A stretch of DNA of 38,682 nucleotides from NCBI GenBank assembly GCA_013331635.1, contig DUFZ01000049.1, forward strand, positions 1 through 38,682. The letters are read 5' to 3'. The DNA is from Candidatus Woesearchaeota archaeon (GTDB lineage Archaea > Nanobdellota > Nanobdellia > Woesearchaeales > GW2011-AR9). Made by a program: the position numbers and the translations under genes. The notes under the pieces were generated by a model. The model ran no database searches. It was not told the origin of the DNA and saw only the letters and a program-made list of their open reading frames with translations. Shown here piece by piece: positions 1 to 38,682 of the stretch; position 1 is the stretch's first letter, and the number at the start of each line of letters is the position of its first letter.

Positions 1-40
1 TGTTCTTCAGAATCGAATCTACTGTCTGTACGTGGAAAGC

Positions 41-358
41 TTAGAGAAGGGCTCTAAGCTCTAGGAATGGGTTCTTGTTTTGTTGTTTCCACGTTGTTAT
101 CAGGCTCATTATGACTTCATTTGCTGTTGTTCCTTTCTCGTTTCTGAGCGTTCCTGTTATTTTCCTTAGGATTACTTCTTCTCTGAGCATTCTTTCTGCA
201 CGATTATTGGTTGGTTCAACTTCTGGATGTATTATGCATGTGAACCAGTGTTCGAAGCCGTTTTCTATTCTTATGGTCCTGTTCCAAATGTAGGTTAGCA
301 GCATAAGGTCGAGCCTCTGCGAAGGTATAAGCGAACTGACAAGAGGGTTGCCTCCCAA
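41..358 (-). pseudogene. IS66-like transposase, C-terminal fragment
   Basis: About 105 codons resemble the C-terminal end of the IS66 DDE transposase. The key stretch is PEVEPTNNRAER followed by LRKITGTLRNEKG and a tail with NPFLELRALL, which matches the family pattern of a glutamate/asparagine-rich segment after 'EPTNN.AER', then R-K, G and a final helix. Full IS66 transposases are roughly 450-550 residues, so only the last fifth is here. The only start available is a weak TTG and no upstream transposase sequence was found, so this is a remnant. No terminal inverted repeats were located. It lies at the edge of a region containing other transposon relics, beyond the end of the sugar-gene cluster. 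Confidence 0.6.
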
Positions 359-452
359 ACTTTTTAAAAAAGTTTAATCAAAACAAAGGACTTTGTCCAA
401 TCAGTGGGCTTTAGCCCGCTCCGTCTCTCAAATGGCGTGACATTTGACGGAG
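357..452. repeat. cluster of hairpins in transposon-rich gap
   Basis: Four short inverted repeats follow each other: an AT palindrome around 357-375 (AAACTTTTT / AAAAAGTTT), ACAAAG/CTTTGT at 383-396, AGTGGGCT/AGCCCGCT at 403-420, and a two-part stem at 419-452 (CTCCGT...ACGGAG outside, CAAATG/CATTTG inside, loop GCGTGA). The GGGCTTTAGCCC type of hairpin is common at the ends of IS200/IS605-type elements, so this could be the relic of such an end, but no TnpA or TnpB sequence was recognised. A plus-strand frame stays open from about 361 to 575 without a convincing start or recognisable protein. The stretch 453-595 holds nothing else I can name. Confidence 0.4.
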
Positions 453-595
453 AACGTCAGTTTCCAATCATTACAAGCGAAGGTGAGAAGTTGCTAACCA
501 GAACAAAAGTGAGATTTAAGATGGATCCTTTTGGCAGATACTGCCCCTTAATGAACGAAAGCATGGTCAAGAGGTGAACAAGAAATAACGATCCT

Positions 596-612
596 TTGCG
601 CGGAGTTCATGT
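596..612. repeat. 17-bp direct repeat, left copy
   Basis: TTGCGCGGAGTTCATGT occurs here and again, identically, at 895-911. The pair brackets the deleted transposon relic at about 618-888. The right copy covers the stop codon of the SDR gene. The repeat could be a long target-site duplication or a leftover of a larger rearrangement. Confidence 0.6.
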
Positions 613-617
613 GTCTA

Positions 618-888
618 GGTTCATTGGATTTGTCACCCCCTTTTAACCCTGTGTGGTTAAGCGGGGTGTATGAAACTGAAAAATCCAATGATTATAAAGG
701 AATTACGTAAATTCTACCTAGAAAATAAGTGGAATCATAACAAAGTTCGAAATTATCGGTACAACCATATCCGCCCTCACAGAAGCTTGTTTATGAAAAC
801 ACCAGTAGAAGTCTATTTTGATTTACAACAAAGATTAAAAGTAACAGAACCACAGGATAAACAGGGGTGGTGACATATCCTATGGACT
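618..888. mobile_element. miniature, internally deleted integrase-type insertion element
   Basis: The ends form an imperfect inverted repeat: GTTCATTGGATTTGTCACC at the left and, reverse-complemented from the right, GTCCATAGGATATGTCACC, which agree at 16 of 19 positions. Inside lies only the C-terminal piece of an integrase-type transposase, whose stop codon falls within the right terminal repeat as in intact elements. A further hairpin (CACCCC/GGGGTG with TTAACC/GGTTAA inside, 634-668) occupies the left end. The unit is too small to encode a full transposase and would need one supplied in trans. Identical 17-bp direct repeats flank it. Element boundaries are uncertain by several bases. Confidence 0.5.
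670..873 (+). pseudogene. integrase-core transposase C-terminal fragment (IS481/IS3-like)
   Basis: The 67-codon frame contains YNHIRPHRSL followed by TPVEVY, the hallmark of the C-terminal part of the rve integrase core in IS481- and IS3-type transposases ('YN..RPH.sL...tP.e.y'). The catalytic DDE residues and DNA-binding N-terminus are missing; IS481 proteins are normally about 300 residues. The ATG directly after the left-end hairpin is probably fortuitous: a large internal deletion has joined the left end to the 3' end of the gene. Confidence 0.6.
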
Positions 889-894
889 CAGACA

Positions 895-911
895 TTGCGC
901 GGAGTTCATGT
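895..911. repeat. 17-bp direct repeat, right copy
   Basis: Identical to 596-612. It overlaps the last codons and stop (906-908) of the minus-strand SDR gene, so insertion or rearrangement here may have reset the SDR C-terminus. Confidence 0.6.
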
Positions 912-1742
912 TTCTTGGAAAGAAAGTGGAACTTTTCTAGTGAGTAGGAATCCACCATCAATGGATATTATTTGTCCGGTGATGTACTCGCCCCCCTTAC
1001 TTGACAATAATAAAGCTAGAGAAGCAATATCTTCTGGATTTCCCAACCTCTGCAAAGGAATTGAAGATGCTTCTAATTGATTGTAGCCATTCGTACTTAT
1101 TGGTGGCGGATACTCAGCCATGGCTTTATCTCTCATAGGTGTAATGGTCGAGCTAGGACAAATAGCATTAACGCGGATGTTGAATTTAGCAAGCTGCATT
1201 GCCTGATTCAAGGTAAGATTATTTATCCCCGCTTTGGTTATATCATAAATATCACACACCGCTTTGCCGCAGATACCATTCACTGAAGAAATATTAATGA
1301 TTGCTCCATAATTATTTTTTTTCATCAGCGTGCTAATTTTCAAACCGAGATACCAGTAGGAAAGTAAATTTACTTTTATCAATTCTTGAATTGTATCCAT
1401 ATTCAGGCTTATATTATCATTGTCTTGTATCGTGTGTGTGCTTTTGTTCTCTTTGTAAATACCAGCACAATTAACCAAGATATCAATTGTAGGAAATTTT
1501 CTTATTATTTGCGAAAAGGCAATATTTATCTGATCAAATTTTGAGAGATCACATAAAAAATGGCTGCATTGGGTAATGGAGATTTCCTTTTGAGCTTGCT
1601 GTAATTTCTCTTTATTTTGCCCGATTATTATAACCTGAGCTCCCCATTTCACAAACAAGGCGGCAATAGCTTTTCCGATACCACTACTTCCACCAGTAAT
1701 TAAAGCTGTTTTTCCAGATAAATCTAATAAATTATTTGCCAT
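906..1742 (-). CDS. short-chain dehydrogenase/reductase
   Basis: This is a 278-residue classical SDR. The N-terminal NAD(P)-binding motif is TGGSSGIG, the NAG-like motif appears as NCAG, and the catalytic Ser and Tyr-x-x-x-Lys are present in NISSVNG and YDITK. The C-terminal substrate/cofactor part ends in the usual 'GQ.I.IDGG', after which about 14 extra residues follow; those could result from altered sequence at the 17-bp repeat that covers the stop codon. The start overlaps the end of the upstream nucleotidyltransferase by 11 bases, so the two are co-translated. SDRs next to nucleotidyltransferases often modify nucleotide sugars or polyols, so a role in surface-glycan or polar-headgroup precursor synthesis is likely. 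The substrate cannot be told. Confidence 0.88.
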   Translation of the reverse strand: MANNLLDLSGKTALITGGSSGIGKAIAALFVKWGAQVIIIGQNKEKLQQAQKEISITQCSHFLCDLSKFDQINIAFSQIIRKFPTIDILVNCAGIYKENKSTHTIQDNDNISLNMDTIQELIKVNLLSYWYLGLKISTLMKKNNYGAIINISSVNGICGKAVCDIYDITKAGINNLTLNQAMQLAKFNIRVNAICPSSTITPMRDKAMAEYPPPISTNGYNQLEASSIPLQRLGNPEDIASLALLLSSKGGEYITGQIISIDGGFLLTRKVPLSFQET

Positions 1743-2466
1743 CTCTCCGCCAGCCCATTTTTTCGATTAACTCCTCACATATTATTAAATCAGAGCGAGT
1801 ATTGACTCCAGTCCAGATTTTATCTTCTATGTCCATAACTATAAATTCTTTATCTGATACTAACTCCAAAACACCATCGCTTAATGTATATCTCCCTAAA
1901 TTTTGTGCTTTTTCCAGAGCTTTAAAAATCTTTGGTGTAAGCCCAAACAAACCACAATCAATGCAATTGTATTCTTTGATGCTCCAGCCAAGATTGTTAA
2001 TGAAGTTGTCTACTTCTAAAACTTTTGTGGCACTATCAATATCATTAACATGGTCTATTTTCTTATCAACACATAATATACATTTATCAGTTGCATCCAT
2101 CCTTTTGATAAGACCTTTGATTATTTCAGGATCAATAACATGATCCGCCATAGTTAAAATAAAATTTTCATCTGTTATTACTTTCCTAGCCGCTAATGCT
2201 GAGACACCTAATTCGCGATGAAAGTCGGGATTGTAAACATAGGTTATATGCACACCTAATTCAGAGCCATCTTTGAGATAGTCTTTGATATGCTCTGACA
2301 TGAAACCAACTATGACTACAAAGTTTAGGATGCCGGCAGACTTTAGGTTTAAGATAACATGCTCAATCAAGGCTTTCCGTCCGACAGCATACAATGGTTT
2401 AGGGACAGTTATGGATCCAGTATTAATACGAGTTCCTTTTCCCGCCGCAAGTATTACTGCTCTCAT
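1732..2466 (-). CDS. sugar/polyol-phosphate nucleotidyltransferase
   Basis: At 244 residues it has the length of a single-domain NTP transferase. The signature LAAGKGTR near residue 7 and the PKPL lysine motif near residue 23 define the nucleotide-binding Rossmann-like fold. MADHVID around residue 105 holds the metal-binding aspartate; a DH pair here also occurs in archaeal inositol-1-phosphate cytidylyltransferases, so CTP:inositol-phosphate or CTP:polyol-phosphate transfer is one possibility. LicC-like choline-phosphate cytidylyltransferase or a sugar-1-phosphate nucleotidyltransferase are alternatives. It is the first gene of a two-gene unit with the SDR and has its own TATA-like box. Confidence 0.82.
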   Translation of the reverse strand: MRAVILAAGKGTRINTGSITVPKPLYAVGRKALIEHVILNLKSAGILNFVVIVGFMSEHIKDYLKDGSELGVHITYVYNPDFHRELGVSALAARKVITDENFILTMADHVIDPEIIKGLIKRMDATDKCILCVDKKIDHVNDIDSATKVLEVDNFINNLGWSIKEYNCIDCGLFGLTPKIFKALEKAQNLGRYTLSDGVLELVSDKEFIVMDIEDKIWTGVNTRSDLIICEELIEKMGWRRDGK

Positions 2467-2488
2467 AGTGCTTTTCAGTACTTAAAGC

Positions 2489-2500
2489 ATTTATATATCT
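2489..2500 (-). promoter_or_regulatory. TATA-like promoter of the nucleotidyltransferase gene
   Basis: On the minus strand GATATATAAATG is centred about 27 nt before the ATG at 2466, the spacing expected for a leaderless archaeal transcript. Confidence 0.55.
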
Positions 2501-2557
2501 TTTGAAATTGGGAACTATTAATCCATTTTTATATCTTTGAAAAGTTTAACCCCACTA

Positions 2558-3430
2558 TTAATCTGGTGCTGTTCTGGTGCAGAGAATATTACTATTAAGT
2601 GACCCCTCAAATCGTTGGGTGATGTAGTGATGTAATTCTTGGGAATCAAAAGGTTCAACACGATGTTTTCGTTCATTAAGGTTATTAAGATAAAAACCTA
2701 GATTTTTAAGATAATCAATGAATTCTTCTGGTGTAACACCGGTCTTTTCTAAAAAAGAGGGTGTAAATTCAACCACTATTGATGCAGTGTTGGAACGGCG
2801 TAGCAACCGGTTCATCCCCTGTAAAACAAAATACTCTGCCCCTTCAACATCTATCTTTACAAAATTAACCTTTTCTTTTTTAAAATAATCATCTAGTGGT
2901 ACACTTTCCACCACTACAGAATTTTTAGTGGTCTGTTCACTTTGGATTATAGAGTGCTTGGTGTTCTTTTCCTGGTTATCAATAAAAAGCTTAATTTTCC
3001 CGGCCCGATTGGATACAGCTTTTTGTTCGATAATTATATTTTTATATTTATTTACATCAACATTCTTTTTAAGGAGGAAGAAATTATCGGGATGCGGCTC
3101 AAAAGCATAGACCTTTCCTTGTGGTCCGACCAATTTAGCAAAAAGGAGAGTATAATATCCAATATTTGCTCCAACATCGATAACAACATCCCCCGGCTTT
3201 ATCTGGGATTTCATTAATTTGGTTATGAAAGGCTCATAGCTTCCACGAGTTGACAGGCGAAGGGAATCATTCTTATCTAAATAGATAGTATTTCCCTCAA
3301 TTATCGCTTTGTCAGAACGAAGAAACTGAATCAGCCACGAATTTGCTTTACGAATCCAGGAAAAGTGGAGGTGATTGTTTATGCAAAATTGATGTCCTTG
3401 TTGATAGAGCAAGACCAAGGATTTTTTCAT
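2558..3430 (-). CDS. FkbM-family SAM-dependent methyltransferase
   Basis: A protein of 290 residues. The SAM-binding motif I is VIDVGANIGYYT (about residue 84), followed by an acidic YAFEPHP after strand 2 and the FkbM-typical VKIDVEGAE near residue 190, with hydrophobic 'VVEF' after it. The family O-methylates sugars and other small molecules in polysaccharide and natural-product clusters. Here it lies between sugar genes, so methylation of a glycan sugar is the simplest guess. A TATA-like ATTAATAAATAAC at about 3450-3462 sits 27 nt before the start, so it seems to be transcribed on its own. Confidence 0.88.
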   Translation of the reverse strand: MKKSLVLLYQQGHQFCINNHLHFSWIRKANSWLIQFLRSDKAIIEGNTIYLDKNDSLRLSTRGSYEPFITKLMKSQIKPGDVVIDVGANIGYYTLLFAKLVGPQGKVYAFEPHPDNFFLLKKNVDVNKYKNIIIEQKAVSNRAGKIKLFIDNQEKNTKHSIIQSEQTTKNSVVVESVPLDDYFKKEKVNFVKIDVEGAEYFVLQGMNRLLRRSNTASIVVEFTPSFLEKTGVTPEEFIDYLKNLGFYLNNLNERKHRVEPFDSQELHHYITQRFEGSLNSNILCTRTAPD

Positions 3431-3493
3431 AGTTTCAATGTTTTTGATTGTTATTTATTAATTTGTCTCTTTAATTTATCGTTTTTTTAAATA

Positions 3494-4375
3494 TTAATCT
3501 TTCCTCATCATGTCTGCCAAGAATCCAAACAGCACGGTTTGCAGGCCAAAAACTAATAGAATCATCATTAAAAAAAGTAACCCTAAATGCCCTTTTATTC
3601 CCGATGTAAAATGAAGGAAGACAAAGTAAAAGCCAATTATTCCTCCAAAAGAAAGTCCTAATAATCCAATCCTTCCAAAGAACATTAATGGCTCGTAATC
3701 TCGATAAATCCGGAAAATGTTAATCCAGGCCTTGAGGGCGTATTGAAGTGGATTCTTAAAGAGGCGGCTAGACCTAGTTCGCCGTGTTTGGATTGGTACT
3801 TCCGCAATCCTAAATCCTTGCTTAGTCGCCTTAATAATCTGTTCCTGGGTGTAGGTAAAGGTATTGATGTAATTAATCTCACTGGCTACTTCTGCGGTAA
3901 AAGCCCTGAAACCGGTAGTAGAATCAGTGATTCTCACGTTGGTTAAAGAAGTAAGTACGATGGAAAAAGCAATATTTCCTATCTTTTTGAGCAGCGGCAT
4001 TTGTTCAATTTTTCCCCGAAAACGGCTGCCTAATACTAAGTCATATCCGCTTTCTACTTTTTGGATGAGTTCTGGGATGTGCTGGGGATGATATTGCCCA
4101 TCGGCATCGGTGTGTACAATAATATCCGCACCAAGTTTAAGGCATTCTTTCATCTCTTCCCGAAACGTTTCTGCTAGTCCCCTATTTCGGGGATGAGATA
4201 CGACTATCGCTCCCTGCTTCTCAGCTATCTCTGCTGTTCTATCCCTTGAACCATCATCCAGCACCAGAATTTTGTATTTATACTTGGTGTTCTGCATCAC
4301 TTGTTTTATTTCTTCTAGTACCAAAGGCAGGGTTTTTTCTTCGTTGTACGCGGGTATGGTAATGATGACTTTCAT
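3494..4375 (-). CDS. GT2 glycosyltransferase with C-terminal membrane helices (DPM-like)
   Basis: The N-terminal 220 or so residues form a GT-A fold: IPAYNEE at the start, VLDDGSRDRT for nucleotide binding, and TDADGQYHP with the DxD-type metal site. The sequence then shows DSTTGFRAF and a basic segment TRRTRSSRL typical of polyprenyl-phosphate mannose/glucose synthases. Two hydrophobic helices occupy about residues 230-285. The expected job is transfer of a sugar from a nucleotide donor to a polyprenyl (dolichyl) phosphate at the cytoplasmic face. The start overlaps the end of the Gfo/Idh gene by an ATGA-type junction, indicating coupled translation. Confidence 0.88.
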   Translation of the reverse strand: MKVIITIPAYNEEKTLPLVLEEIKQVMQNTKYKYKILVLDDGSRDRTAEIAEKQGAIVVSHPRNRGLAETFREEMKECLKLGADIIVHTDADGQYHPQHIPELIQKVESGYDLVLGSRFRGKIEQMPLLKKIGNIAFSIVLTSLTNVRITDSTTGFRAFTAEVASEINYINTFTYTQEQIIKATKQGFRIAEVPIQTRRTRSSRLFKNPLQYALKAWINIFRIYRDYEPLMFFGRIGLLGLSFGGIIGFYFVFLHFTSGIKGHLGLLFLMMILLVFGLQTVLFGFLADMMRKD

Positions 4376-5370
4376 GGTAGAATAATTACCTGTTTGGTTT
4401 GCGCTGAGGTAAGTAGCTGATTGGCGGTGGAGAGTACCTTGAGCCCGTGTTCACCCGGAACTGATGCTGGCAGGCCTAAACGAATGCACTCCAGGAAGGA
4501 CTCCAGTTCTACCTGTAGGGGCTCTTTCTTAGGAATAATTATTTTTTTCATGTCCCCTTCCGTGACGCTTTCCCAGTTATCGCTGCTGAAAGATTTGTTC
4601 TCATAAAAAAATAATTCCTGGTTCAGATAGTTCACTTCAAACATGCCTTTTTTTCCAAAGACTTTTAACTGCCTGATTTTGGTAGGAGAGAGATAATTTA
4701 TGTTTAATATTGCTGAGACCCCATTTTTGTACTGGATAATGGCAGTTACGGAATCCTCGCAGTGGGGATGAAGGCGCTGTTGAGTTTCAGCATAAATATG
4801 GCTTGGTTCAGATTCAATAAGATAATTGATAATATCTAAATCGTGCACAGAAAGGTCGGTGATAACACCAACATCAGTAATACGGCTGGGAAAAGGGCCG
4901 ATGCGCTGCACGTCAATTTTATAGATGTCCCCTAAATCATTGATTCTTTTTTTTAATTCGATGACCGCAGCATTGAACCGTTCAATGTGCCCGATCATGA
5001 GCAAGCACTTATGATTGACGGCGCAGGCGATAATCTCCTTCGCTTCTGGTTCGGTGGAAGCAATAGGCTTTTCCAGCAAGATGTGCTTGCCCTTAGTTAA
5101 GGCGTAGAGAGCGACTTCTTTATGCAGGCAGGTAGGAACAGCAATGGAAACGGCATCAATATCTTCTTGGTCAAGCATCTCTTTATAATCAGCATATGGT
5201 TTAGCATGGTATTTTTTGGCGATGTTTTCAGCCTGTTCCAGGTAACTGTCAGCTACTGCCACAAGTTCAGCATTCTCACTGTTAAAGAATACTCGGGCGT
5301 GGTTCTGGCCCATTGAGCCAACTCCGATAACGGCGACACGAATTCGTTTCTTTATCTCCATTTTTATCAT
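4372..5370 (-). CDS. Gfo/Idh/MocA oxidoreductase, likely nucleotide-sugar 3-dehydrogenase
   Basis: A 332-residue protein with the Rossmann motif VIGVGSMGQNHAR, the family lysine in LEKPIA (near residue 97), GHIERFNAAV in the substrate domain and HDLDI further on. Archaeal and bacterial relatives of this type (WlbA/WbpB, UDP-GlcNAc(A) 3-dehydrogenase) oxidise C3 of UDP-GlcNAc or its uronic acid before transamination. The DegT aminotransferase gene directly precedes it, the two coupled as TAA then ATG with no spacer, which supports a dehydrogenase-aminotransferase pair acting in turn. Two starts (ATG at 5370 or four codons on) are possible. Which sugar carbon is oxidised is inferred from family resemblance only. 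Confidence 0.88.
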   Translation of the reverse strand: MIKMEIKKRIRVAVIGVGSMGQNHARVFFNSENAELVAVADSYLEQAENIAKKYHAKPYADYKEMLDQEDIDAVSIAVPTCLHKEVALYALTKGKHILLEKPIASTEPEAKEIIACAVNHKCLLMIGHIERFNAAVIELKKRINDLGDIYKIDVQRIGPFPSRITDVGVITDLSVHDLDIINYLIESEPSHIYAETQQRLHPHCEDSVTAIIQYKNGVSAILNINYLSPTKIRQLKVFGKKGMFEVNYLNQELFFYENKSFSSDNWESVTEGDMKKIIIPKKEPLQVELESFLECIRLGLPASVPGEHGLKVLSTANQLLTSAQTKQVIILP

Positions 5371-6456
5371 TTACATTTCTTGGTATTTTTCTATTGTGGT
5401 TATAATATAATCCATATCTTTTTCGGTGATAAATGGATGAACCGGCAGGGACAGCACTTCCAAGGCAATTTTTTCAGTGTGGGGGAAAGTCATTTGGTTA
5501 TATTCTGAATACGCTTTCTGTTTGTGTATCGGGAGAGGGTAAAAAATGGCAGTTCCTATTCCTTTGTCTGTGAGATACTGAACAAGTTCATCCCTAGTTT
5601 TACCAAATTCTGTGGTTACCCGGATGGTGTATTGATGAAATACGTGTTTAGGATTTATTGGTGGTACGACCAGGCCCTGGATCAGACGTAGCCTTTTGGT
5701 AAGGTACAGCGCGTTTTTGCGACGTTGTTCATTAAAAAAGGGCAGTTTTTTCAGCTGTTCGATGCCAATGGCAGCAGCAATATCAGTCATGCGGTAGTTG
5801 TAGCCTATAAAATCATGATAGTACTTTTTTTCTGAGCCGTGAGTAATGAGTTTACGGGCCAGGGCGGCGATATGGTCATCATTCGTAGTGATCATGCCCC
5901 CTTCTCCAGTGGTCATGTTTTTGGTCGGGTAAAAAGAAAAACAGCCGGTTCCAAATGAACCCACTTTTTTGCCGTCACATTCAGCACCATGGGCCTGGCA
6001 GGCATCTTCGATGATGGAGAGATTATGCTTCCTGGCGATGGCACTAATCACATCCATCTCTGCGGATTGTCCGTAGAGGTGGACAGGCAGAATGGCTTTT
6101 GTTTTGGGGGTAATGGCTGGTTCAATTTGGTGGTAGTCAATATTGAAGGTGTTGTGATTAACGTCTACAAAAATAGGAGTTGCGCCAACCATCTTAATGG
6201 CATTAGCAGTAGCGATGAAAGAGAAAGGGCTGGTAATGACTTCATCACTTGGGCCGATTCCTAAAGCAAGAAGAGCAATATGCAGGGCGGTAGTCCCGTT
6301 GGAAGTGGCAATGGCGTGTTTGACACCAATGAAATAGGCAAAGGCTTTTTCAAAAGCAGCTACTCTTGTTCCTTGGGCTAACATACCGGATTCAAGAACT
6401 TCTAAAACTGCCCTCTTCTCCTCCTCACCAAGCTGAGGCTTTGCAATAGGAATCAT
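5371..6456 (-). CDS. DegT/DnrJ/EryC1 PLP-dependent sugar aminotransferase
   Basis: A 361-residue fold-type I aminotransferase. The N-terminus begins with the family's IPIAKPQLGEEE; SNGTTALH binds the PLP phosphate; DACQAHGA holds the PLP ring aspartate; and FYPTKNMTTGEGG contains the Schiff-base lysine (Lys179). Family members use glutamate to aminate a keto-sugar nucleotide (WbpE/WlbC-type at C3, ArnB/PglE-type at C4). The next gene encodes a Gfo/Idh dehydrogenase, which favours C3 amination. A strong TATA-like box lies 27 nt upstream, so this gene starts its own leaderless transcript even though the larger operon ends just before it. Confidence 0.92.
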   Translation of the reverse strand: MIPIAKPQLGEEEKRAVLEVLESGMLAQGTRVAAFEKAFAYFIGVKHAIATSNGTTALHIALLALGIGPSDEVITSPFSFIATANAIKMVGATPIFVDVNHNTFNIDYHQIEPAITPKTKAILPVHLYGQSAEMDVISAIARKHNLSIIEDACQAHGAECDGKKVGSFGTGCFSFYPTKNMTTGEGGMITTNDDHIAALARKLITHGSEKKYYHDFIGYNYRMTDIAAAIGIEQLKKLPFFNEQRRKNALYLTKRLRLIQGLVVPPINPKHVFHQYTIRVTTEFGKTRDELVQYLTDKGIGTAIFYPLPIHKQKAYSEYNQMTFPHTEKIALEVLSLPVHPFITEKDMDYIITTIEKYQEM

Positions 6457-6479
6457 ACGAAGAAAGGCTTAATTTTGGT

Positions 6480-6490
6480 TTATAAAGTTT
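6480..6490 (-). promoter_or_regulatory. TATA-like promoter of the aminotransferase gene
   Basis: The minus strand reads ACTTTATAAACC around 6478-6489, centred about 28 nt before the ATG at 6456. It overlaps the last codons of the possible zinc-ribbon frame upstream. Confidence 0.6.
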
Positions 6491-6608
6491 CGGTAACTAA
6501 CCGACATTCAGGGCATTTTTCTCCTGCTTTCTTTCCTTCCTCCAGCTTCTTTCCACAGGCACAGACTACCTCACTGCTTGCGGTGATTGGGATTTTTATT
6601 TGTTCTTT
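6480..6608 (-). other. possible small zinc-ribbon frame without a usual start codon
   Basis: Between the methyltransferase and aminotransferase genes, an open minus-strand frame of about 42 codons reads ...VVCACGKKLEEGKKAG followed by EKCPECRLV, that is, two Cys-x-Cys/Cys-x-x-Cys knuckles 15-20 residues apart, a credible zinc ribbon. The frame begins after a TGA at 6609-6611, overlaps the last codons of the methyltransferase gene and contains no ATG, GTG or TTG before the first cysteines. It may use a rare start such as ATA/ATC, be the relic of a larger gene, or be joined by a frameshift to the methyltransferase end. Expression is unproven. Confidence 0.35.
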
Positions 6609-7327
6609 TCACAAACAAAGAAAATCCCCCCTGCAAGTTTGTTTATGATTGGAAAACTTTCCAATATTCCTTCCAGGGGCTTAGCTATAGTTATCATCTT
6701 CTGTGAAAAAGATGTAGGTATAAAAGTATGATACTCCAGGTGTGTAATCGAGTATCCAAATTCATGGAAAATTTTCTTCCAGGTGCGAAACATGTAACTT
6801 TGTTCATTACGGTGTATGGTAGGATAATAAATTCTTTCCTTATATCTCCTCAAAGGATTGAGAGCATTGGCCTCATCAACAAGAATAAGTCCTTTTCCCA
6901 CACGATCAATTTCTTGTATAGCATTATAAACAAGATTAGATGATAACCTATTGGTACTCTTAATTAAGTGGTGAAGAACACCTTGACAGATAATAACATC
7001 AAATTCTCTATCTTTAAAAGGAAGAGCGGTGACATCAGACTGAACAAAAGTGATATGTGGATATTTCTCTGTGGCTTTTTTAATCGCCTCTGCAGAATAA
7101 TCAACACCCACTAACTGGGTACAGAAAGGATAGTAAAAGTAAGTTGAAAAGCCAGAACCACATCCAATATCTAGTACTTTTTTATTTTTTGGAAGATGCT
7201 GAATGATGGGTGTAAAAGCTTTAAAGAGATGGTGGTTTCCACCAGGACTTAAATATTCCGGATAATCACCATCCTGTTGGACTTTTTCATCCCAATAATT
7301 TCTATATTCTTCTGTAGATTTTTCCAT
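6596..7327 (-). CDS. class I SAM-dependent methyltransferase
   Basis: A 243-residue protein with motif I VLDIGCGSGFST (about residue 50), motif II VGVDYSAEAI, motif III-like VQSDVTALPF and motif IV FDVIICQGVLHHL, the arrangement of UbiE/Methyltransf_11 enzymes. The C-terminal third probably forms the substrate lid. The start lies four bases after the stop of the E2-like gene, so it is the last gene of the long operon; the spacing suggests shared regulation. The substrate is unknown; a sugar, lipid or pathway intermediate are all possible. Confidence 0.85.
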   Translation of the reverse strand: MEKSTEEYRNYWDEKVQQDGDYPEYLSPGGNHHLFKAFTPIIQHLPKNKKVLDIGCGSGFSTYFYYPFCTQLVGVDYSAEAIKKATEKYPHITFVQSDVTALPFKDREFDVIICQGVLHHLIKSTNRLSSNLVYNAIQEIDRVGKGLILVDEANALNPLRRYKERIYYPTIHRNEQSYMFRTWKKIFHEFGYSITHLEYHTFIPTSFSQKMITIAKPLEGILESFPIINKLAGGIFFVCEKNK

Positions 7328-7330
7328 GTA

Positions 7331-8479
7331 TTACCTGTTTTTCTTAAACTCACTCTTTATAATTGTATTTGAAGGAATACTAAAAATAATTGTAGAGCCG
7401 CTGGCAATTGCAGTATCACTTCCAATGATAACATGGGGCTCAATATTTACTCCTGCTCCTAACGAACAGAGATCTCCAATTTTTACATCTCCACTAGTCA
7501 TTACTCCTGGACCGAAAAGAATGTGACTACCAATATGATTATGGTGTTCAATATCACAATGGGCGCTGATTAGGTTATTATCTCCCACTTCAGTTCCGTA
7601 ACCTAGGTGTACGAAAGCGCCAATTATATTACCCTCGCCAATTTTTGAGGTTTGGTTGAGATACGCCGTGGGATGGATCGCGTTCAGAAATAAATAGCCT
7701 TCAGTTTTTAGCAGATTGTAGATTTTTTTTCTTATTTTCATGTTGGAAGTTATGGAAAGACAAAGGTGAGTACAATTTTTTTCTTTAAAAATTTTTTCTA
7801 AAATTTTTATTCCTCCAAATATCGGTTTGTTCCAAATATATTTTCCCCAAAGAAGCTGATTATCATCAAGAAAGCCAATAATCTCATTTGCTGTATCACT
7901 GCTCAAGATATCAGCAACAACTTCTCCACCATTGCCAGCACCAATAATCAAGATTCGTTTTGGTTGATATGAATTAGTCTGTGTGCTTAATTTAATATTC
8001 TTTTCTAAGAACTTTTTTATATCCTCCTCTATAATCCTACCCTCTGGACCAGAACCATTAATTCTTTTTAAATCAACATTTTTTTCCTTTGCCAATCTTT
8101 TAGCTGCAGGAGAGGACTTAATTCTTTCTATCTCTACAGAAGAGGTTGGTGTTTCAGCAGTCTTATTTTGGAGGAAATTAATTTCTAGGTTTTTTTTTGA
8201 TAGTGGTTGTATTTGTATCTTGCTCAAATCTGGAAGTGGTTCTTGAGCTTCACCTATTAAAGCCAGTGGAGTTAGAATCGGAACTGTTTTTCCCGACTGG
8301 ATCAAAATTTTTCTTAAAAAGCCAGAATACTCTGCTTCTATCTCAATAAGAGCTTTTGCGGTTTCAATTTCAAATAAAGGCTCTCCTTTTTTAATTTCTT
8401 CCCCTTCTAATTTTAGCCAAGCAGCTACTGAAGCTTGTTCCATGTTTGGTTCAATTTTTGGAAGGATAATAATATGCAT
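7331..8479 (-). CDS. lipoyl + E3-binding + PglD/NeuD-type acetyltransferase fusion (E2-like)
   Basis: This 382-residue protein combines parts not normally joined. Residues 1-76 are a lipoyl domain beginning HIIILPKIEPNMEQ with the lipoylation site IETAKA (Lys42; the usual DK is AK). A linker leads to a peripheral subunit-binding domain at about 119-158 (SSPAAKRLAKE...NGSGPEGRIIEEDI). From about 175 comes the PglD/NeuD N-terminal Rossmann-like domain (IIGAGNGGEV) and from about 268 a left-handed beta-helix of hexapeptide repeats. His312 in CDIEHHNHIG matches the catalytic His region of PglD-type sugar N-acetyltransferases. The ordinary E2 catalytic domain (about 230 residues with an HxxxDG motif) is absent. 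Flanked by E1-beta upstream and four bases from the methyltransferase downstream. Predicted: E2 core of a 2-oxoacid dehydrogenase whose acyl acceptor is an amino-sugar nucleotide; alternatively it acylates CoA with this unrelated fold. Domain reading is firm, function inferred. Confidence 0.92.
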   Translation of the reverse strand: MHIIILPKIEPNMEQASVAAWLKLEGEEIKKGEPLFEIETAKALIEIEAEYSGFLRKILIQSGKTVPILTPLALIGEAQEPLPDLSKIQIQPLSKKNLEINFLQNKTAETPTSSVEIERIKSSPAAKRLAKEKNVDLKRINGSGPEGRIIEEDIKKFLEKNIKLSTQTNSYQPKRILIIGAGNGGEVVADILSSDTANEIIGFLDDNQLLWGKYIWNKPIFGGIKILEKIFKEKNCTHLCLSITSNMKIRKKIYNLLKTEGYLFLNAIHPTAYLNQTSKIGEGNIIGAFVHLGYGTEVGDNNLISAHCDIEHHNHIGSHILFGPGVMTSGDVKIGDLCSLGAGVNIEPHVIIGSDTAIASGSTIIFSIPSNTIIKSEFKKNR

Positions 8480-8483
8480 GGTG

Positions 8484-9452
8484 TTATCTATTTTTAATTT
8501 TTGATAATGCTTCTACAATATCTTGTTTTGATGGAAGCGTAGCTTTCTCTAAAGTTGGGCTGCAAGGGATGGGGATATCTTTCGCTGCTACACGTTGAAT
8601 AGGGAAATCTAGATAATCAAAACAATTTTCCATAACTTTACTTGCTATCTCAGCCCCTATACCCCCCGTCAAACATCCCTCTTCAATGATAATTACTTTC
8701 CCAGTTTTCTTCACAGAAGTAGAAATAGTTTCCATGTCCAAAGGAGCTAGGCTTCTTAAATCAACTATTTCCACACTTAAATTGCTTTCTTTTGCTGCGG
8801 CTATACTCTCTTGCAGATAGCGAGAATAAGTTATGATAGTAACATCATCTCCCAATTGAATTACTTTTGCTTTTCCAATAGGCAAAAGGTACTCTTCCTC
8901 TGGGACTATCCCTCTTGTTGCATACAATAATTTATTCTCAATAAATATCACAATATTGTTATCGCGAATTGAAGCTTTAAGTAATCCTTTTGCATCATAA
9001 GGAGTTGAGGGGTAGACTATTTTTAACCCAGGAATGCTTATGAGCAATGGTTCTAGACTTTGTGAGTGAGTTGCACCATATCCTCTTCCTCCACCAGCAG
9101 CAGTTCTGATAACTAAGGGAACTTTCAATTGACCATTAGAAACATGATGATATTTTACCGCATGGTTTAATAATTGATCCATACATAAAGTAAGAAAATC
9201 CATAAACATTATTTCAACAATTGGTCTCATTCCACCGATAGCACAACCAGCTGATACCCCTACCAAGGCTGCTTCAGACATAGGTGTATTTCTAATTCTA
9301 TCTAATCCAAATTTTTGAACAAAACCTTTTGACACTCCAAAAGCTCCCCCATAAGTTCCAATATCCTCACCAAGCATAAATACTTTAGAATCTCTTTCTA
9401 GTTCTTCAGTAAGGGCTTCTCGTATTGCTTCTATGTAGGTTATTTCTCTCAT
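8484..9452 (-). CDS. 2-oxoacid dehydrogenase E1 component, beta subunit
   Basis: A 322-residue transketolase pyrimidine-domain protein typical of heterotetrameric E1. It opens with ITYIEAIREAL, has GEDIGTYGG with the thiamine-activating glutamate region, PMSEAALVG, and GATHSQSLEPL. The C-terminal transketolase domain includes DLRSLAPLD and EEGCLTGG. Together with the alpha subunit it decarboxylates a 2-oxoacid on thiamine diphosphate and reductively acylates the lipoyl domain. The start overlaps the E1-alpha stop by four bases (ATGA type). The sequence is of the pyruvate/branched-chain/acetoin type; which oxoacid is used cannot be told by eye. Confidence 0.93.
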   Translation of the reverse strand: MREITYIEAIREALTEELERDSKVFMLGEDIGTYGGAFGVSKGFVQKFGLDRIRNTPMSEAALVGVSAGCAIGGMRPIVEIMFMDFLTLCMDQLLNHAVKYHHVSNGQLKVPLVIRTAAGGGRGYGATHSQSLEPLLISIPGLKIVYPSTPYDAKGLLKASIRDNNIVIFIENKLLYATRGIVPEEEYLLPIGKAKVIQLGDDVTIITYSRYLQESIAAAKESNLSVEIVDLRSLAPLDMETISTSVKKTGKVIIIEEGCLTGGIGAEIASKVMENCFDYLDFPIQRVAAKDIPIPCSPTLEKATLPSKQDIVEALSKIKNR

Positions 9453-10423
9453 GGTAGTCCACCTTCAGAACACCAGCAATGATCTAAAAGAGACGCTTCA
9501 GGAGGAAAAGGCGAATTTTGTGCAAAAATTGCCGCAGCATCTAATTCCTGTTCCACTTCTTGGTGTATACGCTTAAAAGTTTCATTACTTTCACCATATC
9601 TTTCTTTGATAATTTTTTCGTATTTTTCAATTGGATCTTTTTTAAGCCACTGTGCTTCCTCTTCTCTAGTTCGGTAAAGAAATAAATCATTCTTTGAGTG
9701 TCCGCTAAAGCGATACGTTTTGCATTCTATGAAAACAGGCCCTAAACCTGTACGTGCATTTTGTACTGCAGAGCTCACTGTTTCTTTTACCATCTCTATA
9801 TCATTCCCATCAATAGTTATTGATTTCATTCCGTATGACTCTACTCTTTTTGAGATATCTTGAAGGACCATGCTTTCTTTGGTGTGAGTTGACATTGCAT
9901 AAAGATTGTTCTCACAAAGAAAAATTATAGGAAGTTTCCACACCGCCGCAAGATTCAGGGTTTCATGATAATGCCCCTCATTGATAGCTCCATCTCCTGA
10001 AAATGAAAGTACTACTCTGGGCTCTTTTTTTAGTGCAAAAGCCAGGGCTATCCCCGTCCCAGTGACCGCAGTCCCTCCGGTAATTCCATTAGCAATGAAG
10101 TGATGTTTCCAAGACATGACATGTTGCGTTCCGCCTCTTCCCGAACAGAAACCGTCGACCCTGCCCATCAGTTCAGCCATTAAGTTATTTAAAGGAAGTC
10201 CTCTAGCTAAAGCGTGACCATGACCCCGATGGGTGCTCATCACTACATCATCTTCTTGAATGGCTGCACAGGCACCAACTGCAGAAGCTTCTTGTCCGAT
10301 AGAGAAATGACAAGTTCCATGCACTTGTCCGTGAGTAAATAAAAAATCCATTTTCTTTTCAAAAAAACGAATACGCAACATTCGTCGGTACAATTCCAAA
10401 GCTTCTTCAAGTGGGAGTGCCAT
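9449..10423 (-). CDS. 2-oxoacid dehydrogenase E1 component, alpha subunit
   Basis: A 324-residue protein with the thiamine diphosphate motif GDGAINEG (143-150) ending in ENN (171-173), THRGHGHALARG and GRGGTQH, the latter close to acetoin and pyruvate dehydrogenase E1-alpha proteins. Its length is that of the short alpha subunits of acetoin/pyruvate type rather than of the longer branched-chain type. It pairs with the overlapping E1-beta gene and probably docks on the subunit-binding domain of the E2-like protein. Such complexes are rare in anaerobic-type archaea, which mostly use ferredoxin oxidoreductases, so gene transfer from bacteria is plausible. Confidence 0.93.
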   Translation of the reverse strand: MALPLEEALELYRRMLRIRFFEKKMDFLFTHGQVHGTCHFSIGQEASAVGACAAIQEDDVVMSTHRGHGHALARGLPLNNLMAELMGRVDGFCSGRGGTQHVMSWKHHFIANGITGGTAVTGTGIALAFALKKEPRVVLSFSGDGAINEGHYHETLNLAAVWKLPIIFLCENNLYAMSTHTKESMVLQDISKRVESYGMKSITIDGNDIEMVKETVSSAVQNARTGLGPVFIECKTYRFSGHSKNDLFLYRTREEEAQWLKKDPIEKYEKIIKERYGESNETFKRIHQEVEQELDAAAIFAQNSPFPPEASLLDHCWCSEGGLP

Positions 10424-10446
10424 GTGGATATTCTAAACTTTTTTGA

Positions 10447-11214
10447 TTATGAAAATGAATTGAAGAAGTGGGGAATTTTTGCTTGACATTGTTCCTTCAT
10501 TTTGTCGAAGCTTACTTTTCCTTGACCGAGAACTTCTTCCACGCTCGTCATGACATCATACCTAAATCCGCAGGCATTTATAGGTGTAAAGTAATTAAGG
10601 TCAGTTGAAACATTAAACGCAAAGCCGTGCATGGTCACAATATATTTATTCCCTTGGGCATCAGAGCCGGCACTTTTTGTTTCAATACCTTGAGCAGCTA
10701 TTTTTTTATGTTCTCCTTCTAAACGGTACCATGCTCCTCGGATATTTTTTCCGTAAATATCAACTTCATTTTGTCGCGAATACGCAGCAATGCCCTGCTC
10801 ATTGGCCAAAGATAAGGTAAGTTCTTCTATTGCATCTACAAAACGACCGATAGCTGGAAGGGGGATTTTAAAGATAAAATAACACACTAATTGACCAGGC
10901 CCATGGAAGGTAATTTTTCCACCCCTATTCACATTAAAAATTGGTGCAAGCAGAGGATATTTTATTAATTTGCTTTTATCTACTAAATCTTTACCCAAAG
11001 TATATACTGGAAAGTGTTCTACCATTAGTACCATATTTGGAATTTGTTCATTAATTCTTTGCAATCGCAGCGTTTCTTGTAGCGTTAGTGATTCGCTATA
11101 TTCCATTTTTCCAAGATCTTTGATTTCTAAATCGGTACTCCTTTCTTTTTTTGGAAGTGTGGTTAGTGTATCCATTCTTTTCAATTTGCTTTCAAGGTTG
11201 TTTTGATCTAGCAT
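10447..11214 (-). CDS. lipB: octanoyltransferase LipB
   Basis: A 255-residue LipB/LplA-fold protein. It shows NRGGKITFHGPGQLVCY, the family core, then KKIAAQGI (lysines 170-171) and FTPINACGF with the catalytic cysteine (Cys215). LipB moves an octanoyl group from acyl carrier protein to the lipoyl-domain lysine, which LipA then converts to lipoyl. About 25 N-terminal residues look longer than the common core, so the start could be internal. The gene sits between Lpd and E1-alpha, giving the cluster its own lipoylation route. No acyl carrier protein gene is visible in the window, so the source of octanoate is an open question. Confidence 0.9.
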   Translation of the reverse strand: MLDQNNLESKLKRMDTLTTLPKKERSTDLEIKDLGKMEYSESLTLQETLRLQRINEQIPNMVLMVEHFPVYTLGKDLVDKSKLIKYPLLAPIFNVNRGGKITFHGPGQLVCYFIFKIPLPAIGRFVDAIEELTLSLANEQGIAAYSRQNEVDIYGKNIRGAWYRLEGEHKKIAAQGIETKSAGSDAQGNKYIVTMHGFAFNVSTDLNYFTPINACGFRYDVMTSVEEVLGQGKVSFDKMKEQCQAKIPHFFNSFS

Positions 11215-11245
11215 TGGTTCTTTTTAATTGCTATATCTCTGCTTT

Positions 11246-12637
11246 TTATTGACTATGAATCTTTGTTCGTTGTTCTAGAGCATTATGGACGGCTTCAAGA
11301 ATAGCTTCCGAAAGGGTGGGATGGGGAAAAATAAATTCTTTTACCTCTAAAGCGTCCTTTCCTAATAGAGGAATAGCGACCCCAATAAGTTCAGAAGCAT
11401 GGTTTCCAATGATAGATGCCCCAACTATTCTGTTTTCTTCCAAGTATACTTTTACAAAACCATTTATGTTCCCAGAAGCTATTGCTTTTCCATTGGCAAG
11501 GAAGAATGCTTTTCCTTGCAGTTTAGTTTGCACTCCAACTGAGGCAATTTCAGGATACGTAAAAATGCACTTTGGAACTTTGGAATAATCCATTACTCCT
11601 CTTTGTCCCATAATGTTCTTGGCAGCAATAAGGCCTTCCCAAGTTGCAATGTGAGCAAGCTGGTATTTCCCAGCTACATCACCAATAGCATATATTGAAG
11701 AAAGATTTGTTCTCATGTGCTTATCTGTAAAAATTCCTTGTCTACTAAAAGAAAGACCTATTTTCTGTAATTCTTCTGCCTCGAAATTGGCTTCTCTACC
11801 GATAGCGACTAACAAGATTTCAGTCTCAATATTTTCAGAGCAACCACTTTGAAGATTTTTTACATTTATTTTTACTTTACTTTCTTTTTCCTCAACTAAA
11901 AGTACTTCTCTGTTGCAAAGTAATTTAATATTTTTCTTGGTGAGACTTTTTATCAAGAATGATCTTACTTCCTGATCTTCCTGAGGAAGAAGCGAAGGCA
12001 AGTTTTCTATGATAGTGATATTTACCCCCAAAGTATTGAACAGTGAGGCATATTCCAAACCGATATATCCCGCGCCAACAATGACTATGCTTCTTGGAAA
12101 GACTTTTCTCTTAAAAATTTGCGAAATTTGGTCACTGGTAATTACTTGGGAAGAAAGGCATGTTCCAGGCAATAATCTTGGACGAGAACCAGTGGCAATA
12201 ATAATATTTTTTGTTTTAATAATTTCTGATTCGTTATTTTTAAAATGAACTATTACCTCAGAAATAGATTTTATTACTGCTTTCCCTAGGAGTAATGAAA
12301 CTCCTTGCTTTGAGAGCAAAAATGAAACTCCTTGTTGGACTTTTTGAGCTGCTTCTTCAGCTGATTTCCATAAAGAGAAAGTATCCACTAATGGTATGGT
12401 CAAAAAAATTCCTTTCTTTGCCTCCTCTTGCACTGTCTCAAAAAGTGCAGCCTTAGCAAGAAGAGTTTTTGTAGGTATACATCCTAATTTTGCACATACC
12501 CCTCCAAGTGTCTCTTTTTCAATTAAGCAAGCTTTTCCCCCAAGTTCAGCGATATGAATAGCGGCGTTATATCCTGCCGGACCACCACCAATAATAACAG
12601 CGTCAAATTCCGTTTCATTAATTTTTAGTTGATTCAT
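11246..12637 (-). CDS. lpdA: dihydrolipoamide dehydrogenase (E3)
   Basis: A 463-residue flavoprotein disulfide reductase. It has the FAD dinucleotide motif IIGGGPAGYNAA, the redox-active pair in GGVCAKLGCIPTK (Cys48 and Cys53), a second nucleotide motif IVGAGYIGLEYA for NAD, YAIGDVAG for FAD and the C-terminal catalytic His439-Glu444 in HPTLSE. It reoxidises dihydrolipoamide with NAD+ and thus completes the E1-E2-E3 set. All key residues are present and the length is normal. It lies three bases from lipA and about 30 bases before lipB in the same operon. Confidence 0.95.
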   Translation of the reverse strand: MNQLKINETEFDAVIIGGGPAGYNAAIHIAELGGKACLIEKETLGGVCAKLGCIPTKTLLAKAALFETVQEEAKKGIFLTIPLVDTFSLWKSAEEAAQKVQQGVSFLLSKQGVSLLLGKAVIKSISEVIVHFKNNESEIIKTKNIIIATGSRPRLLPGTCLSSQVITSDQISQIFKRKVFPRSIVIVGAGYIGLEYASLFNTLGVNITIIENLPSLLPQEDQEVRSFLIKSLTKKNIKLLCNREVLLVEEKESKVKINVKNLQSGCSENIETEILLVAIGREANFEAEELQKIGLSFSRQGIFTDKHMRTNLSSIYAIGDVAGKYQLAHIATWEGLIAAKNIMGQRGVMDYSKVPKCIFTYPEIASVGVQTKLQGKAFFLANGKAIASGNINGFVKVYLEENRIVGASIIGNHASELIGVAIPLLGKDALEVKEFIFPHPTLSEAILEAVHNALEQRTKIHSQ

Positions 12638-12640
12638 GGT

Positions 12641-13585
12641 TTACGTAATTGTAATTAAAGTGTTATCAAATATTGGTAAGGTAGAGTTATCTTGGATGCT
12701 TCGATTCATTTTTTGAGTAAGATGAAATTGTAGTTTGTCTGCCCGATACGAACTTCTTACCAGCGGACCGCTTTCTACATGTTTAAATCCCAATCCTAAT
12801 GCTATTAATCTCCACTTTTCAAATTGGTTGGGGGTGTAATATTTTTTAACTGGCCAATGCATTTCTGTTGGTTGTAGATATTGTCCTAGGGTAAGAAAAT
12901 CACATCCTCTATGTATGAGGTCTCTCAAAGTTTTTTCTATTTGTATCTCTTCTTCTCCTAAGCCAAGCATCAGACTAGATTTTGTTTTCTGGAGTAGATT
13001 TACCTGTTTAATCTTGCCAATGAGCTGCAGAGACAAAAGGTAATTACCTTGTGGTCGAACTTTAGAAAATATTTCTTCTACCGTTTCGATATTATGACTC
13101 AAGACTTCTGGTTGTATTTGTACAATTGATCTTAAGGATTCAAAATTGCCCTTGAAGTCGGGAATGAGTAGTTCTACTGCACATTTTGGATTTAATTCTC
13201 TTATTTTATCCACCGTTTCGACAAACATGCATGCCCCGCCGTCAGGAAGATCATCCCGATTTACTGATGTTATTACGACATAACTTAAACCCAACTGCTG
13301 AACAGCTTTAGCTACACGTTCTGGTTCGGTTTTATCAATGGTTACAGGCTTTCCTGGTGCGACATGACAATAGTGACAATTTCGAGTACATTTGTTACCT
13401 AAAATCATAAAAGTGGCTACGCCGTGGCTGAAACACTCTGCGCGATTGGGACAAAGTCCCTCTTGACAGATAGTGTTCAATTTTAATTCTGAAAGAATCG
13501 AAATGGTGTGATCAAATTGAGAGGGAGAACTATATCTTACTTTTAACCATTCAGCAAATTTTTTATTTGATAAATTGTCTACCAT
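12641..13585 (-). CDS. lipA: lipoyl synthase (radical SAM)
   Basis: A 314-residue lipoyl synthase. The auxiliary cluster motif Cx4Cx5C is C40, C45, C51 (CQEGLCPNRAEC) and the radical-SAM motif Cx3Cx2C is C66, C70, C73 (CTRNCHYC). The C-terminal RSSY motif that supplies the serine ligand of the auxiliary cluster is also there (VRSSYRAD). It inserts two sulfurs into octanoyl groups on lipoyl domains. The presence of all three motif groups makes it a convincing functional enzyme. Its linkage to lipB and to a single lipoyl-domain protein points to that protein as the main target. Confidence 0.95.
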   Translation of the reverse strand: MVDNLSNKKFAEWLKVRYSSPSQFDHTISILSELKLNTICQEGLCPNRAECFSHGVATFMILGNKCTRNCHYCHVAPGKPVTIDKTEPERVAKAVQQLGLSYVVITSVNRDDLPDGGACMFVETVDKIRELNPKCAVELLIPDFKGNFESLRSIVQIQPEVLSHNIETVEEIFSKVRPQGNYLLSLQLIGKIKQVNLLQKTKSSLMLGLGEEEIQIEKTLRDLIHRGCDFLTLGQYLQPTEMHWPVKKYYTPNQFEKWRLIALGLGFKHVESGPLVRSSYRADKLQFHLTQKMNRSIQDNSTLPIFDNTLITIT

Positions 13586-13589
13586 GGTC

Positions 13590-14669
13590 TTATTTTATAT
13601 TTTTTATTACTTGGATAATCTTTTGTGCCACTCCCGTTTCGTAAGGATATTTTATTCTCTGGATTCTTTGCAGTTCACTCTCCTGTTGGAGAAGACTTAA
13701 AGCAGTTGAAACTATTTTCTCTTCTTGGGTACCCACTAAGATATTTTTACCTGCTTTTACTATCCTTATCCATTCCGTTTCATTGCGTACAATCAAACAG
13801 GGCTTATTGCATACCAGTGCTTCTTCCTGAATGCCACCACTGTCACTCATACAGAAAAGGCAGCTTGATAACAGGCCCAAAAAGGTAAGGTAGGGCTGCG
13901 GCTCTAGTACTCTTATTTTTGGATTTAAGGTTATTTTATACTCTTGAAGCGCTTTTTTGGTTCGGGGATGAATGGGAAAAATGAGGGTGGTTTCTTCTGC
14001 CAGTTGATTCAAGGAGGCGGTAATTTGCTGTAGATTCTCTACTCTATCAGTATTTTCTGCACGATGAAGAGTAACTAAGACAAATTTATCTTTTTCTAAT
14101 CCAAATTGTCGGCTAATCTCAGTTTCATTTATGAACTGTTTATTTCTCACGATAGCATCAAACATAGTGCTTCCAAGCATAAAAACATTCTTGGTTATAC
14201 CCTCCTGCCGTAAATTTTCTACACTTACCTCATCGGGGGCAATTAAATAGGTTGCTAAGTGGTCAGCGATAATCCTATTGATTTCCTCAGGCATGTTCCG
14301 GTTAAATGACCGGCAGCCGGCTTCGATATGCATTAAAGGCAGATGTAATTTCGCAGCAGCTAGGGATGCAGCAGGTGCAGTATTGGTGTCTCCTTCAACA
14401 ATAACCAAGCTCGGTTTTTCTTTCTGTAGAATTTCTTCAACTTTTTCTAAAATCATGGCAGTTTGCTTTCCCTGAGCCTGAGAGCCAATGTGAAGATTAT
14501 ACGTTGGTGTGCGCAGCTGTAGCTCTTTAAAAAAAACTTGGTCCATAGCATAATCATAATGCTGGCCAGTATGAATGAGTATATGTTCAGAAATTCCTTC
14601 CAGAAGAGGTATCAGTGGTGAAAGTTTGGTAATTTCTGGCCGGGTGCCAAGTATGGTTGTAATTTTCAT
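13590..14669 (-). CDS. wecB: non-hydrolysing UDP-N-acetylglucosamine 2-epimerase
   Basis: A 359-residue GT-B fold epimerase. It starts ITTILGTRPEI, carries VEGDTNT (93-97), HIEAGCRSFNRNMPEE with catalytic-region acids, and SDSGGIQEEA near the C-terminus. WecB/MnaA enzymes convert UDP-GlcNAc to UDP-ManNAc; WbpI relatives epimerise UDP-2,3-diacetamido glucuronic acid to the manno form. Given the dehydrogenase and aminotransferase nearby, either substrate is possible. It overlaps the preceding GT2 gene by four bases and precedes lipA by four. Confidence 0.92.
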   Translation of the reverse strand: MKITTILGTRPEITKLSPLIPLLEGISEHILIHTGQHYDYAMDQVFFKELQLRTPTYNLHIGSQAQGKQTAMILEKVEEILQKEKPSLVIVEGDTNTAPAASLAAAKLHLPLMHIEAGCRSFNRNMPEEINRIIADHLATYLIAPDEVSVENLRQEGITKNVFMLGSTMFDAIVRNKQFINETEISRQFGLEKDKFVLVTLHRAENTDRVENLQQITASLNQLAEETTLIFPIHPRTKKALQEYKITLNPKIRVLEPQPYLTFLGLLSSCLFCMSDSGGIQEEALVCNKPCLIVRNETEWIRIVKAGKNILVGTQEEKIVSTALSLLQQESELQRIQRIKYPYETGVAQKIIQVIKNIK

Positions 14670-15397
14670 AGCTCTCTTCCAACTGTTTTATAGATGACAA
14701 TCCTCCCCATCAAATTTAAATGGCTTTTAATTGTGCTTAGCAATTTTATTTTGGAAACACCATATTGTCGCACTTGTAACGATGCTGGGAGTTCTTTTAC
14801 TGTATATCCTTTCAACACAGCTTTAATCAAAATTTCGGAGACATATAAGAAGTTATTAGCTTGGCTATGTACATTCTGTAGCACCTTTCGTTTATAGACC
14901 CGCACCATGGCACTATGAGTATAAATACCAGAACTTAATAGATATTTATAGATCAACGAAGCGCTTTTGCTGAGAAGGATACGGTAAGCAGGAACGTTGT
15001 TGACTTTCCCAAGTGGGTGATAAGGAGATACAGTGACGATATCGGTGTGCTCATCAAGCAGCTGGAGCATTTCTAGAATGAGAGAAGGAGGATAAGTACA
15101 ATCACTATCTAGAGCAGCAACGAGATCTCCGCTTGCATGCGTGAATCCTGTTTTTAAAGCAGCACCCAAATTTTTATTGACTTCATGCTTAATAATTTTC
15201 ACGCTAGACCAATTTCCAAAATATTGATGTAGCAATTCATTAGTACGGTCATTGCTACCATCATCCACAAAAATGACCTCTAATTTATAGGTTTTGCAAA
15301 GCTCTTTGGCAACCGGACGCAATTGCTGAACTAGCTGAGGAATCCCCTCTTCTTCGTTATAGCACGGGATGATAATAGAGAGGCTAGGCTTTGACAT
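14666..15397 (-). CDS. GT2 glycosyltransferase (polyprenyl-phosphate sugar synthase-like)
   Basis: A 243-residue soluble GT-A enzyme beginning SIIIPCYNEEEG, with FVDDGSNDRT and LDSDCTYPP as nucleotide and metal sites. There are no clear membrane helices, unlike the GT2 at 3494-4375. It is the first gene of the nine-gene minus-strand operon, with its promoter directly upstream, and overlaps the epimerase gene. Likely transfers a sugar to a lipid carrier or growing glycan; specificity unknown. Confidence 0.88.
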   Translation of the reverse strand: MSKPSLSIIIPCYNEEEGIPQLVQQLRPVAKELCKTYKLEVIFVDDGSNDRTNELLHQYFGNWSSVKIIKHEVNKNLGAALKTGFTHASGDLVAALDSDCTYPPSLILEMLQLLDEHTDIVTVSPYHPLGKVNNVPAYRILLSKSASLIYKYLLSSGIYTHSAMVRVYKRKVLQNVHSQANNFLYVSEILIKAVLKGYTVKELPASLQVRQYGVSKIKLLSTIKSHLNLMGRIVIYKTVGREL

Positions 15398-15420
15398 AGA
15401 GCTATTTTTCTACGTTTGAC

Positions 15421-15431
15421 TTTAAAAGGTT
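15421..15431 (-). promoter_or_regulatory. TATA-like promoter of the dehydrogenase/sugar operon
   Basis: The minus strand reads CCTTTTAAAGTC here, centred about 27 nt before the ATG at 15397. No comparable box with good spacing was noticed within the tight run of genes down to 6596, so this may drive the whole operon as a leaderless transcript. Confidence 0.5.
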
Positions 15432-15522
15432 TATGATTTTTCTAATTATGGAGGTATGTTAATTTATATGAGCTAATTAATAAGCTTATATTTTTTAACT
15501 AAAGTTTAGTATGTTTTTTTCT

Positions 15523-16566
15523 TTAAAGATAATTGACTTTCCCATTATTTTCTAACTTTATTTCTTCTTTTTCTTTTCTTTTCAGGATGGATTTATATTG
15601 TCTGATAAAAATAAGAATCAAAGAACCAGAAACAATGATAAGATAGTAGGAAATAATCCTATCCAACAGCACCGCACTTTTAACCAGACTGGCTGGCACG
15701 GAGGATTCAAATTGGGACAGTAAAGAAGCTCCCGACAATTCCGTTACTCCTACCCCTCCAGGGATAGTAGAAATAACACCAATCAGCAGGGAAGAGATAA
15801 AGGTAAAGGCTACTACTGCGACTGAGGGGTGTATACCTAAGTAATAGAGCACGGCATAAAATCTTGCTACTTCAAAGACGTTTCCAATTATGGAGAGTAA
15901 TCCTAGGTATATCATTGATTTTTTTGATTTTAGTATGCCAAAACTGAGCAATGCTTGTTCAGTAAAGGTTATTCCTTTTAATTTGAGTTGTTCAGAAAGA
16001 GGCAGGATGCTTACTATTTTCCGGGTAAGAAATAATAATAATGTGGGAAATAAGGCTACCATCATTATTCCCCCTAATAATACCACAGCTAATATGAAAA
16101 TGATATTGATACTTACTAGCCCCAGAGGTGGAAGGAAGAACAATGACAATGCCAGAAACAATACTAAAGTAAGGAGATCCAGCACTCTTTCCAGAACTAG
16201 TGCTGATAAAGATTGCGACAAAGGCACTTGGTAAGCATTTTTTAGTACCAGCGGCTTAGCTAACTCTACTCTCCCAGGGAGAATGCTTCCCGCAGCTACT
16301 CCCGCAATAATAGAAGTAAATGAAAATCCTAGGGGGATAGAAGCCTGAGAAATTGAGTGCACCAACACTTTCCATCGCCAGGCTTTAAAGAAGATATTTA
16401 GAAAGGTCATCGATAAAGCTACTATCACTAATAGGGCTAACTGAGAAATTGGAATAGCCATTAAACTGTCTTGTATCCCCTTGGTATCTAAGGTAGCAAT
16501 AAAAAAGATCAGCACAGCTATACCTAACAATAAAAGCCCACGCTGTATAATTTTGCTGGTTTCCAT
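15523..16566 (-). CDS. LPG-synthase TM/AglD-like flippase-family membrane protein
   Basis: The protein from the ATG at 16564-16566 has 347 residues and about eight hydrophobic segments, with the family's conserved GSILPGRVELAKP and SLLIGVISTIPGGVGVTE motifs (UPF0104, lysylphosphatidylglycerol synthase transmembrane region). A longer frame reaches 16737 but would overlap the divergent gene, and a TATA box at 16608-16618 lies inside it, so the internal start is preferred. Archaeal members include AglD-associated proteins and are often found with glycan assembly genes; a part in lipid or lipid-linked sugar translocation is inferred. Confidence 0.85.
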   Translation of the reverse strand: METSKIIQRGLLLLGIAVLIFFIATLDTKGIQDSLMAIPISQLALLVIVALSMTFLNIFFKAWRWKVLVHSISQASIPLGFSFTSIIAGVAAGSILPGRVELAKPLVLKNAYQVPLSQSLSALVLERVLDLLTLVLFLALSLFFLPPLGLVSINIIFILAVVLLGGIMMVALFPTLLLFLTRKIVSILPLSEQLKLKGITFTEQALLSFGILKSKKSMIYLGLLSIIGNVFEVARFYAVLYYLGIHPSVAVVAFTFISSLLIGVISTIPGGVGVTELSGASLLSQFESSVPASLVKSAVLLDRIISYYLIIVSGSLILIFIRQYKSILKRKEKEEIKLENNGKVNYL

Positions 16567-16618
16567 TATCTTCTTACAGTAAGTTATCTTCTTACTGTGA
16601 AGTTTGATTTTATATAGG
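16566..16618 (-). promoter_or_regulatory. promoter with inverted and direct repeats
   Basis: A TATA-like CCTATATAAAAT lies at 16607-16618. Between it and the start codon is ACAGTAAG (16576-16583), seven bases, and its inverse CTTACTGT (16591-16598). The 12-mer TTATCTTCTTAC also occurs directly repeated at 16566-16577 and 16584-16595. The layout could be an operator over the transcription start, or an mRNA hairpin. Confidence 0.45.
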
Positions 16619-16667
16619 TTGTGGATTTTGAGGGATGCCAATTTTATTTCTTTTCTAAGTTTAACAA

Positions 16668-16677
16668 TCTTTATATA
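16668..16677 (+). promoter_or_regulatory. TATA-like promoter of the GT39-like gene
   Basis: CTTTATATAG is centred about 28 nt before the ATG at 16700, as expected for a leaderless message. Confidence 0.6.
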
Positions 16678-16699
16678 GCTCTTTTTATCCAAAACGGCT

Positions 16700-18214
16700 A
16701 TGGAATTACCCCCGCGGCGCAGCCTGTCACGGAGCATTCTCTATGCTTTCTTGCTCATTCTCTTACTGGGAGGTATACTGCGCTGGTATGATCTCGGGAA
16801 AGAGAGCTTCTGGACGGATGAGGCTTTTTCCGTGCATCATGCCCAGGAGGAGCATGTTTCAGAAGTTATTACTAAAGTGTCTGAAACGGAAGCAGCTCCA
16901 CCCCTCTATTATATTATTCTCCATTACTGGGTATCTTGGGCAGGAAGTTCAGAAGTAGCAGTTCGTTTTCCTTCTTTTCTCTTTGGAGTTTTATCTATTA
17001 TCATTTTCTTTATAATTATACGCTTATTCTTTGAATATAGAATAGCTCTCCTTTCATCTTTGTTCATGGCAACTTCAATGCTGCAAGTTCTGTTCGCTCA
17101 GGATGCGCGGATGTATAGTTTGTTTACTTTTCTTTCTCTCAGCACCACTTATTTTTTCATTCAACTCTATCTCCAATTAAGGGAACAGAAAGCTAGGTTT
17201 TTGGATTATACCAAATATGCCATCACGCTTCTCGCTTCACTTTATACTAATCATATGGTGGTTTTTCTAGTTGTCGGCTATACTTTTGTGCTGCTGTGGA
17301 ATAATTCTAAGAAAGAAGTCTGGAAAAAGTGGCTCTTAATTCATCTTGTGGTATTGGTGATGTCAATTCCGCTGATTCCAATTATGTATGCTCAATTTTT
17401 TTCTAAGAGTGCGGGTCTAGTTGCTTCTTTAGTGGCTAAAAAAGTGCCGGTCTTTTTGGCAAATCTTGGATTGGTTATGTTTGCTCTCCCTTTACTTGCT
17501 CTTATGGTATTAGTCCTGCTGGGCATAATCTTTAAGGAAAAAATCAGAAAGAGCGCTACTTACAAAATCCCTGATATTTTTATTGTGGTTGGTGTCCTCA
17601 TTTTTAGTGTTGTCTATCTCTATCTCTCCTTTCGTTCGTTAACCCTCTTCAACATACCTATCACCCGTTATCCCATCACTACCTCTTATTTTCTCATCCG
17701 GCATTCTTATTTTTTGGTTCCTTTGGTATACCTGTATACAGCTTGGCGTATCCATAAATTTAATTTTAGGGTGTTGGCTTGGTTCTGTGTAGGGATGATA
17801 CTGCTTACCAATGTTATAGCTCTGAGCGCTTATTATACTCACAGCACCAAGCCGGAATGGAAAGAAGCAATGGGATTCATCTCTGAGCACACTCCGTCAG
17901 CTCCGCTTATTTTGTTAGATAATGGGGGATTTTCCAATGAATTTATAGCGCGGTACTATGCGCGTCAGGAACAACCTTTCATCAAATTAACCTGGTCAGA
18001 AGAGGGGAGGAAATTCCGCCAGATCGATGAAGAAGTGCTTTCTCGGCAGCTGGCCTATCGTCCTGATTTCTGGCTGGTCCTTTCTCGTAATTCTAAGACG
18101 GATGATTATTACAAAAATCTGCTGGATTCACGCTACCAGCTGGTGGTATCCAAGGAGTTTTATCTGGTTAAGGTGTATCATTACCGCAACCCAGAGGTTC
18201 GTTTACAAAAATAA
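16700..18214 (+). CDS. GT39-type membrane glycosyltransferase
   Basis: A 504-residue protein with an N-terminal membrane helix, then FWTDEAFSV near residues 38-46; the Asp-Glu (D40-E41) after the first helix is the catalytic motif of PMT/ArnT (GT39/83) enzymes. About ten further hydrophobic segments follow to residue 380, and a soluble extracytoplasmic C-terminal domain of about 120 residues completes it. Such enzymes use polyprenyl-phosphate sugars made by DPM-like GT2 enzymes, two of which are encoded nearby, and place the sugar on proteins or lipids outside the cell. The acceptor is unknown. Confidence 0.85.
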   Translation: MELPPRRSLSRSILYAFLLILLLGGILRWYDLGKESFWTDEAFSVHHAQEEHVSEVITKVSETEAAPPLYYIILHYWVSWAGSSEVAVRFPSFLFGVLSIIIFFIIIRLFFEYRIALLSSLFMATSMLQVLFAQDARMYSLFTFLSLSTTYFFIQLYLQLREQKARFLDYTKYAITLLASLYTNHMVVFLVVGYTFVLLWNNSKKEVWKKWLLIHLVVLVMSIPLIPIMYAQFFSKSAGLVASLVAKKVPVFLANLGLVMFALPLLALMVLVLLGIIFKEKIRKSATYKIPDIFIVVGVLIFSVVYLYLSFRSLTLFNIPITRYPITTSYFLIRHSYFLVPLVYLYTAWRIHKFNFRVLAWFCVGMILLTNVIALSAYYTHSTKPEWKEAMGFISEHTPSAPLILLDNGGFSNEFIARYYARQEQPFIKLTWSEEGRKFRQIDEEVLSRQLAYRPDFWLVLSRNSKTDDYYKNLLDSRYQLVVSKEFYLVKVYHYRNPEVRLQK

Positions 18215-18309
18215 GGCTGGCCACATTGGCGCCACCGCCGTGCTGGGTACGTGGAAACTTTACTTAACAAAAAAGAAGGTTTTAAAAGTCACTGCGATTT
18301 CTAGTAGGT

Positions 18310-19218
18310 ATGGATTCAGAAATACTGCAAAAATGCATCAAAGCAGGCAAGATTGCTGCCCAGGTTCGTCGGGAAACGGCAGCCAGGCTGGAAAAGCCGG
18401 GCGCTTCTTTCTTAGAGTCGCTGGACTTTGCTGAGGGACGCATCCTGAAATTAGGCGGGCAGATTGCCTGGGCGCAGATGGCTCTCAATGACGTTGCGGC
18501 CCATTTCTGTCCGGAAGAAGATGATACGCAGGTATCTCAGGAAGGCGATTTAATCAAAGTTGATATCGGGGTGCATATCGATGGATATATCGCCGATAAT
18601 GCCATGGCGGTGGAAGTGGCGACCAAGGAATATACTGACCTGATTAAGGCAGCGCAGAATGCCTTGAAATCGGCTATCAAACTGGTTCGTCCCGGCTGCC
18701 AGCTCTGGGAATTGGGTGAGGCACAGTATTCTGAGGCTGAAGCGCTTGGTTTTACTACTGTCAAAAATTTATCCGGGCACACTATTACTCCTTATACTGT
18801 TCACGGTGGTGTTTCTATTCCGGCATTTAACAACAAAGATAAGACTGAACTTCAGGAAGGCTGGCAGGTCGCCATTGAGCCATTTGTGACCAATGGACAG
18901 GGGATGATACGGGAAAAAGGGAAAGCGACGGTTTTTATGGTGGAAGCAGAGAAGGGGGTACGTTCACTGTATGCCAAGAAAATTCTGGAGCAAGTGAAAC
19001 CGCAACAGGGTCTGCCTTTTACGACGCGATGGCTTACAAGAAAGCTAGGGAAGGGGTCGGCGGTCTTAGGATTGCGGGAATTGCAGCAATCGGGAATCAT
19101 TCATGCCTACCCTCCGCTGGCGGAAGTATCGGGGGGAATGGTTTCACAGTTTGAACATTCAATGGTTGTGAAAGATAAGCCGGTGGTGTATACAAGGCAT
19201 GAAGAGGATGGGTGGTAG
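18310..19218 (+). CDS. map: methionine aminopeptidase, type II
   Basis: A 302-residue pita-bread-fold peptidase. The five metal ligands appear as Asp85 (KVDIGVHIDG), Asp96 (ADNA), the His in LSGHTI, the Glu in AIEPF and the Glu in QFEHS. The region between His and Glu holds the roughly 60-residue insertion that marks type II enzymes of archaea and eukaryotes. It removes initiator methionine from new proteins. A TATA-like GGTTTTAAAAG about 27 nt upstream of the ATG implies a leaderless message. No odd residues at the active site. Confidence 0.95.
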   Translation: MDSEILQKCIKAGKIAAQVRRETAARLEKPGASFLESLDFAEGRILKLGGQIAWAQMALNDVAAHFCPEEDDTQVSQEGDLIKVDIGVHIDGYIADNAMAVEVATKEYTDLIKAAQNALKSAIKLVRPGCQLWELGEAQYSEAEALGFTTVKNLSGHTITPYTVHGGVSIPAFNNKDKTELQEGWQVAIEPFVTNGQGMIREKGKATVFMVEAEKGVRSLYAKKILEQVKPQQGLPFTTRWLTRKLGKGSAVLGLRELQQSGIIHAYPPLAEVSGGMVSQFEHSMVVKDKPVVYTRHEEDGW

Positions 19219-19280
19219 TATTTCTATTTATACACTTCATCAACCAAATACTTATATATATTATATATTCCGCTTACTGC

Positions 19281-20003
19281 ATGAATATCCATTCGGTGGC
19301 ATTTGCTGCTTTGCTCAAGGTGCTTTCTTCTTCTGCCTTTGCTTCTCCTGCCTCTGCCCATGAAGAGCCACAAACGACGGTGCAAGTCTATCAGGATAAT
19401 ACTCCTGAACAAGTAAATGTTCCTCAAGAGGAAAAATTAAGCCTTACCTTACGATATGGCTTTCTGTGGCGGAAGGGGGAAAATCCTTCTCTGCTTCGCT
19501 ACACGGTCAAAGGATCATCGTTAGGCATTAACGGTTACTTGGTAGGCATTCGCTTTCTGGAAGAAAACCCAGAACGGACTGCCCCAGAAAAAATTTCTGT
19601 TATAGGGTTGGAACTGGAAGGAACACGAACCTTTCGGACCTATGAAGCAGACATTATGTTTGGGTATGAATTGTACCGCATATCAAATAATTTTCTTAAC
19701 CTTTCTCTTGCCGGGCAAATCATCGGAGGGATGCTTCTGGACACAAATTACTTTGAGGGAAGAATGAGTGATGGACAGAGCCAAAGAATCCCCGGGAATA
19801 TGACTTTGGACTTTCTCCTTGGTGGGGGTTTGCAGGGAGAAGCAGCTTTTCATCTGCCGGTGCGATGGACGGCCATTCCGTTAAGTATGGGGGGAGGAGG
19901 AACCTTGGAATACCTTAGCGAGCAGGTAAGCCTTACTGAGCCATATACTGGACTTAACGGAGAAGTTCACCTCTTTCTTCGGATTGCTAGAAATGAACTT
20001 TAA
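19281..20003 (+). CDS. secreted beta-rich protein of unknown function
   Basis: The ATG at 19281 lies about 28 nt after an extended TATA stretch (19250-19269), so it is preferred over the frame's upstream start at 19212, which would overlap the map gene. The 241-residue product starts with a signal-peptide-like segment (MNIHSVAFAALLKV to about ASA-HEE, residue 30). The rest has almost no predicted helix by eye: alternating polar/hydrophobic runs with many Gly, Thr, Tyr and Phe (for example LSLTLRYGFLW, ADIMFGYELY, MTLDFLLGGGLQGEAAFHL). This resembles outer-membrane beta-barrel repeats, which would be odd in an archaeon with a single membrane. It could also be a secreted beta-sandwich. I do not recognise a family. 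Confidence 0.65.
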   Translation: MNIHSVAFAALLKVLSSSAFASPASAHEEPQTTVQVYQDNTPEQVNVPQEEKLSLTLRYGFLWRKGENPSLLRYTVKGSSLGINGYLVGIRFLEENPERTAPEKISVIGLELEGTRTFRTYEADIMFGYELYRISNNFLNLSLAGQIIGGMLLDTNYFEGRMSDGQSQRIPGNMTLDFLLGGGLQGEAAFHLPVRWTAIPLSMGGGGTLEYLSEQVSLTEPYTGLNGEVHLFLRIARNEL

Positions 20004-20161
20004 TCTTTCTTCATCTTCGGCAATATTTTATAGGTAAAGAGTGCTGCGGCAATAATAATTGCCCAGAATAATATCCAGGAGATGAGCTTGAAGGCGAATA
20101 ATACTATATTAGCTATCAGTAAAAGAGCCCCCAGGATTCCAAGCAACTGCATTTTGTTCAT
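20000..20161 (-). CDS. small membrane protein coupled to hisS
   Basis: A 53-residue frame whose ATG overlaps the hisS stop codon (ATGA) and whose stop overlaps the end of the convergent plus-strand gene. The product is MNKMQ followed by two hydrophobic helices (about residues 6-24 and 27-43) and a basic tail KILPKMKKD, so a two-helix membrane hairpin. The tight overlap, absence of frame breaks and sensible topology argue for a real gene. Function unknown. Confidence 0.6.
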   Translation of the reverse strand: MNKMQLLGILGALLLIANIVLFAFKLISWILFWAIIIAAALFTYKILPKMKKD

Positions 20162-21429
20162 GTCAACTTTTTCACTACGTCCGTCAATTTTAAGGCTTGC
20201 TGTTCTCCACTCTTCATGTTCCGCAGCAGTAATTTTCCTGCTTTCAATTCGTTGTCTCCGATAATAAGGGCGAAGGGAATTCCTAAAGTACTGGCATATT
20301 CTAAATTCTTGCCCACTCCTCGTTGATTTAAATCAATGCTGGCAGGAATCCATTTCTCGCGTAATTGCTGTACTATTTTTAACGATTCTTTCTCAGTTTT
20401 AATGGGTATAACCAGCACTTTGGTAGTCATTTCCGGCTCTTGGTTCTGTTCTTTCAGCACTTCCATGATTGGCTCTAAGCCAAAGGCAACTCCAACGGCA
20501 GGAACTTGGCGGTTGCCAGCCATGAATTTTCCGATCATGCTATCCCATCTTCCCCCGGCAGCTAAGGAAGAGGTGACTTTTGATTTTTTCAAATAGGCTT
20601 CAAACACCGTTCCGGTGTAGTAGGCTAATCCGCGGGCGAGGGAAACGTCAAATTGAGCGATGTTTACACCGAGGGCTTGCAGATAGCTAAATAGTTCTTC
20701 TAATTCTTTGATCCCTTCTTGCCCTTCGGGACTGGCTACTTTCTTTTTGATCTCAGCGATGGTCATTCCGGGTTTAATCAATGAAAATAGGTCTTTTATC
20801 TGAGCGGTGGTAAACTGTCGTTCTGCCAGTTCTTTCTCCACTCCTTCTTTGCCAATTTTATCGAGCTTGTCAATGGCGATAATCGCATCCTCTTTCTGCT
20901 CTATTTTGGCCTGTTCTAAAATCCCGTTGAGGAGTTTCCGATTATTGACTTTGACGATTACATCCAGATTCAGTTTACGAAAGGCAGTTTGCGCAACGGC
21001 GATGATTTCAGCGTCGGCTATCATCGAAGAACTGCCAATGATATCCACATCACACTGCCAAAATTGGCGAACTCGTCCGGCTTTAATAGGTCCATCGCGA
21101 AAGACGATGCCCATCTCATAGCGCTTGAAGGGCATTTTCAAGGTGGGATTCATGGCTACGTATCTTGCTAAAGGAACGGTTAAATCAAACCGTAATCCTA
21201 AGTCACGATTACCTTGATCTTTCAATTTGAAAGTTTCTTTGAGAGCATCTGACGCTTCTCCTGCGGCAAATTTAGCTGCGAGAGTTTCATAGCGTTCCAG
21301 GATGGGTGTTTCTAAGGGCAGGAAGCCGTACAGTTCAAAGACCTCTTGCAGGATATTTTTCACTTTATTTTGAGCAATCTTCTCTTGCGGCGAGATGTCA
21401 CGCACGCCTTTAGCAGTTTGGAGTTCCAT
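20158..21429 (-). CDS. hisS: histidyl-tRNA synthetase
   Basis: From the ATG at 21427-21429 the protein has 423 residues and begins MELQTAKGVRDISP, as class II HisRS proteins do. FDLTVPLARY and YEMGIVFRDGPIKAGRVRQFWQCDVDIIG cover motif 2 and its loop; GLAYYTGTVFEAY and GGRWDSMIGKF are the histidine-binding motifs A and B; the C-terminal 90 residues are the anticodon-binding domain. An upstream start at 21471 would overlap the small gene before it and is not needed. It charges tRNA-His; a tRNA-His gene lies about 230 bases upstream on the same strand. Confidence 0.95.
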   Translation of the reverse strand: MELQTAKGVRDISPQEKIAQNKVKNILQEVFELYGFLPLETPILERYETLAAKFAAGEASDALKETFKLKDQGNRDLGLRFDLTVPLARYVAMNPTLKMPFKRYEMGIVFRDGPIKAGRVRQFWQCDVDIIGSSSMIADAEIIAVAQTAFRKLNLDVIVKVNNRKLLNGILEQAKIEQKEDAIIAIDKLDKIGKEGVEKELAERQFTTAQIKDLFSLIKPGMTIAEIKKKVASPEGQEGIKELEELFSYLQALGVNIAQFDVSLARGLAYYTGTVFEAYLKKSKVTSSLAAGGRWDSMIGKFMAGNRQVPAVGVAFGLEPIMEVLKEQNQEPEMTTKVLVIPIKTEKESLKIVQQLREKWIPASIDLNQRGVGKNLEYASTLGIPFALIIGDNELKAGKLLLRNMKSGEQQALKLTDVVKKLT

Positions 21430-21430
21430 T

Positions 21431-21622
21431 CTATTCACCTTTATCTTCTCGTTTATATGCTTTTTCATCAAATGACCCTCTATACTCAGTGGGTTGTTTC
21501 TCTTTATCTACCATAATTGGCGGTGGAAATATCCGACAGTCTTTTCCGAAGATATCCAGTCCTTCATCGGCTAATCGTATTCTTTCTTCTATTGTTAATG
21601 GTTTTTTCTGATTCATGTTCAT
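21431..21622 (-). CDS. small hydrophilic protein between tRNA-His and hisS
   Basis: From the ATG at 21620-21622 the product has 63 residues (or 61 from the next ATG), is rich in Lys and Glu and begins MNMNQKKPLTIEERIRLADEG. GGGGAG lies about nine nt before the start, a good ribosome-binding site. The longer frame to 21712 runs into the tRNA and is rejected. The stop is one base from the hisS start. I do not recognise the family; position suggests co-expression with hisS. Confidence 0.6.
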   Translation of the reverse strand: MNMNQKKPLTIEERIRLADEGLDIFGKDCRIFPPPIMVDKEKQPTEYRGSFDEKAYKREDKGE

Positions 21623-21634
21623 TTTTTCTCCCCG

Positions 21635-21655
21635 CTTAGAGCCCGGTCGGCTAAG
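21635..21655 (-). terminator. hairpin after tRNA-His
   Basis: CTTAG and CTAAG pair around an inner AGCC/GGCT, immediately following the tRNA discriminator base. It may be a processing or pause signal between the tRNA and the downstream mRNA. There is no long T run, so termination is not assured. Confidence 0.35.
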
Positions 21656-21727
21656 GCCTGCGGGAGAGAATTGAACTCTCATCCTCAGATCCACAGTCTG
21701 AGATGCTGCCACTGCACCACCGCAAGC
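21656..21727 (-). tRNA. tRNA-His (GTG), copy 1
   Basis: The cloverleaf is complete without intron. The acceptor stem CTTGCGG pairs with CCGCAGG, the D-stem is GTGC/GCAT, the anticodon stem TCAGA/TCTGA encloses CTGTGGA with anticodon GTG, and the T-arm is GAGAG-TTCAATT-CTCTC. A G at position -1 (21727) faces discriminator C73 (21656), the identity signature of tRNA-His. CCA is not encoded. The gene stands upstream of the small ORF and hisS on the same strand. The 228 bases between it and the nuclease gene (21728-21955) hold promoter-like AT stretches and nothing else I can identify. Confidence 0.88.
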
Positions 21728-21955
21728 ATGAAGTTATCTAGCAAAGCGGATGGTGGTGAATCGAGGTAGAAATACCTAGCCTGATTGTTGGTTCAAAAAG
21801 AGAAGTATAGATACAACTAGTAAAATCTTGACTGACAATGAAGATAATCACTTTTGATATCCATAATACCTAGAAAACAGAGCCAGTATATAAATATTGC
21901 TATTTTAGTGTAACTTCATAGTAAATATTATAAAGTATACTACTCTTAATCCCGT

Positions 21956-22576
21956 ATGCCAGACATAACCGACTCATTTATACAGGGACGGCGGGGAGAA
22001 CAGGATTTCATCAATTATCTTGCCGCACGGCAGGATGGAGTCCACGTCTGTGATGTTTCTGCTCTACCTTCTTTTCGGCTAAAGGGTATTGATATTGTAT
22101 TTTATCGTACGATGCAGCCAAACAAAGCCATAGCAGATGAAAGCGAACTGGAGCGGCTGGTACAGGAAAAAATCAGATATGAAGACGTGCAGGATTCTCG
22201 CTGCCGGCGGTATACTTTTGAGATCAAGAGCTGCTCGGTCATTGGCAGAACGGGAAACTTCTTTCTTGAAACGATGAGCAACGTGGAAAAAGGAACTCCA
22301 GGCTCTTTCCTGTATACTCATGCCAATTATTACCTTTACTATTCCCTTACTGAAGAATTGTTTCATTACCTGCCCATGCCGAAAACGAGGCAGTGGGTGC
22401 TGGTGCGAAAATTTCCAGAAAAGGTAACCTCTACGAGCATGGAGGGAATAGTGCAGTACCATACCAAAGGCTTAGTGGTGCCTCGCAGGAATTTGCTGGA
22501 GGCGAAACAGTTGGGGATAACAGTGCAAATCAATCCCTTTAGTGAGCACAGGGAATGCTCTAGAACATCCAAATAA
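21956..22576 (+). CDS. predicted PD-(D/E)XK-fold nuclease-like protein
   Basis: A 206-residue protein lying between two tRNA-His genes on the opposite strand. It has GRRGEQDF near the N-terminus (Glu15), KGIDIVFY (Asp46) and TFEIKSC (Glu89-x-Lys91), the spacing of a PD-(D/E)XK active site, followed by GNFFLETMSN. Family members include Holliday-junction resolvases, restriction and repair nucleases. A TATA-like ATTATAAAG about 27 nt before the ATG predicts a leaderless message. No partner methyltransferase or helicase lies beside it. Assignment rests on motif spacing only; a non-nuclease member of the fold is possible. Confidence 0.55.
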   Translation: MPDITDSFIQGRRGEQDFINYLAARQDGVHVCDVSALPSFRLKGIDIVFYRTMQPNKAIADESELERLVQEKIRYEDVQDSRCRRYTFEIKSCSVIGRTGNFFLETMSNVEKGTPGSFLYTHANYYLYYSLTEELFHYLPMPKTRQWVLVRKFPEKVTSTSMEGIVQYHTKGLVVPRRNLLEAKQLGITVQINPFSEHRECSRTSK

Positions 22577-22580
22577 AAAG

Positions 22581-22728
22581 GGCGGCCGGGGAGACTTTCG
22601 AGCACAAAAGCTGTTTCGTCTTGGTGGGCTTTACGTCCGCCCTTTGGTGCAGCTTTGTCAAAGATGCGAATCGAACTCCCGTCTCGGGATCCACAGTCCC
22701 AAATACTAGCCGTTATACGACGGCCGCC
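22581..22728 (-). tRNA. tRNA-His (GTG), copy 2, with T-loop intron
   Basis: Read continuously, the 3' half fails to fold, but removing 22594-22668 (75 nt) restores a complete cloverleaf: acceptor GCGGCCG/CGGCCGC, D-stem GTAT/GTAT, anticodon stem TGGGA/TCCCG around CTGTGGA (anticodon GTG), T-arm GGGAG-TTCGATT-CTCCC. G-1 (22728) faces C73 (22581), as in tRNA-His. The intron lies after position 60, at the T-loop/T-stem border. Its ends fit a bulge-helix-bulge: outer helix GGGAG/CUCCC, 3-nt bulge AGU, helix UUCGA/UCGAA, 3-nt bulge UUC, inner helix GCAU/GUGC. The central helix is five rather than the usual four base pairs, so exact cut sites could shift by one base. Confidence 0.82.
22594..22668 (-). 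other. tRNA intron (archaeal bulge-helix-bulge type)
   Basis: 75-nt intervening sequence of tRNA-His copy 2, bounded by the two predicted 3-nt bulges. It has no coding capacity. Splicing would need the archaeal tRNA endonuclease, which is not encoded in this window. A shift of one base at both ends gives the same spliced product. Confidence 0.75.
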
Positions 22729-22764
22729 ATTAAAAACCTAAGAAACCTGCCTCTTTAAAAATCT

Positions 22765-23526
22765 TTACCCAACAACTTTATATTGTGGAGGAAGTGTTAC
22801 ATCTTCTTCCTGGAGCTGTCCTACCGCTATCTTGGTAAAGGTATGCTTTTCTTTGATTATACCATCGGCATCATATATTACCTGCCGTAAAGGCAACCCA
22901 TAATACTTGTCGACTGATAAGCGTTCTTTATTGCCGGCAGGGTTGGTGTACTCGATGATGGTTAAGGCCCGGTCATCAAAGGTCTCGCTTCCCACGCTTT
23001 CCGCATAGTTTACCTGATTCATTATTTCTACCGGGCTGGGATATATATTCTCTTTCTCAATATCGATCTCAAACGCTTGATTCCAGATATCGCTGCAGGT
23101 TATCCCTGATTTATCGCAGATGCCAATAGCTTTTTGGGCGTCAAGGTCCAGGTAGACTTTGTTATAATACACTTCGTTGCGCAACTGTACCGTATCGGTA
23201 TACACTTTTTTGATTTTGTTTCCGATTCTATACACTTCATAGCCGCGGGCATCCTGGGCATCAAAGGCATAGTTATAATTAGTAGCTTGCTTATTTTTAT
23301 TTACCAGCTCTTCCATCACTGTATTCATTCGTGGTTTAGGGATAATAATTCTAGGAGCACTTTCCGTTTCCGAGGGTTCAGGGCTGGTTGACCGGCGGCT
23401 GTTTTCTTGTTCTTGGGCATTATTTTGAGAAGATTGTTCTTGGGAAACGGTTTCCTGAGAAGGCAGACAGGATACCAGCAGCGCCAGAGTAAGCATCAGT
23501 GCAATTAATAATATCACTCTTTTCAT
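22765..23526 (-). CDS. lipoprotein of unknown function (LolA-fold-like)
   Basis: The ATG at 23524-23526 gives a 253-residue protein with the signal MKRVILLIALMLTLALLVSC, a lipobox-like LVSC with Cys20, then a Gln/Ser/Glu-rich linker to about residue 70. The rest is beta-rich; the C-terminal stretch DKYYGLPLRQVIYDADG followed by HTFTKI and LPPQY resembles LolA/LppX-type lipid-binding folds. The longer frame to 23577 would place extra residues before the signal and run into element A. It is probably anchored outside the cell membrane; ligand unknown. Confidence 0.7.
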   Translation of the reverse strand: MKRVILLIALMLTLALLVSCLPSQETVSQEQSSQNNAQEQENSRRSTSPEPSETESAPRIIIPKPRMNTVMEELVNKNKQATNYNYAFDAQDARGYEVYRIGNKIKKVYTDTVQLRNEVYYNKVYLDLDAQKAIGICDKSGITCSDIWNQAFEIDIEKENIYPSPVEIMNQVNYAESVGSETFDDRALTIIEYTNPAGNKERLSVDKYYGLPLRQVIYDADGIIKEKHTFTKIAVGQLQEEDVTLPPQYKVVG

Positions 23527-23570
23527 ATTAAGAGAGAATAGGGAATTATATTTAAACTTTTCTTCAACTG

Positions 23571-23745
23571 GGCACAATATGTTTTGTGAGTGATGGCTTG
23601 GCCAAGAGGTGAGCCGAGAACTGCTATTGTTTATGAGAATTGATTGGTGCTTTCTCGCCTACAAAACTAACTTTCTTTGGACGATACATCAACAAGGAAA
23701 GCACGAGGTGAACGGCCTGCCATCACTCACTTTTTGGATTGTGCC
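23571..23745 (+). ncRNA. structured RNA-like element, copy A
   Basis: The ends GGCACAAT/ATTGTGCC pair, and a 12-bp stem GTGAGTGATGGC (23586-23597) / GCCATCACTCAC lies inside. Within is TTGGCC followed by GAGGTGAGCCGA, matching the core motif of copies B and C at about three quarters of positions, and later GTGCTTTC/GAAAGCAC. TTCAACTGGG flanks it on both sides (23563-23572 and 23746-23755). No protein frame is convincing. Could be a non-coding RNA, or a foldable mobile DNA element; strand is assigned from the shared motif only. Confidence 0.5.
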
Positions 23746-23753
23746 TTCAACTG

Positions 23754-23925
23754 GGTGCAGTCAACTAGTTGGTGTTAGCGTGCTCAGCGTCTTGGCCGCG
23801 AGTTCGGCTGATTTCCAGAAATACCTGTTTTTCGAGAGAAATCAGACAATAACTCCTCATACAAAGTAGTTCCTCACTCGCATAGTGGCCTAGACGACGC
23901 TGAGCATAATGAACTTGACTGCACC
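23754..23925 (+). ncRNA. structured RNA-like element, copy B
   Basis: GGTGCAGTCAA and TTGACTGCACC form an 11-bp outer stem. TGCTCAGCGTC (23781-23791) pairs with GACGCTGAGCA (23896-23906). Past an internal loop with TTGGCC and GTGGCCTAG come GCGAGT/ACTCGC (23798-23803 with 23876-23881) and a hairpin CTGATTTC/GAAATCAG (23808-23815 with 23838-23845), then a small AACT/AGTT hairpin, giving a three-way junction. The same architecture, with different stem sequences, occurs in copy C. It abuts copy A head to tail and ends six bases before the 3' end of the next minus-strand gene. Confidence 0.55.
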
Positions 23926-23931
23926 TTTCAA

Positions 23932-25398
23932 CTAAATCATCAGCACTTTTTGCTGCCGTACTACTCGAACCCGTATCTGTCTGGTGTATCCTAAAAAATC
24001 TCCACCAGCTTGCAGCGGGAAGGGCGTTTCACTCTGTATCTTAAATTCCTTTCCCTGAAGCACCAGCAGAGGCGATTTATCAATCGCTAAAGCGGCTAAC
24101 AGCAGGCCCCATACCCTGATGGTTTTGTTGAGCAGGGAGGAATGAGTGTTAACCAAGGCCAGCCCATGGACTTTTCCGTCATCAGGCTTTATCTTGCCGA
24201 TTAAAGAGCGCAGGGTATATCCGTAATAAGGAACTTTTCCTAAGGTGAGGTTTACACAGTTCTTCCACTCATATTTTTTTCCATCAATCAGGCACTGCCA
24301 GGAGTAACTGGCTCGGGAGCCAAAGATGACTTTCGCTCCGGCAACAAAATAATTGGCAAAACCTATCCTCGTTCGTTCCTTGCTCTGACGCATGACTTCA
24401 GCGTCCAGTCCCAGCGATAAAAAAGTAGTCTGAATTTTTCCGGAATTCCATTCCAGCTCTAATATATCTAACTTTATTTCCCGGAACTGAAACCATGAGC
24501 GGAGGTATTCAAATCGTTTTCCTTTGTAGAAATAGGAGTAGAAAGCATTTCCCGCTCCGAGCGGAAAAAATCCCAGGCGCTTCTTCCAGAAGGGCTTATA
24601 GTTCAAAGCACTTTCAAATGACCCGTCACCACCGGCAATAATAATCTGCTGGTCATCTTTGATTTTTTGTTCTATGTTTTCATACATATTTTTCTTCAAG
24701 GGGAGATACATGATGGTAGCTTTCCTTCTTTTGGAAAATAATCGGAGCAGGTGCCTTCTATAGGCATCTTTATATCCACTGGACTGTTTATTTGCCAACA
24801 AGATTATCTTTTCGTGTTGAATGGTTTTGCCTAATTTCCTTCGCTGCCGCAGGCTTCGGGCATAGACCACACCGTGATGGAGAATAGATCCGAAGGCGAG
24901 GATTATAGCAAGGACAGTAAAGAGAATTACCAGCACTGAGTCAATTTGGAGCAAGCTGCCTGATTCTTGGTAGAGCAGCAATTCCTGCGTCAGGAGGGTT
25001 ATAATAATCCCATACTGGACATAAATCATCATTTTCCGATAGGTTTCTTCTTTGATCAGGACATCTTCCTGGGATGCCAGCCAGCGCACTATTCCAACGA
25101 CCATGTCCCTGATAATAAAAAATCCTAGTACCCAGAATGAGAATATCCCCTGCAGTGAAAATAAAAACAGTAGCCACATCGCTATCATTTTATCGGCAAA
25201 GGGATGAAGGAAGGAAAAGACTTTAGTCCTGGGCTGAAGGTGCTCCATTACTTTTTCATCAATGATATCAATGAGAATTATAAGAACAATCAAAGCCATG
25301 CTGATTCTTAATCCAGTGGCTGTATGTATAGCAAGAAGGTAGGTTAGTACTAGCGTCAGGAGTACTCGTACCAAGGTCAGATAATTTCGTACAACCAT
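23932..25398 (-). CDS. CDP-alcohol phosphotransferase-like / diacylglycerol-kinase-like fusion
   Basis: A 488-residue two-part protein. The first 190 residues have five or six hydrophobic helices with RNYLTLVR at the start and DIIDEKVMEHLQPRT followed by HPFADK, recalling the CDP-OH-phosphatidyltransferase motif; but the motif's DG-xx-AR and glycine positions are altered, so catalysis by this half is doubtful. After a linker come VILL-type strand KIILLANKQSSG, IIIAGGDGSFESALN and PLGAGNAFY, the nucleotide and substrate motifs of the DAGK/NAD-kinase-like fold, with a full beta-rich C-terminus. The fusion links polar-lipid headgroup chemistry to lipid phosphorylation. A TATA-like CCTTTTAAACTT sits 27 nt before the start. 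Confidence 0.8.
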   Translation of the reverse strand: MVVRNYLTLVRVLLTLVLTYLLAIHTATGLRISMALIVLIILIDIIDEKVMEHLQPRTKVFSFLHPFADKMIAMWLLFLFSLQGIFSFWVLGFFIIRDMVVGIVRWLASQEDVLIKEETYRKMMIYVQYGIIITLLTQELLLYQESGSLLQIDSVLVILFTVLAIILAFGSILHHGVVYARSLRQRRKLGKTIQHEKIILLANKQSSGYKDAYRRHLLRLFSKRRKATIMYLPLKKNMYENIEQKIKDDQQIIIAGGDGSFESALNYKPFWKKRLGFFPLGAGNAFYSYFYKGKRFEYLRSWFQFREIKLDILELEWNSGKIQTTFLSLGLDAEVMRQSKERTRIGFANYFVAGAKVIFGSRASYSWQCLIDGKKYEWKNCVNLTLGKVPYYGYTLRSLIGKIKPDDGKVHGLALVNTHSSLLNKTIRVWGLLLAALAIDKSPLLVLQGKEFKIQSETPFPLQAGGDFLGYTRQIRVRVVRQQKVLMI

Positions 25399-25441
25399 TG
25401 GTATCAGGTAAAGAGAAGAAGTTTAAAAGGTTTTGCTAACT

Positions 25442-27073
25442 TCACATCCCGTCCATATTCATCCCATATTGACTTGGCCCCGGAGTTTGCTTCTGGGCTG
25501 AGCGCCCGACAATAACATCATCAATGCGTAAAATCATTTCGGCTACTTCAGTAGCACTGCTGAGCGCCTGAGTCTTAATTTTTAATGGCTCAATGACTCC
25601 TGCTTCCCAGGCATCCATCACCTGTCCAGAAAAGACATTAATTCCCGCCCATTTCTTTCCCTGGTCATGGGCAACCCGTAAATTGGTGAGTACATCAATG
25701 GGATCAAGTCCGGCATTCTCGGCCAAAGTGCGGGGGATAATTTCTGTTGCCTCGGCGAAGGCTTGGACTGCTAACTGTTCCCTTCCCTGCAAACTCTGGG
25801 CATAGGAGCGCAACCCCTTGGCGAGTTCCATTTCACCTGCTCCGGCTCCAGCGACGACTGTCCCTTCCCGAAGTGCGGCATTTAAGTCGCCGATGGCATC
25901 AATCACAGCCCGTTTTACTTCTTCGGCAACATGTTCAGTTCCACCATGGATAAGTAAGGTGACGGCTTTGGGATTGGGGCATTTTTCCACGAAAGTCATT
26001 TCTTCATCTCTTATTTTCTGTTGGCGCACTACTCCTGCATGTCCCAGGTCATCAGCAGTTAGTTCTTTCCAGCTGCTGCATACTCGCGCTCCCGTTGCCC
26101 GAGCCAGTTTTTCCATATCACTTTTCTTGACCCGGCGCAAGGCGAGTATTCCAGCTTTGGCGAGAAAGTGCTGGGCCAGGTCATCGATTCCTTTCTGGCA
26201 GAATAAAACTGTTGTACCACTCGCTTTTATTTTGTTGACCATCTCCCGCAGGGTTCGTTCTTCTTGCTCCAAGAAGGAGTTTAACTGGGCCGGATCTGTA
26301 ATTTGAATTTTTGCATCAATTTCAGTATTCTTGATTTCCAGCGAATCGTCCAGCAGGGCTACTCGGGCGTTATGGACCTGTTCGGGCATGGAGGGATGGA
26401 CCCGTTCTTTATCCAGCACTAATCCCTCGATGAGTTCGCTGTGGTCAGTGCTTTCTCCGACTTGTTTTTCTACTTTGATATCGTCAAGGTTGATTTTAAT
26501 CTTTCCATCCTTGGTTTCCGCGACTTTCCGTACCGCGGTCAAGATTAATCCCGCCAGGTGTTCTTTATTGGCTTCGGCGCCTTTGCCGGTCATGGCGGTT
26601 ATGGCAATGTTCTGAAGTATCAGCGTGTCTTGGAATGAAACAGAAACTGCAAAGTCTTTCAGTATTTTCTGCGCCTGTATTTCGGCTAGCCGATATCCTT
26701 TGGCAATTACGGTAGGATGGATCTCCTGGTCTAAAAGGTCTTCTGCTTTTTTGAGCAATTCTCCGGCAATGATCACTGCTGTCGTGGTTCCATCGCCGAC
26801 GGCATCTTCCTGGGTTTTGGCCACTTCTACTACCATCTTGGCAGCCGGATGCTCAATCTGCATTTCTTTGAGGATGGTTACCCCGTCATTGGTAACGATG
26901 ACATCACCCACGGAATCAACGATCATCTTATCCATCCCTTTAGGGCCGAGAGTGGTGCGCACGGCCTGCGCGACGGCTTTGGCAGCGGCAATATTGTTGC
27001 GTTGGGCATCCCTCCCGGTGGTGCGTTTAGTATCTTCAGGCATGATGAATATTGGTTGGATAGTGTTTGACAT
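25442..27073 (-). CDS. thsA: thermosome subunit (group II chaperonin)
   Basis: A 543-residue archaeal chaperonin. It has [14 protein letters not shown] near residue 40, [12 protein letters not shown], the ATP-binding GDGTTTAV, and GGTEHVAEE and [13 protein letters not shown] in the second equatorial part; the C-terminus ends GMNMDGM, the usual flexible Gly/Met tail. It forms the ATP-driven double-ring folding chamber. The upstream region has CTTTATAAAATAAG about 40-50 nt away and GAGGGGGT seven nt before the ATG, so unlike its neighbours it probably has a leader with a ribosome-binding site. Confidence 0.97.
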
Positions 27074-27080
27074 GGTTTAT

Positions 27081-27124
27081 ACCCCCTCAAGTAATAACAA
27101 ATTTCCAGCTTATTTTATAAAGAT
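27081..27124 (-). promoter_or_regulatory. thermosome promoter and ribosome-binding site
   Basis: TATA-like CTTTATAAAATAAG lies at about 27111-27124 on the minus strand and GAGGGGGT at 27081-27088, seven nt before the ATG, implying a leadered, Shine-Dalgarno-dependent message. Confidence 0.55.
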
Positions 27125-27174
27125 TGTGGAAAACAACCTATTATTTTATATATTACCCGGCAACAACCCCCAAA

Positions 27175-27465
27175 ATGAAAGTCACTTTGAAGCCGGTAAA
27201 GTGCTTAGCAGCACAGCTGCGGGAAGAATTTAGAGATGTGCTCTATCAAGGCAATTCTAGGGCAGGAATTCGCTGTGAATACTGGGATATTCAAGCTGGT
27301 GAACGGGTGATAGAAGGAACACCGCTGCGGGTTTCTCAAACTTCTCTCTATCTTGCTCCTGGAGATGCACCTTCACTGAGCCGTCCGTTGAGATTGTCAC
27401 TCCTTGCCATTACCGATTACCAGCGTGTTGAAAAGCCTGAGATATACCAGTATCGGCTATTCTAA
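27175..27465 (+). CDS. conserved-looking small protein, function unknown
   Basis: The ATG at 27175 lies about 27 nt after TTTTATATATT and gives 96 residues; the frame's earlier start (27124) overlaps the thermosome promoter and is rejected. The product is mixed in composition with no membrane segment, cysteine motif or repeat: [15 protein letters not shown] ... [16 protein letters not shown] ... [14 protein letters not shown] do not recognise it. It is divergent from the thermosome gene and precedes the MBL gene on the same strand. Confidence 0.6.
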
Positions 27466-27521
27466 ATATCTCTCTTTTACCATCACAATCTTTATTAACT
27501 CCTGAAGGCATACTGGTTTTC

Positions 27522-28328
27522 ATGGCCTCGCTGATTTTCTTGGGCACCGCTGGGAGCAGCGCCGTGACGACCAAGCAACTGCGTTCTTCCGGTGGCATTA
27601 TTCTGCAGGTAGATGATCTACAGTTCCATCTTGATCCTGGGCCGGGGGCGTTGAACAAAGCGAAAGAATATGGCGTTAACCTGCATCATAATACGGCAGT
27701 TTTAGTGACTTCTCATCATCTGAATCATTGCAATGACCTGAATGCGGTCATCGAGGCGATGACTCATTCGGGAATCGAACAGCGGGGCATATTGTTAGCC
27801 AGCAAGCCGGTAGTTCATTCTGTCGACCATCATCATCCTTTCCTGACGACCTATCACCAGGGATTATTGGAACGCATTATTCCCTTAGAAAAGGATCATA
27901 AAGTGGGAATTGAATTAGTGGAGATTAATACTCTTTCTGCCGAGCACACTGATCCCTATGCGCTGGGCTTTAAGTTCTTCTGCCCTAAATTTACTTTAAG
28001 CTATTCTGGAGATACTGCGCTTACGTCGCAATTGGTAACTGAAATGGCCGGAAGCGACATTCTGATTTTAAACGTTCCTTACCCGGGGAATAAAAGTGCG
28101 GGGTTAAATTTGGATACCGATGCGGCTATCAAAATAATTTCCCAGGTCAAACCAAAACTGGCAATCATGACTCATTTTGGATTGGAGATGCTGAAAGCCG
28201 ACCCTTTGATGGAAGCGCGGGAAGTGCAGCGGATAACTAATGTGCAAACCATCGCTGCCTATGATGGATTGAAGATTGCGACGGAGGGGTTCGGGCAGTT
28301 GAAATCGAATGTCCGGGGATATAGTTAA
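27522..28328 (+). CDS. metallo-beta-lactamase-fold protein with altered metal motif
   Basis: A 268-residue MBL-fold protein starting SLIFLGTAGSSA. The expected HxHxDH motif is present as S64-H-H66-L-N68-H69 in TSHHLNHCND, so the first His is Ser and the Asp is Asn. Other metal-ligand regions look usual: AEHTDPYALGF, YSGDTAL and MTHFGLEM. Relatives include tRNase Z-like and phosphodiesterase enzymes. With one site damaged it may bind a single metal or act on a different chemistry. A weak TATA-like CTTTATTAA lies about 27 nt upstream. The next gene starts three bases after its stop. Confidence 0.82.
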   Translation: MASLIFLGTAGSSAVTTKQLRSSGGIILQVDDLQFHLDPGPGALNKAKEYGVNLHHNTAVLVTSHHLNHCNDLNAVIEAMTHSGIEQRGILLASKPVVHSVDHHHPFLTTYHQGLLERIIPLEKDHKVGIELVEINTLSAEHTDPYALGFKFFCPKFTLSYSGDTALTSQLVTEMAGSDILILNVPYPGNKSAGLNLDTDAAIKIISQVKPKLAIMTHFGLEMLKADPLMEAREVQRITNVQTIAAYDGLKIATEGFGQLKSNVRGYS

Positions 28329-28331
28329 ATC

Positions 28332-28679
28332 ATGACTTGGTATGATGCTGATATAAATGAAGAAGGAGTGCAGGAATTAAATAGATTGTTTGATGACACC
28401 CCATTTTCTGTCAGAGAAACACCTGAAGCTGAAAGACCTTGGCAGGTTTCGTATGTAGCACCTGGGACGCAAACCCCTATTTTTGCTTACAATGAAGATA
28501 CCATTATTATGTATCATGCGGTAATCGCTGACCTCTCCCCAGCCGTGAGAGATGATCTGGAAAGCAGACTGGCAAAAGTTACTTCTTTGGAGAATGTAGT
28601 TCAACAAGTACAAAAGTTGCGTTCTGGCAAATGGGAAAATGGGTGGTTGGTTACTCCCTATACTGAAAGACACAATTAA
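28332..28679 (+). CDS. small acidic protein, function unknown
   Basis: A 115-residue soluble protein in operon with the MBL-fold gene (three-base gap). It is acidic, with TWYDADINEEG at the start, a central IIMYHAVIADL and a C-terminal LRSGKWENGWLV. No recognised domain, no membrane helix, no cysteine pairs. Its stop overlaps the left arm of a large hairpin. It may assist or regulate the MBL-fold protein, by position only. Confidence 0.65.
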   Translation: MTWYDADINEEGVQELNRLFDDTPFSVRETPEAERPWQVSYVAPGTQTPIFAYNEDTIIMYHAVIADLSPAVRDDLESRLAKVTSLENVVQQVQKLRSGKWENGWLVTPYTERHN

Positions 28680-28752
28680 TTAATCAAAATTGTTGTGTCT
28701 TTCATATATAGTGTGGGGTAAATTTGTTAAATTATTTTTGTCCCGCACTATA
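28665..28752. terminator. two hairpins between convergent genes
   Basis: GAAAGACACAA (28665-28675) pairs with TTGTGTCTTTC (28693-28703), an 11-bp stem that includes the end of the upstream ORF. TATAGTGTGGG (28707-28717) pairs with CCCGCACTATA (28742-28752) with one G-T pair. They lie between a plus-strand and a minus-strand gene and could end both transcripts. Confidence 0.45.
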
Positions 28753-28770
28753 AAATCATTTTGTTTTCTC

Positions 28771-29658
28771 CTACATCACTAACCCAATCAACCACACTAC
28801 TCCCAATCCAATAAAACATCCAGCGCCAATAAAAGGCATCGCGGGATAAAATTGTTTATCCTTTCCCCACCACAATAAAAAAGCCAGTCCTAACGCGGAG
28901 AAGAAGGGTATTACTAAACTCTGCCATAAGCCTATTTCTTTGAGGACTACGCCGGCAAAAATCAATGGAAAGCCAATATCTCCTCCTCCGAGAACTGCAG
29001 TTCTTATTTTCTGTAATTTTCCCTTCGCTTCCGGCGGGTGCGCTTTTGGTGCGATGAGTTTATGATTTTGGTAAGGAATTAACAGCCCGGCAAATATGCC
29101 GGCTTTGACCTGTGCTGTAGCTATGGTCACCATATGTTTTGATTTCCACACCGCGTAGGCATCGTATACTGCAATCAGCACTATTAAGATGCCCACTGAA
29201 AGAAGATTAAAGATGGGCACAAATATTGCTGCCAGCCCCCCATAGATGAATAATTCGGTTATATTCTGCACCCAGAAATTTGGGCGAAATATTTTCCATA
29301 TACCTAATACTAAAGCCACGGCGAGGGCGATTGCTGTTGGCATCAGCACACTTCCGGCGACGGTCAGCGAGACGGTAACGGCAATCAAGAACCACAGTTT
29401 CCAAATCCATTGCAGATTGTATTTGAGCAGCATCCACAACATAGCGGTTCCGATGAGCAGGGCAGCCATGATGGGAATATAAGAAGTCTTTTCCTGCACC
29501 GGGGGGCGCTCGCCGATGGGAAGAGCTTTGAACGTGGTTTTTCCAGTAGCAGTGCTTTTTTCAAGGTCAATATACTGGTAGATGATGGCGATTCCAATAA
29601 ACTGTGCCAGCAGGAAAATGCCTAAGAGAAGTAAGGTGATGGATGCCGTATGTTTCAT
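28771..29658 (-). CDS. presenilin-like GxGD aspartic membrane protease
   Basis: The ATG at 29656-29658 is preferred because CTATTTATAAAG at about 29679-29690 sits some 26 nt upstream; the earlier ATG at 29676 is too close to that box. The 295-residue protein has about nine membrane segments. The two catalytic aspartates are in AVYDAYAV (Asp166) and GGGDIGFPL (Asp227, GxGD motif), and PAMPF near the C-terminus stands for the PAL motif. These are the marks of archaeal presenilin homologues (peptidase family A22). It should cut helices within the membrane; targets unknown. Confidence 0.9.
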   Translation of the reverse strand: MKHTASITLLLLGIFLLAQFIGIAIIYQYIDLEKSTATGKTTFKALPIGERPPVQEKTSYIPIMAALLIGTAMLWMLLKYNLQWIWKLWFLIAVTVSLTVAGSVLMPTAIALAVALVLGIWKIFRPNFWVQNITELFIYGGLAAIFVPIFNLLSVGILIVLIAVYDAYAVWKSKHMVTIATAQVKAGIFAGLLIPYQNHKLIAPKAHPPEAKGKLQKIRTAVLGGGDIGFPLIFAGVVLKEIGLWQSLVIPFFSALGLAFLLWWGKDKQFYPAMPFIGAGCFIGLGVVWLIGLVM

Positions 29659-29723
29659 AGGTGGAGGAAGAAGCATTTCTTTATAAATAGGTTTAACTAC
29701 TTTAAAAGAACAAAGTTAAGAAA

Positions 29724-29776
29724 CATTTATAAAGTGAGTACCTCTCCAGAAGGGAATAAATATAACCGGTGGTGAA
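29724..29776 (+). promoter_or_regulatory. promoter and ribosome-binding site of the coiled-coil operon
   Basis: CATTTATAAAG at 29724-29734 serves as TATA box and GGTGGTGA at about 29769-29776 lies five nt before the ATG at 29780, so this message appears leadered. Confidence 0.5.
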
Positions 29777-29779
29777 ATT

Positions 29780-30556
29780 ATGACAGATGAACAACCTAGT
29801 GTTTCTAACTCTTTGGGTGAATTAAGCGATACCGTGACGCGTTTACGGCAAGTTTGTGAAGCTCTTCCTTCGCCTGAAGAAGTGCGCTCCCGAGCGGAGA
29901 GCTATCAAGCACTCCAAAGGGAAAATGAATCTTTACAGTGGAAGTTAGGAGATGCGGAAGGAGGACGAACTATTGCTGTTGAAAATTTCAATCAAGTTGA
30001 TGGTGAATATAGGCAGTACAAAGCTGCTGCGGAACCACAGTTAGCGCTTCTTCAGGAATTTCTTAACGTTGAAAGCGCTTCACCGGGGCATTATCGAGAT
30101 ATGGTAGTGCGAGCAAAAGAATTAGAAGGTTTAGTGGAAGGTCTGGAACGGAAAGTGGGAGAATTAGAAAGTGGGAAAACAGAACTTCAGCGTACCTACG
30201 AAGATACTCTTGCTGCTCAACGAGCTACTGAACAGGCTTTGGTGAGCTATAAAAAGGAAACTGCTCCCAAGCTCGATCGTTTAGCTGAATATGATGGCGC
30301 GCAGGGGGATCAAAGTTCTCCACAGCACTATATTCAATTAGGAATAGATGCTAGACAGCTGCAAGAGATGTATGACCAGGAGGTTCAGAAATTTGAACAA
30401 GAACAGCGGGCGCGTGCCGATTCTGAATTGAGGGTTGCTCAGCTGGGGGCACGGGAAGAGCAAAGCCGTGAGGCGGCGTTTGTTCTGAGCAGGGAACTAG
30501 GGAAAGTAATTGACCGGTTAACAGCATTACATCAAGCCGGTTCAGCCTCCTCTTAA
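29780..30556 (+). CDS. coiled-coil protein with SPxHY repeats (1)
   Basis: A 258-residue, acidic, mostly helical protein. Long heptad-rich stretches (about 40-85, 115-160 and 195-245) alternate with two copies of a short motif: LLQEFLNVESASPGHYRDM followed by AKELEGL, and LAEYDGAQGDQSSPQHYIQ followed by ARQLQEM. A third copy lies in the next gene. No signal peptide, membrane segment or known domain. The next ORF follows after 17 bases and is likely co-transcribed, so the two may form a heteromeric coiled-coil assembly. Confidence 0.75.
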   Translation: MTDEQPSVSNSLGELSDTVTRLRQVCEALPSPEEVRSRAESYQALQRENESLQWKLGDAEGGRTIAVENFNQVDGEYRQYKAAAEPQLALLQEFLNVESASPGHYRDMVVRAKELEGLVEGLERKVGELESGKTELQRTYEDTLAAQRATEQALVSYKKETAPKLDRLAEYDGAQGDQSSPQHYIQLGIDARQLQEMYDQEVQKFEQEQRARADSELRVAQLGAREEQSREAAFVLSRELGKVIDRLTALHQAGSASS

Positions 30557-30573
30557 TTTTTTTCTTTAGAAAC

Positions 30574-31437
30574 ATGGGCTCGGGATTAGAAAAGGCGTGG
30601 AAGGAGCAAGTTGATTTATTCAGTGTGTTCAAAGTAGATTTGTCTTCTTTTTACTCGCCGAGGCAGGATTATTACCCTTTTCCTCCTCTTGCTTCTGATG
30701 AAAGGCTGCAGCGGCGAAAAATAGAGGGTGAGGATGTTCGTTTGAGCCAACGGGTGGAACTGAAATATAAAGAGTATCTTCGGAATCTTCACCCTGGCAG
30801 TCTGGGGGGAATTCCTGATGAGTATCAAGAGACCGGAAGACGCCTGATGATAGAGCTAGGAAGAATAAGAGAAGATCTCCTTTCCGATGATAATTTCCAA
30901 ACGAGATACTTTCCTGAATTTAATGTCTCGGCTTCTCTGATGGTGGTGTATGTCCTTAGCCTGTCGAGGCAAAATCATTACCATAAAGTCCCTACCTTTA
31001 AGTCAGAGCTGGATGAATTCCTTCGTGATATACCGGTGGTTAAAAAAGTTTCTCAGTGGCGCATCGGGGAACTCAAGGAAGAACAGCAAAAAGCACAGGA
31101 AGCAGAGCGATTAGTTGCACAGCTTCGAGGGGAGGTGGAGACGGCTGATAGTAACCGGCACCGTACTGAGGAAGAACTTCAGGAAGTAAGGAGAAATCAT
31201 GGACAGTTGGTTCAAGCCCATCTGCGGACTGCTGATCGATTAAAAGCCTATGAGCGAATTACTTCTGATGCGTCCCCGGAACATTATCTTGAAACGATGT
31301 CGGAAGTTTCGCTGTTGCAGGGTGATTTATTAATAGTTAATAGGAATGTACAGCGTACCAGGGAGGCTATTCACCAGCTTAGTCTAGGATTGGAAGGATT
31401 CGTCACTGCTTATCGCGGGACAGAGGAAGAATCCTAG
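30574..31437 (+). CDS. coiled-coil protein with SPxHY repeat (2)
   Basis: A 287-residue protein. The first 165 residues are not obviously coiled coil and include YYPFPPLASDERL and a possibly globular helical section (VSASLMVVYVLSLSRQ); the last 120 are heptad-rich, with LKAYERITSDASPEHYLET then VSLLQGDL, the same motif as in the upstream partner. It overlaps the convergent herA gene by four bases at the 3' end. Function unknown. Confidence 0.75.
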   Translation: MGSGLEKAWKEQVDLFSVFKVDLSSFYSPRQDYYPFPPLASDERLQRRKIEGEDVRLSQRVELKYKEYLRNLHPGSLGGIPDEYQETGRRLMIELGRIREDLLSDDNFQTRYFPEFNVSASLMVVYVLSLSRQNHYHKVPTFKSELDEFLRDIPVVKKVSQWRIGELKEEQQKAQEAERLVAQLRGEVETADSNRHRTEEELQEVRRNHGQLVQAHLRTADRLKAYERITSDASPEHYLETMSEVSLLQGDLLIVNRNVQRTREAIHQLSLGLEGFVTAYRGTEEES

Positions 31438-32954
31438 GAGAATCCAATAAAATTGGTTGCTATTTTTTTCTGTTCCTGCCGTGAGGTTCTGACAAAGTCA
31501 GAAAAGAGAGGAACTTTAATGGGCACGGCAAATCGAGTGAAAGTTGATGTTACTAAGGCTTCTCCTTTATCTAATGCCGCAATATTGCGGTTGTCCTGAG
31601 TCAAATCCTGGGGTGATGATTCCATCACTGCTACACGTTCCGAATTCATTTCCAGGCCTAAAATAATCTTGGTATTCATGTTGGCCAGAATGTTCTTGGG
31701 TATTTCGGAAGGTAATTGGGTAATGGCAATCAGCCCAACTTTAAATTTGCGCCCTTCCCGGGCAAGGCTTTCAAAGATATTGCTTCCTTGTTCTAATACT
31801 TTAGTACCTAGTACTCTTGGTGCTTCTTCCAGCACGACGGAAACAACGGGCTTATCCTCTAATTGACCGTTCTTCTTATAATATTTATATCGTTCAAAGA
31901 TATCGGTGGTAATCATGCTGCCCACTAAAATTTCAATGGCACCGGCGAAGTAGCTGGTATCAATAATGACAATTTTTCCCTGCTCGAGATTTTGGCAGAT
32001 TTCGGCAATGGTGTGTTCACCGGCAATCTCATCAAAAATTCCTTGGCAGATAATCCGGCCGTTTTCTAGCTCTAGCCCCAGGAGGGAAATCAGTTTTCGT
32101 TTTACGACCGCAATAGTATCTTCATGGAAGGAAACTCCTTCCACCTTACGTTCTTCGATGATGCTTTTAATCCATTCTTCCCTAAATTTGCGGTAGTAGA
32201 CATACAAGCATTGGCGCTGGGGGTCAGTTAAAGGAATCGCGCCTTGGAAATGGTCTGGCTTCAGTTTTTTAAGGTTGATTTTTAAGGAGCTTGCACCTAC
32301 GGGGGGCTGGCTGGGAGTGAAGTAACGTATCTTTTCTTTTTGAGGATGATCTTTTAAGCCCAGTCCGGTCCGGCCGTAATATTCATCATGGGGGTCTAAG
32401 ACCAGCACACCGGCGTAATCCTGAGATGCCAAGTCCCAGAGCATACAGGACATGAGATTACTTTTTCCTTTTCCGGTAGACGCTGGGATTAATACATGAT
32501 GGCTCAGCGTTTCTTTTCCCGGCAGAAAAATATCAAAATCCATCTCCCGGCTGCCGCTGCGTAATTTTCCCAGGAAAAAAGGGAAGGTAGGTTTAGTAAT
32601 AAAAGTTAAATCTTCTTTTTCAATAGCCCGCACTTGGGCGAAAAAGGCAGGTAACTTTTTGCAGGTTTTGCTCTCTGACCCGATGGTGAGGACGGGCTTG
32701 AGCAAAGCTAGCTGATAGTTGCGCAATCGTTCATCCATCAGGGGAAAACTTCCTTCTTCCAAATTCATGCCGGCGACCATCTCTAAGTTCTGGGGGGAAA
32801 TCTGACTGGCGTAAAGGAGATCATACACCTGAAGGATGAACTTGTCGCTGTGGTCTTCGATAACGACCAGTTCGCCCAATTCTACCTTTTGGTCAGATTT
32901 GATGCGCATGGCAATTTTGCTAAAATCACCGGAAACTACTTGGCCTTTGAGCAT
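31434..32954 (-). CDS. herA: HerA-family DNA translocase
   Basis: A 506-residue protein with an N-terminal beta-barrel (HAS-barrel, about 1-90), Walker A PASTGKGKS (157-165), Walker B VLVLDPHDEYYG (183 onward) and late motifs VVLEEAPRVLG, ITQLPSEIPKNIL. HerA forms hexamers that with the NurA nuclease resect DNA ends for recombination together with Mre11-Rad50. No nurA is present in this window. TATA-like TCCTTAAAAG lies 27 nt upstream. The size is normal. Confidence 0.93.
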   Translation of the reverse strand: MLKGQVVSGDFSKIAMRIKSDQKVELGELVVIEDHSDKFILQVYDLLYASQISPQNLEMVAGMNLEEGSFPLMDERLRNYQLALLKPVLTIGSESKTCKKLPAFFAQVRAIEKEDLTFITKPTFPFFLGKLRSGSREMDFDIFLPGKETLSHHVLIPASTGKGKSNLMSCMLWDLASQDYAGVLVLDPHDEYYGRTGLGLKDHPQKEKIRYFTPSQPPVGASSLKINLKKLKPDHFQGAIPLTDPQRQCLYVYYRKFREEWIKSIIEERKVEGVSFHEDTIAVVKRKLISLLGLELENGRIICQGIFDEIAGEHTIAEICQNLEQGKIVIIDTSYFAGAIEILVGSMITTDIFERYKYYKKNGQLEDKPVVSVVLEEAPRVLGTKVLEQGSNIFESLAREGRKFKVGLIAITQLPSEIPKNILANMNTKIILGLEMNSERVAVMESSPQDLTQDNRNIAALDKGEALVTSTFTRFAVPIKVPLFSDFVRTSRQEQKKIATNFIGFS

Positions 32955-33052
32955 TATCTGGGATGCGCTTTCTGTTCTTTTAAGGATTTATATCATAGAT
33001 TATATGATTACTTCTGGAAATATTTATAAATAAAACCCTGTTTTACCCTTTC

Positions 33053-33307
33053 ATGGAAGCAAGCGTCGTACATTTTCGCCAAGGACGGCATCATCAGCAT
33101 CCCAAGCAGATGGTTCTGAAAGTCGCTGATTCGGTGGAAGAAGCTAAGAAAGCAGTAGGCAAGACTGCGGTATGGACCTCTCCTGCGGGGAAAGTCATTA
33201 AAGGCACGATATCAGCGTTGCATGGGCGAAACGGCAATGTCCGGGTTATTTTTGCGGAGAAAGGGCTTCCTGGGCAGGCGTTGGGGAAGAAGGTTAAGGT
33301 AGAGTGA
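33053..33307 (+). CDS. rpl35ae: ribosomal protein eL33 (L35Ae)
   Basis: An 84-residue basic protein with VVHFRQGRHHQHPKQMVLKV and KTAVWTSPAGKVIKGTISALHGRNGNVRVIF, the L35Ae core including the WxxPxG..i.G.i...HG..G.vr..F pattern. A large-subunit protein found in archaea and eukaryotes. TATTTATAAATAAAA 25-30 nt upstream predicts a leaderless message. Confidence 0.92.
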   Translation: MEASVVHFRQGRHHQHPKQMVLKVADSVEEAKKAVGKTAVWTSPAGKVIKGTISALHGRNGNVRVIFAEKGLPGQALGKKVKVE

Positions 33308-33312
33308 GAAAA

Positions 33313-33930
33313 TTAAGGAGTTACTTTTTCTGTTTCTACAAATTCATCAATCATTTTTAAAACTGTACCGCAGCTGGTTTTGAGTGCTTCAAGATTCTCC
33401 TTAGGTTCAACAACTAAGTTTTTCCAGTTTGGAGCTTTAAAATCTGTAGGTAAAGTGATTTTATCATGAACATCTTTTTCCATCTTTTCTACTAAGGCAA
33501 TTAATTCTTTTACATGAACTTTTTTATCTGCTTTTACTTTTCCACGAACAACCCGTAACAAGCGACGAGCTGATTTGAGATCATCTTTAATTCTACCCAC
33601 TGCCCGGCTGGCTCCCGCAACTGAATTATCATCCAGCGCATCGGTGGCTTTATCAGCATTATCATGGACGCGAATAATAAATCCTGACGCTGGCTTGAGC
33701 AAGGCAGTGCGCCCAGCTGCTGCTTTTTTATTTTTGTGCTCTTCGGTCTTTTTACCAACCCAGCCTTTAAATTGTTCGACGCGCTGACGTTCCTCTTCTT
33801 GTTTTGTCTCCTTACTTGGTCCGCCTACGGTGAAGAAGCGAACAATATAGTAAATAATCATAATGCCAGCGATAATAAGTGCATAATCAATGAATTCGTT
33901 TACTGTTCCTAGTACGGGTTCAAATACCAC
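33313..33930 (-). CDS. membrane-anchored coiled-coil protein
   Basis: The longer open frame to 34059 overlaps the upstream gene by 130 bases. A GTG at 33928-33930, overlapping the upstream TAG (TAGTG), with GGGAGG some eight nt before it, is the likely start and gives 205 residues. There is one membrane helix (DYALIIAGIMIIYYIVRFF) near the N-terminus, then a charged, coiled-coil-rich cytoplasmic part with EETKQEEERQRVEQFKGW. It resembles the C-terminal half of the 34527-35834 protein in layout. Function unknown. Confidence 0.7.
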   Translation of the reverse strand: MVFEPVLGTVNEFIDYALIIAGIMIIYYIVRFFTVGGPSKETKQEEERQRVEQFKGWVGKKTEEHKNKKAAAGRTALLKPASGFIIRVHDNADKATDALDDNSVAGASRAVGRIKDDLKSARRLLRVVRGKVKADKKVHVKELIALVEKMEKDVHDKITLPTDFKAPNWKNLVVEPKENLEALKTSCGTVLKMIDEFVETEKVTP

Positions 33931-34463
33931 TACGCCATCCTCCCTACATAATATTTCATTGCACTCAGGATCCAAAATAAAACGAAGCTCAGGATTAATT
34001 TGAGCAAAATAGTGCCTCGGGTTTCTTCTCCTTCCGGATAATTCCAGGCTGCCCACCACAAGCCAAATATGGGAAGACCAAGGAGTATTAAGGCAATTAA
34101 AGTGGCCCAGCCCGCTCCCGTTGCCAGCAGAACCTCTGGAGGGATAAAAATTGCGCTGATAGTGGCAATAACCGCCGCGACTACTAAAGCTTGATTGCGG
34201 TTAAGGAAACTCAGTGCCCCAGCTCGATTATCCCTTGCCTGTGCAAAAGATACAATTAAAGCGAAGAATATAGTAAACATCAAAATCCAAATTAAAATGC
34301 GGGTGATTGCTACCACCGCAGAACCAGCTGAAAGGCCCAGGCTGCTTAAATTACCAATAGAAAGAATTTGATTCCAGACACTGCTCATAGTTGAAGATAA
34401 GTCAGCTAATACAAAAGGGATAAGCAATAAACTTACGATGACTACCAGCCACTTTTTATGCAT
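33930..34463 (-). CDS. four-helix membrane protein with signal peptide
   Basis: A 177-residue protein with an N-terminal signal-like segment MHKKWLVVIVSLLLIPFVLA, then about four membrane helices. The block NQALVVAAVIATISAIFIPPEVLLATGAGWATLIALILLGLPIFGL is closely parallel to NISIVIALAISLITVIFIPG...LLAVGTSYGTLFSLIILAVPIGL of the next gene upstream, so the two are paralogous. A TATA-like CATTTATAAGATT lies 26 nt before the start. Probably assembles with its neighbours in the membrane. Function unknown. Confidence 0.75.
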   Translation of the reverse strand: MHKKWLVVIVSLLLIPFVLADLSSTMSSVWNQILSIGNLSSLGLSAGSAVVAITRILIWILMFTIFFALIVSFAQARDNRAGALSFLNRNQALVVAAVIATISAIFIPPEVLLATGAGWATLIALILLGLPIFGLWWAAWNYPEGEETRGTILLKLILSFVLFWILSAMKYYVGRMA

Positions 34464-34526
34464 ACTTCAAGAATATGAAACAATCTTATAAATGTTTCGC
34501 CAAGTGAAAAAAATAAAATAAGAGAA

Positions 34527-35834
34527 CTACCAATTGACTTTCATCAATTCTCGGGCTTCGGTGACAATACCTTGCACCGCTTGGATAGCTTCTTTCTGGG
34601 CATCTTCAGCAGTTTTGACATCTAAAGCAACCAGCCCCGTTTTTAACCCCACTAATTTAATTTTAACTCGTTGGTTGGCTATAGGTCCATTGAGCGGGAA
34701 AGGATAGGCAGTGACACTTTTACCTACCAGTTCTACATTTCTTACTAAATCGCTCACCTTGCCTAAAGCCCCATCCAGAGCGGTAATTGCTTCTTCATGC
34801 TTCTTAAGAACTTCTTTTTCCAGCACATCTAATTGCTTAACATCTTTTTCTTTATCTTTGAATTCCTTGACTAAATTTGTAAACTTAGTTTGGGATCTCC
34901 AGGTTCTTCCTTTCACCAGTCTAAATTCCCGCCTGGCATCATCTAACTTGGTTTGAACTTGTTTCACCGCAGCAACTAAAGCATCTTTCTGTGCTACATC
35001 AGTAACTTCTCCTGCTCGAATGATTTTATTAACTTCGTCTAAAGCTAGTTCTTTGGCTTCCACTGCGCTATCAAGTAATTTTAATTCCCTCTCTTCTTCA
35101 ATGTAGGAATTGAGCAGGGCAGTTTTCTTTCGTCGGGCACGGTTTCCTACTTTATTAGCAACCCAATTTGCAACTCCTTTCACATCGGTGCGGTCACCGG
35201 TATGACCAGTGGTAAAACTGAACAAGGCCTGAAGCAGATTGATGAAAAAGAAGACGGCAACAACAATTTCAACCCATCCAATCAAATTAGCTATGGTATG
35301 AATAACGGTTGCATAGGCGGCAGTCGCAGATCCTGTCCACGTTTGGATATATCTCCACATTTGACTTAATAAGTACCACACTAAACCCATCATAATAACT
35401 CTTAACCAGGGATGTTCTTTGAGTAAAAAATAGCCCAATAAAATTAATCCTATGGGAACGGCGAGTATAATAAGTGAAAACAACGTTCCGTAACTCGTTC
35501 CCACGGCAAGCAAGACTGTTCCTGGTATGAAAATAACCGTAATGAGAGAGATTGCCAAGGCAATCACGATAGAAATATTCGTTCCCAAACGCAATAGTTC
35601 CGCTCCTTTGAATAAAATTGCAAACAAGAGAATCAACAGCAAAAACCTAGTAAAGCCTTCAATGGGGTCAATGGGATTGGTTAAAATTCCTAGATCTTTG
35701 AGAAAACTTAGAGTAACAACATTCTGAAAAATTTGAGATGGTGGTGTTGAACTTCCGCTACTGCTGGTTCCACAGCCAGCCACTACTAACATAACTAACA
35801 AAAAAATAGCGAATAAGGACTTTTTAAATTTCAT
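34527..35834 (-). CDS. lipoprotein/membrane protein with coiled-coil tail
   Basis: The ATG at 35832-35834 with GAGGTGG seven nt before it gives 435 residues. A lipobox-like signal (LLVMLVVAGCGTSSSG) is followed by about five membrane helices up to residue 210 and a long charged helical part (about 225-400) with repeated Leu/Lys/Glu heptads. The membrane half matches the 177-residue protein and the helical half recalls the 205-residue protein, so this single gene looks like a fused version of the two downstream genes. Function unknown; may form a large membrane assembly. Confidence 0.75.
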   Translation of the reverse strand: MKFKKSLFAIFLLVMLVVAGCGTSSSGSSTPPSQIFQNVVTLSFLKDLGILTNPIDPIEGFTRFLLLILLFAILFKGAELLRLGTNISIVIALAISLITVIFIPGTVLLAVGTSYGTLFSLIILAVPIGLILLGYFLLKEHPWLRVIMMGLVWYLLSQMWRYIQTWTGSATAAYATVIHTIANLIGWVEIVVAVFFFINLLQALFSFTTGHTGDRTDVKGVANWVANKVGNRARRKKTALLNSYIEEERELKLLDSAVEAKELALDEVNKIIRAGEVTDVAQKDALVAAVKQVQTKLDDARREFRLVKGRTWRSQTKFTNLVKEFKDKEKDVKQLDVLEKEVLKKHEEAITALDGALGKVSDLVRNVELVGKSVTAYPFPLNGPIANQRVKIKLVGLKTGLVALDVKTAEDAQKEAIQAVQGIVTEARELMKVNW

Positions 35835-35914
35835 ACCATCCACCTCATTTTAAATTAATATAAGAGTACTACAAAAACAATAACCTATATAAACTTTTCT
35901 CCCTCTTAACTTGA

Positions 35915-36490
35915 ATGATAATGCCCATCTACATCATCGAGCATCTTGAACCAAAGCTGTGGGAATGGTCCATCATCGAATACAAACACATCGCCCAGTT
36001 GGTCGGTAAGTCGAACTGCTGGATTACGCATCTCAAAACCACCAATCCCAAACTGCGGCAGCAGGCCAAAGTTATCCCTCAATCAGTTACCAAGCTGGGG
36101 TTGTCCAAAGTCTGTGTTCTGGATCCTGAGGCGCCCAAAATGTTAACTCCCCTAGAAGCTAAAAAGTTTGATTATTTTGTCTTTGGAGGGATTCTAGGGG
36201 ATCATCCCGCGCAGAAACGGACTAAGAAGGAGCTCACCCAGCAGTTTCCCTTTCTAGTGGAATCGCGGAATATCGGGAAAGTCCAGATGAGTACGGACAA
36301 CGCTGTTGCCGTGGTGCAGGAAATTGTGAAAGGTGCAAAATTCTCTGAGTTACACTTCCAGGATGAGATTGAAATTCCCTTGCAAAAAAATGAGTCGGTC
36401 TTGTTTCCATATCGCTACCTGCTCCGAGAGGGGAAACCATTGGTAAGCCCAGAATTAATTGCCTACCTGAAGAAGAAAAACAAGTTCTAA
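35915..36490 (+). CDS. Sfm1-like SPOUT methyltransferase
   Basis: A 191-residue protein (189 from the second ATG at 35921) starting MPIYIIEHLEP. FDYFVFGGILGDHPAQKRTKKE and LVESRNIGKVQMSTDNAV form the knotted SPOUT SAM site of the DUF431/Sfm1 family. Yeast Sfm1 methylates an arginine of ribosomal protein uS3; archaeal members often sit among ribosomal protein genes, as here, so a ribosomal or rRNA target is likely. CCTATATAAAC about 27 nt upstream suits either start. Confidence 0.85.
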   Translation: MIMPIYIIEHLEPKLWEWSIIEYKHIAQLVGKSNCWITHLKTTNPKLRQQAKVIPQSVTKLGLSKVCVLDPEAPKMLTPLEAKKFDYFVFGGILGDHPAQKRTKKELTQQFPFLVESRNIGKVQMSTDNAVAVVQEIVKGAKFSELHFQDEIEIPLQKNESVLFPYRYLLREGKPLVSPELIAYLKKKNKF

Positions 36491-36535
36491 ACCGAAAGAC
36501 CTGGTCCAGCCAATAATCACCTTCCCGAAGGCCCT

Positions 36536-36664
36536 GTAGAAAAAGTCATCTTGGTCGTGAGTTTAGCCGATTTTCAGATGAGGCTATCGTAGAAAATCGG
36601 GCCTGTTCCTGTCTGACTGGCGTAGCTAAACTCACCTTTTGGCCTAGGCGACAACTTTTTCTAC
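36536..36664 (+). ncRNA. structured RNA-like element, copy C
   Basis: GTAGAAAAAGT pairs with ACTTTTTCTAC as the outer stem. TGAGTTTAGC (36558-36567) pairs with GCTAAACTCA (36625-36634), and CGATTTTC/GAAAATCG (36568-36575 with 36592-36599) form a hairpin, next to a small GCC/GGC hairpin: the same three-way layout as copy B. The 28 nt from 36551 match copy B (23792-23819) at 22 positions; all six differences are transitions. TTGGCCTAGGCGAC (36639-36652) matches the B counterpart at 12 of 14. CTTCCCGAAG flanks the unit at 36521-36530 and 36671-36680. It lies between the Sfm1-like gene and the S19e promoter. Confidence 0.55.
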
Positions 36665-36716
36665 TATGCCCTTCCCGAAGAAAACTTTATAAATAACCCA
36701 CCTTCTCAAAGCCCCT

Positions 36717-37148
36717 ATGACTGATATTTTAACCGTGAATGCCAATAAGCTCATTTATAGGGCTGGCGATGAGCTGAAAAAACAAAAGTTAGTTCAGCCC
36801 ACCTCTTGGTCTATTTTTGTCAAAACCGGGCATCATCAGGAGCGCCTTCCTGACAGTCCCGACTGGTGGTATGTGCGTGCTGGGGCTATTCTTCGCAGCA
36901 TCGCGAAATTAGGACCGGTGGGAACTGAAAAATTACGAACTAAGTATGGGGGGAAGAAAAACCGGGGGCATCAGCCGGAACACCGATATAAAGCTTCGGG
37001 ATCGATTATCCGCAAAATTCTCCAGCAATTAGAAAAATCACTATTAATCAAGCAAGTTGCGCGCGGTGACCATAAGGGAAGAGTACTTACACCGCAAGGA
37101 GTGGCTTTTATGAATAAAATCGCGACGCAAATCAAGGCCGAGAAATAA
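36717..37148 (+). CDS. rps19e: ribosomal protein eS19 (S19e)
   Basis: A 143-residue protein with PTSWSIFVKTGHHQERLPDSPDWWYVRAGAILRSI split across the family core and KYGGKKNRGHQPEH, both highly typical of S19e. Winged-helix small-subunit protein present in archaea and eukaryotes. TTTATAAATAA about 30 nt before the ATG predicts a leaderless message; S19e, L39e and L31e follow with gaps of two and three bases and form one operon. Confidence 0.97.
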   Translation: MTDILTVNANKLIYRAGDELKKQKLVQPTSWSIFVKTGHHQERLPDSPDWWYVRAGAILRSIAKLGPVGTEKLRTKYGGKKNRGHQPEHRYKASGSIIRKILQQLEKSLLIKQVARGDHKGRVLTPQGVAFMNKIATQIKAEK

Positions 37149-37150
37149 AT

Positions 37151-37324
37151 ATGGCAACCCACAAGCATCCCGCTAAAAAGAAACGTTTGATCAAATTAGC
37201 GGGGCAAACCAAATGGGCCCCTTTTTGGACAGTCTTTAAAATTTACGGCAAGGGCAGAAAAGTTCATCCCTCGCGCCACACTGATGTCAAACGAAACTGG
37301 CGAAGAACCAAAACGAAGGCATAA
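37151..37324 (+). CDS. rpl39e: ribosomal protein eL39 (L39e)
   Basis: A 57-residue very basic protein, MATHKHPAKKKRLIKLAG then WAPFWTVFKIYGK and RHTDVKRNWRRTKTKA; the final RNWRR motif is diagnostic for L39e, which lines the exit tunnel. It sits two bases after S19e and three before L31e, a common archaeal order. Too short for many automatic gene callers. Confidence 0.95.
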   Translation: MATHKHPAKKKRLIKLAGQTKWAPFWTVFKIYGKGRKVHPSRHTDVKRNWRRTKTKA

Positions 37325-37327
37325 ACC

Positions 37328-37678
37328 ATGGCAAAAAAAGAAGCAGCAATCACTCTGGAAAGAACGTATAACGTTCCCTTGCGAAAAGAATTTTTGAAAG
37401 TGCCTAACTGGAAACGCACTAAAAAGGCGGTGGCTGCCTTGCAGGAGTTTTTAGGCAAGCATATGAAATCAAAAGACATTCGGCTAAGCAGTGCCATCAA
37501 TAAGACCCTGTGGGAAAAGGGAATCAGGCAACCACCTCATCATATTAAAGTCACTGCCACCAAGGATGATAAGGGGGTAGTGCGAACGGAACTTTTTGGG
37601 TTGAAGAAAGAAGCTTCCAAAGAAACCAAAGAATCTAAACCAGCGGCGAAGAAAGAAGAAGCTCAGAAGGAAGCGTAA
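37328..37678 (+). CDS. rpl31e: ribosomal protein eL31 (L31e)
   Basis: A 116-residue protein whose first 90 residues match L31e (ERTYNVPLRKEFLKVPNWKRTKKAV, and WEKGIRQPPHHIKVTATKD). A Lys/Glu/Ala-rich tail of about 25 residues extends past the family core; such tails are seen in some archaeal ribosomal proteins. Last gene of the S19e operon. Confidence 0.95.
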   Translation: MAKKEAAITLERTYNVPLRKEFLKVPNWKRTKKAVAALQEFLGKHMKSKDIRLSSAINKTLWEKGIRQPPHHIKVTATKDDKGVVRTELFGLKKEASKETKESKPAAKKEEAQKEA

Positions 37679-37733
37679 TTCACTTTGGTAAGGAGTAGTT
37701 TTTTATATCTTCTCTGATTTTGGTCTATTTCCC

Positions 37734-38682
37734 ATGAAAAATCAACCAACTGATACTCAAATTTTCATCAAGAAGCCCGCCACGGGGGTCTATGGAAAGC
37801 TGCTCTCAGAAAGAACTCCCGATGAACTTCTGCAGTATGGCATCGTCAACCTGGATAAGCCTAAAGGGCCGACGTCCCACCAAACATCTGATCTGGTGAA
37901 AAAAATCGTAGGTATTGCCAAAGCCGGGCATTCAGGTACGCTTGATCCCAATGTCACTGGGGTGCAGCCGGTGGCTTTAGGAAGGGCAACGCGCATCACG
38001 CAATTTTTACTTACTGCGCCTAAAGAATATGTTGGGATTATGCACCTGCATAAACCCATTGAAGACAGCGTGCTGCAGGAAATGGTGCTGCAGTTTATCG
38101 GCAAAATCAAACAATTGCCTCCCATCAAAAGCGCGGTGAAACGCCAATGGCGGGAACGGGAAATTTATGAATTTGAACTTCTGGAAATCGCTGAGCAAGA
38201 TGTTTTGTTTCGGGTAAAATGCCAGGCGGGGACGTATATACGAAAATTAGTGTTTGATCTTGGCCAAGCGCTAGGAATAGGAGCTCACATGGCGGAACTT
38301 CGCCGAACTCAAGCCGGTCCTTTTCGGGAAGAAGATAATTTAGTAACTCTGCATGATTTGCAGGATGCCATTACTATTTATCGGGAAGAAGGCAATGCCA
38401 AATTATTGTTGCATTGCATCCAGCCGGTTGAAAAAGCGATTATCTACCTTCACCGCTGCTGGATTTTAGACAATTCCATTCCGAGTATAACCAACGGTCG
38501 GGCGTTGGCAATTCCAGGCATAAGCAAGTTGGAAAACTTTCGCAAGGGAGATATTGTCGCCGTGCTGAGCCTGAAAGAAGAACTCATTGCTATCGGTGAA
38601 GCGGTGATGTCCGCCGTTGAAATCAATACTAAAGATAAAGGCATTGCCATCAAAATCCAAAAAGTATTTGCTGAAAGCGTGA
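37734..38682 (+). CDS. cbf5: tRNA/rRNA pseudouridine synthase Cbf5 (TruB family), 3' end beyond window
   Basis: The frame is open from the ATG at 37734 to the window end, 316 codons. LDKPKGPTSH, then KAGHSGTLDPNVTG with the catalytic Asp, AGTYIRKLVFDLG and RRTQAGPF are standard TruB/Cbf5 motifs; the last 75 residues form the PUA domain (SITNGRALAIPGI). Archaeal Cbf5 works with Nop10, Gar1 and L7Ae on H/ACA guide RNAs and also modifies tRNA position 55. TTTTTTATATC lies about 28 nt upstream. About 10-30 residues are probably missing. Confidence 0.95.
   Translation, partial: MKNQPTDTQIFIKKPATGVYGKLLSERTPDELLQYGIVNLDKPKGPTSHQTSDLVKKIVGIAKAGHSGTLDPNVTGVQPVALGRATRITQFLLTAPKEYVGIMHLHKPIEDSVLQEMVLQFIGKIKQLPPIKSAVKRQWREREIYEFELLEIAEQDVLFRVKCQAGTYIRKLVFDLGQALGIGAHMAELRRTQAGPFREEDNLVTLHDLQDAITIYREEGNAKLLLHCIQPVEKAIIYLHRCWILDNSIPSITNGRALAIPGISKLENFRKGDIVAVLSLKEELIAIGEAVMSAVEINTKDKGIAIKIQKVFAESV

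Follow-up and report, generated by a model that had tools for sequence, protein, structure and literature searches.

An E2-like protein with a sugar N-acetyltransferase fold in place of the E2 core, encoded in an archaeal amino-sugar operon

Gene content of the operon

The window, that is, the whole stretch of 38,682 nucleotides that was analysed, is one complete contig of a Candidatus Woesearchaeota genome (1.32 Mb in 91 contigs, 95% complete, 0.1% contaminated), which carries a thermosome, a type II methionyl aminopeptidase and S19e. Its minus strand holds an amino-sugar operon that begins, in order of transcription, with genes for an LPG-synthase-like membrane protein, a family 2 glycosyltransferase (GT2; 14666–15397) and a WecB/WbpI-type UDP-sugar 2-epimerase (13590–14669; TIGR00236, 351 bits). 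These are followed by an uninterrupted run of six genes, encoding the lipoyl synthase LipA (12641–13585; TIGR00510, 337.7 bits, cut-off 310), the dihydrolipoyl dehydrogenase E3 (11246–12637; TIGR01350, 431 bits, cut-off 408.8), the octanoyltransferase LipB (10447–11214; TIGR00214, 94.3 bits, cut-off 83.55), the E1 alpha subunit (9449–10423), the E1 beta subunit (8484–9452; NF006667, 375 bits, cut-off 321) and, as the last gene, a fusion protein of 382 residues (7331–8479). E1 beta, E3, LipA and LipB each passed one or more NCBIfam cut-offs; the match of E1 alpha was strong (E1_dh, 2.5e-75) but remained below the cut-off of TIGR03182 (338 bits against 393.85), with its ThDP motif (GDG...NEG) intact.

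Downstream of the fusion gene, the operon continues with a methyltransferase (6596–7327), a DegT/WbpE-type aminotransferase (5371–6456), a Gfo/Idh/MocA dehydrogenase (4372–5370), a second GT2 (3494–4375), an FkbM methyltransferase, a nucleotidyltransferase and an SDR protein. The closest model to the Gfo/Idh protein was that of the archaeal UDP-GlcNAc 3-dehydrogenase, at a score below its cut-off (NF040723, 320 bits, cut-off 450). Within the lipoyl and E1/E3 gene set, neighbouring genes overlap or are separated by a few to about 30 bases; four bases lie between the E1 beta stop and the fusion start, and three between the fusion stop and the methyltransferase start. A first-pass annotation of this DNA had implied that E1 and E3 genes stand beside the fusion gene, and they do, with those of LipB and LipA in the same run.

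Domains, predicted fold and conserved residues of the fusion protein

The fusion gene is a single open frame on the minus strand with no internal stop, the plus strand across the same region being interrupted by stops throughout. All four of its Pfam matches exceeded the curated cut-offs. They correspond to a lipoyl domain at residues 6–75 (8255–8464; Biotin_lipoyl, 1.9e-12) with the lipoylation lysine K42 within ETAKA (8354–8356), an E3/E1-binding domain at residues 120–154 (8018–8122; E3_binding, 5.4e-15), a PglD_N Rossmann domain at residues 175–255 with an FLDD motif (7715–7957; 7.9e-10), probably involved in nucleotide-sugar binding, and a left-handed beta-helix acyltransferase domain at residues 278–374 (7358–7648; Hexapep from residue 278, 4.5e-14), in which His312 (7544–7546) is predicted to be catalytic. 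Residues 176–374 also matched the NCBIfam NeuD_NnaD model (TIGR03570; 2.2e-44) with 151.5 bits, short of its cut-off of 160.8. No match to the 2-oxoacid_dh CoA acyltransferase core of E2 proteins was detected by Pfam in the fusion protein. The protein is, then, an E2-like fusion with a sugar acetyltransferase fold, as the first-pass annotation had described it: the lipoyl domain with Lys42, the E1/E3-binding domain (there placed at about 119–158), the PglD/NeuD-type Rossmann and beta-helix domains with His312, and the missing E2 catalytic domain were all recovered in the profile searches.

Comparison with known structures divided the protein in the same manner. PDB matches to the N-terminal half were E2 chains of pyruvate dehydrogenase, the lipoyl domain sharing 40–42% identity with structures of the human L2 lipoyl domain, and several E2 families of NCBIfam matched this part too; those to the C-terminal half were perosamine N-acetyltransferase, VioB and PglB. 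In the AF2 model, the lipoyl (mean pLDDT about 92–96) and Rossmann parts were confident and the E3-binding and beta-helix parts moderately so, with lipoyl domains and NeuD-family enzymes as the top fold matches, but the Rossmann and beta-helix parts were poorly placed with respect to each other (TM 0.45, rmsd 12). Residues 80–112 (8144–8242), modelled with low confidence (pLDDT below 50), form a linker that is probably the tether of a swinging arm. The protein thus resembles the E2 of 2-oxoacid dehydrogenases in its lipoyl domain with a modifiable lysine, its flexible linker, its E3-binding domain and the adjacent genes for E1 alpha, E1 beta and E3. Its C-terminal domain is also of a kind that forms trimers, and the core of the fusion is predicted to be trimeric. 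It differs from E2 in ending in a NeuD/PglD-type sugar N-acetyltransferase instead of the 2-oxoacid_dh core, and in the place of its gene, a glycan operon that also supplies LipA and LipB of its own.

The NeuD domain was aligned with 27 NeuD-type proteins: PerB, nine proteins of the phylum and 17 encoded on plasmids of various organisms. His312 is kept in all 27 and aligns with the catalytic His141 of PerB. The fusion also retains a glycine taken as the equivalent of Gly160, the oxyanion-hole residue of Pcryo_0637, and, within FLDD, an Asp whose counterpart binds UDP in that protein, where the homologous Asp40/Asp41 contact the nucleotide (PMC8040287). Like NeuD, PglD, PerB and VioB (TIGR03570), it combines a PglD_N Rossmann domain and a left-handed beta-helix with a His at the catalytic position, but unlike them it carries N-terminal lipoyl and E3-binding domains, and some conserved positions are changed. 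The residue following the catalytic His, acidic in 27 of 27 homologues, is a His (H313) in the fusion, the GAG at 359–361 is ASG, and several other conserved positions also differ. The C-terminal GxPA motif of CoA-dependent NeuD proteins (Gly in 26 of 27 homologues, Pro in 27 of 27) is absent from the shortened tail (7331–7375) because the protein ends early, and none of the alternative frames restores it. The last turn of Pcryo_0637 holds an Xaa-Pro peptide that is cis in the presence of CoA and was reported as trans in its absence (PMC8040287), a switch which suggests that the segment missing from the fusion is a CoA-responsive element. We also considered the loss of a Lys/Arg in the VVxK/R-D segment, an argument that was dropped, as several ordinary NeuD proteins likewise have no Lys/Arg there. 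Judged from the alignment, the changes would suit an active site adapted to another donor; H313 and the other changed positions could also mean reduced activity or a scaffold role.

A second NeuD is encoded on contig 90 of the same genome (L111:8709-10148), where it follows a KDO-cytidylyltransferase-like domain in one fused protein whose gene clusters with a DegT gene and NeuB-like genes. This copy retains the C-terminal motif, as GVPA.

The N-acetyltransferase slot and the lipoyl system of the genome

Six relatives of the same family (G009, G025, G027, G036, G121 and G209) have the same operon without the module, in the order GT2-WecB-WbpD-DegT-Gfo/Idh, versus GT2-WecB-[module]-DegT-Gfo/Idh here; in some of them, one to three unrelated genes stand ahead of DegT or Gfo/Idh. 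The orthologues of G009 match those of the window with 630 bits for WecB and 540–580 bits for DegT and Gfo/Idh, and in G121 the upstream membrane protein and a divergent PMT_2 gene likewise match the window. The gene that occupies the slot in the relatives encodes a hexapeptide acetyltransferase (P0002) of about 183–187 residues, fused to WecB in G209, which, judged by slot and size, is the counterpart of WbpD. In the pathway of UDP-ManNAc3NAcA (WbpA-B-E-D-I), WbpD acts between WbpE, which is the aminotransferase, and WbpI, which is the epimerase, and converts UDP-GlcNAc3NA to UDP-GlcNAc3NAcA (PMC10622841). Homologues of P0002 (E <= 1e-10) were found in 16 of the 48 family members, with none in the genome of the window. 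The fusion thus shares with WbpD/WlbB the slot between the genes of the 2-epimerase (13590–14669) and those of the 3-aminotransferase and 3-dehydrogenase (5371–6456 and 4372–5370), these Wbp-type pathway genes all being found beside its N-acetyltransferase domain, and the acceptor amine is presumed to be the same. It differs in setting a NeuD-type domain into the frame of an E2, the WbpD-like protein of the relatives being a stand-alone hexapeptide protein without PglD_N.

This synteny, in which the E1-E3-fusion module stands exactly in place of a WbpD-like gene in a genome with no WbpD of its own, is the strongest evidence that we have. GC3 is 0.23–0.30 in the module, including either half of the fusion, against 0.35–0.47 in the operon genes that adjoin it. 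The E1 subunits are closer to those of a Clostridioides plasmid (53% and 45%) than to the E1 subunits of two further phylum members (41% and 34%). The position in the WbpD slot, the GC3 of the module and the closeness of E1 to the plasmid lead us to read the module as a probable horizontally acquired cassette that replaced the ancestral WbpD-like N-acetyltransferase. The methyltransferase gene adjoining the fusion (6596–7327) shares the low GC3 and seems to be part of the same cassette.

The plasmid with the best E1 beta match (Clostridioides difficile, 53%) was inspected as a possible sister operon and set aside, its E2 having an ordinary catalytic core. In that oxoacid dehydrogenase operon (L146:14991-17934), the lipoyl domain is carried by E3, and the E2, without a lipoyl domain, has two E3-binding-like repeats.

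Fusions of acetyltransferases with neighbouring sugar enzymes recur in these archaea, as in L174:8933-10588 (WecB::WbpD) and L164:1504-3369 (NeuD::DegT). A DegT protein of 562 residues (L116:5299-6987) has a weak NeuD match, and the relative G015 has a fusion of an SDR-like protein with a NeuD-like domain in which the catalytic His and the C-terminus are missing (L112:7495-8985), from which it appears that fused copies can lose activity.

The first-pass annotation had also called for a search of domain architectures. Carried out on the order, the phylum, and plasmid, phage and viral DNA, it yielded no second protein with lipoyl, E3-binding and PglD domains: none among 353 genomes of the order nor among 371 sampled from the phylum (two overlapping sets), and no full-length fusion in plasmids, phages or IMG/VR viral contigs. 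A weak single-sequence pattern scan of bacterial and archaeal chromosomes outside the phylum returned 70 loci, nearly all from Pelagibacterales/SAR11; they matched in the lipoyl and E3-binding regions only and were discarded as uninformative. Among open-licence papers, no work was found that combined lipoyl with NeuD, or that joined a lipoyl domain, a hexapeptide, an acetyltransferase and pyruvate dehydrogenase.

With regard to the lipoyl system, searches of the 95% complete genome for 2-oxoacid_dh, Biotin_lipoyl and GcvH, with controls that behaved as they should, revealed no standard E2, which the first-pass annotation had considered as a possible partner of the E1/E3 pair, and no GcvH, and the fusion was the sole Biotin_lipoyl match. 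Since there is no E2 catalytic domain, no other lipoyl or biotinyl domain and no GcvH, the E1, E3, LipA and LipB proteins have no visible client other than the fusion. Elsewhere in the phylum, ordinary E2 proteins encoded next to E1 beta are common. The genome also yielded no match to a POR domain nor, despite its bacterial-type LipB (10447–11214), to the acyl carrier protein domain (PF00550). On contig 61, a protein of 612 residues with CoA-ligase and citrate-synthase/citryl-CoA-lyase domains (L166:707-2545) resembles part of ATP-citrate lyase and is a possible source of acetyl-CoA for the cell. The idea of a cell without CoA or acetyl-CoA was rejected as unsupported, given this protein and the second NeuD with its intact motif.

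A putative CoA-free acyl transfer and its alternatives

One operon encodes all the parts needed for an acetyl-lipoyl protein together with the enzymes that a UDP-3-amino sugar would require, namely a 3-dehydrogenase, an aminotransferase and a 2-epimerase, and a single protein, the fusion, links the two sets. The reading that we favour, with a probability of roughly 0.6, is that an N-acyltransferase has taken over as the E2 core of a 2-oxoacid dehydrogenase complex, which passes the acyl group from lipoamide to the amine of a nucleotide sugar without CoA. More specifically, and with about the same probability, a private pyruvate-dehydrogenase-like complex would use its acetyl-lipoamide directly to acylate a UDP-sugar at the 3-amino group, the module taking the place of WbpD. 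The fusion would be the core of this dedicated 2-oxoacid (most likely pyruvate) dehydrogenase-like complex, in which E1 alpha and E1 beta, by decarboxylating the oxoacid, would charge K42 of the lipoyl arm with the acyl group, the arm itself being made by the LipA and LipB of the operon. The Gfo/Idh dehydrogenase and the DegT aminotransferase would supply the UDP-3-amino sugar. The arm would then swing into the beta-helix active site, where His312 would deprotonate the 3-amino group and the amine would receive the acetyl directly, and E3, held by its binding domain, would reoxidise the dihydrolipoyl arm. The product would be a UDP-GlcNAc3NAc(A)-type sugar, to be epimerised by WecB/WbpI for a surface glycan. 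The CoA-free transfer and the identities of acyl group and acceptor are what we infer; judging by the pyruvate dehydrogenase families that E1 matched, acetyl is the most likely acyl group, with propionyl, branched and succinyl groups as possible alternatives.

That acyl groups can be taken up from a protein-bound arm by beta-helix enzymes is illustrated by LpxA and LpxD, which are acyl-ACP-dependent. By analogy, the fusion may share with them a beta-helix acyltransferase fold, a protein-bound acyl thioester donor and a UDP-amino sugar acceptor, although in their case the acyl group comes from acyl-ACP, on a separate protein, whereas here it would come from a lipoyl domain that is part of the same chain and is charged by E1. 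Counted against direct transfer are that 4-amino sugars are the acceptors for which NeuD proteins are best known, the pathway here appearing to make a 3-amino sugar, that conserved positions such as the one after His312 are changed, that the ATP-citrate-lyase-like protein may provide the cell with acetyl-CoA, and that the fusion is known from one genome only. As to a conserved CoA pocket, which the first-pass annotation had weighed against its own proposal of direct lipoamide-to-amino-sugar transfer, the alignment shows the CoA-responsive GxPA to be lost while His312 and most UDP-binding features stayed; with no E2 found, no sign of a frameshift and the WbpD slot filled, that proposal gains support as an inference.

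Other explanations have to be weighed against the same evidence. The C-terminal part might be an ordinary acetyl-CoA-dependent N-acetyltransferase tethered to E1 and E3, the lipoyl part having a role in regulation, in localisation or in some reaction of another kind; both His312 and the fold are retained, and fusions of this kind are common in these archaea (the WecB::WbpD and NeuD::DegT proteins above). We consider this unlikely, as without any E2 catalytic domain E1, E3, LipA and LipB would be purposeless, and the CoA-responsive motif is lost in the fusion while kept in the other NeuD of the genome. That loss also speaks against the beta-helix domain being a replacement E2 core that transfers from lipoamide to CoA, the complex supplying acetyl-CoA either to the cell at large or for acetylation of the sugar nearby. 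Beta-helix acetyltransferases in general bind CoA, and such a source might be needed in a genome with no other E2 and no POR domain. However, the gene sits exactly in the slot of a sugar N-acetyltransferase, the Rossmann nucleotide-sugar domain is kept, and the ATP-citrate-lyase-like protein offers another possible source, which makes this reading rather unlikely as well.

It is distinctly improbable that the beta-helix part is a catalytically weak trimeric scaffold for the lipoyl and E3-binding domains: H313, the other changed positions and the fused NeuD-like domain without catalytic His in G015 would agree with this, but His312 and the FLDD region are retained, and the genome has no other WbpD-like enzyme for the step. 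Least probable of all, with only a very slim chance, is an assembly or binning artefact that joined two genes, as might be suspected from a single occurrence in an assembly of 91 contigs. The first-pass annotation had raised a joining error or frameshift; the frame is continuous without a stop and hides no C-terminal extension, the low module GC3 is common to both halves, the spacing is tight on both sides, neither a separate E2 nor a separate WbpD is present in the genome, and the surrounding operon order agrees with that of the relatives.

Lipoyl-based oxoacid dehydrogenases are the textbook machines for acyl-CoA production. If direct transfer is true, the swinging-arm complex would be a modular platform, open to exchange of its terminal acyltransferase for an enzyme that serves a different acceptor. 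Lipoamide would join CoA and ACP as a third type of donor for beta-helix acyltransferases, and the complex would offer a template for engineering CoA-free acylation. Central-carbon oxidation could then be wired directly to the building of glycans, with CoA bypassed.
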